Origin: Haloarcula sp. CBA1127
GTDB lineage: Archaea > Halobacteriota > Halobacteria > Halobacteriales > Haloarculaceae
Direction of reading: 5' to 3'
Length of the DNA stretch: 64,000 bases
NCBI RefSeq assembly: GCF_001485575.1
Contig: NZ_BCNB01000006.1
Location: 806,001 to 870,000, forward strand
Below, in pieces: positions 1-64,000 of the stretch. Below the pieces are notes generated by a model, which did not search any database, was not told where the DNA came from, and was given only the letters and a program-made list of their open reading frames with translations. The first letter of the stretch is position 1. Each line of letters begins with the position of its first letter. The position numbers and the translations under genes are program-made.

Positions 1-566
1 AAAAACCCAAAGCCTTCAGGTCGAGTAACTGCGACTAAAAATAACAATAATCCAGAAGTGGGGTATTTTGATTTTCCTTCCAATTCTAATATATATGTAT
101 AGGCCGATAGAACTAGTAGTAGTGAATATAGTGGAGTCTCAAGGCCTGATAAGCTCCACGCAACAAAGGGTGTTGAGAAAGCCAAGAAAACAGATGGCAA
201 GCCGATTAATATTGATTCCTTATTGGAAACTAATTTCCTTGTTAGAAGGTATGTGACAACCAAATTTGTCACACCAAGTAACAGGCCAAGAATATTAGTT
301 GTTAGATACGGTTCAAATATATTTGCTCGGATAAATATCGAAATAATCAATACCCACAGCGGGTTTGAGTACCCCTCAACAACCTCGGAACCCGGGTTTA
401 ATACAGCACCATAGCCATTTGCGATATTTTTTGCAAATCCAAAACTAATTCCAGCATCGTCAACAACCCAGTCAAAAAACAAAGATGAATGGTATACATA
501 GACAACTATGCCAATAACAACCAATAAGTATTCAATATACCTTCTTTTTTTTAACTTGACGTTCAT
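1..566 (-). CDS. Partial GT-C type membrane glycosyltransferase, C-terminus beyond the window
   Basis: The reverse strand reads open from an ATG at 566 to base 1, so about 188 N-terminal residues are present and the C-terminus lies outside. The protein starts with a basic tail and a membrane helix, then has a DDAGISF segment, an asparagine-proline-glycine stretch (NPGSEV) and EGYSNPLW, followed by several more membrane segments. An acidic DDA motif in the first outside loop followed by an EGYSNPLW-like element is the hallmark of GT-C enzymes that use polyprenyl-phosphate sugars; the closest pattern I recall is the AftB-type arabinofuranosyltransferases. It follows the SDR gene after five bases, so the two are co-transcribed. 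The stretch is much more AT-rich than the rest of the window, which suggests transfer. Acceptor and sugar are unknown. Confidence 0.8.
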   Translation of the reverse strand, partial: MNVKLKKRRYIEYLLVVIGIVVYVYHSSLFFDWVVDDAGISFGFAKNIANGYGAVLNPGSEVVEGYSNPLWVLIISIFIRANIFEPYLTTNILGLLLGVTNLVVTYLLTRKLVSNKESILIGLPSVFLAFSTPFVAWSLSGLETPLYSLLLVLSAYTYILELEGKSKYPTSGLLLFLVAVTRPEGFGF

Positions 567-571
567 CTTAG

Positions 572-1663
572 TTATATCCACTTGAATATCTCTTTCACCG
601 GTTTGAGCGCTCCTTGTTCCCACGCAACCCGATGGTCTTTGCCAGCCTCCTGTTTAGTTTCTTCATATTCTTCCAAATACCACCGATACGTGTCAACCAA
701 TGCCTTTTGATTCGAGTATTCTGGCTCCCACCCGAGATCGCACAACTTCTCAACGGAGACGTACGAGTCCTCATGAGCAGTTTCATAGACCCACGGATAG
801 AGTGGTGACAGACTGAGTTTATCCAGTATTCGGAGAGCAAAGCGGGTCAGCGTCGCTGGTGTTCCGACAACCTGCTTCCCTGTTCCTGCCTCATCAATCG
901 GGGCTTGGAAATCTTCTCTCATCGTCCCGTATTCGGTCGCACCCACGTTGAACGTGTCGTTCACCTCACTCCCGTCCAAAGTGAACATCATCTTGATTGC
1001 CCGAACGAGATCATGCACGTGGAGTAATTGATACTTGTTGTTTCCCCATCCGACCATCGGGATGTTTGCCCCATCCTCAATCCAGTCAAACAATACCTGA
1101 AACACGCCAAGCCTCTGTGGCCCGATAAATGTCTTCGGGCGAATGATAGGTACACACATCCCTATCCGCCGGAAGTCTCGACAGACGTTCTCGGCTTCGA
1201 TCTTCGCGTCCCCATACGGCCCCACTCCGTCTAACGGAGATTCCTCGGTGATTGGATGTGTATCGTGAGTGCCGTAGACAGCCGTGGACGAAATATAGAC
1301 CACTCGTTCAACGTCGTGCTCTTTTGCGGCCCACAACACCGAACGAGTTCCCTCAACTGTTACCTCCCAGATCTCGTCGTCGTCCCACAGAGGAAGTGCC
1401 GCCGCACTGTGGACGATCACATCTGCGTCTGCTTCCTCGATTGCCTCGGACACTCTTTCTTCGTCACGCACGTCCCCCTCTATGAATTCGATGTCTTCTG
1501 TATTGTCTTCCTCGTTGAACGGTTTGAGATCGAGTGCGGTTACGTCCCAACCCTGCTCAGCAAAGAACTGGCACGTGTGAAGTCCCAGAAAGCCAGTTCC
1601 ACCAGTGACCACGACAGAATCATACTGGCTATCCGTGGAGTCCATCTGCTCAGTCGTACTCAT
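572..1663 (-). CDS. NAD-dependent epimerase/dehydratase (extended SDR)
   Basis: This 363-residue protein has the Rossmann nucleotide-binding motif VTGGTGFLG near residue 20, the ISSTAVYG serine region, and the catalytic pair YGDAK, all typical of extended short-chain dehydrogenases acting on nucleotide sugars. Length fits the family. The ATG at 1663 lies about 30 bases downstream of a TATA-like element. The downstream partner is the GT-C glycosyltransferase, only five bases after the stop, which points to a role in making or modifying the sugar that enzyme transfers. The exact reaction (4-epimerase, dehydratase or reductase) cannot be read from the sequence. Confidence 0.88.
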   Translation of the reverse strand: MSTTEQMDSTDSQYDSVVVTGGTGFLGLHTCQFFAEQGWDVTALDLKPFNEEDNTEDIEFIEGDVRDEERVSEAIEEADADVIVHSAAALPLWDDDEIWEVTVEGTRSVLWAAKEHDVERVVYISSTAVYGTHDTHPITEESPLDGVGPYGDAKIEAENVCRDFRRIGMCVPIIRPKTFIGPQRLGVFQVLFDWIEDGANIPMVGWGNNKYQLLHVHDLVRAIKMMFTLDGSEVNDTFNVGATEYGTMREDFQAPIDEAGTGKQVVGTPATLTRFALRILDKLSLSPLYPWVYETAHEDSYVSVEKLCDLGWEPEYSNQKALVDTYRWYLEEYEETKQEAGKDHRVAWEQGALKPVKEIFKWI

Positions 1664-1689
1664 TATGCTCGGAAAGTTAGCGTAATCTC

Positions 1690-1696
1690 TTTATAC
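1690..1696 (-). promoter_or_regulatory. TATA box for the SDR-glycosyltransferase unit
   Basis: On the reverse strand GTATAAA is centred about 30 bases ahead of the ATG at 1663, the usual place for a haloarchaeal TATA box with an almost leaderless transcript. Confidence 0.55.
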
Positions 1697-1828
1697 TTCC
1701 TATTGCCGCATACCGATGAGCCCTGACACCTGTTTTCGCCCCTACTCATCAAGCGGATTTGCTTCAAGTCGACTGAGACCAGAAGAACGGTAAAACTACG
1801 AGTCCCTTATGAACACTATGACCGTACA

Positions 1829-2251
1829 ATGTATTCGCGGAGCCATGCGATTATTTCTGCTGTAGTAGGTGTCCCATTGGCCGTTACTGCGCCAGAACTT
1901 CATCACCCGATCTACGTATTGACGTATGTGGTTGTTCTGGGAGTCGGAATTGACCTGGATCATTTCGTGATTGGACGCATTAATCGCGGTGATTGGTCTA
2001 ACCTCTCCCGTTGTCTTCGGAGCCCGTCACAGGTATTCGTGGATCAAGCATCGATATTTGAGCGAGGTGATATATGGCGGGATCAACGGTTGTTTAGCCA
2101 TCTTCTCATCGGCGGCGTTCTTATCGGATTAGTATGGTTTATTAGCGCGTATTTAGCCTTCCTGACGGCCGTTACCATCTATACGCACGTTATTGCGGAT
2201 CTCTACTCGGATATACGAACCAGAGACACCTATTTCAGCCAACGAGAATAG
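1829..2251 (+). CDS. Small YdjM-like membrane metal-dependent hydrolase family protein
   Basis: A 140-residue protein with several hydrophobic segments. The pattern of an N-terminal SHAIISA histidine, a DLDH motif (GIDLDHF) in the middle, and later FSHLL and THVIADL histidine/aspartate motifs matches the YdjM/LexA-binding membrane family annotated as inner-membrane metal-dependent hydrolases. Substrate is unknown. It lies between the SDR/glycosyltransferase pair and the UbiA operon and is transcribed in the direction of the latter, 70 bases upstream, so it may be part of the same envelope-glycan cluster. I am fairly sure it is a gene and only moderately sure of the family. Confidence 0.7.
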   Translation: MYSRSHAIISAVVGVPLAVTAPELHHPIYVLTYVVVLGVGIDLDHFVIGRINRGDWSNLSRCLRSPSQVFVDQASIFERGDIWRDQRLFSHLLIGGVLIGLVWFISAYLAFLTAVTIYTHVIADLYSDIRTRDTYFSQRE

Positions 2252-2285
2252 CTTCGTGGAGGGCAATTACACAGGTTAACAGTAT

Positions 2286-2293
2286 CTTTATTG
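2286..2293 (+). promoter_or_regulatory. TATA box for the UbiA-PHP-UPF0104 operon
   Basis: CTTTATTG is centred about 32 bases upstream of the ATG at 2322, in an AT-rich gap after the preceding stop codon. Confidence 0.5.
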
Positions 2294-2321
2294 TCCTGTT
2301 GGTCACTGGATTAGATATTGA

Positions 2322-3233
2322 ATGGCCAGGTCTTCGCAGACTCTTAATCCAGTAACCACTGTCACTGGATTGGCTCGAGAGATTCGCCCGTGGCAATGGT
2401 ACAAGCAGGGCGTAATGCTCCTCGGGATTGTCTTTTCCCAGAATCTTGTCAATTGGGATGCCTGGTTGAGTCTCTTGATTGGAATTGTGTCGTTCACAAC
2501 TGTTGCCAGCGCGACATACATTTTCAATGATATTAGCGATCTTGAAGAAGACCGCAATCACCCAGAAAAACAGCACCGACCGATTGCAAGTGGACAAGTT
2601 TCCGTCACGGTCGCCGCGGTTTTCGGCCTCTTCTTAGCTGGTATCGGACTCGGAGCCGCCTACAGTCTCGGCCCACTCTTTCTCGCAATCCTTCTCGCCT
2701 ATCTCGCACAGAACGCCCTGTATTCACTTGTCCTGAAGCAGTTTGTCTTCGTCGATGTGCTGATCGTCGCTATCGGGTTCGTTCTCCGCGCTATCGCGGG
2801 GGTCGTCGCTATCGACGTGTTCTTGAGTCCGTGGTTGATCGTGAGCACATTCCTTCTTGCGTTAGTACTCGCGTTTGGGAAGCGCCGCAATGAACTGGAG
2901 GTTGCGGCCAACCCACACGAAACGCGCGATGTCTTAGGCGAGTATTCGGAGAACAATATTGACCAACTCCTTGTGATGGTGATGGCCACTCTGCTGATGT
3001 CGTACTCACTCTACACGTTCTCACGAACGAACCCGACGATGATGGCGACCCTCCCGTTCGCGTTCTTCGGCGTGTTTCGCTATCACCATCTCGTCCATAC
3101 AACGAACCTCGCAGGTCAGCCCGAATATCTCCTCACAGATCGACCCTCAGTACTGAATCTTATCATCTGGGGTATCGTCGCTATTGCTGTCCTCTACAAC
3201 ATCCCAGAGGTGGCTGTTGAGGTGATTCAGTGA
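2322..3233 (+). CDS. UbiA-family prenyltransferase, decaprenyl-phosphate phosphoribosyltransferase-like
   Basis: This 303-residue protein is highly hydrophobic (about eight or nine helices) and carries the UbiA signature NDISDLEEDRNHPEK followed by RPIASG, the form of the aspartate motif found in 5-phosphoribosyl-polyprenyl-phosphate (DPPR) synthases rather than in quinone or heme prenyltransferases. The known reaction of that subgroup joins PRPP to polyprenyl phosphate in the membrane, the first step to lipid-linked ribose or arabinose donors. A second aspartate-containing region (VFVDVLIVAIGF) sits near residue 145. Its last four bases overlap the GTG start of the PHP gene, so the three downstream genes form one translationally coupled operon. 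The subgroup call rests on motif similarity from memory. Confidence 0.82.
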   Translation: MARSSQTLNPVTTVTGLAREIRPWQWYKQGVMLLGIVFSQNLVNWDAWLSLLIGIVSFTTVASATYIFNDISDLEEDRNHPEKQHRPIASGQVSVTVAAVFGLFLAGIGLGAAYSLGPLFLAILLAYLAQNALYSLVLKQFVFVDVLIVAIGFVLRAIAGVVAIDVFLSPWLIVSTFLLALVLAFGKRRNELEVAANPHETRDVLGEYSENNIDQLLVMVMATLLMSYSLYTFSRTNPTMMATLPFAFFGVFRYHHLVHTTNLAGQPEYLLTDRPSVLNLIIWGIVAIAVLYNIPEVAVEVIQ

Positions 3234-3868
3234 AGCGATACGACCTCCAAGTTCATACCGACGCCTCGCCTTGTTCACGAGCCCCTCCCGCTGACGTTGT
3301 GGATGCGGCCGTGGATGCGGGATTAGATGGGATTGCCATCACGAATCACGATACGCTGGCGGGGTACGATGAGGTCGCCGACCTCGCACCTGCTGGCCTA
3401 ACCGTGATTCCTGGGGTAGAAGTGACGACGACACAGGGGCATCTTCTGGCATTGTACGTCAACGATGAGCCACCGCAGTCCGACCCAATTACCGTGGTTG
3501 AACACGTCCAAGAGCAAGATGGGATTGCGATCCTTTCGCATCCGTTTGATCCGTTTCGAGAGTATTACGACACAGATCTCGACGCAATTGCCTCACAAGT
3601 TGACGGCGTCGAGGCGCAAAATTCACGCTGTCTGCTCCCCCGATTCAACCGTCGCGCTCGGGAGTATGCTACCCAGCACAGCTTAGCGATCACGGGCGGA
3701 AGCGATGCCCACTTTCCGATGGAGGTGGGGCGGTCTACAACAGTGTGTGACTCGCCACTCCGTGAGGCTATCAAATCCACATCAACGCAGACAGACGGAC
3801 GAGGGGGGTATCTCTCGGGTCATACTGCGACAAAACTGAATGACGCACTCAGGATGATGAATCTCTAA
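3230..3868 (+). CDS. PHP-domain phosphoesterase
   Basis: A 212-residue PHP-superfamily protein starting at a GTG that overlaps the UbiA stop (GTGA). Visible motifs are DLQVHTDAS at the N-terminus, NHDT near residue 40, GVEVTTTQGH near residue 65, LSHPFDP near residue 105 and GGSDAHF near residue 165, which supply most of the metal ligands of TrpH/histidinol-phosphatase-like enzymes. The first histidine of the usual HxH motif is glutamine here. Coupling to a DPPR synthase-like gene suggests it could remove the 5-phosphate from polyprenyl-phospho-ribose, a step done by an unrelated phosphatase in mycobacteria; that is inference. Its stop overlaps the next start (TAATG). Confidence 0.82.
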   Translation: MKRYDLQVHTDASPCSRAPPADVVDAAVDAGLDGIAITNHDTLAGYDEVADLAPAGLTVIPGVEVTTTQGHLLALYVNDEPPQSDPITVVEHVQEQDGIAILSHPFDPFREYYDTDLDAIASQVDGVEAQNSRCLLPRFNRRAREYATQHSLAITGGSDAHFPMEVGRSTTVCDSPLREAIKSTSTQTDGRGGYLSGHTATKLNDALRMMNL

Positions 3869-4848
3869 TGGGTATCCTCTCGGCAGTCCAACGGGCGATT
3901 CGCCAACACGGACTCTGGGTCACAGCACTCCTGACGGTTGCCGTATTCTTTGGGCTGTTCGTCGTCGGTGATGCCTCGAAAGTCATTTCGGCACTCCTTG
4001 CGGTGGATCTTTGGCGGGTCAGCGTCGTGTTCCTCCTTGCGACGATCAGTTACGCTGTACGGTTTCTCAAGTGGGAGTACTATCTCCGCCACTTAGACAT
4101 TAATATCCCACTCAAGACGAGTCTGATCGTGTTTTTCAGTGGCCTGATGATGGTTGTGACTCCTGGGAAAGCAGGTGAAGTCTGGAAAGCCTGGTTCCTT
4201 CGTGACCTCCGCGATGTGCCGGTCAGTCAAACCGCGTCCGTCGTCGGCGCTGAAAGAGTGACCGATCTGATTGCACTTTCGGCATTCGCATTTCTAGGGC
4301 TACTAATCTATCAGCGGTCATCCGTCGTGTTGATCGGCGTGGTTCTCCTGTTTCTTTTTGCCATCAGTCTGCTTCAGTGGCGGACGTTTTGTCTGCGTGT
4401 TTTGGGTTGGTTGGAAACGCTCCCGATTGTTGGATCGTACGCAACTGAATTAGAGGAGTTCTATGAAAGCACGTACACGCTATTCCAGGTGCGACCGCTC
4501 AGTATTGCGTTTCTCATTAGCCTCGTGGCGTGGGGCTTAGAGGGAGTTGCGTTATGGGTGGTGCTAAGTGGGTTTAGTTCAGAAGCGACTCTCCTTGCCG
4601 CGTTGTTCGTGTTCGGGCTAGGATCAGTAATTGGTGCGGCCAGCCTCCTTCCAGGTGGATTAGCGGCCGCGGAAGCGAGTATGGTCGGGATGCTCGTCGT
4701 ATTGGGATACACCCAGACAATTGCGGTGAGTGCGACGGTAATTATCCGGGTTGGCACGCTCTGGTATGGGGCGATTCTGGGAACGTGTGTGTTCGTTGTC
4801 TACCGATTTGTGAGAGATCAGGCTCGGGTCACAAGCCCAAGCACCTGA
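3868..4848 (+). CDS. Lysylphosphatidylglycerol synthase transmembrane region-like (UPF0104) protein
   Basis: 326 residues with about eight hydrophobic helices and the family motifs TPGKAGEVWKA near residue 95, GAERVTDL near residue 125 and PGGLAAAEASM near residue 270. The family covers the flippase-like part of MprF and membrane domains attached to archaeal glycosyltransferases such as AglD. Here it stands alone without a synthase domain. The ATG shares one base with the PHP stop, so it is the third gene of the operon. A role in moving a lipid-linked sugar across the membrane fits the context but is not shown. It converges with the truncated TVP38 gene four bases downstream. Confidence 0.82.
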   Translation: MGILSAVQRAIRQHGLWVTALLTVAVFFGLFVVGDASKVISALLAVDLWRVSVVFLLATISYAVRFLKWEYYLRHLDINIPLKTSLIVFFSGLMMVVTPGKAGEVWKAWFLRDLRDVPVSQTASVVGAERVTDLIALSAFAFLGLLIYQRSSVVLIGVVLLFLFAISLLQWRTFCLRVLGWLETLPIVGSYATELEEFYESTYTLFQVRPLSIAFLISLVAWGLEGVALWVVLSGFSSEATLLAALFVFGLGSVIGAASLLPGGLAAAEASMVGMLVVLGYTQTIAVSATVIIRVGTLWYGAILGTCVFVVYRFVRDQARVTSPST

Positions 4849-4852
4849 TTCA

Positions 4853-5322
4853 CTACTTGGTTTGGAATATAAATCGGTAGATCGGTCGTGCTAACAAAAA
4901 CACTGCAACGCAACTGACGATCAGCAGGAACTTGATATTGACCGTTTGAACTGAGTCCGATGAAAAACTCCGGAGTGATTGCCCGATAGTGACATAGAAG
5001 ATAGCACAGGGTAATTCACCGATGAGAGTCCCAAGCACAAAGTTCAACCTGAAGACATCGACCAAGCCGGCCCCAATAGAGACACTATCTGCGGGGGCTG
5101 GTGACAGTCGAGCGGGAACTATTCCTCGAAGTTCGCCCGTCGTAGTCACAATTGACTCACCAGTCGCAGAAATCCGTGAGACGTAGCCATTCACATCGTG
5201 AAAGTAGTCTGCGAGAAGGAACGGCGGCAAGCACGTGACTAATGTTCCGGCCAAGACGAGCGGCACGCCGCTTGGGAATCCAACGAGATCCCGAGGAACA
5301 CAGATGCGAGACTCTCCGACCG
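4853..5322 (-). pseudogene. 5'-truncated TVP38/TMEM64 (SNARE-associated) membrane protein
   Basis: The reverse-strand frame encodes the C-terminal two thirds of a TVP38/DedA-like protein: a G-rich loop and helix, the re-entrant motif RLSPAPADSV, a LNFVLGTLIGELP segment and a final helix ending FIFQTK. The first 60-80 residues of the family are missing. The frame runs straight into the end of the thioesterase gene with no ATG between; the first in-frame start candidate is a GTG at 5266. The abrupt join at about 5322 looks like the recombination edge of the left-hand island. It could still make a short protein of about 137 residues from the GTG, which I consider unlikely. Confidence 0.7.
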
Positions 5323-5763
5323 CTACCGCTCCGGCTCTTCTGCAAGTGCCGTTTCGCGCAACCGTTTGCACTCCTCGCTTTCGGCAGTTAGCTCGGGGAC
5401 CGGCGTTGGTTTCCCGTCGTCGACGGCGACGAAGGTGGCGTACGCGCTGGTCGTCTCCTCCGTTTCGCCCGTGTGGGGGTCCTCGCGTGCGACTTCGATG
5501 CGAACTCGGACGCTGGTTTGGCCCGTGGCGTAGGCATAGGACTCGATGAGGGCGGTGTCGCCGATGGGAATCGGGCGTTCGAAGTCGACGCGGGACATCT
5601 GTGCGGTCACGCAGGACTCCCTGGCGGCCCGCATGGCCGACATCGCGCCGATTTCGTCCATCCACTTCATGACGATCCCCCCGTGGGCGCTGTTGTAGTT
5701 GTTGGCGTGGGTCGGCTGGACGCGCTCGCGGTTGACGATGTGCGTATCGGCGATAGTCGGCAT
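5323..5763 (-). CDS. Acyl-CoA thioesterase (hotdog fold, YciA/ACOT type)
   Basis: 146 residues from the ATG at 5763, chosen because homologues begin at this point and the upstream extension lacks family sequence. The motif NSAHGGIVMKWMDE, with the catalytic-type asparagine, histidine and aspartate, and the VDFERPI strand are characteristic of the acyl-CoA hydrolase hotdog family, which splits acyl-CoA to free acid and CoA in the cytoplasm. The tail is a short charged extension. It is the first gene of normal haloarchaeal composition after the AT-rich island and abuts the broken TVP38 gene. Confidence 0.88.
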   Translation of the reverse strand: MPTIADTHIVNRERVQPTHANNYNSAHGGIVMKWMDEIGAMSAMRAARESCVTAQMSRVDFERPIPIGDTALIESYAYATGQTSVRVRIEVAREDPHTGETEETTSAYATFVAVDDGKPTPVPELTAESEECKRLRETALAEEPER

Positions 5764-5888
5764 ACCGTCTCGTAGAGTGTGTTCGGGGAAAACGGTGTGG
5801 TGCGCCCTTGGCAGGACTGACAGCAACCGCACGCGCTTATATTGTCGCCGTGGCGTGCAGTCGCCAGTCACGCAGTCGAATTACCGGC

Positions 5889-6437
5889 TTATCCGGTGAA
5901 CTGGTGGTATTCGAGGCCTTTGTGCTTCATCTCGTTGTGTTTGCGTTCGAGGAACGAGTAGACGGAGCCGTGTGGCGCTCCGTCGAGGATCATCTCGGCG
6001 GCTTCTCGCACGGCGTCGACCTGTTCGGGGCCGCCGATGATGCCGAGCGTCGACCCGTAGATGACCACGGCCGCGCCGGAGAGTTCCTGCATGAGTTCCC
6101 GCGTCCGGCCGCCCTCACCGATGAGACGCCCCTTCTGGCGACGGAAGTCGTTCTTGTTGCGGGAGGCGGCCTCGATGTCGATGAGTTCGAACATCATCAT
6201 ATCGTCCTCGAGGAGCGCCAGCGCGTCGTCGGGCGCGAACCCTCGGCCAATGGCCTTCACGATGTCGGGGCCTTTCAGCGCCGTCACGGGGTCGCCGACG
6301 GACTCGACTTTCACCGTGCCGTCCTCGGAATCGATATCCAGTCGGACCTCTGCGCGCTCCTCGATCTCGCGCATGGTCTCACCGCCCTCGCCGATCAGCA
6401 CACCGATACGGTCCTGCGGAATCTTCACGTGTTGCAT
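5889..6437 (-). CDS. KH-domain RNA-binding protein, archaeal Dim2/Pno1 homologue
   Basis: 182 residues with two KH domains, each showing a GxxG RNA-binding loop: GVLIGEGG around residues 12-19 and GRLIGEGG around residues 103-110. Length and two-KH layout match archaeal Pno1/Dim2, which helps small-subunit rRNA processing and binds near the 16S 3' end together with RIO kinases. Start ATG at 6437 is supported by a TATA element about 36 bases upstream. In many archaea this gene directly follows aIF1A and RIO1; here those genes lie 3 kb upstream on the same strand with two unrelated genes between. Confidence 0.92.
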   Translation of the reverse strand: MQHVKIPQDRIGVLIGEGGETMREIEERAEVRLDIDSEDGTVKVESVGDPVTALKGPDIVKAIGRGFAPDDALALLEDDMMMFELIDIEAASRNKNDFRRQKGRLIGEGGRTRELMQELSGAAVVIYGSTLGIIGGPEQVDAVREAAEMILDGAPHGSVYSFLERKHNEMKHKGLEYHQFTG

Positions 6438-6468
6438 AAGTATACCTCTCTGTAGGAGGGTCTGCCTG

Positions 6469-6475
6469 TTTAAAA
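6469..6475 (-). promoter_or_regulatory. TATA box for the KH/Dim2 gene
   Basis: TTTTAAA on the reverse strand is centred about 35 bases before the ATG at 6437, showing that this gene has its own promoter despite the conserved aIF1A-RIO1-Dim2 linkage. Confidence 0.55.
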
Positions 6476-6556
6476 CTTCGGCGTCTGGAGCATCCGGAAC
6501 CGTGTCATATCCGTCGGCAGGTGTGGACCGCATAGTACACGACGAGGTGTGGCCGA

Positions 6557-7744
6557 TCAGCCACCCAATACCGTGGCGAGGAACCAGATGAGGCCGAATA
6601 TACTCCCGGCCGCACCGACCAGTTTCGTGAGCATGACGTTCCAGTCGGCGGGTTCGACCGCACTGGAGCGGGTTGTGCTTCCGATGGCATCCAGCTGTTC
6701 GTTGAACTTCGTGACGCCATACGCATACCGGTACATGAGCGCCCCACCGATCGCCATGAGCGGACCCAGAAAGAGGCCGGACTGGGAGTCTTCGGATTCG
6801 CTGTCCTCGGGCCCGATATTGTAAGTGAAGGTTTCCGGTGTCCCTGTCTCATCATCCTGTGTCGCCGAGATTGTGGTCTGGACGGGCGACGCTGCTGACT
6901 GCTTGCTGTCCCCAGTGGCAGCCGGCTCCGTGTTGTGGGATGATGACTGCTCGTTGTCCTCAGTGGCAACTGGCTCCGTGTCGTGGGACCCAACTGCGAT
7001 TTCGTCGAGATACGCCCGACCGTCGAGCTGGACCTGCCAGGCGGTGTTTTCAGCGCTTGTCGAAACCGTTCTGGTCACGCGTTGCTGGCGCTGCCGGTCA
7101 GTATCCCACAGCGCGACCTGTGCCGTCCCGTTTGGAGACCATTGGATTTCGACGACGAAGAACCGACCAGTGGGGGCCGTGACGCGCTCAGATGCCACCA
7201 CTGTCCCGTTCTCATTTGTCGAGACAATGTCGACGCGGTCGTTATTTTCTCGACCGACATTCCGGATGGATACTGAAGCCGTGGTGTTCCCGTCAGCGCG
7301 CTCGACAACCTGAAACGCTCCGCCACGACCCACGTCGACGACACCGGTCACTGTGCCCTGACTGGCGTTGACTGTCGTCGCGGTCAGTGTCGCGGTGTCG
7401 TTGTTGCCGACGCCAAGCGAACAGTCCCCGTCTGCGCCGATACGTAGGGTTTCGCCGGCGGTCCAGTTGGCTGTCGACGTGGCGTCAAGTCCATCGATGT
7501 AGTGGTATGTCGAGTCTGTGCCCGGTGGCTCCGGGTGCTCGTCTTGCACTGAACACGCCGGCTGTGGCGTCGCTGCCTCGGTTGTGGCGGCGTGGCTGTG
7601 CGTGGCACTCGCCGAGTGTGTCTCACTGGGCGCCGCGTTGCTGAAGCCAGTGGCGAGCCCGGCGGAGACACCAAGGGCAACTATGCCAAGCAGGGCAACG
7701 AGTGGCACTATCCGTCTGGTCGTGGGGGTTGGAGGGCGTCCCAT
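6557..7744 (-). CDS. Secreted or membrane-anchored protein of unknown function with a tandem Ser/Thr-rich linker
   Basis: 395 residues from the ATG at 7744. A basic N-terminus followed by a hydrophobic segment (RRIVPLVALLGIVALGVSAG) is a signal sequence or anchor. The exported part begins with a Ser/Thr/His-rich stalk, then a beta-rich domain of about 200 residues that looks like a LamG/concanavalin-type fold, then a linker with two imperfect copies of an S-H-D/N-T-E-P repeat, and finally two C-terminal membrane segments with a short cytoplasmic stretch. No enzyme motif is seen. The lectin-like impression comes from strand and residue pattern only. It sits between the KH gene and a histidine kinase, all on the same strand. 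Confidence 0.75.
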   Translation of the reverse strand: MGRPPTPTTRRIVPLVALLGIVALGVSAGLATGFSNAAPSETHSASATHSHAATTEAATPQPACSVQDEHPEPPGTDSTYHYIDGLDATSTANWTAGETLRIGADGDCSLGVGNNDTATLTATTVNASQGTVTGVVDVGRGGAFQVVERADGNTTASVSIRNVGRENNDRVDIVSTNENGTVVASERVTAPTGRFFVVEIQWSPNGTAQVALWDTDRQRQQRVTRTVSTSAENTAWQVQLDGRAYLDEIAVGSHDTEPVATEDNEQSSSHNTEPAATGDSKQSAASPVQTTISATQDDETGTPETFTYNIGPEDSESEDSQSGLFLGPLMAIGGALMYRYAYGVTKFNEQLDAIGSTTRSSAVEPADWNVMLTKLVGAAGSIFGLIWFLATVLGG

Positions 7745-7935
7745 AGGTGGCTGGCGGACGGTCGTGAAGCCGTCGCGGTCTCTCGTCGTTGAGCACCACC
7801 GCCCCATCGGTTATTGATTTTCTGCTTCTGTGAGACGCTCACCCACGAGGAGGACGCCCGGGCTGGGACGCTCATCCATACTCGACGAGTGAGGCGGGAA
7901 CCGGACGCTGGAACGGCGCTCTGCCGAACCTGCTG

Positions 7936-8985
7936 TCAGTCTAGGAACTCGACACCGGTGATTTCGAACCGCGCGCCGCCCGTGGTGCTGTCAGTAACAA
8001 TGATGTCCCAGCCGTGTGCGCCAGCGATGGTCCGGACAATCGAGAGCCCGTAGCCACTGCCATCCTCGGCAGTCGTGAAGCCGTGGTCGAACACGTCGTC
8101 CTTGATTTCGTCTGGGATTCCCGGGCCGTCGTCTTCGACGTAGAAGCCGTTGTCAAGCGGGCCGACACGGACGATAACGGCCCCGTCGCCGTGTCGGATG
8201 CTGTTCTGAAAGAGGTTCTCGAACAGTTCGATGAGGCGGTCGGCGTCTGCGCTCACCGAGCCGATGTCCTCGTAGTGGAGCGTGGCTCGGTCGGTGGTTT
8301 CGCCGTGTCCTTCCCAGGCGGTGTCAACAACGGCCTGAACGTTCGTTGCCTCCGGGTTGGTGACGACGTTTCCCTGCCTTGCGACACGGAGCAGGTCCTC
8401 GACGAGACGGGCCATCCTGTCGCTCGTTTCTTCGAGGGCATCGAGGTGTTCCTCGTCACCCGTTTCGCGGGCCAGATGCACCCGCGAGGAGATAACGCTG
8501 AGTGGGCTCTTCAGGTCGTGGGCGAGGATATCGGTGAATTCCTTGAGCCGGTCGTTCTGTCGTTCGAGCATCTTGTCGTACTGGTGTTTCTCTGTCGTGT
8601 CCTGGCTGACTGCGACGAACCCTGTCAGCTCTCCGTCCTCGAGTTGCGAGAGCGAGAGGGTGGCCCAGAACACGGACCCATCGGCCTGCCGATGCCAGTG
8701 CTGTGTCTCGACGGGGCCGTTCGCCACTTCCGTCAGCAATGATTCGACAGTTGTCTCCATTTCCCCGGGGTCGGCAAACAGCATGTCGACGTGGTGGCCG
8801 ACCGTCACGTCCCGGTCGTAGCTGTACAGCGACGCTGCCGGCTCGGGCCACGTCGTGATGATGCCATCTGTGTCGAGCATGAACACTGCATGCGAGGATA
8901 GCCCCTCGATGAGGCGCTCAGAGACCGAGTCGTCGCTGTCTGCTGTCTGTTGGTCCGAACTGCTGTCTGCTGGGTCGGTGTCCAT
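7936..8985 (-). CDS. PAS-domain sensor histidine kinase, orphan
   Basis: 349 residues from the ATG at 8985 (a GTG at 8994 is an alternative). A PAS domain fills roughly residues 25-140 (FMLDTDGIITTW to the VSQDTTEK end). The dimerisation helix has the phospho-acceptor histidine in ILAHDLKSPLS near residue 155, and the ATPase domain has the N box FENLFQNSIRHG, the G1 box DDGPGIP and the G2 box GSGYGLSIV. No membrane helix is evident, so it is probably a soluble sensor. No response regulator is next to it. It closely resembles the kinases at 20929-21975 and 63564-64000. Confidence 0.92.
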   Translation of the reverse strand: MDTDPADSSSDQQTADSDDSVSERLIEGLSSHAVFMLDTDGIITTWPEPAASLYSYDRDVTVGHHVDMLFADPGEMETTVESLLTEVANGPVETQHWHRQADGSVFWATLSLSQLEDGELTGFVAVSQDTTEKHQYDKMLERQNDRLKEFTDILAHDLKSPLSVISSRVHLARETGDEEHLDALEETSDRMARLVEDLLRVARQGNVVTNPEATNVQAVVDTAWEGHGETTDRATLHYEDIGSVSADADRLIELFENLFQNSIRHGDGAVIVRVGPLDNGFYVEDDGPGIPDEIKDDVFDHGFTTAEDGSGYGLSIVRTIAGAHGWDIIVTDSTTGGARFEITGVEFLD

Positions 8986-8994
8986 CAGTCGCAC

Positions 8995-9260
8995 CTACTC
9001 GGGCCAAACCAGTGGCGACTCACCCGGCATGAGAAGCACTGTGACAGGTCACCCATGCCGAGATACACGACATCTAACACCTTACGCACTGTGGTTTTCA
9101 CAATCAAAATAAGTTGTGAGAAACCGGGTGAAAAACGCGCGGTACTGTGGTTTCACTTCCAGAAACCATCGGCATGATTGATATACTAGCAATTCACATA
9201 TCGCTACGACAATACGTTCTCACCTGCCGAAACCGATCCATGCGAACAGAGAGCTGGTGA
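8995..9260 (-). other. AT-rich intergenic region with direct and inverted repeats
   Basis: The gap between the kinase and RIO1 is AT-rich against its neighbours. It holds two copies of ACTGTGGTTT(T)CAC (9088-9101 and 9144-9156) and a near-perfect inverted repeat, GGTTTTCACAA facing TTGTGAGAAACC, from about 9092 to 9125. No coding sequence is convincing. It may carry the kinase promoter and an operator, or be the edge of inserted DNA. Confidence 0.5.
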
Positions 9261-10196
9261 CTACTTGTCGTCGCGGCGGTCGGCCGGTGTTCCCTGCGGA
9301 ACGGCGTCGTCGTCGCTGCCCGGCGCGGTGTCGGTCTTGTCTTTCGGCGTCGCGTACTCTCGGACGTACGCGAGCAGTTCTTCCGGCGTGGCGTCGACGC
9401 CCTGTCTGGCGAAGAAGTTCGCGACGTTGCGGCAGTCCCGTTCCAGAAAGTCGTCGGCGTTGGGATGGTGGATGGTCACCGCTTGCCCGAGGTCGATGAT
9501 ATACAACTGGCCTTCGTGGAAGACGATGTTGTACTCAGAGAGGTCGCCGTGGACGAGGCCGGCGTCGTACAGCCGGCGGGTGTACTCCTTGACGACCTCG
9601 TAGGCTGTTTCGGGGTTCTCGATGTGAACCTCACTGAGACGCTTGCTACGGCCCTCCTCGGTCCCGAGATACTCCATCACGAGGACATTCCGCTCGACAG
9701 CAATGGGCTCTGGCGTCCGGACGCCGGCCCGGCGGGCGCGCTTGAGATTCGACGACTCCTTGCGAACCCACGCGGTGACGACCTTCTTCTTGTCCGAGCC
9801 GATACCCTCGAAGCGGGGGTCGCCGTCAAGATAGCTCCGCATATCCTTGAAATCGGAGGCGTTGATGCGGTATACTTTGACTGCGACCTCCGTCTCGCCC
9901 GACAGTGCCGTGTAGACGTTGGCTTCCTTGCCTGTCGATATCGGCCCGCCGAAGGCGTCGATATGGCCGTCCTGTACGAGCTTGTACAGCGCGCCGTAGG
10001 TGGCGTCGTCGAAGACGCTGGCCTCGACCTTGAACTGGTCGGCGTCCTTGATGCGCTTGCGGAACTCGCTGAACTCGCGGTCCCGTTTGCGGGCGATACG
10101 GTCGGCTTCCGTGTCGGAAACATCGACCTCTTCCCATTCGTCACCTGGTGAGTCGACGTCGTCCGTATCGAGCAGGCCGAACTGCCCCTCTGTCAC
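9261..10196 (-). CDS. rio1: RIO1-type serine protein kinase
   Basis: 311 residues starting at a GTG. The RIO signature is complete: the phosphate-binding loop STGKEANVY at residues 87-95, the catalytic loop VHGDLSEYN around residue 205 and the metal-binding IDLGQAV about 15 residues later. The acidic N-terminus and the Asp-rich tail are haloarchaeal additions, making it somewhat longer than most archaeal RIO1. RIO1 acts in late small-subunit maturation as an ATPase/kinase. It follows aIF1A by 41 bases on the same strand, the conserved archaeal pairing, and probably shares its promoter. Confidence 0.95.
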   Translation of the reverse strand: MTEGQFGLLDTDDVDSPGDEWEEVDVSDTEADRIARKRDREFSEFRKRIKDADQFKVEASVFDDATYGALYKLVQDGHIDAFGGPISTGKEANVYTALSGETEVAVKVYRINASDFKDMRSYLDGDPRFEGIGSDKKKVVTAWVRKESSNLKRARRAGVRTPEPIAVERNVLVMEYLGTEEGRSKRLSEVHIENPETAYEVVKEYTRRLYDAGLVHGDLSEYNIVFHEGQLYIIDLGQAVTIHHPNADDFLERDCRNVANFFARQGVDATPEELLAYVREYATPKDKTDTAPGSDDDAVPQGTPADRRDDK

Positions 10197-10237
10197 GCTT
10201 GTGCCTCCGTCGAGCGCGCGGCCAGATACATATCAGG

Positions 10238-10525
10238 CTACTCCTGGATGTGGCCCTCCTCACGCAGTTGGTCGGCGTCCTGTTTCTCATAGCGCCACGT
10301 GATGTCGGCTTTCTCGTCTTGCCAGTCCCATGGTTCGACGAGGACCACGTCGTCTTCGCGTATCCAGATGCGTTTTTGCATCTTGCCCGGAATCCGGGCT
10401 GTACGCTCGACGCCGTCCATACAGCGTACCTTGACGCGGTTCGCGCCAAGCATGTCCATGACGACGGCGAACACCTCGTCCTCTTCCGGCATCCGCAGGT
10501 TCTTCCTGCTGTCGTTGTCGCTCAT
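10238..10525 (-). CDS. eif1A: Translation initiation factor aIF1A
   Basis: 95 residues from the ATG at 10525, forming an S1-like OB fold: [12 protein letters not shown], a [14 protein letters not shown] strand pair, [12 protein letters not shown] and VLVEPWDWQ. These match archaeal/eukaryotic IF1A, which sits in the ribosomal A site during initiation. The short basic N-terminal tail and the acidic C-terminal helix are as expected. A TATA element lies 27 bases upstream, so translation is probably leaderless. The next gene downstream is RIO1. Confidence 0.96.
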
Positions 10526-10548
10526 AGACGGTACTTCGACGGGGAGAG

Positions 10549-10556
10549 GTTTAAGG
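10549..10556 (-). promoter_or_regulatory. TATA box for aIF1A-RIO1
   Basis: CTTAAAC on the reverse strand is centred 27 bases before the ATG at 10525, as expected for a leaderless haloarchaeal transcript. Confidence 0.55.
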
Positions 10557-10659
10557 TTTGGAAAAATTGGACCGCGAATGCGGTCCGTGGCCGCCGACAT
10601 GTGGGTGGGACAGACGCCGGGGCCGTACGGAAAAGCGGGCGTCGCAGCGTCGGTCGACT

Positions 10660-10788
10660 TCAGTCAGCGCCGAGGCAGCCGACCCACGAGCAGTCGGTGC
10701 ACGTCTCGATACCTTTCGCCGTCGTCGTCACGCCGCGACAGCGCGGACAGACGGACCCGACTTCCGGCGACTGGACGGACTTACTCAT
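10660..10788 (-). CDS. 42-residue zinc-ribbon protein overlapping the aldehyde dehydrogenase gene
   Basis: The ATG at 10788 lies inside the end of the aldehyde dehydrogenase gene: ATGAGTAAG contains that gene's TAA, so the two overlap by eight bases and are probably translationally coupled. The 42-residue product has two cysteine pairs, CPRC near residue 14 and CTDC near residue 30, plus one more cysteine close to the end, typical of the tiny zinc-finger proteins that abound in haloarchaea. Function is unknown; the position suggests a small partner or regulator of the dehydrogenase. It is too short for routine gene calls. Confidence 0.72.
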
Positions 10789-12304
10789 CGGTGATGATGT
10801 CCGCCGACAGACCCTGTGCCATCTCGATATCTTTGGAGTTGTTCAGCGTCCAGGCAGTGCGCTCAGTGACGGCCTCGATGACCTCGCGGCCGCTCGGGAG
10901 GCCGTTCCCGGACTTCTTGACGCCGCCGAAGGGCAGGTGGACCTCTGCGCCGATACACGGGAGGTTCCCGTAGGCGAGGCCGATTTCAGCCTCGTCGCGG
11001 AACTGGTTGATCTGACGGTAGTCCTCGGAGATGATGGCCCCGGCGAGGCCGTAGTCGACGCTGTTGTGCATCTCCAGCGCCTCGTCGAAGTCACCCGAGT
11101 ACTCAAGCAGCGCGACGTGGGGACCGAACACTTCCTCGTTGATACAACGCAGGTCCTCGTCGTAGTCGATCTCGTAGACGAACGGGCCGACCCAGTGGCC
11201 CTCCTCGTGGCCATCGGGAATTTCCTCGGCACCGAGGTCGGCGCGGTCGACGAGCACGTTCGCGCCCTCCTCGCGGGCGAGGTCGTTGTAGCGCTTGAAC
11301 TTCTCGACCTGATCCTCCTCGATGAGCGGCCCCATGAAGGTGTCTTCCTCCAGCGGGTCGCCGACGGCGATGTCCTCGGCGATGTCGACGAACCGTTCCT
11401 TGAACTCGTCGTAGAGGTCCTCGTGGACGATGAGGCGCTCCGAGGAGACACAGCGCTGGCCGGTCGTCTTGAAGCTAGACATCACTGCCGAGTGAACGGC
11501 GATGTCGAGGTCGGCTTCCTCTGTGACGATGACAGCGTTCTTCCCACCCATCTCGCAGGCGGCGATCTTCCCGGGCTCGCCACCGACCTTGGAGGCGATC
11601 TTGTGGCCGACTTCGGCGCTCCCGGTAAAGAGGACCGTCTCGACGCGGTCGTCCTCGACGATGGCGTTGCCGGCGTCGCCGTAGCCCTGCACGAGGTTGA
11701 AGACGCCGTCCGGGATGCCCGAGTCCTCGAACATCTCCGCGATGATGTGGGCACACCACGGGGTCTGCTCGGCGGGCTTCCAGACGACCGTGTTGCCCTC
11801 GACCAGCGTCACTGCGAGGTGCCAGAACGGGATCGCGACCGGGAAGTTCCACGGGGTGATACAGCCGACGACGCCCTTCGGCTTGCGCCGCATATAGGCG
11901 TCCTTGCTGGCGATTTCCGACGGTACCACGTCGCCGTGGGGGTGGCGAGCGTTGCCGGCGGCCCATTCGACCATATGCCAGGACTCGGTGACGTCGGCCA
12001 GCCCTTCGCTGATCTCCTTGCCACACTCCATGGTGACGATTTCGCCGAGTTCCTCGTGGCGGTCACGCAGCTCGTGGTAGATGTCCCAGAGGTATTCCGC
12101 GCGGTCGATGTGTGAGAGCGAGCGCCACTCGTCGTAGGCGTCCTCTGCTGCGGCCAGTGCGCGGTCGACATCGGCTTCTGTTCCGCGGTGGAACGAAGCG
12201 AGCGCCTCGCCGGTGGCCGGATTCTGGCTTGTGAACGTTTCGTCGCCGGTGCCTGTCGTCCATTCACCGTCGATGTAGTGTCGTCGTGAGTCGTCTGTAC
12301 TCAT
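10781..12304 (-). CDS. Aldehyde dehydrogenase, probably delta-1-pyrroline-5-carboxylate / glutamate-semialdehyde type
   Basis: 507 residues from the ATG at 12304. Landmarks are TPWNFPVAIPFW (substrate/NAD region), the Rossmann GSAEVGHKI, the general-base glutamate in CEMGGKN, and the nucleophile in TGQRCVSSE (cysteine 285), followed by EEVFGP and PFGGVKKSG near the C-terminus. The family oxidises aldehydes with NAD(P). Neighbouring proline dehydrogenase and proline racemase genes suggest the substrate is glutamate-5-semialdehyde, the second step of proline breakdown; a succinate- or ketoglutarate-semialdehyde substrate is also possible. The promoter carries a 13-bp motif shared with the liv operon. 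Confidence 0.9.
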   Translation of the reverse strand: MSTDDSRRHYIDGEWTTGTGDETFTSQNPATGEALASFHRGTEADVDRALAAAEDAYDEWRSLSHIDRAEYLWDIYHELRDRHEELGEIVTMECGKEISEGLADVTESWHMVEWAAGNARHPHGDVVPSEIASKDAYMRRKPKGVVGCITPWNFPVAIPFWHLAVTLVEGNTVVWKPAEQTPWCAHIIAEMFEDSGIPDGVFNLVQGYGDAGNAIVEDDRVETVLFTGSAEVGHKIASKVGGEPGKIAACEMGGKNAVIVTEEADLDIAVHSAVMSSFKTTGQRCVSSERLIVHEDLYDEFKERFVDIAEDIAVGDPLEEDTFMGPLIEEDQVEKFKRYNDLAREEGANVLVDRADLGAEEIPDGHEEGHWVGPFVYEIDYDEDLRCINEEVFGPHVALLEYSGDFDEALEMHNSVDYGLAGAIISEDYRQINQFRDEAEIGLAYGNLPCIGAEVHLPFGGVKKSGNGLPSGREVIEAVTERTAWTLNNSKDIEMAQGLSADIITDE

Positions 12305-12327
12305 GGTAGGTACTGTACGCGTCCCCC

Positions 12328-12352
12328 ACCAATATGTTCCACCGTCCATGGT
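12328..12352 (-). promoter_or_regulatory. Promoter with shared 13-bp motif for the aldehyde dehydrogenase
   Basis: Reading the reverse strand, ACCATGGACGGTG (12352 down to 12340) is followed after three bases by a TATA-like CATATT about 28 bases ahead of the start codon. The same 13-mer, in the same orientation and place, precedes livK. Confidence 0.55.
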
Positions 12353-12493
12353 CAGGGGGCCGGCAATAACCTGATATATCATCTACAATCCGGCATTATC
12401 TCCCATGGTCGGTGTTCCCCTTATGAACCGCACCTTTATTTGCGTCCATATCGTGACTGTCTTTAGCACCCCTTCATACGGAGGGCGCTCAGT

Positions 12494-13210
12494 ATGAGTA
12501 ACGCACAATCACAACACGGGGGACTCCAGCTTACCCTGAGCATCTGGCATCCTGACTGCTGGACGCTCGAAGTCACCGACAAGACCGCGGCTGGCCTGTT
12601 GGCTCACGGCGTGTACAACACACAGAACGGTAGCGTGAAGGGTCTGTTCACCGCGTACGCCGACAGTATTAGCGACGTTGAGGCGCTCATCGACGCGACC
12701 CGTGATTCGTCGCTGACCGACTCCGTACTGGAGTTGCGCGAGCGCCACGGCGCGACTGGCACGGGCTCGTCGCCGGGGAACACGACCCGCGAGCTGTTCG
12801 TCGAGTACGACCCGGACAACACTATCAGCGACAGCCTTCTCTCGCGGGGGTTCATCCACAACGACCCGGTTCGCGTCCGTCACGGTCGCGAACACTGGCC
12901 GGTGTTTTTCCCGGACTCCCGCGACGAGGCCGAGTCGCTCCTCGACGAGATCCGCGAGGAACAGTCGGCCGATATCGAAGTGACTCGAATCACGTCTGCC
13001 GGCGGCGGCAATCCGAAGCAACTCCGACGGATGGACCGTCTCTCGGACAGTCAGCGCGAGGCGTTCGAACTCGCCAGACAGGAGGACTACTACGCGTGGC
13101 CGCGGGGTATCTCGACGCGCGAACTCGCGTCGAAACTCGGCGTTTCGAAGACGACGCTGCTCGAACACCTCCGGAAAGCAGAAGCGAAACTGCTCGACCC
13201 GGACCAGTAA
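12494..13210 (+). CDS. Bat-type helix-turn-helix transcriptional regulator
   Basis: 238 residues. The C-terminal 50 residues form the HTH_10 domain of the bacterio-opsin activator family: ISTRELASKLGVSKTTLLEHLRKAE, preceded by the LSDSQREAFELA helix. The N-terminal 170 residues have the GAF-like, beta-rich fold common to this haloarchaeal family but no recognised ligand motif. It is divergent from the aldehyde dehydrogenase gene, with 189 bases between the two starts, and its stop is one base from the convergent proline dehydrogenase stop. This places it as the likely local regulator of the proline module and a candidate to bind the shared 13-bp promoter motif. Confidence 0.88.
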   Translation: MSNAQSQHGGLQLTLSIWHPDCWTLEVTDKTAAGLLAHGVYNTQNGSVKGLFTAYADSISDVEALIDATRDSSLTDSVLELRERHGATGTGSSPGNTTRELFVEYDPDNTISDSLLSRGFIHNDPVRVRHGREHWPVFFPDSRDEAESLLDEIREEQSADIEVTRITSAGGGNPKQLRRMDRLSDSQREAFELARQEDYYAWPRGISTRELASKLGVSKTTLLEHLRKAEAKLLDPDQ

Positions 13211-13211
13211 G

Positions 13212-14048
13212 TTAGCTCAGCACGGCCCGGACAGCGAACAGCGCGTTCTCCTTGCGCTCGCGGACGCGCCGATAGAAGTAGGAGAACCACTTGTCGCCGT
13301 AGGGGATGTACTGCCACATCGGGACGCCTTCGGCGGCGAGGTCGCGCTGTTCGTCGTCGCGGACCCCCATCAGCATCTGCACTTCGTAGTCGGTGCCGTA
13401 CTCGTCGTGGAGGTCCTTCGCGTAGTCTATCATCGCCGGGTCGTGGCTACCGACGCCGATGCCGCCCTCGAACTCCTCGAACATCAGTTCGAGACAGTCC
13501 CGATAGGCGTCGTTGACGCGCTCTTTCTTCTTGTAGGAGACCTTTTTTGGCTCGGAGTAGGCTCCCTTGACCAGTCGGACCTTCCCGGGAAGGGGCGCGA
13601 GCCGTTCGAGGTCCTCGGGCGTCCGCTTGAGGTTCGCCTGCGTACAGACGCCGACGCCGCCCTCGTGTTCCGTGACGAGCCGCTCGTACGCGTCGAGGGT
13701 CACGTCGGTCGTGGTGTAGTCTTCCATATCGACCCAAACGAAGACATCGTGGTCGTCACCCGCCGCAACGATGCGTTCGAGGTTCTCGACGAACACGTCG
13801 TCGCCAACGTCGAGGCCAATCTGCGAGGGCTTGACCGAGATAGCGCAGTCGAGGCCGCTCCTGTCGATTTCTTTGACTAACTCGATGTACTGGTCTGCGT
13901 CCTCGTCGGCGGGCCGGCGCTCGTCGTAGTGTTCGCCTAACAGATTCAGGATGCCCTTGACGCCGTCGTCGTTGAGCGAAGCGACGTGGTCGAGCGCCCC
14001 CGGGGCTGTCTCCCCGGCGACGAAGTTGTTCGCTATCGGCGGAATCAT
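13212..14048 (-). CDS. Proline dehydrogenase
   Basis: 278 residues from the ATG at 14048, the compact single-domain size of archaeal and Gram-positive ProDH. It is a TIM barrel with the FAD/proline-binding tail motif YRRVRERKENALF and preceding MLMGVRDDE and VPMWQYIPYG segments. The enzyme oxidises L-proline to pyrroline-5-carboxylate and passes electrons to the membrane quinone pool. It lies tail to tail with the Bat-type regulator and between the aldehyde dehydrogenase and a proline racemase-family gene. Confidence 0.93.
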   Translation of the reverse strand: MIPPIANNFVAGETAPGALDHVASLNDDGVKGILNLLGEHYDERRPADEDADQYIELVKEIDRSGLDCAISVKPSQIGLDVGDDVFVENLERIVAAGDDHDVFVWVDMEDYTTTDVTLDAYERLVTEHEGGVGVCTQANLKRTPEDLERLAPLPGKVRLVKGAYSEPKKVSYKKKERVNDAYRDCLELMFEEFEGGIGVGSHDPAMIDYAKDLHDEYGTDYEVQMLMGVRDDEQRDLAAEGVPMWQYIPYGDKWFSYFYRRVRERKENALFAVRAVLS

Positions 14049-14119
14049 TATCGAAACTACGCCACTATATGGGCCTAAACGCACCCCCTACCAAAAAAAT
14101 CACCCTCCAAAGCCTGAAA

Positions 14120-15091
14120 TCAAGAGAGCGTGAAACTGCCGAGCGTATCGTCGTCGTCCCGGTAAAACGTGTGCTCGCCCGTGATATGCGCTGTGCCCGA
14201 AACGACCGGGTTAGTCACGGTGACACCGTCGTCGACGTTCGTATCGCTGATGTATCCCTCGAACGTCGACCCCACCGGGCCGGTCACTTCGACACGCTCG
14301 CCGATGGCGAGGTCGCCGTCGACGTGATGGAGCGTCAACCGCGCACACGTGCCTGTTCCGCAGGGGGAGCGGTCGACGGAGCCGTCGGCGAACACCACAC
14401 AGCTCCGGTCACCGTCGTCGCTGGCGGTGAGTTCGACTGCAGAGACGGTCGCCCGCGCTCCGGTGACCGGGTCCTCGGGTGCGGCGTCGTTGGCTGCTCG
14501 GCGGAGTGCCAGTGCTGGCTCGATACACTGCGTGGCATCGTCGCCGTCGAGCGTGACGCCTATGCTGTCAGCGTCGACGACGGCGAAATAGTTCCCGGCA
14601 TAGACGATACGAGCCTCGACCGGGACGCCATCCTGCTCGACAGTAAGCGTCTCACAGACGTAACTGTCGACGTTTTCGAATGCAACGCGACGGACGACGC
14701 CGTCAGCTATCTCGACCGTCACGTCGACCAGCCCGGCGGGAGTTTCGACGGTCAGTTCGGGCGACTCGGGAAGTTCGCCCCGTTCGACGAGTGCGGTCAC
14801 GACGCCGATGAGGCCGTGGCCGCACATATCCAGATAGCCATCAGTGTCCATGAAGAACACCCCGAGGTCGGCCCGGTCGGTTGGCACCGGGACCGCTCCG
14901 AACATATCCGCGTGTCCGCGGGGCTCCTGCATGAGGAGTTTCCGGACGCCGTCAGCCGTAGCTGCGAACCGGTCGCGTCTCTCCCGGACGGTCGCTCCGG
15001 TGAGCGTGTCGGCTTCGATACCGTCGAGGACGATGCGCGTCGGTTCCCCGCCCGTGTGCGTGTCTACCGTGGTAAACTCCGTTCGTTCCAT
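14120..15091 (-). CDS. Proline racemase / hydroxyproline epimerase family enzyme
   Basis: 323 residues. Both active-site cysteines of the family are present: MCGHG with cysteine 90 and DRSPCGTGT with cysteine 244. Two cysteines argue for a racemase or 4-hydroxyproline 2-epimerase; the trans-3-hydroxyproline dehydratases keep only one. The N-terminal THTGGEPTR motif is also typical. The enzyme would interconvert L- and D-forms of proline or hydroxyproline, feeding the neighbouring dehydrogenases. Which of the two substrates is used cannot be told. It is divergent from livK across a 140-base gap. Confidence 0.9.
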   Translation of the reverse strand: MERTEFTTVDTHTGGEPTRIVLDGIEADTLTGATVRERRDRFAATADGVRKLLMQEPRGHADMFGAVPVPTDRADLGVFFMDTDGYLDMCGHGLIGVVTALVERGELPESPELTVETPAGLVDVTVEIADGVVRRVAFENVDSYVCETLTVEQDGVPVEARIVYAGNYFAVVDADSIGVTLDGDDATQCIEPALALRRAANDAAPEDPVTGARATVSAVELTASDDGDRSCVVFADGSVDRSPCGTGTCARLTLHHVDGDLAIGERVEVTGPVGSTFEGYISDTNVDDGVTVTNPVVSGTAHITGEHTFYRDDDDTLGSFTLS

Positions 15092-15175
15092 AGCCGTAGC
15101 GATACTCTATGCGGCAAACGCGTTCCAGAAGTATTAATTGACGGCTTTCCGTATGCGGTTGAGAACGTGGTGCCT

Positions 15176-15201
15176 ACCATGGACGGTGACAGGGTTATAC
15201 A
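15176..15201 (+). promoter_or_regulatory. Promoter with shared 13-bp motif for the liv operon
   Basis: ACCATGGACGGTG at 15176-15188 is followed five bases later by the TATA-like TTATAC, about 35 bases upstream of the livK ATG. An identical 13-mer lies just upstream of the TATA element of the aldehyde dehydrogenase gene (12340-12352, other strand). Confidence 0.55.
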
Positions 15202-15231
15202 GGGACTTACGAAAAAGGATATCAGTATACC

Positions 15232-16527
15232 ATGAACGACCATGACAAGCGCTCGATCGACAGGCGAAGCGTAATCAAAGCCGCTGCCAGTGCCGGACTC
15301 GTCGGCCTCGCCGGCTGTTCCGGCGGTGCTCCCGAGGACGGTGATGGAGGTGACGGCGACGGCGGTGACGGTGAATCGACGGACACCTCGACGGACGCCG
15401 GTTCCGAAACCTATACCATCGGGATGGTCGACAGCCTCTCCGGGTCGCTGTCCGCGTTCGGGCAGCGGAACCAGCGTGGGAAGGAGATCGCGCTCGACGA
15501 CGTCAACTCGGTCGGCGTCGGTGGCGGCGAACTGGCGATCTCACAGCAGGACGACCAGAGTACGAGTCAGGGTGGGGTCAGTGCAGCCCAGACACTCGTC
15601 AATCAGGAAGAGGTCCCGCTGCTCATCGGTACTGTCGGGAGCGGCGTCAGCACGGCTATCCACGAGAGCGTCGTCCAGAACACGGACGTCGTCCAGATCA
15701 GTCAGAACAGCACCAGCCCGAACCTGACGAACTTCCCGGACCTGCTCCGGATGCCGCCGGCCGGCAAGGCTCAGGCGGAGGCAATTTCGTCGCTGCTCGA
15801 CGAGGACGGCAACGAGTCCGCTGCGCTGGCCTGGATCAACAACGATTACGGACAGTCCGTCGGCGAAGCCTTCATCGAGGCCTACGACGGGGAAATCGTC
15901 TACAACGAACCCCACGACCAGGGTCAGTCTTCTTACAGCAGTACCATCTCCTCGATGTCTGACACCGACGCTGACGCGTGGGTGTTCATCACCTACCAGC
16001 CGGAGTTCGCGACGATGTCCCAGGAAGCATTCGACCTGGGCGTCACCGACCAGGCCGCCTGGTACGGCGGTGACAGTGTCAAGGGCCCGAAAGTCCTCGA
16101 AGCAGCTCCCGAGGGTAGCCTCAACGGCATGAAAGCCGTGGTTCCGAGCGTTCCGCAGGACGCCGAGAACTACCAGGCGTTCGTCTCGGAGTTCCAGGAG
16201 CGCTTCGGCGAGGAACCCACGTCGTGGTCGGCCTACGCCTACGACGCTGTGGTCGTCAGCGCGCTCGCTATCGAAGCCGCCGACGAGTTCACGGGCTCGG
16301 CGCTCATGGATGTCGTCCGGGACGTGACCCGTCCCGAGGGTGAGGAGGCGACCTCATACGAGGACGCACACGAGATTCTGGCGAACGGTGGCTCACCGTC
16401 GGACGTGGATTACACCGGCGTGAGCGGCCCCATCGACCTCGACGAGAACGGTGATCCCGTTGGGTTGCTGCAGGTGTTCGAAGTCGTGGATCACGCGTAC
16501 GAATCCAGCGGCTTCATCGAGGGCTAA
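15232..16527 (+). CDS. livK: Branched-chain/amino-acid ABC transporter substrate-binding lipoprotein
   Basis: 431 residues with a twin-arginine signal (DRRSVIKAAASAG) and a lipobox LAGC whose cysteine 29 is the likely lipid anchor. An acidic Gly/Asp/Thr-rich linker follows, then the type I periplasmic-binding fold with YTIGMVDSLSGSLSAFG and the VLIGTVGSGVS region typical of Leu/Ile/Val-binding proteins. It captures a solute outside the cell for the LivHMGF importer encoded downstream in the same direction. Given the proline catabolic genes next door, proline or hydroxyproline is as likely a substrate as branched-chain amino acids. Confidence 0.93.
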   Translation: MNDHDKRSIDRRSVIKAAASAGLVGLAGCSGGAPEDGDGGDGDGGDGESTDTSTDAGSETYTIGMVDSLSGSLSAFGQRNQRGKEIALDDVNSVGVGGGELAISQQDDQSTSQGGVSAAQTLVNQEEVPLLIGTVGSGVSTAIHESVVQNTDVVQISQNSTSPNLTNFPDLLRMPPAGKAQAEAISSLLDEDGNESAALAWINNDYGQSVGEAFIEAYDGEIVYNEPHDQGQSSYSSTISSMSDTDADAWVFITYQPEFATMSQEAFDLGVTDQAAWYGGDSVKGPKVLEAAPEGSLNGMKAVVPSVPQDAENYQAFVSEFQERFGEEPTSWSAYAYDAVVVSALAIEAADEFTGSALMDVVRDVTRPEGEEATSYEDAHEILANGGSPSDVDYTGVSGPIDLDENGDPVGLLQVFEVVDHAYESSGFIEG

Positions 16528-16557
16528 GGCGGCCACGACCCTTTTCCATTTTCACCA

Positions 16558-17475
16558 ATGGCGCAGATATTACAGTACCTGGCAAACGGGCTCGTTTTCA
16601 GTAGTATCATCATCCTCGGGAGTATCGGGCTCTCGCTGGTCTACAGCATCGCCGACTTCGCGAACTTTGCACACGGCGACACGATGACGCTTGGTGCCTA
16701 CGGAGCGTTCGTCGCGTTCGGTGTGTTCGGCGGTCTTGGCGGCACCGTTCTCGGTCTCCCGATCGGGTTCTTCCTGTCTCTGGCGGTCGGGATGGCGCTC
16801 GCAGCGGTCGTCGCCGTCCTCACCCATATTCTCGTGTACAAGCCCCTCGATACGGACTCGATCGGGCTGCTCATCACGAGCATCGGCGTGGCGTTCGTCT
16901 ACCGCGCGGTGCTACAGGCGACCTTCGGGACGGACTTCCTGCAGTACGACATCAGCCGCAGCGGACCGATTCCGGTGCTGCTTGACACGCTCGATGTCGC
17001 AGTGACACAGCGAGACGTGGCGATTATCGTCAGCGCGGCAGTCCTTGTTATCGGCCTGCATCTCCTGCTCCAGCGGACGACGCTGGGCCGGAAGATGCGC
17101 GCGACGGCTGACAATCCCGACCTCGCACGCGTGAGCGGTATCCGAACCGACCGCGTCATTCTCGTCATGTGGGTCGTCGGCAGCGCCCTGGCCGCCGCCG
17201 GCGGCGTCTTCCTCGCGCTGTACAGCCAACTCGACCCGCGAATCGGCTTCAATATCCTGCTGGTCGTGTTCGCCGCGGTCATCCTCGGCGGTATCGGTTC
17301 GGTGTACGGGGCGATGCTCGGTGGCCTACTCATCGGGATGCTCCACGAACTGACGCCGCTGCTCGGTGATGTCGGCCTTCCGGTCAGCAACGCCTACGCG
17401 CCGGCTGTCGCGTTCGTCATCATGGTCGCGGTCCTGCTTGTCAGGCCCCGCGGCATCGCAGGTGATATGACATGA
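16558..17475 (+). CDS. livH: ABC transporter permease LivH
   Basis: 305 residues, about eight membrane helices. The N-terminal ANGLVFSSIIILGSIGLSLVYSIADFANFAHGD segment region and the cytoplasmic coupling motif GRKMRATADNPDLARVSGI are those of LivH permeases; the later GGVFLALYSQ and VILGGIGSVYGAMLGG stretches also fit. It pairs with LivM to form the channel. Its stop overlaps the livM start by four bases (ATGA). Confidence 0.94.
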   Translation: MAQILQYLANGLVFSSIIILGSIGLSLVYSIADFANFAHGDTMTLGAYGAFVAFGVFGGLGGTVLGLPIGFFLSLAVGMALAAVVAVLTHILVYKPLDTDSIGLLITSIGVAFVYRAVLQATFGTDFLQYDISRSGPIPVLLDTLDVAVTQRDVAIIVSAAVLVIGLHLLLQRTTLGRKMRATADNPDLARVSGIRTDRVILVMWVVGSALAAAGGVFLALYSQLDPRIGFNILLVVFAAVILGGIGSVYGAMLGGLLIGMLHELTPLLGDVGLPVSNAYAPAVAFVIMVAVLLVRPRGIAGDMT

Positions 17476-18581
17476 GCACGCTCGATATCGGTGCGTACTC
17501 GCCCCGCGAAAAGGGCGTCGTGGGACTGCTCGGCGCGCTTGGCGCACTCCTGCTCATTGCGGTCGTCACCGGCTTCCTCGCCCCGGCGTACCTGCTGTAT
17601 CTCGTCGGGCTGTCGGCGATGTACATGCTCCTCTCGATGGGGCTGAACGTCCAGTGGGGATACGGCGGCATGATCAACTTCAGCGTCGCGGCGTTCTTCG
17701 GCCTCGGTGCGTACGGGACCGCGTTGCTGACGGCGTCCGGCTCGCCGATCTCCGGCGGCGTCAGTCCCGTCATCGCACTGTTCGGCGGTCTCGCCCTCGC
17801 TGCGGTGCTCGCAGTGATTATCGGCTATCCGACGCTGAAGCTCCGCGACGACTACCTCGCAATCGCGTCGCTGGGTCTTGCAGAGGTCGTCCGTATCTTC
17901 ATCCTCAACGAATCACAGTGGACGGCGGGCAGCGCCGGCCTGACCGGTATCCCGTTGTTCTTCTCCGACTGGCCCGTACTCGGCGACCTGACATATCCGT
18001 ACGTCTTCTACGCGGGTGGAACGCCGGTGTTCAACATGAGCCAATCGGTCATCACCAGCTTCCTGAACGTCGTCCTCGTCACGGTGATCGTCGCGGCGGT
18101 CTACCTGTTCCTCCGGCGCATTCACCAGTCGCCGTGGGGCCGCGTCCTCCGGACGATTCGGACCGATGAGGACCTCGCGGAGACGCTGGGCAAGAACACG
18201 TTCGCATTCAAGATGCAGGCGTTCGTCATCGGGAGCCTGATCATGGCGCTTGCGGGCGTGTTCTACTCCCACCTCGTGTTGTTCGTCAGCCCGCAGGACC
18301 TCCAGCCCATCACGACGTTCTACGTCTGGGTCGCCGTTATCCTCGGCGGCACCGGCAGCGACCGCGGCGCAATGCTGGGTGGGTTCACTATCGTCGCCAT
18401 CCAGCAGGGGACGCGCTTCCTGACCGACACCGGGGCGCTGCCAATCGGCGCGGCACCGCTCAGACTCATGCTGGTCGGCCTGCTCATCATCTTCATCGTC
18501 AGGCTCCGCCCGGAGGGGATTCTCCCGCCGGAGCGCGAACTCATCTGGCCCGACTCGCTGGGCGGTGGTCGCGATGAGTGA
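17472..18581 (+). CDS. livM: ABC transporter permease LivM
   Basis: 369 residues with about ten hydrophobic segments. The MLLSMGLNVQWGYGGMINF motif near residue 55, the KLRDDYLAIASLGLAE stretch and the coupling region RTIRTDEDLAETLGKNTFAFK mark it as LivM. The C-terminal helix ends in VRLRPEGILPPER. It overlaps livH by four bases and livG by eight, so the operon is tightly coupled. Confidence 0.94.
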   Translation: MSTLDIGAYSPREKGVVGLLGALGALLLIAVVTGFLAPAYLLYLVGLSAMYMLLSMGLNVQWGYGGMINFSVAAFFGLGAYGTALLTASGSPISGGVSPVIALFGGLALAAVLAVIIGYPTLKLRDDYLAIASLGLAEVVRIFILNESQWTAGSAGLTGIPLFFSDWPVLGDLTYPYVFYAGGTPVFNMSQSVITSFLNVVLVTVIVAAVYLFLRRIHQSPWGRVLRTIRTDEDLAETLGKNTFAFKMQAFVIGSLIMALAGVFYSHLVLFVSPQDLQPITTFYVWVAVILGGTGSDRGAMLGGFTIVAIQQGTRFLTDTGALPIGAAPLRLMLVGLLIIFIVRLRPEGILPPERELIWPDSLGGGRDE

Positions 18582-19386
18582 GCAGTCACTCGTCTCCGAC
18601 GGCCCGATTCTCGGGAAAGACGATCCGGTGCTTCGGGCTGAAGGACTGGAGAAACGCTTCGGCGGCCTCGTGGCGACGGACGACGCGTCCATCGAGGTCG
18701 AACGCGGCACGATTACGGGCCTCATCGGCCCGAACGGAGCCGGCAAATCGACGCTGTTCAACCTCGTCTCGGGCTTCTACGAGCCTGATGCGGGCTCTGT
18801 CTCGGTCAACGGCGTCGACGTGACCGGCCAGAAGCCCCACGAAATCGCTGACCAGGGAATGATCCGGACGTTCCAGACGCCACGAAAACCGGAGGGGATG
18901 ACCGTCCGGGAGGCGCTGCTGGTGGGGCCACACAACCAGACCGGGGAATCGATTATCCCGCTGTTTACCTCACCGAGTACCGTCGAACAGGAGGAACGGC
19001 GCTCGCTCGAACAGGCTCAGGAGATGCTCGAACGCTTCGAAATCGGCGACCTGGCCACCCAGCCCGCGACGGACCTCTCGGGCGGGCAGATGAAACTGGT
19101 CGAACTGGCCCGCGGGATGATGGCCGAGCCCGACCTGCTCCTGCTCGACGAACCCGTCGCCGGCGTCAATCCCGTGCTGGCCGACAAACTGGCCGGGTTC
19201 ATCGAGGAACTCAACGAGGAGGGCATCACCTTCCTCATCATCGAACACGACATGAACTTCATCATGCGGCTGGCCGACCCGATTATCGTCCTCAATCAGG
19301 GGAGTGTCCTCGTCGAAGGGCCGCCCGAGGCGGTCCGGAGCGACGAGCGTGTCATCGACGCCTATCTGGGAGGGCCGTCGGAATGA
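18574..19386 (+). CDS. livG: ABC transporter ATPase LivG
   Basis: 270 residues from the ATG at 18574, which lies within the end of livM (ATGAGTGAG); a GTG nine bases upstream is a less likely alternative. It has Walker A GPNGAGKST, signature LSGGQMKL, Walker B LLLLDEP and the H-loop IIEHDM. It powers uptake by the LivHM channel. Its stop overlaps the livF start by four bases. Confidence 0.94.
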   Translation: MSEQSLVSDGPILGKDDPVLRAEGLEKRFGGLVATDDASIEVERGTITGLIGPNGAGKSTLFNLVSGFYEPDAGSVSVNGVDVTGQKPHEIADQGMIRTFQTPRKPEGMTVREALLVGPHNQTGESIIPLFTSPSTVEQEERRSLEQAQEMLERFEIGDLATQPATDLSGGQMKLVELARGMMAEPDLLLLDEPVAGVNPVLADKLAGFIEELNEEGITFLIIEHDMNFIMRLADPIIVLNQGSVLVEGPPEAVRSDERVIDAYLGGPSE

Positions 19387-20105
19387 CCGACCCCATCCTC
19401 ACCGTCGACGGCGTCGACAGCGGCTACGGTGAAGTGCAGGTGCTCGACGACCTCTCGCTGACACTCGGCGAGGGAGAGATCGCCTGCCTCGTCGGTCCGA
19501 ACGGGGCCGGCAAGTCCACCGTCCTCAAGACGGTGTTCGGTATGCTGGAGCCCTGGACCGGCACGGTACGCCTTGGTGACCGCGAAATCGGCGGGATGGC
19601 GCCGGAAGATATCGTCCGTATCGGCGTCGGCTACGTCCCACAGACGGAGAACGTGTTCGGCTCGCTGACCATCGACGAGAACCTCCGGATGGGCGGGGTC
19701 GCCCGCGACGACGGCCTCGACGAGGTCGTGGCCGAACTGTACGACCGGTTCCCCATCCTCGACGACAAGCGCACCGCGAACGCCAAGACACTGTCGGGCG
19801 GCCAGCGGCAGGTGCTTGCCTTCGCCCGTGCGCTCGTGATGGAGCCCGACGTGTTGCTCATCGACGAGCCGAGCGCCGGACTGGCACCGAACACGGCCAA
19901 GGAAGTGTTCGACGACGTAGAGACAGTCAACGAACTCGGCACCTCGATCTTGATGGTCGAGCAGAATGCCCGTGAGGGACTGGGTATCTCCGACCGCGGG
20001 TTCGTCCTCGACCAGGGGACGGTCAAGTTCGAGGGCGAGGCCGACTCGCTGCTCGACGACCCCGAGGTGTCTCGGCTGTACCTCGGCGGCGAATCGCGCC
20101 GCTGA
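19383..20105 (+). CDS. livF: ABC transporter ATPase LivF
   Basis: 240 residues with Walker A GPNGAGKST, the LivF-type YVPQTENVFGSLT stretch, signature LSGGQRQV, Walker B VLLIDEP and a MVEQNAREGL end region that is diagnostic of LivF against LivG. It is the last gene of the livKHMGF operon; the next gene starts 117 bases later. Confidence 0.94.
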   Translation: MTDPILTVDGVDSGYGEVQVLDDLSLTLGEGEIACLVGPNGAGKSTVLKTVFGMLEPWTGTVRLGDREIGGMAPEDIVRIGVGYVPQTENVFGSLTIDENLRMGGVARDDGLDEVVAELYDRFPILDDKRTANAKTLSGGQRQVLAFARALVMEPDVLLIDEPSAGLAPNTAKEVFDDVETVNELGTSILMVEQNAREGLGISDRGFVLDQGTVKFEGEADSLLDDPEVSRLYLGGESRR

Positions 20106-20222
20106 GGCCACGTTTCGCTGTTTTCCTTGCATTTGTCACGGCGCCACAACGACGACTTCCCGGGTGTTGCACTCGAAAGGACAAGGCAACACAGAAAAGC
20201 CCCCCTTGCATACCGCCTGCCA

Positions 20223-20633
20223 ATGACTGTGACGCTGCCGACCGACGCCGATGACTGGGCCGCCGCGTGGCGCGACCGGATCAACGAGCGGGCCGCGTTC
20301 GCTGACAGCGCTGACGACTTCACCGCTGTATTCTGTTTCGAAATCCGTGCCGACGACGCCTACACCGGTGACCCGATACAGTTCGTCGTTGTGATTAAGG
20401 ACGGTGTCTGTACCGCCGCCGGAACGGTCGCGGACCCCGAGTACGACTTCGCGTTCCGTGGCCCCTACAGCGAGTGGGTCACGATGCTGCAGGGCGATCT
20501 GGACATCTCCGCCGCCGCGATGGACGGAACCTTTGACGTCGAGGGTGACACGATGCGGCTGCTTCGCCGGCAGGACACCATCGCCGAAATGGTCGCGGCG
20601 GCACAGAACGTCGACACCGAGTTCGAGTACTGA
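20223..20633 (+). CDS. SCP2 sterol-carrier-like domain protein
   Basis: 136 residues from the ATG at 20223; the in-frame extension upstream does not look like protein. A single SCP2 domain is suggested by the FRGPYSEWVTMLQGDLDISAAAMDGTFDVEGD region, which forms the lipid-binding strand and helix of the family. Archaeal members have no proven ligand; they may bind acyl or prenyl lipids in the cytoplasm. It is a single gene between livF and a small membrane protein. Confidence 0.78.
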   Translation: MTVTLPTDADDWAAAWRDRINERAAFADSADDFTAVFCFEIRADDAYTGDPIQFVVVIKDGVCTAAGTVADPEYDFAFRGPYSEWVTMLQGDLDISAAAMDGTFDVEGDTMRLLRRQDTIAEMVAAAQNVDTEFEY

Positions 20634-20671
20634 CCGACGGGCTTTTGTCCGCCCGCTTGGCCTACACGGGT

Positions 20672-20917
20672 ATGCTCGACAAACTCGGTGCGGTTGGTAT
20701 CGGCGGCATCGTCGTGTTGCTCGCCGGCATCGGTCTGGTCGCGTGGAAGGCACCCATCGTCGCCGTCGGCATCGCTCTCGTCGTCGGGGGCCTCGGACTG
20801 GTCGTCTACGGCCTCGTCACGAGCCTGCTCGGCGCGTTCGGACTTGGTGGTGGCATGGGCGGTATGGGTGGCGGCGGCATGGGCGGTGGTGGGATGGGCG
20901 GCGACGGGATGCCCTGA
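20672..20917 (+). CDS. Small two-helix membrane protein with Gly/Met-rich tail (DUF7470-like)
   Basis: 81 residues from the ATG at 20672. Two hydrophobic helices (GIGGIVVLLAGIGLVAW and a Val/Gly/Leu-rich one) are followed by a tail of about 25 residues composed almost only of glycine and methionine in GGMGGGGM repeats. The helical part matches a haloarchaeal family I recall as DUF7470. Function is unknown. The Gly/Met tail is unusual and may bind metal or mediate assembly. It starts 38 bases after the SCP2 gene and is convergent with a histidine kinase. Confidence 0.75.
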   Translation: MLDKLGAVGIGGIVVLLAGIGLVAWKAPIVAVGIALVVGGLGLVVYGLVTSLLGAFGLGGGMGGMGGGGMGGGGMGGDGMP

Positions 20918-20928
20918 GGCGGAGACGA

Positions 20929-21975
20929 CTAACAGGCGGTGTCCGCATCAATGTCGAACTCGAACCGTGCACCGCCGTGTTCTCCTGCTGTGGCACGTAC
21001 TGTCCAGCCGTGGGCTTCGGCGATTGTCCTGACGATGTAGAGGCCAAACCCGGTCCCGTCAGCCGCCCGTGACGCGCCCGGTTCGAACACCCGCTCTCGT
21101 TCGTCGGGAGCGATTCCCCGGCCGTCGTCCTCGATTGCGAAGCCGTCGGGTGTCGGTACGACACGAACCGTTATTTGGGTGGCATCGTCTCCACCTTCCT
21201 CGTCGGCTGCGCGTTCATTGCGCTCAGGCCCGTGTGTAACGGCGTTAGCGAAGACGTTCTCGAACAGTCGGAGCAATCGCTTTGGGTCAGCTTCAATCAG
21301 TATCGATGGCGGCGGTTCCAGCACTGCGCTGTCGGTCTCGACGTGGGTCCACGCCGTCGTTGCCACGTCAGCGATATCGACGGCCTGCTCGTCGGCTGCC
21401 AGCGCCCCGTCTCTGGTCGCGGTCCGCAGATCCTCGATAATCGATTCTAACCGCCCTAACCCATCTCTGGCGGCGTTGATACGCTCGACCGACAGCTCCT
21501 CGGCAGCGAGTTCGAGGTGGCCACTAGTGACGGCAAGCGGCGTCCGGAGGTCGTGTGCCAGCAGGTCAGCAAACTCCGTGAGCCGCTCGTTCTGTCGCTG
21601 GAGGTGCCACTCCCGTTCCTGTCGGTCCGTGATATCCCGGCCGACACCGCTGAATCCCTGAACTGTGCCGTCGTCCGCCGTGAGAAGCCGGCCGCTGAGT
21701 TCGAACGTCACCACCCCTTCCGTCGTCTCTGCTCGCGCTTCGACGGTTGTCTGACCAGACTCGAACACCTCCTCGATAGCCGCTTCGACGGCTTTCCGGT
21801 CGTCCGCGACAAAGAAATCGGTCGGCTCTGTGCCCGATAGTTCGCTATCCGTCAGGTCGAACAGTTCGTTCAGCCGAGCGTTCCAGTACGCAAGTTTGCC
21901 GTCTGCGTCGTAGATGTAGAAGACGTCGTCGAGAGTCTCGACCGCGGCCGCCAGAACACGACTCTGGTCTTCCAT
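20929..21975 (-). CDS. PAS-domain sensor histidine kinase, orphan
   Basis: 348 residues from the ATG at 21975. A PAS domain covers about residues 5-125 (YIYDADGKLAYWN, GVGRDITDRQE), followed by the dimerisation helix with histidine in LLAHDLRTPLAV, the N box FENVFANAVTHG, and DDGRGIAP and GTGFGLYIV for ATP binding. No membrane segment. No receiver-domain gene is nearby, so its partner is elsewhere. Sequence and layout are close to the kinase at 7936-8985, and the two probably share ancestry. Confidence 0.92.
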   Translation of the reverse strand: MEDQSRVLAAAVETLDDVFYIYDADGKLAYWNARLNELFDLTDSELSGTEPTDFFVADDRKAVEAAIEEVFESGQTTVEARAETTEGVVTFELSGRLLTADDGTVQGFSGVGRDITDRQEREWHLQRQNERLTEFADLLAHDLRTPLAVTSGHLELAAEELSVERINAARDGLGRLESIIEDLRTATRDGALAADEQAVDIADVATTAWTHVETDSAVLEPPPSILIEADPKRLLRLFENVFANAVTHGPERNERAADEEGGDDATQITVRVVPTPDGFAIEDDGRGIAPDERERVFEPGASRAADGTGFGLYIVRTIAEAHGWTVRATAGEHGGARFEFDIDADTAC

Positions 21976-22091
21976 GCGAGACAAACGCACCCGAAGACCA
22001 TAACTACTCAGTACGGCTGGCTCGCCGTTGTGCCACTGACACACCGAACGGAGTGCCATGTCGCTCCGTCCTGTTCGCCGGACGCCAGCGT

Positions 22092-24068
22092 CTAGTTCTC
22101 GCTCGTCGGCCGGTCGGCCCGGTGTTCGCTGATGATCTGGTCGACCATCTCCGCGTTCTGCTCCTTCCGGCGGTCGGCGGCGCGCTCCTCCCAGTCTTCG
22201 ATTGCCGCCTCGATTTCGCCCTCGCGGGCGACGGCCAGTTCGTCCACTTCCTGTACGGTGACCATCTCCGCCGGCGCGACGGGGATGTCGTTGTCGAACA
22301 GCACCTGATCGGCGATATCGGAGAGGTTCCCGTTCCGGAGGACGATCTTCGGGTCGATATCCGCCAGCTGCTGGGCCGTCGACCGGCCCGCACCCGAGGA
22401 GTCCCGGAACATGACGATGTCGTCCTCAACGAGGCCAAACCGCTCGTCGGCGTCGGCGATGGCGTCCCTGGTGAACTGTTCGACCACCTTGACCGGGGTC
22501 AGCCCCTCCTGTTTCTCCGAGACGTCGGCGAAGTTCGAGTGGTCGAGCTTCCACAGCGCCTTCAGCCGTTCGAGCTTGTCAGCCAGCGCCTCGCGTTTCT
22601 CCTCTTCCTCCTCGACTTTCCGTTCGAGGGCCTCGTTGCGCCGCTGGAGCCGCGTCACCTCGCGGTCTTTCCTGACCTCGCGCCGGCCCTCGCTGCGGGC
22701 CTTCTCCAGCTGTTTGTCCTTCTCCGAGAGCTGGTCATCCTTGCGTTTGATCGTCTCTTTGAGGTCGTCGACGTGTGACTCAAGGCGTTCGATGCGGGCG
22801 TTCAGCCGCTTGATCTCTTTCTCGTCGTCGGTGAGTTCCCGTGGTTCGTGGGCCGTTGTGTCCTCGTCCTCGCTGTCGTCGTCTTCGAGGTCCCGCAACA
22901 CCGTTTCGACGCTCTCCTCGCCAGCGACGACGCGGTCGATGACCGGTCCCACATCGTACTGTGGCGGGACCTTACCCGCGACGCGCTCGAACTGGTCGGC
23001 GTGGTGGTCGAAGGCGTAGAGCGCGGCGGCCATGGCGTCGCGTTCGTGGTCGTTGTCGTAGGCCTCCTCCCGAGTCCGGTGTTTCTTTTCGTCGACCGGG
23101 AGGTCGGTGTCGGGCTCCCAGCCCGCGGCACTAAAGGAGCGTCGGAGCTTCTCGACCGTTTCTGGCATCGGCGTCACGTCGGCGGCGACGATGACGGGCC
23201 GCCCGCGCTCGATGATCCACTCTGTCGTCGCGGCGGCGTCGTCGGTCCGCGAGGAGTACACATCCAGCACAGTGCCGTCGAGGGAGACGATGGCGACGGC
23301 CGTCGTCGTTCCGGGGTCGACGCCGACGACGACGTGGTCGCGCCGCTTTGCCAGTGGCTTGAACTCGATGCCGTCCCGCCGCTGGCGCTCGATCTCGACG
23401 CGCGTGTCGCCCGACCGGGCTCTCGATACCGGGATATCCTGTGGCCGGGCCGAGACTTGGAACACGGCGTTGGAGAACCCGCCGTACTTCTCGGTCACGT
23501 CCCGCTCGTACTCCAGACCGGCAGCGTCGAGCTCAGACTCGATTTCGCGCGCCCGCTTGCGGACCGCGCCGTGGATGCGCCGGGTGTAGCGGTCCTCTGA
23601 CCACCCGCCTTTGCCGGTCGAGCGGCCCCGCGAGACTTTCACCTCTGTTGTATCGGTGAAGGCGGACACCTCCTGCCCGACGTTGGCGGCGGCCAGCCGG
23701 GCCGCGGCCTCGGCCTCCTCCATCGGGTCCTTGCCGTAGGGGACGCCGTGGCGCTTGGCGACCCGGGAGAGCGGTTCGGGCCGCTCGTCGCCGGTCACCT
23801 GCACCAGTTTCGTTTCGTCGGGGAGGGACCCGAGGACGTGGATCAGGGCGTCCTTGTCCTCGGCGAGTTCGTACATATTATCCGTCGCGACGATGGCCGG
23901 CTCCTCGTCCTCAATACGCCGGCGGAGCTTCCGCCACGAGACCACGTCTCGCTCGACTGATTCCCCGTCGAAGACCACCAGCGCGTACGACGGTGCGTCA
24001 CCGCGCACGTCGCCGCTCTGGATGTCGACACCGAAGACGACTGCGTCGAGCGCTGCCGTGCGGTTCAC
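22092..24068 (-). CDS. DUF460 protein: RNase H-like domains plus long coiled coil
   Basis: 658 residues starting at a GTG (24068). This start is preferred because a TATA box lies 27 bases upstream, giving a leaderless message; the nearby CCATGG is out of frame. The N-terminus has FGVDIQSGD and residues near 245 have VVGVDPGTTTAV, both like the first strand and acidic residue of RNase H/Holliday-resolvase folds. A charged coiled coil spans about residues 420-515, and a compact C-terminal domain with a VEQFTRDAIADAD start follows. DUF460 proteins are archaeal and poorly understood; a nucleic-acid role is inferred. The long leader-frame extension upstream is not coding. Confidence 0.88.
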   Translation of the reverse strand: MNRTAALDAVVFGVDIQSGDVRGDAPSYALVVFDGESVERDVVSWRKLRRRIEDEEPAIVATDNMYELAEDKDALIHVLGSLPDETKLVQVTGDERPEPLSRVAKRHGVPYGKDPMEEAEAAARLAAANVGQEVSAFTDTTEVKVSRGRSTGKGGWSEDRYTRRIHGAVRKRAREIESELDAAGLEYERDVTEKYGGFSNAVFQVSARPQDIPVSRARSGDTRVEIERQRRDGIEFKPLAKRRDHVVVGVDPGTTTAVAIVSLDGTVLDVYSSRTDDAAATTEWIIERGRPVIVAADVTPMPETVEKLRRSFSAAGWEPDTDLPVDEKKHRTREEAYDNDHERDAMAAALYAFDHHADQFERVAGKVPPQYDVGPVIDRVVAGEESVETVLRDLEDDDSEDEDTTAHEPRELTDDEKEIKRLNARIERLESHVDDLKETIKRKDDQLSEKDKQLEKARSEGRREVRKDREVTRLQRRNEALERKVEEEEEKREALADKLERLKALWKLDHSNFADVSEKQEGLTPVKVVEQFTRDAIADADERFGLVEDDIVMFRDSSGAGRSTAQQLADIDPKIVLRNGNLSDIADQVLFDNDIPVAPAEMVTVQEVDELAVAREGEIEAAIEDWEERAADRRKEQNAEMVDQIISEHRADRPTSEN

Positions 24069-24092
24069 GAACCATGGTAGGCGACGGTCGAC

Positions 24093-24098
24093 TATAAA
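24093..24098 (-). promoter_or_regulatory. TATA box for the DUF460 gene
   Basis: TTTATA on the reverse strand is centred about 27 bases ahead of the GTG at 24068, which supports that codon as the start of a leaderless transcript. Confidence 0.6.
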
Positions 24099-24107
24099 TC
24101 CGTTCCG

Positions 24108-24414
24108 GGCTAGTGGGGAGAGTATTGTTCCGGTACGTGATTGAGACTTCGAACAGCCAGAAAGCCCCCGACCCATCAACTCCCGCGCCTTGCTGCGCTC
24201 CTCGGTCGTCGCACTCCCTGCGGTGCTTGCGTCGTCGGGGTTCGTTGATGGGTCGGCCCCTTTCAGTCCCACCCACCGTGGAGTGTTCAACTAGCTTGAG
24301 GTGGGGGGTCATGGTTCGGGAGTGTCGACCCATCATCTCTTGTCGGGGCGCTCCGAGAGCCTACTATGAGCGCACCACACTGTACCGTGAGCGACATTCT
24401 GGAGGGCGGTCAAC
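24108..24414. other. Non-coding gap with a large inverted repeat and smaller hairpins
   Basis: Between DUF460 and the acetyltransferase there is no credible gene. CCGACCCATCAAC (24168-24180) faces GTTGATGGGTCGG (24244-24256), a perfect 13-bp inverted repeat around a 63-base loop that itself holds smaller palindromic pieces (GCAC/GTGC, TGCTGCGCTCC). Nearby, CCCACC and GGTGGG flank TCAACTAGCTTGA, and GACCCATCA recurs at about 24327. This looks like an intergenic repeat element or a structured RNA. Confidence 0.5.
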
Positions 24415-24975
24415 ATGGCCTCTGAGAAAGAAAAGATGCTGGCGGGCGAGCGCTACGACGCGAGCGACTCAGCACTCGTTGCTGCCCGTGAGCGTGCGAA
24501 CGAACTTACCCGGGAGTACAACCGGACCGACCCGTCGGAGGCCGACACCAGACAGGCGCTCATCGAGGACCTGTTCGGCTCGGTCGGCCCGGACTGCCAC
24601 GTCGAACCGCCCTTCCGGTGTGACTACGGCGACAACATCCACGTCGGCGACGGGTTCTACGCGAACTTCGACTGCGTCGTGCTGGACGTCTGTCGGGTCG
24701 ATATCGGCGACGACTGCCTGCTCGGGCCGGGCGTCCACGTCTACACCGCGACGCACCCGCTTGACCCGGATGAACGACGTAGCGGCGTCGAGTACGGGAA
24801 GCCGGTGTCTATCGGCGACAATGTCTGGATCGGCGGTCAGGCGGTCATCAATCCGGGCGTTACCATCGGTGACGACGCCGTCGTCGGGTCCGGCGCGGTC
24901 GTGACCGACGACGTTCCCGCTGGCGTCGTCGTCCAGGGGAACCCCGCGTCGGTCGTACGTGAAATCGAGGACTGA
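24415..24975 (+). CDS. Maltose/galactoside O-acetyltransferase family protein
   Basis: 186 residues. The N-terminal MAC domain (MLAGERYDASD, LTREYN) is followed by a left-handed beta-helix of hexapeptide repeats from GDNIHVGDGF to GDDAVVGSGAVV, with the catalytic-type histidine in TATHPLDP and the family signature GDNVWIGGQAVINPGVTIG. It would acetylate a sugar or similar acceptor from acetyl-CoA. The natural acceptor is unknown. It stands alone on the plus strand. Confidence 0.93.
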   Translation: MASEKEKMLAGERYDASDSALVAARERANELTREYNRTDPSEADTRQALIEDLFGSVGPDCHVEPPFRCDYGDNIHVGDGFYANFDCVVLDVCRVDIGDDCLLGPGVHVYTATHPLDPDERRSGVEYGKPVSIGDNVWIGGQAVINPGVTIGDDAVVGSGAVVTDDVPAGVVVQGNPASVVREIED

Positions 24976-25052
24976 CGGCCCCGGACAGCAGCCACGGCCG
25001 AACGGGCGTGACTCGTCGCGGGGTTCTTCGCGCTGTGGCACGTACTGCCTGT

Positions 25053-25400
25053 ATGGACACGACAACGGAACACAGCGTTCGAACGGTCGAAACACGAGAT
25101 GAACTTGACGACGTACTGGCGACGGATGACCGCGTGCTGGTGATGGTCCGGACGGCCGGCTGTACCATCTGCAAGTCGATGGAGCCGATACTCGATATCG
25201 CTGCGAAAGCCACTGACGCCACAGTGATCGTATTCAATCCGAAACACGACCTCGATGCCGTCGACGCGTTTGATGTCCGGAGCGTGCCGACGTTCCTGCT
25301 GTTTGCCGACGGGGACCTGATTCACCGCCGTGCCGACGGGTTCGTCCCGGCGGAGGAACTTATCGAGTTCGTCGAGCGCGGGTCGGAATCGGACGTGTGA
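25053..25400 (+). CDS. Thioredoxin-like protein
   Basis: 115 residues from the ATG at 25053. A thioredoxin fold is shown by VLVMVRTAGCTICKSM with a CTIC redox pair, the VFNPKHDLDAVDAFDVRSVPTFLLF cis-proline region and the C-terminal helix. The active site CxxC differs from the common CGPC, so redox potential and partner may differ. Cytoplasmic; no signal peptide. Confidence 0.88.
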   Translation: MDTTTEHSVRTVETRDELDDVLATDDRVLVMVRTAGCTICKSMEPILDIAAKATDATVIVFNPKHDLDAVDAFDVRSVPTFLLFADGDLIHRRADGFVPAEELIEFVERGSESDV

Positions 25401-25462
25401 ACTGGGTTGTAGTGTCACACTGAGGCAACACTTTTGTCATTGCTTGTCGAAGCGGTCCGACG

Positions 25463-26230
25463 ATGGCCCTCCAAATCGGCTCCGCCCTCGAAGAGGCGGG
25501 GTACCGGCTGTTCAGTCGTACCGGCGCGATACTACTCGTAGCGTATTTCGCCCTGATGGCTAGCTTTCAAGTACTGTTCAATTCAGCCATAGCGACGACC
25601 TACGCCAGGATGGGATACGGCGAGATTGCCGCAGCCATGCCGCTCTCCTTCGACATCCCGCTTACTGTCGTTGGTGCCGGTATCGCGGTCAGCTCCGTGG
25701 TCTCGCTGTATCTCACTGTCGTGTCCTTCCGGACGTTTGTCGCTGGGGCACGCACCAGCTTCCCCGAGGGTGCGTTCACGCGGAACGTGCCACTCGCGCT
25801 GGTGAACGTGTTCGTCGGCGGGATCGTCTACAGCCTGCTGGTGTTCATCGGTACAGTCTTCCTCATTATCCCCGGCATCTTCGCGTACGTCGCGTTCATC
25901 TTCATGATGCCGTACATCATTGTCGAGGACCGGAACTTCATCGCGGCGCTCAAAGAGAGCTACCGGCTCACCGAGGGTGACCGGCTCGCGCTGTTCGGAC
26001 TGCTGTTGATTGTTGGTGCCGCCGCGGCGGTCGTCGGCGGTATCATCGGATTCGTCGGCTCGCTGGCGCTTTCGGGGCCGGTTTCGCAGTTGCCAGCCAT
26101 CGTCATCCAACCCCTGGCGTCGCTGTATGGCTCCGCGATTATCGCAGTCGCGTTCGAGCAACTCCGGACGGCTGACGGGCGGTCGCCGTCGGCCCCGAGC
26201 GAGGACGACACGACGATGACGGCGCTCTGA
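25463..26230 (+). CDS. Multi-pass membrane protein, DUF7847-like
   Basis: 255 residues with about six hydrophobic helices. The region MPYIIVEDRNFIAALKESYRLTEGDRLALFGLLLIV resembles the glycerophosphodiesterase membrane-domain (YciC-like) family that haloarchaea carry in several copies. No enzymatic residues are visible. It lies between thioredoxin and an HPP protein and has a short acidic tail. Function is unknown. Confidence 0.75.
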   Translation: MALQIGSALEEAGYRLFSRTGAILLVAYFALMASFQVLFNSAIATTYARMGYGEIAAAMPLSFDIPLTVVGAGIAVSSVVSLYLTVVSFRTFVAGARTSFPEGAFTRNVPLALVNVFVGGIVYSLLVFIGTVFLIIPGIFAYVAFIFMMPYIIVEDRNFIAALKESYRLTEGDRLALFGLLLIVGAAAAVVGGIIGFVGSLALSGPVSQLPAIVIQPLASLYGSAIIAVAFEQLRTADGRSPSAPSEDDTTMTAL

Positions 26231-26312
26231 CTGCTGTCGTCCCCACTTGGGACTACAGCGCCGCTTTGTCGGACCGTGACTGTCTTACCCGTCCAGTTTC
26301 CTATCGGGAGCA

Positions 26313-26831
26313 ATGCGACGGCATCGGGTTGGGACGAGCCTGTACGCGGGCGTGCTGTTCGTCGTCCTCGGAACGCTCGCGTGGGCGAGCGGCCAGCCAT
26401 TCATCTTCCCGAGTCTCGGCCCGTCTGCGTTCATCCTTGCGTTTCAGCGGGACGGCGACCGGACGGGGCTGGCCAGCGTCGTCGTGAGCCATCTCATCGG
26501 CGGTCTCGCGGGGCTTGTCGCGTACGTTCTGCTCGCAACAGGCGTCTCACTGGTCGCGGACCCGGCGGCGTTCTCGATGGCCGGGCTCCGCCTCGTTGCG
26601 AGCGCGACGCTCTCGCTCGTCGTGACGAGCTGGGGGATGATCGCCACCGACACGGTGCACGCACCGGCCTGTGCGACGACACTCATCGTCTCGCTGGGAC
26701 TGCTCTCGACGCCGCGCCAAGTCGCGACCATCGTGGCCGGTGTCGGCGTCCTCGTCGCGTTCCATGCGCTCGTGCTATCCGCGTACCACCGAGCGACTGA
26801 TTCGGCCCGGCCAGGGCTGGTCGATGGCTGA
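26313..26831 (+). CDS. HPP-family membrane protein
   Basis: 172 residues, four to five helices. The motif FIFPSLGPSAFILAF and the later VHAPACATTLIV match the HPP family, in which an HPP-like tripeptide follows a PSLGxSA segment. HPP proteins in cyanobacteria and plants carry nitrite across membranes; the archaeal substrate is not known. The protein has no attached CBS domains. It converges on the universal stress protein gene. Confidence 0.85.
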   Translation: MRRHRVGTSLYAGVLFVVLGTLAWASGQPFIFPSLGPSAFILAFQRDGDRTGLASVVVSHLIGGLAGLVAYVLLATGVSLVADPAAFSMAGLRLVASATLSLVVTSWGMIATDTVHAPACATTLIVSLGLLSTPRQVATIVAGVGVLVAFHALVLSAYHRATDSARPGLVDG

Positions 26832-26859
26832 TGCGGTCACACAGATCGGTGTACCGTAC

Positions 26860-27297
26860 TCACTCGTCCGACAGCTGGACGGTCAGCACCGGCACCGGCG
26901 ATTCGCGGACGACCGTCTCCGCGACGCTGCCGATGAGATAATGGTCCAGTCCGGTCCGGCCGTGGGTCCCCATCACGACAAGGTCCGCCGGAACGTCCGT
27001 GACCGCGTCGACGATTTCTGTCTTCGGGACGCCCTCTCGCTGCGTGGTTTCGACCGAAACGTCGTCGGGTAGCTCGGCGACGGTCGCTTCGATGGCCGAC
27101 CCGGCGCGCTCGCGCTCTGCTTCGAGCCACGCGTCAGCCGAGAGGCCGCTCGACGGACTCTCGAACCGGTTGCGGGTGTCGACGACCGAAAGCACGTGGA
27201 CCGTCGCGTCGAACCGACCCGCAATTTTTCCGGCGTGTCTCGCGGCCGCACCGATACCGTCGCTGCCGTCGGTTGGAAGGAGAATCGTGTCGTACAT
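26860..27297 (-). CDS. Universal stress protein (UspA family)
   Basis: 145 residues from the ATG at 27297. It has the N-terminal ILLPTDGS strand and the ATP-binding motif GTHGRTGLDHYLIGSVAE, in which the Gly/Ser spacing agrees with nucleotide-binding USPs. It starts four bases after the stop of the TauE-like transporter gene on the same strand, so the two are co-expressed. A regulatory role for the transporter is plausible; in haloarchaea USPs are often linked to transport genes. Confidence 0.93.
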   Translation of the reverse strand: MYDTILLPTDGSDGIGAAARHAGKIAGRFDATVHVLSVVDTRNRFESPSSGLSADAWLEAERERAGSAIEATVAELPDDVSVETTQREGVPKTEIVDAVTDVPADLVVMGTHGRTGLDHYLIGSVAETVVRESPVPVLTVQLSDE

Positions 27298-27301
27298 CGG
27301 T

Positions 27302-28396
27302 TCAGACACCACCCGTCGCCATCAGGAACAGCGCGACGGCGATGACTGCGAACAGCCCGCCGACGAACTTCTTGATGGTCCCGGTATCCAGCGCGGTCGA
27401 GACGTACGGTGCAATCTGGCCGCCGGTGACGGTCGCAGGCACAGTCCAGACGACCATGTTCCACGGCGTCGACGCGAGGTCGATGGAGTGCGCGCCCGGG
27501 ACGAGGCCGCCGCCGAAGACGTGGACCAGCGAGGCCAGAACCGCCGTCAGCGCCACGACGATGTGGTTCGTGCCGATGGCGACCCGGACCGGGACATCGG
27601 TTCGGAGCATCGAGATGATGCCCAGTTCGCCGACGCCAAAGCCGGCCAGTCCCTGGAAGACACCGCCGATGCTGTAGTTCGCGAAGCGTTCGAGATAGCC
27701 GCCGCGCGTGTAGCCGTAGTCGTTGCCGTCGCGGTCGACGCGTGTCACCGTTCCGTTGTCGGCCGTTTCGACGCCTGCCGGCCCGAGTTTGTTGTCGTCG
27801 TCGGGCAGCGTCGTGTCGCCACCGTCAGCCGACACGTCGGGGTCATTGTCGCCTGCCTCACCCGGTTCCTCGTGGCCGAGGTCGGCCTTGAAAAGCAGGT
27901 ACGACGCCGCCAGCAGGGCGATGCCGAGCAGCGCGTGAAACAGCGGCTCCGGGATGACAAACGACAGCAGCGCGCCGGCGATGACGAAGGGCACGCTCCC
28001 GAGGACGAGGCTCAGCGCGAGCCGTCGGTCGACGAGTCCGTACTGGATGAACGCGAGTGCCGAACTGGAGAGGCCGAACGATTCGCTGATGAGTCCGACC
28101 TTCACCAGTGTCTCCGGTGTCAGCGTCTCCCCGGCGAGTATCGGGAAGATGAAGATGAGAAATGGAACGAACAGGGCCGACCCGCTGATACCGACCGTGT
28201 TGACGATGGTGGCACCGGTGACGAAGGCGATACAGAGCCACCAGTACTCGAACCAGTAGCCGGTGCCCGCGTCAGCGGGCGTCGGTGCGGCGGTGTACAC
28301 ACCGACGACGAACAGCAGTGGTGCCAGAAAGACGAAGACGTGCTGGTACTTGAGAAACCCCTTCTGGAGTCGACTGGACGGTGACGACGTGGTCAT
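27302..28396 (-). CDS. TauE/SafE-family sulfite or organosulfonate exporter-like membrane protein
   Basis: 364 residues from the ATG at 28396. Two halves of hydrophobic helices each carry the TauE pattern: TVGISGSALFVPFL in the first and GFGVGELGIISML, TNHIVVAL in the second. Between them, about residues 185-250, lies an acidic Asp/Gly-rich loop that is absent from bacterial members, making the protein longer than usual. The family exports or imports small anions such as sulfite or sulfoacetate. It is in an operon with a universal stress protein. Confidence 0.9.
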   Translation of the reverse strand: MTTSSPSSRLQKGFLKYQHVFVFLAPLLFVVGVYTAAPTPADAGTGYWFEYWWLCIAFVTGATIVNTVGISGSALFVPFLIFIFPILAGETLTPETLVKVGLISESFGLSSSALAFIQYGLVDRRLALSLVLGSVPFVIAGALLSFVIPEPLFHALLGIALLAASYLLFKADLGHEEPGEAGDNDPDVSADGGDTTLPDDDNKLGPAGVETADNGTVTRVDRDGNDYGYTRGGYLERFANYSIGGVFQGLAGFGVGELGIISMLRTDVPVRVAIGTNHIVVALTAVLASLVHVFGGGLVPGAHSIDLASTPWNMVVWTVPATVTGGQIAPYVSTALDTGTIKKFVGGLFAVIAVALFLMATGGV

Positions 28397-28428
28397 TGAC
28401 GCGTGAAGCCAGCATTGTGAACTATCGC

Positions 28429-28434
28429 TTAAAT
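28429..28434 (-). promoter_or_regulatory. TATA box for the TauE-USP operon
   Basis: TTTAAG on the reverse strand lies 33-38 bases before the ATG at 28396 in an AT-rich gap. Confidence 0.45.
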
Positions 28435-28562
28435 CCCTTGTTGTCTGTACTTGTTTCAAAAATAATGGCAAAAAACCGGCGAAGACGGCAAAAACGCATG
28501 GCCCCGCCGGCACCCTAATATCCCTAATATTTATTTCACACCCCGTGGTAACATATATCGTT

Positions 28563-29728
<1,166 letters not shown>

Positions 29729-29764
29729 AATCGGGCGCAGGCGATGCCGCTTTGCTCGCCCGGT

Positions 29765-30400
29765 TCAGGAACCTTCGACCAGCCGTTCGAGCTGCTCGGG
29801 CGGAACCGCGCCGCGGGCGGCGTGGCCATCGTAGGCGAACGTCGGGACGCCGGTGATGCCCTGACGCTTAGCTGCAGTGAACTTCTCGCGGACCGCAGAC
29901 CTGAGGGCGTCGTCCGCGAGCGCCGACCGAATTTCGTCGCCGTCGACGCCCGCGTCCTCGGCCAGGTCGACCAGCAGGTCTTCCTCGCCGATGTCCTGCC
30001 CGTCCTGCCACAGCGCCTCGAAAACGGCCACGTCGAAGGCCAGCCACGTCTCGTAGTCGTAGTGCTCTTTGACGTAGTAGGAGGCAATCTGGGCGGGCAG
30101 CGAGTCGATGTCGGTGGCGATGTCCAGGTCCATCTCGACGTCGTATTTCGCCTGCAGCCGGCGGACGCTCTCCTTGGCCTGCTCGTAGTAGTCCTCGTCC
30201 TTGCCGTCGTCGACAGAGTGATCGATGGAGCCGTCGGGGTTGCGCTTCCCGCTCCGGAGGTCGAAGGGGTGCCAGTCGACCTCCAGTTCGTCCTCGCGCG
30301 TCGACTGGTACTGCCTGAGCGATTCGCGTCCGAGATAACAGAACGGGCAGACGTAGTCCGAGAAGACCGTAATCCGCTCGCTCGACTGTGTCTCACTCAT
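29765..30400 (-). CDS. DsbA/FrnE-family thiol oxidoreductase
   Basis: 211 residues from the ATG at 30400. A thioredoxin fold with a long helical insertion: VFSDYVCPFCYLG with a CPFC active site near residue 20, and the second-fold strand GITGVPTFAYDG with its cis-proline near residue 175. Without a signal peptide, it resembles FrnE and 2-hydroxychromene-2-carboxylate isomerase-like cytoplasmic members rather than secreted DsbA. It is transcribed in the same direction as ThiD-ThiN, 75 bases downstream. Confidence 0.9.
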   Translation of the reverse strand: MSETQSSERITVFSDYVCPFCYLGRESLRQYQSTREDELEVDWHPFDLRSGKRNPDGSIDHSVDDGKDEDYYEQAKESVRRLQAKYDVEMDLDIATDIDSLPAQIASYYVKEHYDYETWLAFDVAVFEALWQDGQDIGEEDLLVDLAEDAGVDGDEIRSALADDALRSAVREKFTAAKRQGITGVPTFAYDGHAARGAVPPEQLERLVEGS

Positions 30401-30475
30401 ACGTCCGGGTATGCGTTGCTCGCGGTTAAACGCGGCCACCGTCTGTGTCGAACCAGCGCACGACCGACTGACCGG

Positions 30476-31834
30476 CTACGTGCTGTCCTCGACGGCCCCG
30501 TGGACGGTCGCCACCCGGGAGACGAGGCTGTCGGCGTCCGCTGCGAGCAGCGTTACGCGCCCGCTGGTGCCCACGCCCTCGCGGCCGACGACGGCGACCG
30601 GTGTCCCCTCGCTGGTCTCGAAGGCCTGACCAACGCCCCACGACATAGCGTCGTCGGAAACCGCGTCCGGGCACTCGTCGGGGTCGTACGCAGCGACAGG
30701 CCCGTCCAACGACGACAGCGCGTCCTCGATGGTGTCGGTCAGCCGGCAGTCGACGGCAAACCGGACCGCTGGGTCGTGCTCGCGACCAGCAAGCAGGGCG
30801 CGAGCCACTGTCGTCGATGCGCCGAAGCGGACGCCGCGGTTCGGCCGGATGCCATCTATCGTTCGAGTGATACGGCCTTCGACGGCAGCGACCGCGTCCG
30901 GCGTCTCTGCGTAGGGTGTCGCGCCGGCGACGGTCATCCCTCGCTCAGGGACCAGCGCTGACACGTCCGCATCGATGAGCGCCGACACAGCCCGCTCGAC
31001 GGCCTCGCTCGTCGGATGGCGCGCGGCGTCATTGCGCGTCTGGACGAGGTGGTGGACCGCACCGGGCCCCTCCCCGACGTCGACGTTGTACCGGACCGCG
31101 CTCGCAAGTAGGTCGATACTACTTCCGACCGCCGTTGGCAGGTCGTCGCCGTGGGACAGCTGTGTTGCGATGGCCGAAGAGAGCGTACAGCCGGAGCCGT
31201 GAGTGGCCTCGGTGTCGATGCGGTCGTGGCGGAACGTCGTCACCTCGTCCTCGGTCACGAGGGTGTCGACGACCGCGTCGCCCGGGACGTGGCCCCCCTT
31301 CACGAGCGCGCTGTCGGCCCCCATCTCGACGAGGTCGCGGCCCGCCCGTTCCGCGGCCTCGGGGTTGTCGATATCGCGTCCGGTCAGGACGGCGGCCTCG
31401 TCGGCGTTCGGCGTGACGACCGTCGCTTCGGCGATGAGGGTCTCGTAGGCGTTTTCGGCCTCGGCGGCCAGGAGCCGGTCGCCCGACGCCGCCACCATCA
31501 CCGGGTCGACGACGAGATTTGGCAGGTCGGCGGCGTGGTCTACGACCAGATTGATCACTTCGCTGGTCGCGAGCATCCCCGTCTTGACCGCGGCCACGTC
31601 GAAATCCTCCGTGACCGCCTCGATCTGGGCCTCGATCTGTTCAATCGGAAGCAGATGCTGGCCCTGTACGCCCGTAGTGTTCTGTGCCGTGATGCTGGTG
31701 ATCGCGCTGGTCCCGAAGCCGCCACAGGCCTCGATGGTCTTGACGTCGGCCTGGATGCCGGCCCCACCACCGGAGTCGCTGCCAGCGACGGTCAGCACGA
31801 CTGGCGGCGTTACTGGGGCGTCCGTTCGTGTCAT
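30476..31834 (-). CDS. thiD: ThiD-ThiN fusion: HMP(-P) kinase and archaeal thiamine-phosphate synthase
   Basis: 452 residues from the ATG at 31834. Residues about 10-260 are the ribokinase-fold ThiD domain: [18 protein letters not shown] at the N-terminus, [11 protein letters not shown], and the anion hole/catalytic [12 protein letters not shown]. The remaining 170 residues are the archaeal ThiN domain ([25 protein letters not shown]). Together they phosphorylate hydroxymethylpyrimidine phosphate and couple the product with thiazole phosphate to thiamine phosphate. The fusion replaces bacterial ThiE and is usual in Euryarchaeota. Confidence 0.95.
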
Positions 31835-31983
31835 ATCTGATGCCTTTGCCGGCGGCCACATATCGGTGCTGGTCTCTCAGTAGGACTATATTATGCGGAC
31901 AAATCCTAGTATGCTAATAATACTTCATACCACATCTGAGAAACATTTATGTAGCGCTGTGTCGGATGTGCCCTTGTACCACA

Positions 31984-32148
31984 ATGGAACCAGCGTCGCG
32001 CGATACTACCGACTCCGACGAGCAGTACGGCAGCTTCACTACTGGCGGCGGCGACGTCGTCGTCTACGACACCGAGAACCCGACCGCATGGCTTCAATCG
32101 AGCTATACGGTACAGGTTGGCTGCTCCTCGGAACGAAAGTCGGCCTGA
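31984..32148 (+). CDS. Small haloarchaeal protein, DUF7331-like
   Basis: 54 residues from the ATG at 31984. The core GDVVVYDTENPTAWLQS matches a short haloarchaeal family I recall as DUF7331, with a variable acidic N-terminus (TTDSDEQYGSF). A TATA-like ATTTATG lies about 36 bases upstream. Function is unknown. It converges with an EamA transporter gene five bases downstream. Confidence 0.68.
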   Translation: MEPASRDTTDSDEQYGSFTTGGGDVVVYDTENPTAWLQSSYTVQVGCSSERKSA

Positions 32149-32153
32149 GCTTT

Positions 32154-33026
32154 CTACCCGACCGATATCATTGCGATACCGACGATAGCCAGCCCTGCAG
32201 CGGCCAGGCGTGCCCGGAACTGCGCCTCGTCGAGAATAATCGCGCCCAGAATGACGGCGACGATAGCCTGCCCGTTGACGATAGGTGAGACGATACTCGC
32301 CGGGAGCAACTGGAAGGACAACAACACGATGTGGTTCGCGTAGGCGACGAACATTGCCGCGACGACGAACTTCGGGAGGTCTGCCCGCCACCCCGGCGGG
32401 ATCTGGTACCGGAACGCGAACGGCGTCATCAACGCGGCGATGCCGACGGCCATCACCGGGATGTATGTCGTCGGTTCGATGGCCAGTTCCTGCATCAGTA
32501 CCCGCTTGCTCACATCGACGAGCGCGAACGCCGCAGCCGACAGTAAGGCCAATTGCGCGGGCCGGGACTGCCGGGCCCGTTTGAGTGGGGCCAGTAACGC
32601 TGTGCCTTGCCAGTTCGCAACGTAGACGGCGGCGGTCGCGACGACGACGCCGCCGACCTGCAGCGGCGAGAGGTGCTGGCCCAGCAGGCCAACTTCTAGC
32701 GGCAACACGAACACAGGAACGATTTTGCTGATCGGCGAAACGTATGAGACTTCGCCGACGCGGATCGCCCGAAAGAGGGTGAGCAGTCCCACTGCCGTCA
32801 CCACCGTCACAGCGAGTACTGACGAGAGGACGTTAACCCGATTTCCCGCCGGGAGGAAGGGCTCGTTGCTGATGAAGACTATTGGAAGGTAGACGATGGG
32901 GACCAGGCTGTACGTAAGCAACAGGAACACGGGAGATGGGTATTCGGTGAACCACCGCTTCATCACGAACAGGTACACCCCAAACACCAGCGCCGACAGG
33001 ATGGCGTACGCGATTCCGACGTTCAC
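32154..33026 (-). CDS. EamA/DMT-family transporter
   Basis: 290 residues from a GTG at 33026; a TTG nine bases further upstream is possible but less likely. Ten hydrophobic helices form two EamA repeats. Family features are GVYLFVMKRWF in helix 1, the mid-protein FRAIRVGEVSYVSPISKIVPVF element and the repeat-2 PASIVSPIVNGQAIVAVILGAIIL element. Members export amino acids, nucleosides or metabolites. Substrate is unknown. Confidence 0.88.
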   Translation of the reverse strand: MNVGIAYAILSALVFGVYLFVMKRWFTEYPSPVFLLLTYSLVPIVYLPIVFISNEPFLPAGNRVNVLSSVLAVTVVTAVGLLTLFRAIRVGEVSYVSPISKIVPVFVLPLEVGLLGQHLSPLQVGGVVVATAAVYVANWQGTALLAPLKRARQSRPAQLALLSAAAFALVDVSKRVLMQELAIEPTTYIPVMAVGIAALMTPFAFRYQIPPGWRADLPKFVVAAMFVAYANHIVLLSFQLLPASIVSPIVNGQAIVAVILGAIILDEAQFRARLAAAGLAIVGIAMISVG

Positions 33027-33075
33027 GGTTGACAACGGCCGGCCGACCGCAATAACTGTTCCCTTCGGGCTCGTG

Positions 33076-35388
33076 TCAGGAACTGCGCTGACGGGCGATC
33101 AGAGCCGAAAGCAACACTGCGAGGCCGGTCACGAGCGGGGTAAAGCCGCCGCCCTCTCCGGCTGTAGTGCGTGTGTCTGTGGGCGTCTCCGTCGGAGTCG
33201 ACGTTGATTCCGATGTTTCCGCCGAGACGACCACGTCAACCGCGGTCGTGGTCCGTCCGTCACCCGCTGACAGCGACACCGTTCCGGGTTCGTCAAGGGT
33301 AACTGTCCGCGTGACCGTTGTCGTCGCCTGTGGCGAGAGATACAGCCGCTGCTCGGCGAACACGACATCGCTACGGCGGAACTCGACCGCTATCGTCCCC
33401 GGAATACCGTTGTCGTTGGCGACAGTGGCGGTCACGTCGACCCTGTCCCCTTGCCTGACCTCTTTCGGACTCGCGGTGACGTCGGTCACGCTGGCGGCTG
33501 CCGGGTCCGTCACCACGACAGTGACGGTGTCGCCGTCGACGCTGACGACGTATCGGCCGGGGTCGGCAAACGTGTGTGTCACTTCGACCTCGGTCCGTTC
33601 CCCCGGTTCGATCTGGCCCTGTTTTGCGGCGACGACGGTCTCGTTGACTGCGAGCGTCACGTTGTACGCCCCCGCCTCACCGCCGGCGTTCTCGACGACT
33701 GTGTCGACCGCGAGCGTCTCGTTGGTCACCAGCCGGATCGGTTCGCTCCCGCCGACCGGTGCGTTCGGCCGGTAGAGACTATCTGCACGGTAGGCATCTG
33801 CCCGGTCGACCGGTGGCAGGCCGTAGCCGATACGGGCGGGAATCGCACCGAACAACCGTCGGTGTGTCGTCCCGTTCCACATCGTCACCGTTGCTGTCGT
33901 TTCAGTCTCCGTCGCGGTCGTGTTCCGGACGGTTTCCCCGCCAGCGGCCTCGACTTCGGTGAGAAACTGCGATTGCGTGACCGGGTCACGGTAGCCGTTC
34001 AGCGACTGAAACACGCTCTGGAGTGTCTGGTTGCGGCCAGTAGCCGAGCGGATATGGACGTCTGCCCGCCCGGCGACGAGCGCCCCTTTCCTGTAGTTTG
34101 CGTTGCTCGTCCAGCTTGCCCTGTCAGTCAATGTCACGTCGCTGTAGACTGGCAGCCCGCCTGCTGCAAGCTGTGCCCGAAACTCGTCGAACCCGATCAG
34201 GTTCTGTTCCAGCGTCAGGGCCGCGGCGTAGTACGTCGCCCAGCCCTCGACCGTCCACCGCGTCTCCTGTGTCGTCTCGTATGCCTGCCGACTGTGGACG
34301 TACTCATGAAGCCAGACGTTGTTGGCGGTGTCCAGCGTTTGCCGGGACTGGACCCACATATCAGCGTCACCGATCTGATACCCCTCGACGCCCCACTCCA
34401 CGGCCCCAGACGGCGCGGCGACGACAAACACCTGCTCGTCACGGTCGCCGACCCGGAGGGCGTTCGATGCGTTCGCCATCGAGTCGAGAACCGAAATCGG
34501 CGAGGCCGTCATTGTCGACCGCTCTGGCACAGCCAGCGTGAACGTCTGGTCGTGTGCTGTCTCCTCGAACGTCGCCACCTCGCCGAGGTACACGATTTCC
34601 TCGCCCGCCGCACCCGGGCCTGCCGTCCGGAGTGTGCGGTTGTACCTGACGGGGTCCTGGCCAGTGTAGCGCCAGCGCGTCGGCGTTCGCGACCGCGTGA
34701 GCAGCGCCCACTCGCCCGTATCGACGCTGAGATATCGGCCCTCGGATCCCTCTGGACCGCTCTTTTTGATGGTCTGATTCGGGTTAATGTGGTAGCTGAT
34801 CGTCGCTGTCTCCGTCGTTTCTTCCCACTCATACACGGACTCGTTGACGCGCTCGAACCCGTCCGTTCCGGTCACCGTCGCCGCCGCCGGGACGTGCGTT
34901 TCGAGGTCGACAACCCGGTCCGGGATTTCGTAGGCCACGGTCACCGCGACTTCACCCGGCTCCTCAGGCACACGCGCGTAGGTCTGTGTCTGCTGAATCA
35001 CGTCACCGTTGCTGGTCTGTGTCGCACCCGACGTGGCCGTCCCCGTCTCCATGCTGGCCGCTGCTGGGGCTGCCGTTCCGGCTGTGTCCCCGCCCTGTCT
35101 CCGCGGCTGGCGTCGCTGCGTGTCGGCGCTTCGTGTCCGGACCAGCGAGCCATTCGACTCGATCGTAGCTGCCGACGACTGCACTGTCCCAACTGCCGGC
35201 CCACGCTGCGCCGACGCCGTCTCGGCTTTGTACGTGCAGTTCTCACCGACGCCAGCTGTCGTTCCGTCGGTAGCCCCGGTCACGGCCCCGCGGTCAGCGG
35301 TCGCCGCCACCGGGAGCGACGCGAGTCCCCCACCAAGGAGAAGGACCACGAGTCCGACGGCCACCACCCGCCGGGGTACACCGAACAT
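33076..35388 (-). CDS. Secreted HEXXH metalloprotease-like protein with a C-terminal membrane anchor
   Basis: 770 residues. A signal peptide (VVAVGLVVLLLGGGLASLPVAATA) is followed by a Ser/Thr-rich stretch and a domain with HEYVH at residues 361-365 and WTVEGWA with glutamate 381, the gluzincin zinc set seen in M61-like glycyl aminopeptidases. After it come two beta domains of CARDB/Ig type (residues about 550-730), a Thr/Glu/Ser-rich linker and a final helix with arginines. The tail resembles the PGF-CTERM archaeosortase signal but has GGF in place of PGF. It likely works at the outer cell surface. Substrate is unknown. Confidence 0.85.
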   Translation of the reverse strand: MFGVPRRVVAVGLVVLLLGGGLASLPVAATADRGAVTGATDGTTAGVGENCTYKAETASAQRGPAVGTVQSSAATIESNGSLVRTRSADTQRRQPRRQGGDTAGTAAPAAASMETGTATSGATQTSNGDVIQQTQTYARVPEEPGEVAVTVAYEIPDRVVDLETHVPAAATVTGTDGFERVNESVYEWEETTETATISYHINPNQTIKKSGPEGSEGRYLSVDTGEWALLTRSRTPTRWRYTGQDPVRYNRTLRTAGPGAAGEEIVYLGEVATFEETAHDQTFTLAVPERSTMTASPISVLDSMANASNALRVGDRDEQVFVVAAPSGAVEWGVEGYQIGDADMWVQSRQTLDTANNVWLHEYVHSRQAYETTQETRWTVEGWATYYAAALTLEQNLIGFDEFRAQLAAGGLPVYSDVTLTDRASWTSNANYRKGALVAGRADVHIRSATGRNQTLQSVFQSLNGYRDPVTQSQFLTEVEAAGGETVRNTTATETETTATVTMWNGTTHRRLFGAIPARIGYGLPPVDRADAYRADSLYRPNAPVGGSEPIRLVTNETLAVDTVVENAGGEAGAYNVTLAVNETVVAAKQGQIEPGERTEVEVTHTFADPGRYVVSVDGDTVTVVVTDPAAASVTDVTASPKEVRQGDRVDVTATVANDNGIPGTIAVEFRRSDVVFAEQRLYLSPQATTTVTRTVTLDEPGTVSLSAGDGRTTTAVDVVVSAETSESTSTPTETPTDTRTTAGEGGGFTPLVTGLAVLLSALIARQRSS

Positions 35389-35636
35389 TGCAAACAGTTA
35401 CCGCCCGGTGGTTGAAATACTTGACCGCCGATTGTGGGTGTTGGTCTCATGACTCAACCCTTGTTTCGATCAGTCGCTACCTGAAGCTCCCACGACGGCA
35501 AAAAACAGCCAGACCTGAACCACTCATAGCCGATCGCAGCGCACACTCGCAAGCAGATCCAGCTGAAAAGCTGGCGAGCAGGTCACAGCAGCGGCTTGCC
35601 ACGGCGCTCTCACGAGAACCGTTGGCAGTCAGGAGT
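35389..35636. other. Non-coding gap before aIF1
   Basis: No gene is supported here. The base composition falls between that of genes and of AT-rich islands, and the only open frames are antisense to their neighbours. It carries the promoter of the secreted metalloprotease-like protein (start 35388) and the aIF1 3' end. Confidence 0.4.
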
Positions 35637-35954
<318 letters not shown>

Positions 35955-35963
35955 CTATTAAAC
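35955..35963 (-). promoter_or_regulatory. TATA box for aIF1
   Basis: GTTTAATAG on the reverse strand is centred 29 bases upstream of the aIF1 ATG (35930), within the short gap after the transglutaminase gene stop. Confidence 0.55.
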
Positions 35964-35974
35964 ACTGTCGGGGA

Positions 35975-38209
35975 CTATCGCTCGGAGACGATCCCGTCGG
36001 CGATTTCGACGGCTTCGTCGGCCATCGCCTCGCTCACTTCGCCGCCGTACCGGAGCTGTTCTCGTAGCGCCGCCAGCCGCCGGACCCGGTCATCGGCCTC
36101 TATCGCGTCGAGATACGCCCGTACCGTCTCGCCGTCCTTGCGGCCCCGGTGTTCCTTCCCGAGGACGTGCATGGCCCGCTGGAACGCTCGCTCGACGTCG
36201 GTCTCGGGGTCCACGCGGCGCTGGTAGCGCAGCCACACCGCCCGGTAGGCTCGCCCGCTGAGGCCGGACCGACGCGCGCCCGCCGCGATGCCGAGCAGTG
36301 CAACGACGCCGAGCGTCATCTCCTCGCGTGACGGGAGCTCCGGCAGGCGCAGCTCCCTTCTCTCGTCCGTGTCTGACTCCCCTGCTGTGCCGGTGGGTGT
36401 GTCGGATTCCGTGGCCGTTGGTGTCTCCGTCGGCTCGGTCTCGGTCCCGTTGGTCTCAGTCAGCGGGGCGGGCGTCGACGTGTCGGATGGCGTGTACTGC
36501 TCTACCGGGTTCCCGTCGCCGACGGTGGGCGACGATTCGTCCGAACTCGCGTCTTCGATACGTTGCTGTCTGACCGCCTCACGCGGCCCGGATGGCGTCG
36601 GGTCAAACTGTACCCAGCCCTGTTCGGGGAAGTACACCTCGACCCAGGCATGAGAGTTGAGCCCGCGCACGACCCACTGGTTCTCGTCGATTCGCTGGCC
36701 GGCGGTGTACCCGACGGTCATGCGTGCCGGGATGCCCTGGGTCCGGAGCATCGTCACCATCGTCGTCGCGAAGTAGACGCAGTACCCTTCGTCCATCTCG
36801 AAGAGGAAGGCGTCCGCGACGTTGAAATCGGGGCGGTCGACATCGAGTGAGTAGCCCTTGCTGTCCTGCAGCCACCGCTCGACGACCAGCGCCGTCTCGT
36901 AGGGGTTCTCGGCGTTCGCGGTGAGAATCGCCGTCCGCTCCCCGACCCGGTCCGGCGTGCTGTCGGGGAGCTGGGTGTACAGCTCCACAGTCGCGTCGTC
37001 GTAGTCAGTGCCGGCCGCACGCAGCCCGTCGGGGGTTGCCACGAGCAGTTCGCTTCTGACTTCGTAGCTGTCGCCCGTCGACAGCGTGTCGTCGGGCTGG
37101 AACCCGCCCTCGCTGGAGACCGATACCGACGGCCCCCCCGAGTAGCGGACGGGCTTCCAGGCAGTCGGGACGGTCCCGATGGTCGACTCCGCCCGGAACT
37201 CCTGTCGAAGCGTCCGGGTCTCCCCCTCAGGAGAGTCGAGCCGCTGGTCTTCGTACGGAATGGGGTTCCCCGTCCGAACCCACCCGTTGCCGGTGTAGCG
37301 GTCGTAGGAGGCGACCCGCCAGTAGCGCGGTTCCTCGCTTTCGACCGTGTACCGTATCTCCGGCGTCAGCGAGATGCTCCCGAGCACCGAGAGTGACTCC
37401 CCGGCGTCGAAGAGGCTCCCCTCGACGGTCTGGCCTCCTGACCCGTCGTCGTACGACAGCAAACTGTCCCGGGTAATCGGGATCTGCGAGAGCGCCGCCG
37501 GGACGACGATTATCGCCGCCAGCTGTTCGAGGACGGCACGCCGCCCGGCGTCGATGCCCTCGCTGTCGTCGTCCGTCTGTCCCGTCTCGCTGCTGCCGGA
37601 CATCGCATCGGGCCGCTTCGTCAGGTCCGCCGGCTCGTCCGCCGACAGCGTATCGAGCGTCCCGAAGCCGATCGTCGCCGCGATGCCGACCACGCCCAGC
37701 AGCGTCGTCACCACGCCGGCGTCGGTCGTCAGAGCGAAGAACGCGAGCGCTGTGCCGGCCGCCATCGTCGCCGTCACGTACCAGCGCCGCAGCGCGAAGT
37801 ACCACGTCAGAAACACCGGTGCCGGCGCGAACGACAGCACCCACAGCCTGACCTTGGCTATCTGGAGCAACGACCGCCCGGTCAGCAGGGCAGCGGTGTC
37901 GCCCAGAAGCTCTGTTATCGCCGGATTCGTCGAGAGGTTCAGAATGTACGCGCCGAGCCCGCCGGCGAACAGCACTGCGCCGACGCCGATCGCGAGAGGC
38001 GGTCTGAGCACGCGGGCCAGCAGCGTCGCGCCGACGAGCGAGAGCGCGGTGAGCGCCAGAAACAGGGTCGGGTCGCCGACCACGTCGCTGAGATAGTACA
38101 TCGTCCGCAGCGGCGCGCCGATGGCTAGCGCCGCCGCAAGCAGCGCCAGTATTCGTGACCCGCTCCAGGGGATCCGGTCGCGGACACGCTCTGTGACTGC
38201 GGCGCTCAT
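35975..38209 (-). CDS. Membrane transglutaminase-like protein (TgpA/DUF3488-DUF4129)
   Basis: 744 residues. About seven N-terminal helices (DUF3488), then an outside domain with the transglutaminase/cysteine-protease triad: cysteine 477 in DEGYCVYFATTM, the histidine in NSHAWVEVYF and the aspartate in FDPTPSG. A Ser/Thr/Glu linker, one more helix and a cytoplasmic DUF4129 end follow. It overlaps the DUF58 gene by four bases; MoxR, DUF58 and TgpA form the well-known three-gene set. The linked enzyme's substrate in archaea is unknown. Confidence 0.93.
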   Translation of the reverse strand: MSAAVTERVRDRIPWSGSRILALLAAALAIGAPLRTMYYLSDVVGDPTLFLALTALSLVGATLLARVLRPPLAIGVGAVLFAGGLGAYILNLSTNPAITELLGDTAALLTGRSLLQIAKVRLWVLSFAPAPVFLTWYFALRRWYVTATMAAGTALAFFALTTDAGVVTTLLGVVGIAATIGFGTLDTLSADEPADLTKRPDAMSGSSETGQTDDDSEGIDAGRRAVLEQLAAIIVVPAALSQIPITRDSLLSYDDGSGGQTVEGSLFDAGESLSVLGSISLTPEIRYTVESEEPRYWRVASYDRYTGNGWVRTGNPIPYEDQRLDSPEGETRTLRQEFRAESTIGTVPTAWKPVRYSGGPSVSVSSEGGFQPDDTLSTGDSYEVRSELLVATPDGLRAAGTDYDDATVELYTQLPDSTPDRVGERTAILTANAENPYETALVVERWLQDSKGYSLDVDRPDFNVADAFLFEMDEGYCVYFATTMVTMLRTQGIPARMTVGYTAGQRIDENQWVVRGLNSHAWVEVYFPEQGWVQFDPTPSGPREAVRQQRIEDASSDESSPTVGDGNPVEQYTPSDTSTPAPLTETNGTETEPTETPTATESDTPTGTAGESDTDERRELRLPELPSREEMTLGVVALLGIAAGARRSGLSGRAYRAVWLRYQRRVDPETDVERAFQRAMHVLGKEHRGRKDGETVRAYLDAIEADDRVRRLAALREQLRYGGEVSEAMADEAVEIADGIVSER

Positions 38210-39176
38210 CCGTTCACCTCCCCCGCGATGGGGTTGTCTCGACTGGCGGTCACAGCAGCGAAGGACTGGCGGCGGCCGTCGACCGACACCGTGACCCCGT
38301 CGCCGTTGGCTGTGACAATCACATCGGCGTCGTCCACCCGGTCGGTCTGGCCCGCGTCAGCCCGGGCCAGCAGTTCGAGCAGTCGCGTCCGGTGGGTGTC
38401 GCCGTACCCCTGCTCGACCGCACCGTTCGGAACGGCGAGTTCGACGGCCAGACCGCTCTCCAGCGCGGCCATCGTGATGGTCGCCGCCGCGGCGGCCATC
38501 TCGTCGGCGTGGCCCTGCTGGGCTTCCGCGGCAACGAGCAGGGTCCGGTCGCTCCGGTTGTCAGTGAACTCCTTGACTAACAGGTCCTCGCGCTTGGCGC
38601 TGGATTTCCAGTGGACGTCCCGCAAGGAGTCGCCGCTGACGTACTCCCGCAGTCGGTCGAACGACTGCCGGTCCTCGCTCTCCGGCGTGAATGTTCGCGC
38701 GAACGCGTCTGCTCCGCCCAGCCGATAGACGGGCGGATACACCAGCACGTCGGCCCTGCTCCCGATGGTGTAGCTCTCTCTGATAAGTCCCAGCGCGTCC
38801 GTCACCGTCACCTCGGCGGGGCCGACCCGTTGCTCACCCCGGGCCGTGTAGGTGACCCGGTATGCCACCGTCGCCGGCAGAGACCTGGTGACCGTCGTCT
38901 CGCCATCAAGCCCCGCGGAAAGCCGAGCGGTGACCGTCGCAATGCCGCTCCCGTCAACGCGGAACTCGACGGTCCTCGTCTCGCCGGGAAAGCCACGGCG
39001 GAGGGGACTCCGTTCGACAGTCGGCGCGCCGCTCCAGCGAACCTGCACGGCGGCGACGAACACGCCGACGAACAGCGGGCCGGCGACGGCGGTGAGCCCG
39101 GGCTGACCGAATCTGGCACTGACCAGAAGGGCGGCACCGGCGACGGCGAGGACGACGAAACCGCGTCGTGTCGGTC

Positions 39177-39180
<4 letters not shown>
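38206..39180 (-). CDS. DUF58 (von Willebrand A-like) protein
   Basis: 324 residues. Two membrane helices at the N-terminus, a beta-rich stretch, and the DUF58 core LREYVSGDSLRDVHWKSSAKREDLLVKEF, which is the family signature, followed by a VWA-like fold. It overlaps the MoxR gene by four bases and the transglutaminase gene by four bases, so the three are translationally coupled. It probably works as an adaptor between the AAA ATPase and the membrane enzyme. Confidence 0.93.
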
Positions 39181-40136
<956 letters not shown>

Positions 40137-40329
40137 AGTCGCGCTCTCGTGGGACGACGCCTTGGCACGGGGACTGGTGGGATAGTCTGCCCTGTCGACC
40201 AGTAAGTGTCTTGTGTGGGTGCCACATCCTCCGGGCCGTTCAGTTGTAGCCGCGTCTACGGCGTGAGCATATGTAACTCTGTGGATGGGTGAGAACAACA
40301 CATATCCGATTCACGGCCGGAAGCGCGGT

Positions 40330-40599
40330 TCACCAGCACTTGCAGGCCCCACAGACGAGGAGACCGTCCTGTGTCCACCGGCGCTCGACGACCTCGCCAC
40401 ACTCGGCACAGGCCGCTCCCTCGGGCGACCACGCGTACGTCGTCACGGCCGGGTCGACCGCGTCGGTTGTGGCTTCGGCGTCGGGGGCTTCGCTTCCCGC
40501 CTCTGTAGTATCGTCTTCCGCAGACGTACCGCTCTCTCCCTCGTCCTCGCTCTCGTCGCCAGCGTCGAGAAAGTCCTCCAGCGAGGTGTCTTCGGCCAT
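40330..40599 (-). CDS. Small C-terminal zinc-ribbon protein, DUF7573-like
   Basis: 89 residues from the ATG at 40599. The N-terminus is a short helix (DTSLEDFLDAG) followed by a long acidic low-complexity stretch; the last 35 residues have AYAWSPEGAACAECGEVVERRW and CGACKCW, four cysteines that would hold one zinc. The pattern matches a haloarchaeal family recalled as DUF7573. Function is unknown. Independent transcription is likely, with 82 bases to the methyltransferase upstream. Confidence 0.8.
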   Translation of the reverse strand: MAEDTSLEDFLDAGDESEDEGESGTSAEDDTTEAGSEAPDAEATTDAVDPAVTTYAWSPEGAACAECGEVVERRWTQDGLLVCGACKCW

Positions 40600-40680
40600 A
40601 CACGTTGGTTTTGCCCGCGGCCACAAAATACCCTGTCGGTCGTTCCGCCTTCGATCTGCGTCTCGACTGGCTATCGGCCG

Positions 40681-41364
40681 TTATTCGGTGGCGACGCCGA
40701 CGGTCAGCAACGTTCCCAGTTCGCGATAGCGCTCGACCATCGCTTCACGCGTCTCGAACTCGTCCGTGGGGAACGCGTCTGCCGGCGGAATCTCCACCTC
40801 GCGGTCGGGGATCGTGTCCTGTGTGGCCACAGCCAGACCCGCTTCGCGGAAGGCCTCGCGGTACTCCGGGCCGCTCCAGCGGGTCATCTCGATGTCGATG
40901 AACTCCTGCCACTCGTGGGAGTGGACGTTCTCCTCGTAGTAGTTCACCGCGATGTGGGCGGTCCCACCGGGTCGCAGCACCCGCGCGATTTCTTCGAGAG
41001 TGTGTAGCGGGTCGCTGGCGTAGTAGAACGCCTCCATCGAGAACACGTGGTCGATACTGTCAGTCGCAAACGGCAGGGCGTCGAAGTCACCACGCAGGAA
41101 CCCAATACCGTCGTCGTCCGTGTACTCACGGGCGTTCCGGAGCATCTCCGGCGACCCGTCGAGGCCATAGCAAGGACCGGCGTCGTTGGTGTCCCGGAGC
41201 GCGCGGAGCGCGTAGCCCGACCCTGTCCCGAGGTCGAGTACCGTGTCGCCCGGCTCGACCGGCATCCGGGCGAGGACGTGCTTTGCGGTGTGCCAGTGCC
41301 GGTCCTCCATTCCTCTGTCTTTGCCTTCGGCCGCCCACGCGTCGAATTCCTCGCGAACGCTCAT
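40681..41364 (-). CDS. SAM-dependent methyltransferase (class I)
   Basis: 227 residues from the ATG at 41364. Motif I VLDLGTGSGYALRAL, the acidic CYGLDGS loop, motif II-like RGDFDALPFATDSIDHVFSMEAFYYASDP and LRPGGTAHIAV are typical of UbiE-like class I methyltransferases. Acceptor is not determinable. Single gene, divergent from the tryptophanase-like gene across 162 bases. Confidence 0.92.
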   Translation of the reverse strand: MSVREEFDAWAAEGKDRGMEDRHWHTAKHVLARMPVEPGDTVLDLGTGSGYALRALRDTNDAGPCYGLDGSPEMLRNAREYTDDDGIGFLRGDFDALPFATDSIDHVFSMEAFYYASDPLHTLEEIARVLRPGGTAHIAVNYYEENVHSHEWQEFIDIEMTRWSGPEYREAFREAGLAVATQDTIPDREVEIPPADAFPTDEFETREAMVERYRELGTLLTVGVATE

Positions 41365-41526
41365 ACGTTCCTCCAGCAGTTGCGGCCTCAAAATGCCCGC
41401 TATTTTGGCCTGCCAGAAAGACGTGTCCACCGATAGCCGTACCCGTCTGGTGATGGACATCTCAGCCCACTTCTGTACACAAAATATCAGATAGAAGATA
41501 AGTCTGTCGGCGTACTGCGACACAGC

Positions 41527-42870
41527 ATGCGCTCGTATAAGGCCAAATCGGTAACATCGATACAGCTTCCGCCCCGTGAGCAACGTGAGACCGCGCTCAC
41601 CGAGGCCGGACACAACGTCTTCAACCTCGCTGCGGATGATGTCTTTATTGACTTGCTGACCGATTCGGGGACTGGCGCGATGAGTGACGACCAGTGGGCG
41701 GACTTAGTTCGGGGAGACGAAGCGTACGCCGGATCGCGCTCGTTCAAACGCTTCCGTGAGGCGGTTGCCGACGTGATGGGGTTCGACCGCGTGGTCCCGA
41801 CACATCAGGGCCGCGGCGCGGAGAACGTCCTGTTCGGAGCGCTGCTGGACGACGGTGACGTCGTTCTCAACAACACGCATTTTGACACCACCCGCGCACA
41901 CGTGACGAATCAGGGCGCAGTCGCGGTTGACTGCCCGGCAGAGACGGACCTGACCACTGATAGTGTCGGGACGTTTGCTGGAAACTTCTCCACAGACCGG
42001 GGGTGGGACGCCGTTGAGCAGCACGGGCAGGACGCTGTTTCGGCCGTCGTCCTGACGATCACGAACAACTCCGCCGCCGGCCAGCCGGTGTCGATGGAAA
42101 ACATCCGCGAGACAGCCGCCTTCGCCGCGGAAATCGACGCAACGTTCGTCATCGACGCCTGTCGGTTCGCTGAAAACGCACAGTTCATCAAGCAACGGGA
42201 CCCCGAATACGCCGATACGCCCCTCAGTGAGATTGCCCGCGAGCAGTTACGCCCCGCGGACGCAATCACGATGAGTGGCAAAAAGGACGCACTCGCAAAC
42301 ATCGGCGGGTTCACCGCCGTCCGCGACGCTGCCCTGTTTGAACAGTGTAAACAGCGTGCGATCCTGTACGAAGGGTTCCCGACCTACGGGGGCCTCGCGG
42401 GCCGAGACCTCGAAGCGATGGCCACTGGTCTGCGTGAAGCGGTCCAGCCGCCCTACGTCGCCGAGCGGATCGAACAGGTCGCAACCCTCGGCGACCTTCT
42501 GCGTGAGCGCGATATCCCGATCGTCACGCCGACCGGTGGTCACGCCGTCTACATCGATGCGGCCACCCTGCTCCCAGACATTCCTGCTGACCAGTTCCCC
42601 GGACAACGGCTCGTCTGCGAACTTTACCGCGAAGGCGGCGTCCGGACAGTCGAACTCGGCTCCTTTGCCTTCCCCGAGACCGACCGTCCGGAACTCGTCC
42701 GTCTCGCCCTGCCTCGCCGGACGTACTGGCGCGAACACCTCGAACACATCGCGGAAACCGCTGCACGTGTTCGTGACCATCGCGAGGAGTACTCCGGTCT
42801 GGAAATCGTCTGGGAGCCTCCGATGGAAGAACTCAGGCACTTCTCAGCCGAACTCGAACCCGTTGCGTAG
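41527..42870 (+). CDS. tnaA: Tryptophanase / tyrosine phenol-lyase family beta-eliminating lyase
   Basis: 447 residues. The PLP-binding lysine lies in TMSGKKDALANIGG (lysine 253 by family alignment), with the aspartate in FVIDACRFAEN and the downstream GFPTYGGLAGRDLEAMA. The family cleaves tryptophan to indole, pyruvate and ammonia, or tyrosine to phenol. MSGKKD and GLAGRD are more like tyrosine phenol-lyase, while EGFPTYGG resembles tryptophanase, so substrate is open. PLP enzyme, cytoplasmic. Haloarchaea are usually annotated tnaA for this gene. It has no transporter or leader peptide next to it. Confidence 0.9.
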   Translation: MRSYKAKSVTSIQLPPREQRETALTEAGHNVFNLAADDVFIDLLTDSGTGAMSDDQWADLVRGDEAYAGSRSFKRFREAVADVMGFDRVVPTHQGRGAENVLFGALLDDGDVVLNNTHFDTTRAHVTNQGAVAVDCPAETDLTTDSVGTFAGNFSTDRGWDAVEQHGQDAVSAVVLTITNNSAAGQPVSMENIRETAAFAAEIDATFVIDACRFAENAQFIKQRDPEYADTPLSEIAREQLRPADAITMSGKKDALANIGGFTAVRDAALFEQCKQRAILYEGFPTYGGLAGRDLEAMATGLREAVQPPYVAERIEQVATLGDLLRERDIPIVTPTGGHAVYIDAATLLPDIPADQFPGQRLVCELYREGGVRTVELGSFAFPETDRPELVRLALPRRTYWREHLEHIAETAARVRDHREEYSGLEIVWEPPMEELRHFSAELEPVA

Positions 42871-42968
42871 GGTCGTTCGCCCGTGGTGCTGTGCGATAGC
42901 GGCTCCCGGGCGTCCACGAGGTGACCGGGAACGCAAACGCAAAGTAGGGCCACGCTAACGTTCAGGTA

Positions 42969-43187
42969 ATGCAAGGACTGCTGTCGGAACTGCTCCAGAG
43001 CATCATCGACATGCCCGGCTGGTTCCTCGACGTGGCACTGAACGACCCGCTGGCGGCACTCATGCTCGCCGTCGGTGCCGTCATCACGACCGTCTCGGTC
43101 GTCTTCTTCGGGTACCTGTCGCTGGGGGCCGCGCTTTCGTTGTTCAGCGGCTCCGGCGGTCGAGGACCGCCCCAAGCAAATCGATAG
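42969..43187 (+). CDS. Small single-helix membrane protein
   Basis: 72 residues. An amphipathic N-terminal part (LLSELLQSIIDMPGWFLDVALNDP) is followed by one membrane helix and a Gly/Ser-rich tail. The composition and the MPGWF-ALNDP pattern look conserved among haloarchaea, from memory. Function is unknown. Its 3' end overlaps the convergent mer gene by 44 bases. Confidence 0.7.
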   Translation: MQGLLSELLQSIIDMPGWFLDVALNDPLAALMLAVGAVITTVSVVFFGYLSLGAALSLFSGSGGRGPPQANR

Positions 43188-44121
43188 CTGTCTCGACATC
43201 CGGCCCGAGCGGCGACGCGAACACCACGCTATCAGCGTGTTCTTCTAACGCCGCTGTCCGCTCAGCTACTGTCTCCGGCGTCCCGGCGATACAGAACGCG
43301 TCCAGCATCGCCTCTGTCACGCCCTCGAACGCGGCCGAGAACTCGCCAGCCGAGATCGCCTGCCCGATGTCGTCGGCGGCCTCGTGGTCGATGCCGTGGC
43401 GGTCGAGCACCGGCGGCGGCGACCCCGCGGCGACGAACGCGACCGGTGGGCGAGCGGCCTCCCGCGCTTCGGCCTCGTCCTCGGCGACCGAGACGCTGGC
43501 GTAGGCTGCGAGGTCGAACTCACCGTATTCTTCGGGTCGCTCGTCGGCCATCTCTTCTACTTGCTCGCGTGCCCACGCGAGATCTTTTGGATGCGCGCCG
43601 TTGTACAGCGCCCCGTCGGCGTGTTTCGCCGCCATCCGGGTCATGTGCGGCCCCTGCGCGCCGACGTACACCGGAATCTCATCGACCTCGTAGTTCAGCC
43701 CGGCGTCGACGGCCTCGAACGTCCCGTCGTGGTCGACTCGTTCGCCGTCCCAGAGCTTCCGCGCAGTCGTGAACGTCTCAAGCACGCGCCGCAGTGCGTT
43801 GTCGTGGCCGAAGCCGAGGTTGCTGAGCGTCGATTTATCCCCCGGCCCGATGCCGAAGACGGCCCGCCCGTCGCTCAGTTCGTCGAGCGTTGCGACCCGC
43901 GAGGCCAGCGTCACCGGGTGCGTCTCGTAGGGGTTGGCGATGCCGGGGCCGAGCAGCACCTCATCGGTCCGCTCGGCCATCGCGGTCAGCGACATGAACT
44001 GGTCGCGGTTGTTGTAGTGATGGCTGACGTAGACGGCGTCGAGCGCGTTCGATTCGGCCTGTTCGGCAAACGAGGCGAGCTGTGCGACCGGGTGTTCCGG
44101 GGTGAGTTCAATCGCGTACAT
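43144..44121 (-). CDS. mer: F420-dependent methylenetetrahydromethanopterin reductase-like LLM protein
   Basis: 325 residues of luciferase-like monooxygenase fold: YVSHHYNNRDQFMSL near residue 35, GPGIANPYETHPVTLASRVATLDELSDGRAVFGIGPGDKSTL and PVYVGAQGPHM are close to Mer of methanogens. In halophiles, which do not make methane, it probably reduces methylene-tetrahydrofolate or another C1 carrier with F420H2. The start overlaps the end of cofE by 14 bases, linking the enzyme to its cofactor. Other F420-dependent LLM roles cannot be ruled out. Confidence 0.88.
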   Translation of the reverse strand: MYAIELTPEHPVAQLASFAEQAESNALDAVYVSHHYNNRDQFMSLTAMAERTDEVLLGPGIANPYETHPVTLASRVATLDELSDGRAVFGIGPGDKSTLSNLGFGHDNALRRVLETFTTARKLWDGERVDHDGTFEAVDAGLNYEVDEIPVYVGAQGPHMTRMAAKHADGALYNGAHPKDLAWAREQVEEMADERPEEYGEFDLAAYASVSVAEDEAEAREAARPPVAFVAAGSPPPVLDRHGIDHEAADDIGQAISAGEFSAAFEGVTEAMLDAFCIAGTPETVAERTAALEEHADSVVFASPLGPDVETAIDLLGAVLDRRSR

Positions 44122-44881
44122 GGGACCACTCTCTGAGTGCTTGTCTGACTACGTCCTTCTCCGGGTCGCGGAACAGTTGCTCGCTGCCCGCGTGGTCGCC
44201 GAAGTCAAAATCGCGAACGACTGCGGCAGGTGTTCCGCCGTCGCCCTCGCCGGTGACGAGGTTGGCTGCGGCGGCGAGTTCGTCGACGACGGCCTGAACG
44301 GTAGCTTCGAGTTCGCGGCCGTCGCGGTCGTGTTCGCCCCGCCAGTCCCGAGAAGCAGGGAGACCGGCCCAGCCCAGTGCGACGCCGCGCTGGCCGAGGC
44401 GGAACGGCCGCCCCGACGTGTCGGTGACGATGACGCTGGGTTCGACGCCCGTCCGCTCGCGGATGCCGTCGCGGATCGCTTCGGCCTCCGCTGTCGGGTC
44501 TTCGGGGAGCAAGAGGAGGTCCGCGCCGGGCACGTTCGAGCGATCGATGCCCGCGTTGACGGTGATGTGCCCGAACTCCGTCACGCCGAGGATGAAGGGG
44601 GCTTCGACCAGCACCTCCTCGCATTCGTCGAGAATCGCCTGTGCCATCCGCGGGTCCTTCTCCTCGTCGGCGATGTCCTCGATGGTCGCCGCGATGCCCT
44701 CGGCGCGCTCGCTTGGGTCGTACGATGACAGCGACCGCCCGCGTCCGTTGGCTTTGGAAACGATGGTGCTGGCGACACAGACCACGTCGTCGTCCCGCAG
44801 GTCGGCCTGCTCGACGAGCAGTTCGGCCACGTCGTCGCCAGGGCGGACCTCGGGCACCCCCTCGACCGCGAAGACTTCCAT
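44108..44881 (-). CDS. cofE: Coenzyme F420-0:L-glutamate ligase
   Basis: 257 residues from the ATG at 44881. It has the CofE features VCVASTIVSKANGR, FGHITVNAGIDRSNV and VIVTDTSGRPFRLGQRGVALGWAG, which form the GTP and F420-0 site. The enzyme adds glutamates to the F420 side chain using GTP. Upstream of mer on the same strand and overlapping it by 14 bases, so cofactor tailoring and a cofactor user are made together. Confidence 0.94.
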   Translation of the reverse strand: MEVFAVEGVPEVRPGDDVAELLVEQADLRDDDVVCVASTIVSKANGRGRSLSSYDPSERAEGIAATIEDIADEEKDPRMAQAILDECEEVLVEAPFILGVTEFGHITVNAGIDRSNVPGADLLLLPEDPTAEAEAIRDGIRERTGVEPSVIVTDTSGRPFRLGQRGVALGWAGLPASRDWRGEHDRDGRELEATVQAVVDELAAAANLVTGEGDGGTPAAVVRDFDFGDHAGSEQLFRDPEKDVVRQALREWSHVRD

Positions 44882-44990
44882 ACCACTTGTGCGGTCTCTG
44901 CCCGAAAAAGACCCGCGTTCGCTGCAAAGCCGGACAACAGTGGCAACAGCTGCCGGTACATCGCGGTCGCGACGGCGCTCACCAACCGCG

Positions 44991-45479
44991 CTACAGTTCA
45001 TGCTGGGCCACGTCAATCGAGCCGTCCTCGACTGTCGCGGTCAGCATCGTCGGGTGGTCTGCCGGCGAGGCCCCCGTGACACTTCCGGGGTTCAGGAGTC
45101 GTACACTCTCGTAGACGATGTCTGTCTGTTCGTGGGTGTGGCCGGCGACGCCAACGGCGCTGCTGTCGGTTTCCTCGCGGACCGCAGCGGCCACACGGTC
45201 CGCCCAGCCCTGATGCGGGCCAGTGCCGTGTGTCACGACGAACGTGACGCCGCCGAGTTCGACTGTCGCCCGCTCCGGCAACCCTATGTCTGGGTCGATG
45301 TTACCCGAAACGGCGGTCAGTTCTGTCGCCATATGGCGGATGTCAGCGAGCGCTCCTTTGCTGTCGAAATCACCGGCGTGGATGACGTGGTCGGCGACCT
45401 CGATGCGTTCCCGGAACGACGGCGGAATCTCGTGTTCCCGGGAGGGGATGTGCGAATCGCTGATGAGAGCGACATCCAT
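44991..45479 (-). CDS. YfcE/MJ0936-type metallophosphoesterase
   Basis: 162 residues. All five metal motifs are present: ISDSHIPS, HAGDFD, SGNID, VTHGTG and GHTHEQ. Length and layout match the small cytoplasmic phosphodiesterases YfcE/MJ0936, which split phosphodiesters with manganese. In vivo substrate is unknown. It stands between cofE and an HTH gene, all on the minus strand, with gaps of 109 and 74 bases. Confidence 0.93.
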   Translation of the reverse strand: MDVALISDSHIPSREHEIPPSFRERIEVADHVIHAGDFDSKGALADIRHMATELTAVSGNIDPDIGLPERATVELGGVTFVVTHGTGPHQGWADRVAAAVREETDSSAVGVAGHTHEQTDIVYESVRLLNPGSVTGASPADHPTMLTATVEDGSIDVAQHEL

Positions 45480-45553
45480 ACCGACCCATCACGTCGGCGT
45501 TCGAAAAGGGTTACTGCCACGGAAACGGGTGCCAACTGGTCGTCCCGGCGGCG

Positions 45554-45856
45554 CTACTCTGTGGACGAAAACACGTCTCGCAGCCCGTCCAGCTGTTCGA
45601 CCAGCCGGTCGATGCCGTCGTTGATCGTTGCGACCCGCTCGTCGATGTTGTCGACCGGGATCGCGCCCTGTGGCGTCGGCTCGATGAGTTCGTCGTCTTC
45701 CAGCATCCGTAGCGAGTACCGTACCTTGTGTTTCGGGACCCCTGTCTCCTCGGCGAGCCGAACGATACCGATCGGCCCGTTTTCGATGACGGCTTCGAGG
45801 ATCGACAGGTCCCGCCCCTCCTTTTCGACCTGGTCTTCTAGTCGGTCCATTCCCAT
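45554..45856 (-). CDS. Winged-helix transcriptional regulator
   Basis: 100 residues from the ATG at 45856. A winged helix is shown by SILEAVIENGPIGIVRLAEETGVPKHKVRYSLRMLEDDELI, with a beta-wing TPQGAIPV, then a C-terminal coiled-coil helix for dimerisation (NIDERVATINDGIDRLVEQLDGL). Likely an ArsR-like or archaeal one-component regulator with no ligand domain. Target is unknown; the metallophosphoesterase gene follows on the same strand. Confidence 0.85.
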   Translation of the reverse strand: MGMDRLEDQVEKEGRDLSILEAVIENGPIGIVRLAEETGVPKHKVRYSLRMLEDDELIEPTPQGAIPVDNIDERVATINDGIDRLVEQLDGLRDVFSSTE

Positions 45857-45971
45857 AGCAAATCGTATCTGTGCATTTAGGGTCGTGACACATAAACGCC
45901 TCAGTTGCGGCACTGCGACGCGGGTTGTCCCTCTGTACCGCTCTACAAATCCGTTTCTGAACTGTCAGTCG

Positions 45972-46625
45972 CTACTCGTCCGAAACTGGCGTCCGTCGAA
46001 GTTCGTCGAGCTGGTCCCGGAGCTTACTCAGCTCTGTCTCTAGTTCTTCGCGGCGGTCGATGAGCGCACTCAACTCCTCCGTGTTGACCGAGTAGTCGTT
46101 GTCCATCGCCACGTCCAGCGCGTCGGTCGTTGCGCTCGTGAGGTCGGACGCGACCCGCAACACCTCGCTTGGCGTTCCGCGGGACTCGTACAGCTCTTGT
46201 TCGCCAGACAGCGGGCTGTAGGTCACCATCGGCGACTCGACGCCGCGGTGGTAGCTCACTGCGTAGCTCGTGTCCGTCACCGGATTGAGGCGGTCGTCCG
46301 CCCGCTCCGTTCGGACGATATTGAACGGCTCGGCCAGCGCGGGAAACGTGTCGGCGAGGTCCCGAAGCCGGTCCGCGGCGGTCACGTCCAGCTGTGCCTC
46401 CACGTCGCCGAAGAACTGCCGGGAGTTGGTGAGGCTAAATGCCACGGTATAAAACACTGACTCGTCGCTGTCTGCCAGATTGCGAACGCGGTCGCGGACC
46501 TCCTCGTGACGGCCCTCGATAGTGAGCTTCTCCAGTTCCTCAAGCAGCGCCCGGACGCCCTCCTCGCGTTCGAGGAACGCCTCGACGATCGCGCCGGGCA
46601 TCTCCTCGCCATCCACGTCCTCCAT
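45972..46625 (-). CDS. Hypothetical haloarchaeal protein with C-terminal coiled coil
   Basis: 217 residues from the ATG at 46625. The N-terminal half is helical and acidic (IVEAFLEREEGVRALLEELEKL), the middle is a mixed alpha/beta region (NIVRTERADDRLNPVTDTSYAVSYHR) and the last 45 residues form a coiled coil (ELSALIDRREELETELSKLRDQLDELRR). Soluble. No family recognised. Codon use is normal for the genome. Confidence 0.72.
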   Translation of the reverse strand: MEDVDGEEMPGAIVEAFLEREEGVRALLEELEKLTIEGRHEEVRDRVRNLADSDESVFYTVAFSLTNSRQFFGDVEAQLDVTAADRLRDLADTFPALAEPFNIVRTERADDRLNPVTDTSYAVSYHRGVESPMVTYSPLSGEQELYESRGTPSEVLRVASDLTSATTDALDVAMDNDYSVNTEELSALIDRREELETELSKLRDQLDELRRTPVSDE

Positions 46626-46939
46626 GGCCCCTCTTTTGCGGGGCCTCGTAAACAGTTTGTCGCTGGCAGCCGCTAATCGGCACGCCTTACAACCAACACA
46701 AAACATATGCCGCACCGCGTGGAGTGATAGCACGTCCGACCCCGGTGGACGGACACTATGACAGGCCAAGGGGGCACTCCCCCGGACGTCTGCTATTGTG
46801 CCGGGTGTGTGATATCAGTATATGCCGTCTTATCGACCAGTAGGTGGTGTTTACTACCTACTTGATGGTTACTAAAGTGTGTACTAGAGTGAGATGTAGA
46901 GCGACGAGACGCCTCGCTGGGGAGTTGGGTTAGAGAGAA
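46626..46939. other. Non-coding gap downstream of the tRNA-Asp genes
   Basis: No gene is supported. The stretch 46790-46920 is AT-rich and holds TATA-like runs. It leads into the tRNA fragment at 46940. Confidence 0.4.
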
Positions 46940-46964
46940 ACGCCCGGAGCGGGATTTGAACCCG
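46940..46964 (-). repeat. 25-bp tRNA-Asp 3'-end fragment, probable att-site remnant
   Basis: The 25 bases at 46940-46964 are identical to 47051-47075 and 47174-47198, which are the 3' ends (T-loop, T-stem part, acceptor strand and discriminator) of the two intact tRNA-Asp genes plus one flanking base. The match stops exactly inside the T-stem. Such a partial 3' copy next to a tRNA gene is the footprint left by integrases that insert at tRNA 3' ends. Confidence 0.7.
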
Positions 46965-46965
46965 G

Positions 46966-47047
46966 GCAAACGCTCGCTGCGCTCGCGTTTGCGTGATTCA
47001 AATCCGCTCATTACGGATTTGCGGCTCACGAGTTTGTTCGCCGCAAA
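46966..47047. other. Three consecutive hairpins between the tRNA fragment and tRNA-Asp
   Basis: GCAAACGC/GCGTTTGC (46966-46973 with 46985-46992), CAAATCCG/CGGATTTG (46999-47006 with 47014-47021) and TTTGCGGC/GCCGCAAA (47018-47025 with 47040-47047) each form a perfect 8-bp stem with loops of 11, 7 and 14 bases. The last two share four bases, so they exclude each other. Function is unknown; terminator, processing signal or remnant of an integrated element are options. Confidence 0.6.
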
Positions 47048-47051
47048 AGTA

Positions 47052-47124
47052 CGCCCGGAGCGGGATTTGAACCCGCGTCACAACCGTGACAGGGTTGTAT
47101 GATGGGCCACTACACCATCCGGGC
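47052..47124 (-). tRNA. tRNA-Asp (anticodon GTC)
   Basis: The reverse strand folds into a standard 73-base cloverleaf: acceptor GCCCGGA with TCCGGGC and discriminator G, a D-arm GATGGTGTAGTGGCCCATC, anticodon stem CAACC/GGTTG with loop CTGTCAC (anticodon GTC at the third to fifth loop base), and T-arm GCGGG TTCAAAT CCCGC. There is no encoded CCA. It is the downstream copy of two identical genes; the other starts at 47247. Confidence 0.96.
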
Positions 47125-47174
47125 AGCCCACGAACACCACCACACGATGCTCGTCAGTTGGGTTGCAATAGGAA

Positions 47175-47247
47175 CGCCCGGAGCGGGATTTGAACCCGCG
47201 TCACAACCGTGACAGGGTTGTATGATGGGCCACTACACCATCCGGGC
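47175..47247 (-). tRNA. tRNA-Asp (anticodon GTC), identical second copy
   Basis: The 73 bases are identical to the tRNA-Asp at 47052-47124, including anticodon GTC and discriminator G. Spacing between copies is 50 bases; the two are probably transcribed together from a promoter beyond 47247. Tandem identical copies suggest recent duplication or repair by gene conversion. Confidence 0.96.
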
Positions 47248-47439
47248 CTTCGTTGCATTTCTTCGTACCTTGGTGTCGGTATTAAGACTTTCCAAAGCGA
47301 CCCGCCTCGGGATGAGTGCACATGACGGGACCCAAAGTTCTATGTCTGGTCTGCTTCATGTGGTTGGTAGGAGCAACCACGCCCGCAGGTCGTGAGGGTG
47401 GGCGGGTCCGATAGCCACGGCAGAGCGACTTGGCAAGTG

Positions 47440-47445
47440 TTATAT
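47440..47445 (+). promoter_or_regulatory. Candidate TATA box of the RNA polymerase operon
   Basis: TTATAT at 47440-47445 lies about 80 bases upstream of the rpoH start, which would give a leader of about 50 bases before the first gene; other elements are not ruled out. Confidence 0.4.
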
Positions 47446-47523
47446 GAACCCCGACAGTATGACCCTGTAGTATCTCGTGACAGCCACCTTCTCCAGCAGC
47501 AGGCCAAACGCACACGCACACAC

Positions 47524-47751
47524 ATGGTAGATGTAAGTCAACACGACCTCGTCCCAGACCACAGTGTCGTCGACGAGGACGACCTCGAAGCAGTACTCAC
47601 GGAGTATGAAATCAAGAAAACGGACCTTCCGAAGATCAAACGCACCGACAAGGCGCTGCCCGATGACGCCGAAGTCGGTGACGTAGTTCGGATCGTCCGC
47701 GACTCCAGAACGACGGATGAAGCCGTCGTGTACCGACTGGTGGTAGAATAA
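47524..47751 (+). CDS. rpo5: RNA polymerase subunit H (Rpo5)
   Basis: 75 residues from the ATG at 47524; the upstream in-frame extension is not family sequence. The sequence [24 protein letters not shown] and the final ESRTTDEA-like [23 protein letters not shown] are the C-terminal-like form of RPB5 that makes up archaeal subunit H. It helps hold DNA in the jaw of the polymerase. First gene of the polymerase operon; its stop overlaps the B'' start (TAATG). Confidence 0.96.
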
Positions 47752-49316
47752 TGGACACACAAGATCGCCGCGCTATATCGCGTGAATATTTCGCCAAGGA
47801 ACGGCTCGCCGAACACCACTTCCGCTCGTTCAACGCATTCCTCGACCGGGGAATGCAGCAGGTCGTCGACGAGAAGGAAACCATCGAGACCGACATCGGT
47901 GACAAGGAAGGGCAGGAACCGGTGTGGGTCGAACTCGGCGACGTCCGCGTCGTCACCCCACGGGTCCGCGAAGCTGACGGCAGCGAGGAACTGCTGTACC
48001 CGCAGGAAGCCCGACTTCGAAACATCACCTACTCCGCGCCGGTGTTCATGGAGATGGCCATCGTTCGCGGTGGCGAGGAAGAACCGGAGGAAGTTGTCGA
48101 CCGGACGGAGACCAAGATCGGGCGGATGCCCATCATGGTCGGGTCGAACAAGTGTAACATCGCGGGCTTCACCGACGAGGAGCTCATCGACATCGGCGAG
48201 GACCCTGCAGACCCCGGTGGCTACTTCTGTGTCAACGGCTCCGAGCGGGTGCTGATGACCAGTGAGGACCTCGCCCCGAACAAGATTCTGGCCGAGTACG
48301 ACACCAAGTACGGCGACGAGGTGCAGGTCGCCAAGACCTTCTCCCAGCGCCGTGGCTACCGCGCACTGGTGCTGTGTGAACGAACGCGGGACGGGCTGCT
48401 GGAAGTCTCGTTCCCGTCCGTCTCGGGCAGTATCGACTTCGTCACGCTGGTCCGCGCGCTGGGGCTGGAGTCGGACGAGGAGATCGTCCACCGCGTCAGC
48501 GAGGACCCGGAAATCGTGAAGTTCATGCTGGAGAATCTTGAGGAGGCTGAAGTCCAGACGACCGAGGAAGCCATCGAGACGCTGGGCAAGCGTGTCGCCT
48601 CCGGGCAGGGCAAGAACTACCAGCTCAAGCGGGCCAACTACGTCATCGATCGCTATCTCCTCCCGCATCTGCACGAGGAAGGCGTCGAGGAAGAAGAGGT
48701 CCGCATCAACAAAGCATTCTACCTCTGTCGGATGGCCGAGGCGTGTTTCGAACTCGCACTCGAACGCCGCGAATCCGACGACAAGGACCACTACGCCAAC
48801 AAGCGGCTGAAGGTCAGCGGCGACCTGATGACCGACCTGTTCCGGACGGCGCTGAACAAGCTCGCCCGGGACGTGAAATACCAGCTGGAACGGGCCAACA
48901 TGCGGAACCGTCAGCTGTCGGTGTCGACCGTCGTTCGCTCGGACGTACTGACCGAGCGACTCGAGCACCCGATCGCGACGGGGAACTGGGTCGGCGGCCG
49001 CTCCGGCGTGAGCCAGCTGGTCGACCGGACAGACTTCATGGGGGTGCTGTCACACCTCCGCCGACTGCGCTCGCCGCTCAGCCGCTCCCAGCCACACTTC
49101 GAAGCACGGGACCTGCACGCGACCCAGTGGGGTCGCATCTGTCCCTCCGAGACGCCTGAAGGCCCCAACTGTGGGCTGGTGAAGAACTTCGCCCAGGCGA
49201 TGGAACTCTCACAGGACGTATCGGACCCACAGGGTCTCAAACAGGAGCTTGCCGAGATGGGGGTTCAGGGCATCCCCGGTATCGAGTCGATCGAACAGCA
49301 GCCCGCGGACGATTAA
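47751..49316 (+). CDS. rpo2N: RNA polymerase subunit B'' (N-terminal half of beta)
   Basis: 521 residues. The N-terminal half of the beta-like subunit with RHH-like [12 protein letters not shown], the fork and lobe regions and the [71 protein letters not shown] region typical of RpoB N-terminal parts. In halophiles and methanogens, the B gene is split in two. Second gene of the operon, one-base overlap with rpo5, two bases before B'. Confidence 0.97.
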
Positions 49317-49317
49317 T

Positions 49318-51144
49318 ATGAGTCAGGGACGCGAAGCCAAAGTATACGTAAACGGTAGTCTGGTCGGGACACATCCCGACCCGGAACAGCTCGCAGAACA
49401 GGTACGACAGGCGCGACGACGGGGGGACGTCTCCCAGATGGTCAACGTCTCGGTCAAGAACCGGACCGGGGAAGTCATCATCAACGCCGACGCCGGCCGT
49501 GCCCGACGCCCGCTGCTGGTCGTCGAGGACGGCGAACCGCTGATGACCGACGAGGAGGTCGAGCAGGTGAAAAACGGCGAGCTCGAATTCGAGGAGCTCG
49601 TCGAACGCGGCCTCGTCGAGTTCATCGACGCTGAGGAGGAAGAGGACATCCTCGTCGGTGTCGACGAGGACGAACTCACCGAAAACCACACGCACCTGGA
49701 AGTCGACCCGCAGCTGATGTTCGGTATCGGTGCCGGGATGATTCCCTACCCCGAGCACAACGCTTCACCCCGTATTACGATGGGGTCGGGGATGATCAAG
49801 CAGTCGCTTGGCCTGCCGTCGGCGAACTACCGTATTCGTCCGGACACGCGCCAGCACCTGCTGCACTACCCGCAGCTGTCGATGGTCAAGACCCAGACCA
49901 CCGAACAGATCGGCTACGACGACCGCCCGGCGGCACAGAACTTCGTCGTTGCCGTCATGAGCTACGAGGGGTTCAACATCGAGGACGCGCTCGTGATGAA
50001 CCAGGGGTCGGTCGACCGCGCGCTCGCCCGCTCACACTTCTTCCGCACGTACGAGGGCGAGGAACGGCGCTACCCCGGCGGTCAGGAGGACCGCTTCGAG
50101 ATTCCCGACGACGAGGTCCGCGGCGCTCGCGGCGAGGAAGCGTACACGCACCTCGACGACGACGGCCTCGTCAACCCCGAAACGAAGGTCGGCGAGAACG
50201 CCGTCCTGCTCGGCAAGACCAGTCCGCCCCGGTTCCTCGAAGAGCCTGACGACATGGGCGGTCTCTCACCGCAGAAACGCCGGGAGACGAGCGTGACGAT
50301 GCGCTCGGGCGAATCTGGCGTCGTGGACACGGTCACACTGATGGAAGGCGAAGACGGCTCGAAGCTCTCGAAGGTCTCAGTGCGTGACGAACGCATCCCC
50401 GAACTCGGGGACAAGTTCGCGTCACGGCACGGCCAGAAGGGTGTCGTCGGCCACATCGCCCCGCAAGAGGATATGCCCTTCACCGAGGAGGGTGTCGTCC
50501 CGGACCTCATCATCAATCCGCACGCACTGCCGTCGCGGATGACCGTCGGCCACATCCTTGAGATGATTGGCGGAAAGGTCGGTGCGCTCGAAGGCCGCCG
50601 TGTCGACGGTACCGCCTTCACCGGCGAGGACGAGGAGGAACTCCGGGGCTCACTCGAAGAGCACGGCTTCGACTCCAGCGGCAAGGAGACGATGTACTCT
50701 GGCGTCACCGGCGAAAAGATCGACGCGGAGATCTTCGTCGGCGATATTTTCTACCAGAAGCTGTACCACATGGTCTCGAACAAGCTGCACGCCCGTTCAC
50801 GCGGGCCGGTGCAGGTCCTCACCCGCCAGCCGACCGAGGGGCGCGCCCGCGAAGGTGGCCTGCGTGTGGGTGAGATGGAACGGGACGTGCTCATCGGGCA
50901 TGGTGCGGCGATGGCGCTCAAGGAGCGCCTGCTCGATGAGTCCGACCGCGAGTGGATCAACGTCTGTGGACAGTGTGGGATGACCGCCGTCGAGAACGTC
51001 GAGCAACGGCGCATCTACTGTCCGAACTGTGAGGAGGAGACCGACATCCACGAGGTCGAGATGTCCTACGCGTTCAAGCTCCTGCTTGACGAGATGAAGG
51101 CGCTCGGAATCGCCCCGCGGATCGAACTGGAGGACGCAGTATGA
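49318..51144 (+). CDS. rpo2C: RNA polymerase subunit B' (C-terminal half of beta)
   Basis: 608 residues from the ATG at 49318. It has the hybrid-binding and catalytic regions [25 protein letters not shown]-like [15 protein letters not shown], the [17 protein letters not shown] motif, and a C-terminal zinc ribbon CGQCGMTAV and CPNCEEE. It forms the second half of the B core. The stop overlaps the A' start (ATGA). Confidence 0.97.
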
Positions 51145-54050
51145 GTTCACAACAGACACCCCAGGAAATCGGTCAGCTCAGCTTCGGGCTGATGGACCCA
51201 GAGGAGTACCGAGAAATGTCGGCCACCAAAGTGATTACGGCCGACACGTACGACGACGACGGTTTCCCTATCGACATGGGGCTGATGGACCCACGACTCG
51301 GGGTCATCGACCCCGGTCTAGAGTGCAAGACCTGTGGGAAACACAGCGGGTCGTGTAACGGCCACTTCGGCCACATCGAACTCGCCGCACCCGTTATCCA
51401 CGTCGGGTTCGCGAAGCTCATCCGCCGACTCCTGCGCGGGACCTGCCGGGAGTGCTCCCGGCTCTGTCTCGACGAGCACGAGCGCGATGAGTTCGCTGAC
51501 CGACTGACCCGGACCCAGGACCTCGGTCGCGACCTCAACGACGTGACCAAGGCCGCCATCCGGCAGGCCCGTAAGAAGGACCGCTGTCCGTTCTGTGGCG
51601 AGAAGCAGTACGACATCAAACACGAGAAGCCGACCACCTACTACGAGGTGCAGGACGTGCTGGCCTCGGACTACCCCGAGCGGATCGCCGCCGCGATGGA
51701 GGAGTCCGAAGAGCCGATTTCGCCGATCGACCTCTCCGAAGAAACCGGCATCGACAGCAGCCGTGTTCAGGAGATACTCAGCGGCGAGTTCCGGCCCCGT
51801 CAGGAAGACCGCCGCGCTCTGGAGAAGGCGCTGTCGGTCGACCTGACCGAGGAGGACATGAACAAGCTGATGCCCAGCGATATCCGGGACTGGTTTGAGG
51901 ACATCCCGGACGAGGACATCGAAGTGCTGGGGATGAAGCCGGCCCGTTCCCGACCGGAATGGATGATTCTGACGGTGCTGCCGGTGCCGCCGGTGACCGC
52001 TCGCCCCTCGATTACGCTGGACAACGGCCAGCGCTCCGAGGACGACCTCACCCACAAGCTCGTGGACATCATCCGCATCAACCAGCGGTTCATGGAGAAC
52101 CGTGAGGCGGGTGCGCCACAGCTGATTATCGAGGACCTCTGGGAACTGCTCCAGTACCACGTCACCACCTTCATGGACAACGAGATTTCGGGCACGCCGC
52201 CGGCGCGACACCGCTCCGGCCGGCCGCTGAAGACCCTCTCCCAGCGCCTGAAAGGCAAGGAAGGCCGATTCCGTGGCTCGCTGTCCGGGAAACGCGTGAA
52301 CTTCTCCGCTCGTACCGTCATCTCGCCGGACCCGACGCTCTCGCTGAACGAGGTCGGTGTGCCGGACCGGGTCGCCAAGGAGATGACCCAGACGATGAAC
52401 GTCACCGAGCGCAACCTTGCGGAAGCGCGACGGTACGTCTCCAACGGGCCTGAAGCCCACCCCGGCGCAAACTACGTCAAGCGGCCAGACGGTCGCCGAC
52501 TGAAGGTGACCGAGAAGAACTGCGAGGAACTCGCGGAGAAGGTCGAACCGGAGTGGGAAGTGTCCCGCCATCTGGTCGACGGCGACATCATCATCTTCAA
52601 CCGCCAGCCGTCGCTGCACCGGATGTCCATCATGGCCCACGAGGTCGTCGTAATGCCGTACAAGACGTTCCGGCTGAACACGACGGTCTGTCCGCCGTAC
52701 AACGCTGACTTCGACGGGGACGAGATGAATATGCACGCCCTCCAGAATGAGGAGGCCCGGGCCGAGGCCCGCGTCCTCATGCGCGTGCAGGAACAGATGC
52801 TCTCCCCGCGCTTCGGTGAGAACATCATCGGGGCGATTCAGGACCACATCAGCGGGACCTACCTGCTGACTCACACCAATCCGAAGTTCAATGAGACGCA
52901 GGCGCTTGACCTGCTCCGGGCGACCCGCATCGACGAACTGCCCGAGGCCGACGGCGTCGACGAGGGCGGCGAGGAGTACTGGACCGGCCGCTCGCTGTTC
53001 TCGGAGCTGCTGCCGGACGACCTGAATCTGGAGTTCACGTCCTCTGCTGGCGACACTGTCGTCGTCGAGGACGGCCAGATGACCGGCGGCACTATCGACG
53101 AGGACGCCGTCGGTGCCTTCGGCGGCGAAATCGTCGACACCATCGCCAAGGACTACTCGCGGACCCGTGCCCGGATTCTCGTCAACGAGGTCTCGGCGCT
53201 GGCGATGCGGTCGATCATGCACTTCGGGTTCTCGATTAGCATCGACGACGAGTCCATCCCGCGGGAAGCCGAAGAGCAGATCAACGACGCCATCGACAGC
53301 GCGTACGACCGCGTCGAGGAACTCATCGAGACCTACGACCGCGGCGAACTCGAATCGCTGCCCGGTCGGACCGTCGACGAGACGCTCGAAATGAAGATCA
53401 TGCAGACGCTGGGCAAGGCACGTGACTCCGCCGGTGACATCGCCGAGGACCACTTCGGCGAGGACAACCCGGCCGTCATCATGGCCGAATCCGGTGCGCG
53501 TGGGTCGATGCTGAACCTGACCCAGATGGCCGGCTGTGTCGGCCAGCAGGCAGTCCGTGGCGAGCGGATCAACCGCGGCTACGAGAACCGCACCCTCTCC
53601 CACTTCGAGGAGAACGACCTGTCGGCGGACGCCCACGGCTTCGTGGAGGCCTCCTACCGCTCCGGGCTCGGCCCGAAGGAGTTCTTCTTCCACGCGATGG
53701 GTGGCCGCGAGGGGCTTGTCGATACGGCTGTCCGGACGTCGAAGTCCGGGTACCTGCAGCGCCGCCTCATCAACGCCCTCTCGGAACTCGAAACCCAGTA
53801 CGACGGAACTGTCCGGGACACCTCGGACACCATCGTCCAGTTCGAGTTCGGCGAGGACGGCACGTCGCCGGTCGACGTGTCCTCGAATCAGGACGGCGAC
53901 ATCGTGGATGTCGATCAGATCGCCGACAGCGTCCTCGACGAGGAGTTCGAGAGCGAGAAACAGAAAGAGAGCTTCCTCGGGACCCGCACCGAGCGGACCA
54001 ACCTCTCGGAACACGCGGACGACTGGTGGATGGCCGAGGGTGACGACTAA
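51141..54050 (+). CDS. rpo1N: RNA polymerase subunit A' (N-terminal part of beta')
   Basis: 969 residues. The N-terminal zinc clamp [17 protein letters not shown], a second zinc site CRECSRLC to CPFCGEK, the bridge-adjacent [21 protein letters not shown] and the catalytic [12 protein letters not shown] aspartates that bind magnesium are all present. This is the larger part of the split A subunit. A long low-complexity acidic insertion before the C-terminus is haloarchaeal. Two bases separate it from A''. Confidence 0.98.
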
Positions 54051-54052
54051 CA

Positions 54053-55240
54053 ATGACAGCACACGACGTATCAGCAGACATCGAAGCCGTCGTCGAGGAC
54101 ACTGAGCTGCCGCGACGGCTGAAAGACGAAGTGTACAGCACTATCGAGGACCGCGGCGTCGGCGTCGACGACGCCGACCGCATCGCCAAGGCTGTCGAGA
54201 CTCGCTACCTCGACACGCGCGTCGACCCGCTGGACCCGGTCGGAACCGTCTCAGCCCAGTCCATCGGCGAACCGGGAACGCAGATGACGATGAACACGTT
54301 CCACTATGCGGGGGTCGCCGAGATCGACGTGACACAGGGCCTGCCACGGCTCATCGAGCTGGTGGACGCCCGGAAGACGCCGGACACGCCGATGATGACG
54401 GTCCACTTAGACGAGGAGTACGCGACGGACCGCGAACGCGCCCACGAGGTCGTCTGGAAGATCGAGGCGACGCGCATCCTCGCGCTGGGTGACATCTCGA
54501 CGAACGTCGCAGACATGCTCGTCGAGATCGACCTCAACGAGGACACGCTGCTGGAGCGATGGCCGACTGTCAACGACACGGACGCCATCGCCGAGGAGAT
54601 CGCTGAGACAATCGAGTCGAACCTCGGCGTCTCGACCCGGCAGGCCGGCACGGTCATCGAGTTCGGGCCGGAGGAACCCAGCTACCGCGACCTGCTGCAA
54701 CTGGTCGAGGAGCTTCGGGAGATCGTCTTCAAGGGAATCGAGGAGATCACCCGCGTCGTTATCCGCAAAGAGGAGACCGACAACGGCGAGGAGTTTGTCC
54801 TCTACACCGAGGGGTCGGACTTCGGCGAAGTGCTGGACATCGAGGGCGTCGACGCCTCCCGGACAACGTGTAACAACATCCACGAGATCTACCGGGAACT
54901 CGGTGTCGAAGCGGCCCGCGAGACGCTTATCAACGAGACGATGAACACGCTCGAAGAGCAGGGGCTCGACGACGTGAACGTCCGGCACCTGATGCTCGTG
55001 GCCGACATCATGACCAACGAGGGGACCATCGAGTCCATCGGCCGCCACGGCATCTCGGGGTCGAAAGACTCCGTGCTCGCCCGTGCAGCGTTCGAGGTGA
55101 CGGTCAATCACCTGCTCGACGCCGCCATCCACGGCGAGGTCGACGAACTCGACGGCGTCACGGAGAACGTCATTGTCGGGAAGCCGATCAAACTCGGCAC
55201 CGGTGACGTCAACCTCCGGATGGGTACGACCCAGGACTGA
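54053..55240 (+). CDS. rpo1C: RNA polymerase subunit A'' (C-terminal part of beta')
   Basis: 395 residues. Contains the trigger-loop region [39 protein letters not shown] and the C-terminal jaw/cleft region ending [18 protein letters not shown]. With A' it makes up the full A subunit. Stop and nusA start overlap (TGATG). Confidence 0.97.
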
Positions 55241-55665
55241 TGCGGGTCGAACTCTCGGACGAAGCACGTCGACTGGTCGCCCTCTTCGAGGACGAGGCAG
55301 CCGTCACCGTCCGGGATTGCGTCGTCGATGAGGACCACGATCAGGTGGTGTATCTGATCAAACGTGGGGAGATGGCCGACGCCATCGGCCCGGGCGGCCA
55401 GACGGTCGAGCGCGTCGAGGAGCGCCTCGGCCGCGAGGTCAAACTCGTCGAAGCCGCCGAGACGGCTGAGGACTTCGTGGCCAACGCGCTCGCGCCAGCC
55501 GCGGTGTACAACGTCACCGTCTCGGAGAACGACGACACCGTCGCCTACGTCGAAGTGGCACAAGAGGACCGCGGGGCCGCTATCGGGCGCGACGGGCGAA
55601 ACATCGATGCTGCCCGGCAACTGGCCAAGCGGCACTTCGAAATCGACGGCATCGAACTGACCTGA
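55240..55665 (+). CDS. nusA: NusA-like KH transcription factor
   Basis: 141 residues of two KH domains: VYLIKRGEMADAIGPGGQTVERVEERLG with a GPGG loop, and ERGAAIGRDGRNIDAARQLAKRHF with a GRDG loop. Archaeal NusA lacks the N-terminal and S1 parts of bacterial NusA. Standard last gene of the archaeal polymerase group, coupled to A'' by one shared base. Confidence 0.95.
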   Translation: MRVELSDEARRLVALFEDEAAVTVRDCVVDEDHDQVVYLIKRGEMADAIGPGGQTVERVEERLGREVKLVEAAETAEDFVANALAPAAVYNVTVSENDDTVAYVEVAQEDRGAAIGRDGRNIDAARQLAKRHFEIDGIELT

Positions 55666-55763
55666 GCGGGGCGATTCGAGCGGGACCACGGACCCGCTTA
55701 CTCGGACAGTCGATGCGGTGACTAATGGGAATCACTTTTTTCATCGGCTGTGAACTGACGGCC

Positions 55764-56108
55764 ATGCCCGAACTCCGGCGTCCAGACGGTGGCGACCTGC
55801 TAGCTCCGCTGACTATCGTCGGAATTTACCTGTATCACGCACACGTTTTGGGGGACCCGCCGTCCGTACTTGAAGGCACATTTATGCTGGCGATGTTCGT
55901 GTTGCTGGTAGCCTCCAGTCTCGTCGAGGGACTGGTCGCGTCACCGATATACTCACTTACCGGCGGCGGACTAATCTCGCTCTTTTATTTTGTCCGGTTC
56001 AGTCAGCGACAGGATATCGGCTCTGGCCTCGGTGCCTGTATCGGGATTCTATTCGGTGGCTACGGTCTGTATCAGTGGTTCGCGTCGAGTACCGAACCGA
56101 AACTGTAA
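55764..56108 (+). CDS. Small four-helix membrane protein
   Basis: 114 residues from the ATG at 55764; an ATG 39 bases upstream is an alternative. Four hydrophobic helices with short loops. No known motif. It breaks the usual run from nusA to rps12 and is convergent with the chemotaxis transducer downstream. Confidence 0.62.
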   Translation: MPELRRPDGGDLLAPLTIVGIYLYHAHVLGDPPSVLEGTFMLAMFVLLVASSLVEGLVASPIYSLTGGGLISLFYFVRFSQRQDIGSGLGACIGILFGGYGLYQWFASSTEPKL

Positions 56109-56134
56109 GTGACAGGTGAAACAGAAGATCGTGC

Positions 56135-58522
56135 TCAGTCGTCGCCAACTGAGACATCCGACGCGTCGTGCTCGTACACGTCGGTATCGCTGTGTGTGGT
56201 TCCGCTATCGACGTCGAACGTCTGCAGGAGTTCGCTGAGGTCGCCGGCCTGGTCCGACAGGGATTCGATGCCGCTGGTGACTTCGTTGATTGTCGCGGTC
56301 TGTTCCTCCGCGGCGGCGGCGACGTTCTCGGCGCTGGACGCGGTTTCCTCGCTGATTGTCCCGACCTCGTCGGTCATCGCCACCACTTCCTCCGTCGTCG
56401 CAGCCTGTTCGTCAGTGGCGTCGCTGATGGACTGAATACCGTCGTTGACCTCCTCGACGCGGTCGACAATGGCCTCAAGCGACTCGATGGCGTCGTCAAC
56501 GGTATCGATGCCGTCCGTGACGGAGTCGCCCATCTGTCTGATGTCGGTCACGGCGTCACCGGTGGTGTCCTGCACATCTTCGATAACCGTCGAGACTTCC
56601 TCGGTGGCTTCGGTCGTCTCCTGTGCGAGGCCTTTGATCTCGTCGGCGACGACGGCGAACCCTTCACCCGCTTCACCGGCCCGCGCGGCCTCAATGGAGG
56701 CGTTCAGAGCGAGCATGTTGGTCTGTTCGGCGATGTCGTCGATGAGGTCGACGATGTCGCCGATCTGCTCCATCTCTTCGTCGAGGGACTCGACGCGGTC
56801 GATTGTTTCGTCTGCTCGCGTCTCGATGTCGTTCATCACTTCGATGGCCTCCGATGCGCGCTCGCTGCCGGTCTCGCCGATCTCGGCAGCTTCGCTCGAT
56901 GTGGTCGCGACTTCGTTGGCCTGTGCTGCGACCTCTTCGACCGTCGCGGAGAGGCCTGACATCTCATCGACCGTTTCCTCGATGTTCTCGTACTGCGTTT
57001 CCGCCCCATCGGCGATCTCCTGCACGGATTCGCTGACCTCCTCGCTTGCGCCACGGACCTCAGTAGCGCTTGCGGTGATCTGGTCGGCGGAGCCGTCGAC
57101 GTCGTCGGCGAACTCCCGGATTCGCATGACCGTCTGGCCGAGCTGAGCGAGCATATCGTTGAACGCAGCGGCGATGTCGGCCATCGCGTCGTTGTCCGTG
57201 TCGGTGTCGAGGCGCTGGGTGAGGTCGCCGTCGGCTGCCTGCCGCATGACGGCCGAGAACTCCTCGGCCTGCTGTTCGAGCGTTCCTGCTATCTCTTCTG
57301 CCTCTGCTTTGGACTCTTCGGCCTCCTGCTGGGCCTGTTCGAGGTCGCTGATGAACGATTCAAGATTCCCGTGCATGCTCGATAGCGACGCGCCGAGTTG
57401 GCCGGGCACGTCCTTGTCGAGCGCCGGGTCGTCGAACGCCTGTCGGGAGAGCGCGTCGGCCTGTGCGGCGACAGTGTCGAGATAGGTCTTCATCTCGTAG
57501 AAGGCGTTCTGGACGTCGCCGACCTCGTCGAGGCGGTCAGATTGTTCGATATCAGTGTCGAAGTTCCCTACTGCAAGGGCTTCTGCCTGCGTCGAGAGCC
57601 GTCTGAGCGACTGCATGATGCCACGACCGACGACCACGCCGATGACGGCGAACCCGGCCAGTGAAACACCGATGATGGCGATGAAACTCCCGATAATACT
57701 GTCACGCAGTGCGAAGGCGGTCGATTTTGGGGCCTGCTTGACGACGATCCACGGCGTGTCATCGACAGACTCTGCGGCGACCAGGTACGGCCCGCTCCGG
57801 GCCACGCCGCTGTCTCCTGTTGTAAGTGCGCTCAGGTTGGCGGAGACGTTGTACTGCGTGCCGATGGTCGAGGCGTCCTCGGCGAACTGGACCGTCCCGT
57901 CCTGTCGGACGATCCGCGTTTCACCGCCCTCGATGGAGTTGCGGAACTGGGCCGTCCGTGCGGTCACGTTGTGGACCACGACGACCAGTTTGTCGCTTCG
58001 GGCGACCGGGCTCGCGAAGGCGATGTACTTCCCCCCATCGTAGGTGTACACTTTCGACATATCGACCGAGTTCGACCCGGTGACCGAGAGGCTCCCGCCC
58101 TCCCACGCGAAGTCATCCGTCCGGAGCGACGTCTCCCGTCGGTCGCTCAGCGACGACTCCTTGATCTCTAGGGTCTCTTCATTGACGTAGTGGATGGCGT
58201 ACACCGACTCCGGCTGGTAGAACGCTTGCCGCTGTAACGCGCCGCGGATCATCGTCGGACTCCCCTCCTGAACGTCGGACAGCGTCGAGAGGGTTCGCGC
58301 GGCGTTTCGCTGGCTCCGAACCCAGTCAGCCGTTGTTGTGGCTGTCTGGACGGCCCCGGTCTGTAGTTCGTTCTCGCGCTGTTCTGTCAGTTCGTCTGCA
58401 ACCGTCCGCTCCGCGGTGACGCTAACACCTGCAACGAGCAGGGCGATACAGAGAATGATAAGCGCCAGCTTCCGGAGATACGTTTGCCGGACGACATCTG
58501 GGAGACGTTGTTCAAGTTTCAT
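56135..58522 (-). CDS. Methyl-accepting chemotaxis transducer with extracellular Cache domain
   Basis: 795 residues from the ATG at 58522. The first membrane helix is at residues about 19-37, an extracellular dCache-like sensor runs to about residue 270, the second helix follows, then HAMP-type segments ([20 protein letters not shown]), and a cytoplasmic signalling domain with [23 protein letters not shown] at its tip. The sensor contains a [13 protein letters not shown] helix and [13 protein letters not shown] pattern of ligand-binding Cache domains. It would pass a chemical signal to CheA. It is transcribed against the polymerase operon, between nusA and rps12. Confidence 0.93.
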
Positions 58523-58994
58523 AGCTACTACGGCAGGTCTGTCTGAATAACTCAAGCGCCGGTACTAGAAACCACCTGCCCAGTTATCACACCTGATTCC
58601 GCACACGCGTGCTGTCTCCTCTGTTTGACGGGCTTGTGGCACCGGGACCTGTGGCTTCTGGCGTGCAGACTGTCGGCTATGCGGCTGTGAGTTGCCTTGC
58701 CAATTCAGGCTATCACTCCATCGAAGTGGTTACCACCGATAGTGTCAGTCGACTCCAGCGCGGGGGCGAGGTTGTGGAGAGCGGGTTCCCGACGGACGGC
58801 GGGAGTGCTACGTGACACCTTATCCCGGCTGAAACACCGTGCTGACCGCTCCTTTCTCGTTCTCGTGGCCCTCCCCTCGCGTTATCTGCCGCACTTTTCA
58901 CCGGTCTATGGCACAGAACGCCACACACGCCGACGCTACCGGCTGAGTCCGAAAGAGGAGTCTTAAGTACCTCCGAAAGGTACCAGTGCCTACT
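58523..58994. other. Non-coding gap with the rps12 promoter
   Basis: Nothing in this stretch is convincing as a gene. A 68-codon open frame from a GTG at 58609 lacks the third-position GC bias of its neighbours. The right end carries the rps12 TATA box; the left end carries the promoter of the chemotaxis transducer. Confidence 0.5.
58963..58969 (+). promoter_or_regulatory. TATA box for rps12-rps7
   Basis: TTAAGTA lies about 29 bases upstream of the rps12 ATG, consistent with a leaderless message; it shows that rps12-rps7 is a separate unit from the polymerase operon. Confidence 0.55.
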
Positions 58995-59423
58995 ATGGCG
59001 AACGGCAAGTACGCCGCGCGCAAGCTCAAGAAGGACCGCCAGAAACACCGGTGGTCCGACACTGACTACGCGCGTCGCGAACGCGGCCTGGGCAAGAAGT
59101 CCGACCCGCTCGAGGGTGCGCCCCAGGGACGAGGTATCGTACTGGAGAAAGTCGGAATCGAGGCCAAGCAGCCTAACTCCGCTATCCGGAAGTGTGTCCG
59201 CGTCCAGCTCATCAAGAACGGTAAGCAGGTCACCGCGTTCTGTCCCGGTGACGGCGCTATCTCTTTCATTGACGAGCACGACGAGGTCACGATCGCGGGT
59301 ATCGGCGGGGCGAAGGGCCGCGCGATGGGCGACCTCTCCGGTGTTAACTACAAGGTCGAGAAAGTCAACGGTGTCTCTCTCATTGAACTCGTTCGCGGGA
59401 ACGCGGAGAAACCGGTCCGATAA
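58995..59423 (+). CDS. rps12: Ribosomal protein uS12 (S12)
   Basis: 142 residues from the ATG at 58995. The conserved decoding-centre loop [21 protein letters not shown] and the [17 protein letters not shown] end match archaeal S12. It is needed for tRNA selection at the decoding site. Followed by rps7 after two bases, the ancient str arrangement. Confidence 0.98.
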
Positions 59424-59425
59424 CC

Positions 59426-60046
59426 ATGAGTGCCGAAGACACACCTGAGGCTGACGCTGACGAGGCTGAGGAAGGCGAGCCGGAGACGGCCCGTGCGAAG
59501 CTGTTCGGCGAGTGGGAGATCACGGACATCGAGTACTCCGACCCCTCGACCGAGCGCTACATCACTGTCACGCCGATCGCCCATACGATGGGGCGTCACG
59601 CGGACAAGCAGTTCAAGAAAAGCGAGATCAGCATCGTCGAGCGGCTGATCAACCGCCTGATGCAGACTGACGAAAACACGGGCAAGAAACAGCTTGCGAC
59701 CTCCATCGTCACTGAGGCGTTCGAAATCGTTCACGAGCGCACCGACGAGAACCCGATTCAGGTACTCGTCAGTGCTGTCGAGAACAGCGCCCCACGAGAG
59801 GAGACCGTCCGCCTGAAATACGGTGGCATCTCGGTCCCGAAGGCTGTCGACGTCGCGCCACAGCGCCGTGTCGACCAGGCCCTGAAGTTCATCGCCGAGG
59901 GCGTGTACGGTGGCTCGTTCAAGACCACCACGAGTGCTGCCGAGGCGCTCGCACAGCAGCTCATCGGTGCTGCTAACGACGACGTTCAGGCCTACGCGGT
60001 CAACCAGAAAGAAGAGAAAGAACGCGTCGCGGCTGCCGCTCGCTAA
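59426..60046 (+). CDS. rps7: Ribosomal protein uS7 (S7)
   Basis: 206 residues. An acidic haloarchaeal N-terminal extension (ADEAEEGEPETARAKLFGEW) precedes the conserved S7 core with MGRHADKQF, VERLINRLMQ and the DVAPQRRVDQALKFIAEG end. S7 initiates folding of the small-subunit head. In most archaea fusA (EF-2) follows; here the next gene is a sugar dehydrogenase. Confidence 0.98.
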   Translation: MSAEDTPEADADEAEEGEPETARAKLFGEWEITDIEYSDPSTERYITVTPIAHTMGRHADKQFKKSEISIVERLINRLMQTDENTGKKQLATSIVTEAFEIVHERTDENPIQVLVSAVENSAPREETVRLKYGGISVPKAVDVAPQRRVDQALKFIAEGVYGGSFKTTTSAAEALAQQLIGAANDDVQAYAVNQKEEKERVAAAAR

Positions 60047-60063
60047 TCCGGCTGTCTCCGACA

Positions 60064-60071
60064 TCTTTATT
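60064..60071 (+). promoter_or_regulatory. TATA box for the sugar dehydrogenase gene
   Basis: CTTTATTC is centred 28 bases upstream of the ATG at 60096, giving a leaderless or nearly leaderless transcript. Confidence 0.5.
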
Positions 60072-60095
60072 CTTCCTTGCTCTGCAGTGAAATCT

Positions 60096-61475
60096 ATGCG
60101 AAAATCGTGCCGGGACGGCCGGTCTCGCCGCCAGTATCTCGCCGCACTCGCAACTGTCGGGGCGACCGCGCTGGCCGGTTGTCGCGGTGAGTCCGGGACA
60201 CAGACGGAGCCCCCGGACCCGACGCCAACAACCACAACGGCGGCAGGCCCGACTCGGGCGCTAGACCGCTACGACGTATCCCTTGGCCACGAGCGTCGCC
60301 AGTCACCCGACACCGACTGGACGGCCCCGACCACGTCGCCGACGGACACACCGCTCGCCACCGAACCACTCATCGAGGACCTCGAAATTCCGTGGGACCT
60401 TTCGTTTGCCGCCGATGGCACGCTGTTTCTCACCGAACGGGTCGGTCGCGTCCTCTCGTTCGTGGACGGCAGCGTCCGAACAGTCACCGAGCCGGCGGAG
60501 GTCATCGACGCGGAATCGAGCGATGACGGCTGGTGGGTCACCGGCGGTGAGGGCGGCACGCTCGGCGTCGCCGCACACCCGACGTATCCCGATCCGCCGG
60601 TGGTGTACGTCTACTACACCACGATGACCGACGACGAGCGGGTCAACCGGGTCGTGGCCATGGACGTGTCGGCCGAGGACCCGGCCGCCACGGAGTCCGT
60701 CCTCGTCGACAACATTCCCGGGAGCAAGATACACAACGGCGGGCGGCTCACGTTCGGCCCCGAGAACTACCTCTGGATCACGACGGGGGACGCGGGCGAC
60801 GGCGAACTGTCCGCGGACACCGACTCGCTCGGCGGGAAGGTCCTTCGCGTGACGCCTGCGGGCGACCCTGCGCCCGGGAACCCGGATCTGGGCGGAGACC
60901 CGCGGGTGTTCACCTACGGCCACCGGAACCCCCAGGGACTGGCCTGGCTCCCCGACGGGACGCTCGTCGCCTCCGAACACGGGCCGACCGGACGGGACGA
61001 ACTCAATCGCCTCGAAGCTGGGGGCTACTACGGCTGGCCCGACACTCGCAAGCACGCGGAATACCTCGATGCTGACCCCGAAGTCCGCCGGCCGCTCGCC
61101 AACACGGGCAACACTGGCGGGTGGGCACCCGCCGGCTCGCTGTTTTACACCGGTGATGCCGTGCCCTCGCTCCGGAACCGACTGCTTACTGGCGGCCTGA
61201 AGGGCCAAAAACTCCTCGTAACGACGCTGACACCGGCCGGTGCGGACCTGCCACCGGGTGCTGACGCCGAGGTGTACGATGCGGACTGGACCGATGACGC
61301 CTACACCGCGACGACCCACTCCCTGCTGGCCGACGAACTCGGTCGGATTCGCCACGTCGAGCAGGGACCGGACGGCGGGCTGTTCCTCGTCACGTCGAAC
61401 CGCGACGGGCGCGCCGGCGACGGCTTCCCGCGGGAGCGCGACGACGTGCTTGTGCGCGTCTCGCCGGCCGAGTGA
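60096..61475 (+). CDS. PQQ-type glucose/aldose sugar dehydrogenase, Tat lipoprotein
   Basis: 459 residues from the ATG at 60096. A twin-arginine signal (SRRQYLAALA) with lipobox LAGC (cysteine 29) anchors it outside. The six-bladed beta-propeller has LEIPWDLSFAADGTLFLTERVGR, the HNGGRLTFG active-site histidine region, YGHRNPQGLAW and GGYYGWP, as in soluble PQQ glucose dehydrogenases and YliI-type aldose sugar dehydrogenases. Oxidises sugars at the cell surface with PQQ. PQQ synthesis genes are not in this window, so the cofactor may come from elsewhere. Confidence 0.92.
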   Translation: MRKSCRDGRSRRQYLAALATVGATALAGCRGESGTQTEPPDPTPTTTTAAGPTRALDRYDVSLGHERRQSPDTDWTAPTTSPTDTPLATEPLIEDLEIPWDLSFAADGTLFLTERVGRVLSFVDGSVRTVTEPAEVIDAESSDDGWWVTGGEGGTLGVAAHPTYPDPPVVYVYYTTMTDDERVNRVVAMDVSAEDPAATESVLVDNIPGSKIHNGGRLTFGPENYLWITTGDAGDGELSADTDSLGGKVLRVTPAGDPAPGNPDLGGDPRVFTYGHRNPQGLAWLPDGTLVASEHGPTGRDELNRLEAGGYYGWPDTRKHAEYLDADPEVRRPLANTGNTGGWAPAGSLFYTGDAVPSLRNRLLTGGLKGQKLLVTTLTPAGADLPPGADAEVYDADWTDDAYTATTHSLLADELGRIRHVEQGPDGGLFLVTSNRDGRAGDGFPRERDDVLVRVSPAE

Positions 61476-61518
61476 GCGACGCGGGCAGCCAGCGGAAACG
61501 CGCTCCGTGAACCACTGG

Positions 61519-61527
61519 CTATATTTC
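61519..61527 (+). promoter_or_regulatory. TATA box for the bioYMN operon
   Basis: CTATATTTC is centred 27 bases ahead of the bioY ATG (61550), as expected for a leaderless transcript. Confidence 0.55.
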
Positions 61528-61549
61528 AGTTGACGAGAGAGGGAGACCC

Positions 61550-62122
61550 ATGGCAACAGAGCAATCCGTCGACCTTGTCGATGACGACACTGTGGGCTGG
61601 TTCACGAAGGCGGTGCTGCTCGCGGCGCTGACCGCGGCGCTCGCACAGCTATCTATCCCGATCGGACCGGTAGTGTTCTCGCTGCAGCCGTTCGGGATGT
61701 TTTTCGCCGGCCTGCTTCTGGGGCCGCTGTGGGGCGGCGTCGCTCTCCTGTTGTACCTGCTGGTCGGTATCGCCGGCGCTCCGGTGTTCTCGAACGGGGC
61801 CGCAGGTATCGGGTATGTCATTGCCGGGAAGACCGGCGGCTTCCTCGTCGGCTTCCTCGTCGGTGCGGTCGTCGCTGGCGCTATCGCACACCGGAGCCTG
61901 GCGCCGAAACCGGTCGCTAACCTCTCTGTCCTGATACAGGTCGTCGCGCTCACCGCAGCGGTTGCCGTCGTATATGCAATCGGCATCCCGTGGATGGCAG
62001 TGGTCACCGGACTGCCGTTCGCCCGCGCCGCGGCTACCATGGCTCCGTTCATCCCGTTTGACCTCCTGAAGCTCGGTATCGCGATCGCCATCGTGCAGGG
62101 TGGGTATCTCGCCGGTCGATGA
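61550..62122 (+). CDS. bioY: Biotin-binding S component BioY of an ECF transporter
   Basis: 190 residues with six hydrophobic helices. BioY motifs are visible: TAALAQLSIPIGPVVFSLQPFGMFFAGLLLGPLWGGVALLLYLLVGIAGAPVFSNGAAG and the later PFIPFDLLKLGIAIAIV. It binds biotin with high affinity in the membrane. The stop overlaps the ATPase start by four bases (ATGA), so the three genes form an operon. Biotin is the expected substrate since haloarchaea often lack a full biotin pathway. Confidence 0.93.
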   Translation: MATEQSVDLVDDDTVGWFTKAVLLAALTAALAQLSIPIGPVVFSLQPFGMFFAGLLLGPLWGGVALLLYLLVGIAGAPVFSNGAAGIGYVIAGKTGGFLVGFLVGAVVAGAIAHRSLAPKPVANLSVLIQVVALTAAVAVVYAIGIPWMAVVTGLPFARAAATMAPFIPFDLLKLGIAIAIVQGGYLAGR

Positions 62123-62823
62123 TCGAGGTCAGCGACCTGCGCTATCGGTACGGCGATGTCGATGTTCTTGACGGGGTCACGCTGTCGATACCTGATGGTC
62201 AGTACTGTCTGCTCGTCGGCCCGAACGGGAGCGGCAAGACGACGCTCGTCCGGCATCTCAACGCTCTGCTGACGCCCGACACCGGCACGGTCACCGTCGA
62301 CGGGACCGACGTGACGGACGACCCCGTCGTCGCCCGGACACGTATCGGGATGGTGTTCCAGCACCCCCGCGACCAGTTCGTCGCTGCGACCGTGGCGGCT
62401 GACGTGGCCTTCGGTCCGGAAAACCTCGGGCTCGACAGGGCCGAAATCGACCGCCGAGTCGAAACGGCGCTCGACGCTGTCGACCTCGGTGACGCCGCTG
62501 AGAGCCGTATTGACGCCCTCTCCGGCGGCGAACAAGCCCGTGTCGCCATCGCCGGGGCACTCGCCATGGAGCCGGACTATCTCGTGCTTGACGAACCGCT
62601 TGTCGGGCTCGACTGGCCGGCACGGAAGTCAGTGCTTGACCACCTCGACGCGCTGGTCGCTGATGGCACAGGCGTCATCGTCGTCACACACGACCTCCGG
62701 GACCTCCACGAGCGGGCCGACCGCCTCGTCGCGCTGCACGCGGGGGACGTCGTTCTCGACGCGTCGCCAGCCGAAGCGCTTGATGCCCTTCCGGACCTCG
62801 GCATCCGAGACCCGCGATGTTGA
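62119..62823 (+). CDS. bioM: ECF transporter ATPase (BioM)
   Basis: 234 residues. Walker A GPNGSGKTT, LGMVFQHPRDQFVAATVAADVAFGPENLG with the Q-loop, signature LSGGEQARVAI, Walker B YLVLDEP and H-loop VTHDL mark an energy-coupling-factor ATPase. It powers BioY-mediated uptake with the EcfT protein encoded next. The stop and the bioN start overlap by seven bases. Confidence 0.94.
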   Translation: MIEVSDLRYRYGDVDVLDGVTLSIPDGQYCLLVGPNGSGKTTLVRHLNALLTPDTGTVTVDGTDVTDDPVVARTRIGMVFQHPRDQFVAATVAADVAFGPENLGLDRAEIDRRVETALDAVDLGDAAESRIDALSGGEQARVAIAGALAMEPDYLVLDEPLVGLDWPARKSVLDHLDALVADGTGVIVVTHDLRDLHERADRLVALHAGDVVLDASPAEALDALPDLGIRDPRC

Positions 62824-63527
62824 GCTACCGACCCGGCGCGACGTTCGCGCATCGGCTGGACCCGCGGTCGAAGCTGCTGGTCCAGTTCGGGCTCGCTATT
62901 GCCGCGGTCGCGCACCCCACGCTCCCGTGGCTTATCGGGACGACCGCGTTCGCGCTGGGCACGCTCGCGGCGGCGCGACTCTCGCCGCTGGCCGTCCTGC
63001 GCTCCTATCGGGTCGTCCTTGCCGTGCTGGCGGTGGCCCCGTTCGTCGCTGGCGTGGCGCTCGGTCCACCGTGGTTTCGGGTCGACCCGGCGTTGCGCTC
63101 GGCGTTGCACGTCGGGCGCATCCTTCCGGTGTTGCTCGTCAGCGCCGCCTACCTCACGTCGACGCCGGTCCGGGACACCCGGGCGGCGGTCCAGCGTCTG
63201 GTACCCGGGAAGCCCGGCCAGATTCTCGGCATCGGGATGGCGCTCGTCGTCCGGTTGTTCCCGCTGGTGCTCGCTGACGTTCGCGAGGTGCGCGATGCGA
63301 TCCACGCCCGTGGCGGCGAGGCCCGCCCGCTGTGGGACCGTGCTCGGCTACTCGCCGTCCGGTCGCTGGAACGGACGCTCGACCGCTCTGACCGGCTCTC
63401 GGTCGCCCTGCGGGCCCGCTGTTTCGCGTGGAACCCAACGCTGCCGCCGCTTGCCTTCGACCGTCGTGACTACCCGGTGCTCGCCATCGGCATCGCGCTG
63501 GCGGTGTCGCCGCTTGTCCCGGTCTAA
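62817..63527 (+). CDS. bioN: ECF transporter transmembrane T component (BioN)
   Basis: 236 residues with about five helices. The N-terminal HRLDPRSKLL motif and the coupling helices with ARG signature (HARGGEARPL near residue 165) mark it as EcfT/BioN; the ARG-like helix contacts the ATPase. Terminates the bioYMN operon. Confidence 0.93.
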   Translation: MLSYRPGATFAHRLDPRSKLLVQFGLAIAAVAHPTLPWLIGTTAFALGTLAAARLSPLAVLRSYRVVLAVLAVAPFVAGVALGPPWFRVDPALRSALHVGRILPVLLVSAAYLTSTPVRDTRAAVQRLVPGKPGQILGIGMALVVRLFPLVLADVREVRDAIHARGGEARPLWDRARLLAVRSLERTLDRSDRLSVALRARCFAWNPTLPPLAFDRRDYPVLAIGIALAVSPLVPV

Positions 63528-63563
63528 TCGGTCGCCTGCGCGTCCAGCGCTGCAGCCTCGCTC

Positions 63564-64000
63564 TCACTCCACGATATCGACATCGGTAATCTCGAACCGT
63601 GCGCCGCCCTCGCTCCCCTCGTCGATAGTCACCGACCAGTCGTGAGCGTCGGCGATTTCCGCGACGATCCAGAGCCCGAACCCCGTCCCGGCGTCTGATG
63701 TCGAGTATCCGGTCTCGAACACGCGCGACCGGTTCGCCTCGTCGATACCTTCGCCGTCGTCTTCGACGTAGAAGCCGTCGTCTAGCTCCCCGAGGGTGAT
63801 TGTCACGTCGTCGCCGCCGTGTTCCACGCTGTTGCTGAACAGGTTCTCGAGCAGTTGTTCCAATCGGCTCCTGTCAGCACGAACGACGGCGTCCGTCTCG
63901 ACAGCGAGTTCGGCGTCGCTGGTTTCGACGTTGTGCCAGCACTGTTCGGCCGTGTCCGTGAGCGCAACTACGCCGGCGTCAACCGCTGACTGCTCATCGC
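63564..64000 (-). CDS. Sensor histidine kinase, C-terminal part, N-terminus beyond the window
   Basis: An open reverse frame reaches from the stop at 63564 to the end of the window (about 145 codons). It encodes the ATPase domain: FSNSVEHGGDDVTITLGEL (N box), DDGEGIDE (G1), GTGFGLWIV (G2). The earlier part (EQCWHNVETSDAEL) is the start of the HATPase domain. The dimerisation and sensor parts are outside. The C-terminal strand and residue pattern closely follow the kinases at 7936 and 20929. Confidence 0.88.
   Translation of the reverse strand, partial: DEQSAVDAGVVALTDTAEQCWHNVETSDAELAVETDAVVRADRSRLEQLLENLFSNSVEHGGDDVTITLGELDDGFYVEDDGEGIDEANRSRVFETGYSTSDAGTGFGLWIVAEIADAHDWSVTIDEGSEGGARFEITDVDIVE

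Follow-up and report, generated by a model that had tools for sequence, protein, structure and literature searches.

The window, i.e. the whole stretch of 64,000 nucleotides that was analysed, belongs to a Haloarcula chromosome (G000:C6:806001-870000, G000 being the window's genome). On its minus strand it carries two tRNA-Asp(GTC) genes, the first at 47175..47247 and the second at 47052..47124, both called by ARAGORN and both scoring 62.4 bits with Rfam RF00005. By sequence comparison their 73 nt are identical. The pair lies between rpoH (47524 onwards, PF01191) and a gene of 222 aa (45972-46640). The spacer between the two genes (47125..47174, minus strand) is similar, in the leader comparison, to the type C leader described below, with the palindrome GACGAGCA...GTTCGTG. 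The second tRNA-Asp is followed, 87 bp 3' of its end, by an exact repeat of nt 50-73 of the tRNA (46941-46964); the next base, a T, is also common, which brings the match to 25 bp. This segment (46940..46964, minus strand) will be referred to as the tail copy. The preliminary description of this DNA, made from the sequence alone, had given two identical tRNA-Asp genes followed at 87 bases by a 25-bp piece of their 3' end, and every one of these numbers is right. It had also stated that no integrase gene remains in the window, which agrees with the 0 matches that the Phage_integrase profile (PF00589) obtains there. A tRNA-Thr(CGT) called by ARAGORN at 62287-62375 of the window was discarded as probably a false call, the Rfam tRNA model being silent at this place.

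The 87 bp are composed, in the direction of the tRNA, of a leader hairpin (L), an inverted T-arm and a second hairpin (H), after which comes the tail copy; the second tRNA-Asp is the anchor of this cassette. The leader (47010..47051, minus strand) is of type A, a name which like types B to D was coined in this analysis, and consists of a T-rich start and a predicted hairpin TTTGCGGC-GAACAAACTCGTGA-GCCGCAAA. The inverted T-arm GAGCGGATTTGAA (46997..47009, minus strand), found in the sequence and by the pattern scan, is the reverse complement of the T-arm/acceptor of its own tRNA minus one base. Hairpin H (TCACGCAAACGCGAGCGCAGCGAGCGTTTGCC; 46965..46996, minus strand), delimited by sequence, fold and comparison with other H, is the part common to several tRNA loci. 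A shortened leader of type D (46901..46940, minus strand) comes after the tail copy and is near-identical to the first leader of the relative G003; to judge from the leader comparison, it is the remnant of a second unit.

Both L and H are present in the predicted fold of the region. Folded as single-stranded DNA, either strand of the region does better than 200/200 shuffles (z of -4.1 and -5.1), and a 185-nt transcript of tRNA plus unit, folded as RNA, has a z of -5.5 relative to shuffles. In clustered stems, A-C mismatches on the tRNA strand are more numerous than G-U (79:38 for H, 198.5:151 for L), while the folding energies favour the tRNA strand, opposite to this mismatch-based strand test. 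In the leaders L039-L061 and in the window (47018-47047) GAAC...GTGA are opposed in the leader hairpin, and the loops of H have CGAG...CGAG in common. Tandem G-A mismatches are possible in both hairpins from these motifs.

Occurrence behind other tRNAs and in relatives

A copy of its own tail is found within 450 nt on the 3' side of 16 of the 43 tRNAs of this genome, and on the 5' side of 1/43; the tail copy at tRNA-Asp is thus not due to chance. Tails of other amino acids, taken as control in this genome, gave 3.1%. The unit follows at least 16/43 tRNAs, each time with the tail of the tRNA concerned. The inverted arm was detected in 10 of the G000 cases, which form an unbiased genome set, and in all ten its T-loop base (TTCAA or TTCGA) is that of its own tRNA. 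A fully tRNA-specific inverted arm was not retained: in the set chosen by pattern this tendency is weak only, with at least 14/16 matches in 18.5% vs 6.6%.

We scanned 393 genomes of the phylum for an inverted plus a direct T-arm (GGATTTGAA-N(20-50)-GGTTCAAATCC), with the reversed pattern as control. The pattern is present in 61 genomes, i.e. 61/81 haloarchaeal and 0/312 others, and the reversed control gave 0. When one locus per genome was taken, 29/30 had a tRNA of the same strand on their 5' side, at a distance of 33-276 bp, and 28 had the tail of that tRNA; nearly all haloarchaeal matches of the scan of named genomes are likewise 3' of a tRNA. The limits of the copies were examined in 121 tRNA/copy pairs. 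Identity starts at the GG of GGTTCAAATCC (tRNA nt 52/53), with a left extension of 0 in 89 pairs, and stops at most 1 nt from the mature 3' end in 73. A generic genome repeat was rejected as candidate, GAGCGNAGCGAGC being not enriched in the genome (15 vs 11 for the reversed sequence).

To compare the hairpins we used 202 units (26 isoacceptors, 14 amino acids) and an identity of at least 85%. For H, whose length is 27-52 nt in these units, 105 pairs join tRNAs of different amino acids and 151 the same amino acid, and five dinucleotide-shuffled sets contain 0 pairs across amino acids. The leaders L reach this identity in 4 pairs across amino acids vs 137 pairs. The H sequence ACCCTGGAAGTCGCAG...GACCGTCTTCCTCC is found behind Asp, Ala, Arg, Met, Cys and Gly tRNAs. 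Near-identical H behind tRNAs for different amino acids indicate that H spreads between tRNA genes. No other observation speaks as strongly for a mobile cassette as opposed to a local scar: H and the own tails together make a near-identical body at different targets with ends matched to each target. Most of these loci had been picked with the T-arm pattern, and intact units are therefore over-represented in the set. For hairpins of 30-50 nt, moreover, an identity of 85% could in part reflect ancient common inheritance and gene conversion between tRNA loci instead of insertion.

The frame rpoH / tRNA-Asp / 222-aa gene is kept in all genomes of the genus in which both flanks are readable (in G008 the locus is split over two contigs). 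After the last tRNA-Asp there is no clear tail copy in G011, G004, G013, G014 and G007, one or two in most relatives, and four in tandem in G009. According to the preliminary description, a fragment present with the same flanks in all relatives would have no link to insertions. The locus is not uniform: Haloarcula species differ in having anything between 0 and 4 units, and in two of them PDDEXK_5 genes are inserted at the tRNA-Asp locus, so this objection fails. The spacers combine freely a few leader types (A-D) with a few hairpin types. Between the window and G003, for example, the flanks are ~90% identical and the H block is identical, while the types of L differ. The leader of type B is directly after the tRNA in G011, which has no unit, and after the last tail copy in G018, G015, G021, G003 and G023. 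This is an empty/filled site polymorphism, seen between species only, which indicates that gain or loss concerns whole [L - inverted arm - H - tail] units and takes place precisely where the tRNA ends, a species-level comparison reading alike for insertion and for precise deletion. The composition of the arrays suggests that blocks are exchanged at T-arm boundaries in Haloarcula. The genomes compared, which provide between-species data, contained neither a transposition intermediate nor a sign of recent gain inside a species.

PDDEXK_5 genes and integrases

Genes of the PF11645 family (PDDEXK_5) adjoin a tRNA in 29/30 haloarchaeal loci sampled, and L300-L314 are also among the PF11645 loci examined. 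They usually begin 37-500 nt 3' of the tRNA on the same strand; the neighbour is most commonly tRNA-Asp, then Pro, Asn, Gly, Lys or Arg. The inserts at the tRNA-Asp arrays of G024 and G029 encode such proteins, and in G024 and G545 a PF11645 gene is found at the tRNA-Asp locus of the window, directly after the unit array. In L321/L324 the gene is placed between tRNA-Gly and a tail copy whose boundary is at nt 52, as in the units. The best structural match of the PDDEXK_5 proteins is 2ost (E 1e-8), which we take to be the structure of I-Ssp6803I. The latter, whose gene lies within an intron of tRNA-fMet, is the first PD-(D/E)XK homing endonuclease (PMC1995217). Within the phylum sample, PF11645 proteins above the cut-off occur in haloarchaea only. 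By these gene positions, haloarchaeal PDDEXK_5 are a family of free-standing predicted nucleases almost always tied to tRNA genes.

The genome of the window has no PF11645 gene despite its many units, and several of the sampled PF11645 loci are without tail copy. By hand count, genomes with the gene have a mean of ~4.0 pattern sites (n=24) vs ~3.1 for those without it (n=26). Thus the nuclease is a candidate driver of the units or a co-user of their sites. A nuclease-driven origin of all units was discarded, the number of units showing no clear difference with and without PF11645.

Concerning integrases, a tRNA-Asp tail copy at element distance on the same strand was found in 0 of 96 genomes of the family, and homologues of nine diverse integrases of G000 in 0 of 110 loci, mostly of 8-20 kb each and nearly all carrying a unit. 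The relatives have no full-size element at the tRNA-Asp site; the only inserts are of the nuclease-gene type, of less than 1 kb. A scan of viral contigs gave no haloarchaeal attP with the tRNA-Asp tail, and no mobilising enzyme linked to the units was found at the unit loci.

Some observations were made beside these searches. Seven IMG/VR matches to an identical 21-mer were rejected as haloarchaeal attP, as they belong to phages with a bacterial-type integrase. The phage contigs L113-L119 have the identical 21-bp tail GGTTCAAATCCCGCTCCGGGC near an integrase of this type, i.e. a bacterial attP with the same sequence as the haloarchaeal tRNA-Asp tail. Just left of the window, at locus L151 (G000:C6:800270-801659), a tRNA-Thr(GGT) has a Phage_integrase gene that starts within the next few hundred bases, and no hairpin unit. 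In Bifidobacterium genomes (L212, L216) and closely similar viral contigs, the 3' half of a tRNA forms an almost perfect palindrome, GGATTTGAACC...CCAGAGG...GGTTCAAATCC (loci L166-L168, L172, L173, L176, L212 and L216). This palindrome is a self-inverted attP-like site, and our guess is that it comes from tRNA-Met.

Possible working of the cassette and alternatives

Our interpretation starts from what the genomes display: the architecture of the unit, the tRNA-specific tails, the turnover of the arrays and the sharing of H across amino acids. On balance we consider it probable, by a small measure, that the locus holds a non-coding cassette of ~110 bp [L - inverted T-arm - H - tail copy] whose insertion point is precisely the tRNA-Asp 3' end, and that this cassette belongs to a mobile family, haloarchaea-wide, moved in trans. 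The "truncated third tRNA" would then be the 3' boundary of the hairpin cassette, a part of this best explanation to which we give a similarly guarded preference.

A recombination or cleavage activity would recognise the nearly universal T-arm (GGTTCAAATCC) and link tRNA and cassette around nt 52, the presumed crossover point. The tRNA would receive nt 52-73 from the cassette, and its original tail would be displaced to the far end of the insert; because the cassette supplies nt 52-73, the tRNA would remain intact. Repeated insertions would produce tandem arrays, and recombination of one T-arm copy with another would delete units or swap L and H blocks. An enzyme acting in trans would move these non-coding cassettes, the candidates being a tyrosine recombinase or the tRNA-linked PDDEXK_5 nucleases. 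More tentatively, the units may be integron-like non-coding hairpin arrays docking at the T-arm of any tRNA, moved in trans, with ends re-tailored for each tRNA and docking sites common with I-SspI-like nucleases; we regard this wider picture as possible, with the doubt leaning against it.

The nucleases could also account for the units by break repair of the homing type, if a tRNA-adjacent I-SspI-like PDDEXK_5 cut the T-arm and repair duplicated the tail, the units being nuclease-free mini forms. The almost constant proximity of PF11645 genes to tRNAs, their position directly after the unit at the tRNA-Asp locus of G024 and G545, the boundary at nt 52 in L321/L324 and the homing endonuclease as closest solved structure are all consistent with this, as is the confinement of both genes and units to haloarchaea within the phylum. 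We nevertheless find it unlikely: G000 has many units and no such gene, the pattern-site means of genomes with and without the gene are hardly apart, several nuclease loci have no tail copy, and the restored tRNA would still be a cuttable target. It is more unlikely still that the unit acts at the RNA level, as a structured 3' trailer or as a small RNA released by processing of the tRNA transcript, in the manner of RttR downstream of E. coli tyrV. The folding of the tRNA plus unit transcript favours such a role, and at E. coli tyrTV 19-nt tail copies recur every 178 bp together with an annotated sRNA, RttR. But the T-rich starts of the leaders probably end archaeal tRNA transcription, the unit is absent from many tRNAs and relatives, and the excess of A-C over G-U on the tRNA strand opposes selection on RNA, even if the folding energies favour this strand.

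The preliminary description had read the fragment as the footprint of integration at the 3' end of a tRNA, and the site as an old, cleaned-out one or as one where elements still insert in other strains. In the first case it would be an attR scar whose integrase-bearing virus or plasmid has since been deleted. Integration does usually leave a copy of the tail downstream of an intact tRNA (PMC8371274; examples at tRNAs in PMC3119063), and one part of this reading stands: the copy was produced by an insertion event at the end of the tRNA, in a locus that is a hotspot for insertions. The 87 bp, however, are not provirus debris but a structured unit. The absence of distant same-strand tail copies from the 96 family genomes, of integrase homologues from the 110 loci and of a haloarchaeal attP with the tRNA-Asp tail from the viral-contig scan, together with a fixed architecture of 60-140 bp behind ~1/3 of the tRNAs of this genome, makes the virus or plasmid scar very unlikely, and we consider it largely refuted. 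We give least credence of all to template switching during replication at the palindromic T-arm, which would create both inverted and direct copies on the spot, no mobile unit being required. T-arms are palindromic, and inverted arms and loops form imperfect palindromes, but template switching explains neither why different genera have near-identical H at tRNAs of different amino acids nor the occurrence in haloarchaea only.

Relation to known systems

The 3' ends of tRNAs are classic docking sites of mobile DNA. The mobile cassette that we favour would add to them a gene-free modular unit which crosses between tRNAs, decorates ~1/3 of the tRNA genes in the fully surveyed genome and is found order-wide. 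Because such units lie behind haloarchaeal tRNAs, partial tRNA copies there are not to be taken as provirus scars. The analysis also presents PDDEXK_5 in haloarchaea as a tRNA-linked family, and raises the questions of the enzyme recognising the T-arm and of the role of the hairpins. No description of these units was found in the open-access full-text literature, the only kind searchable; widespread non-coding hairpin cassettes of ~100 bases behind haloarchaeal tRNAs are apparently undescribed. We see them as a variety of tRNA-tail-duplicating insertions, with a substantial chance that they deserve a class of their own.

The nearest known analogue is the 178-bp repeats (RttR/tpr) of E. coli tyrTV, which, as we checked directly, are tandem repeats 3' of a tRNA, each with a 19-nt copy of the tRNA 3' end. 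They concern one tRNA in one bacterium, whereas the haloarchaeal units are behind 26 isoacceptors across an order, and they have no evident inverted T-arm and exchangeable hairpin, while the haloarchaeal H is common to different tRNAs. Haloarchaeal integrative elements targeting tRNAs (SNJ2-type, proviruses) also insert at the 3' end, restore the tRNA and leave a tail copy; the units differ by their size of ~100 bp, their palindromic structure and their lack of integrase or genes. Integron attC arrays and CALIN resemble the units by their tandem organisation, by a variable hairpin flanked by a pair of inverted core sites and by a fixed anchor nearby. The sequences are nevertheless unrelated, the core of the units being GTTCAAA/GTTCGAA and not GTTRRRY / RYYYAAC, and neither an integron integrase nor coding cassettes were seen in the units. 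The SMR and PATEs of Haloquadratum (PMC3119063) are likewise palindromic, of ~80-110 bp, transposase-free and of enigmatic mobilisation, but they target IS605-type elements and have terminal inverted repeats, whereas the units sit at tRNA tails with tRNA-matched ends. Finally, the haloarchaeal PDDEXK_5 genes, found at the tRNA 3' position that the units also occupy, are of the same Pfam family as I-SspI (I-Ssp6803I); the haloarchaeal genes differ in being free-standing, with no group I intron seen, in encoding predicted nucleases and in being absent from G000.
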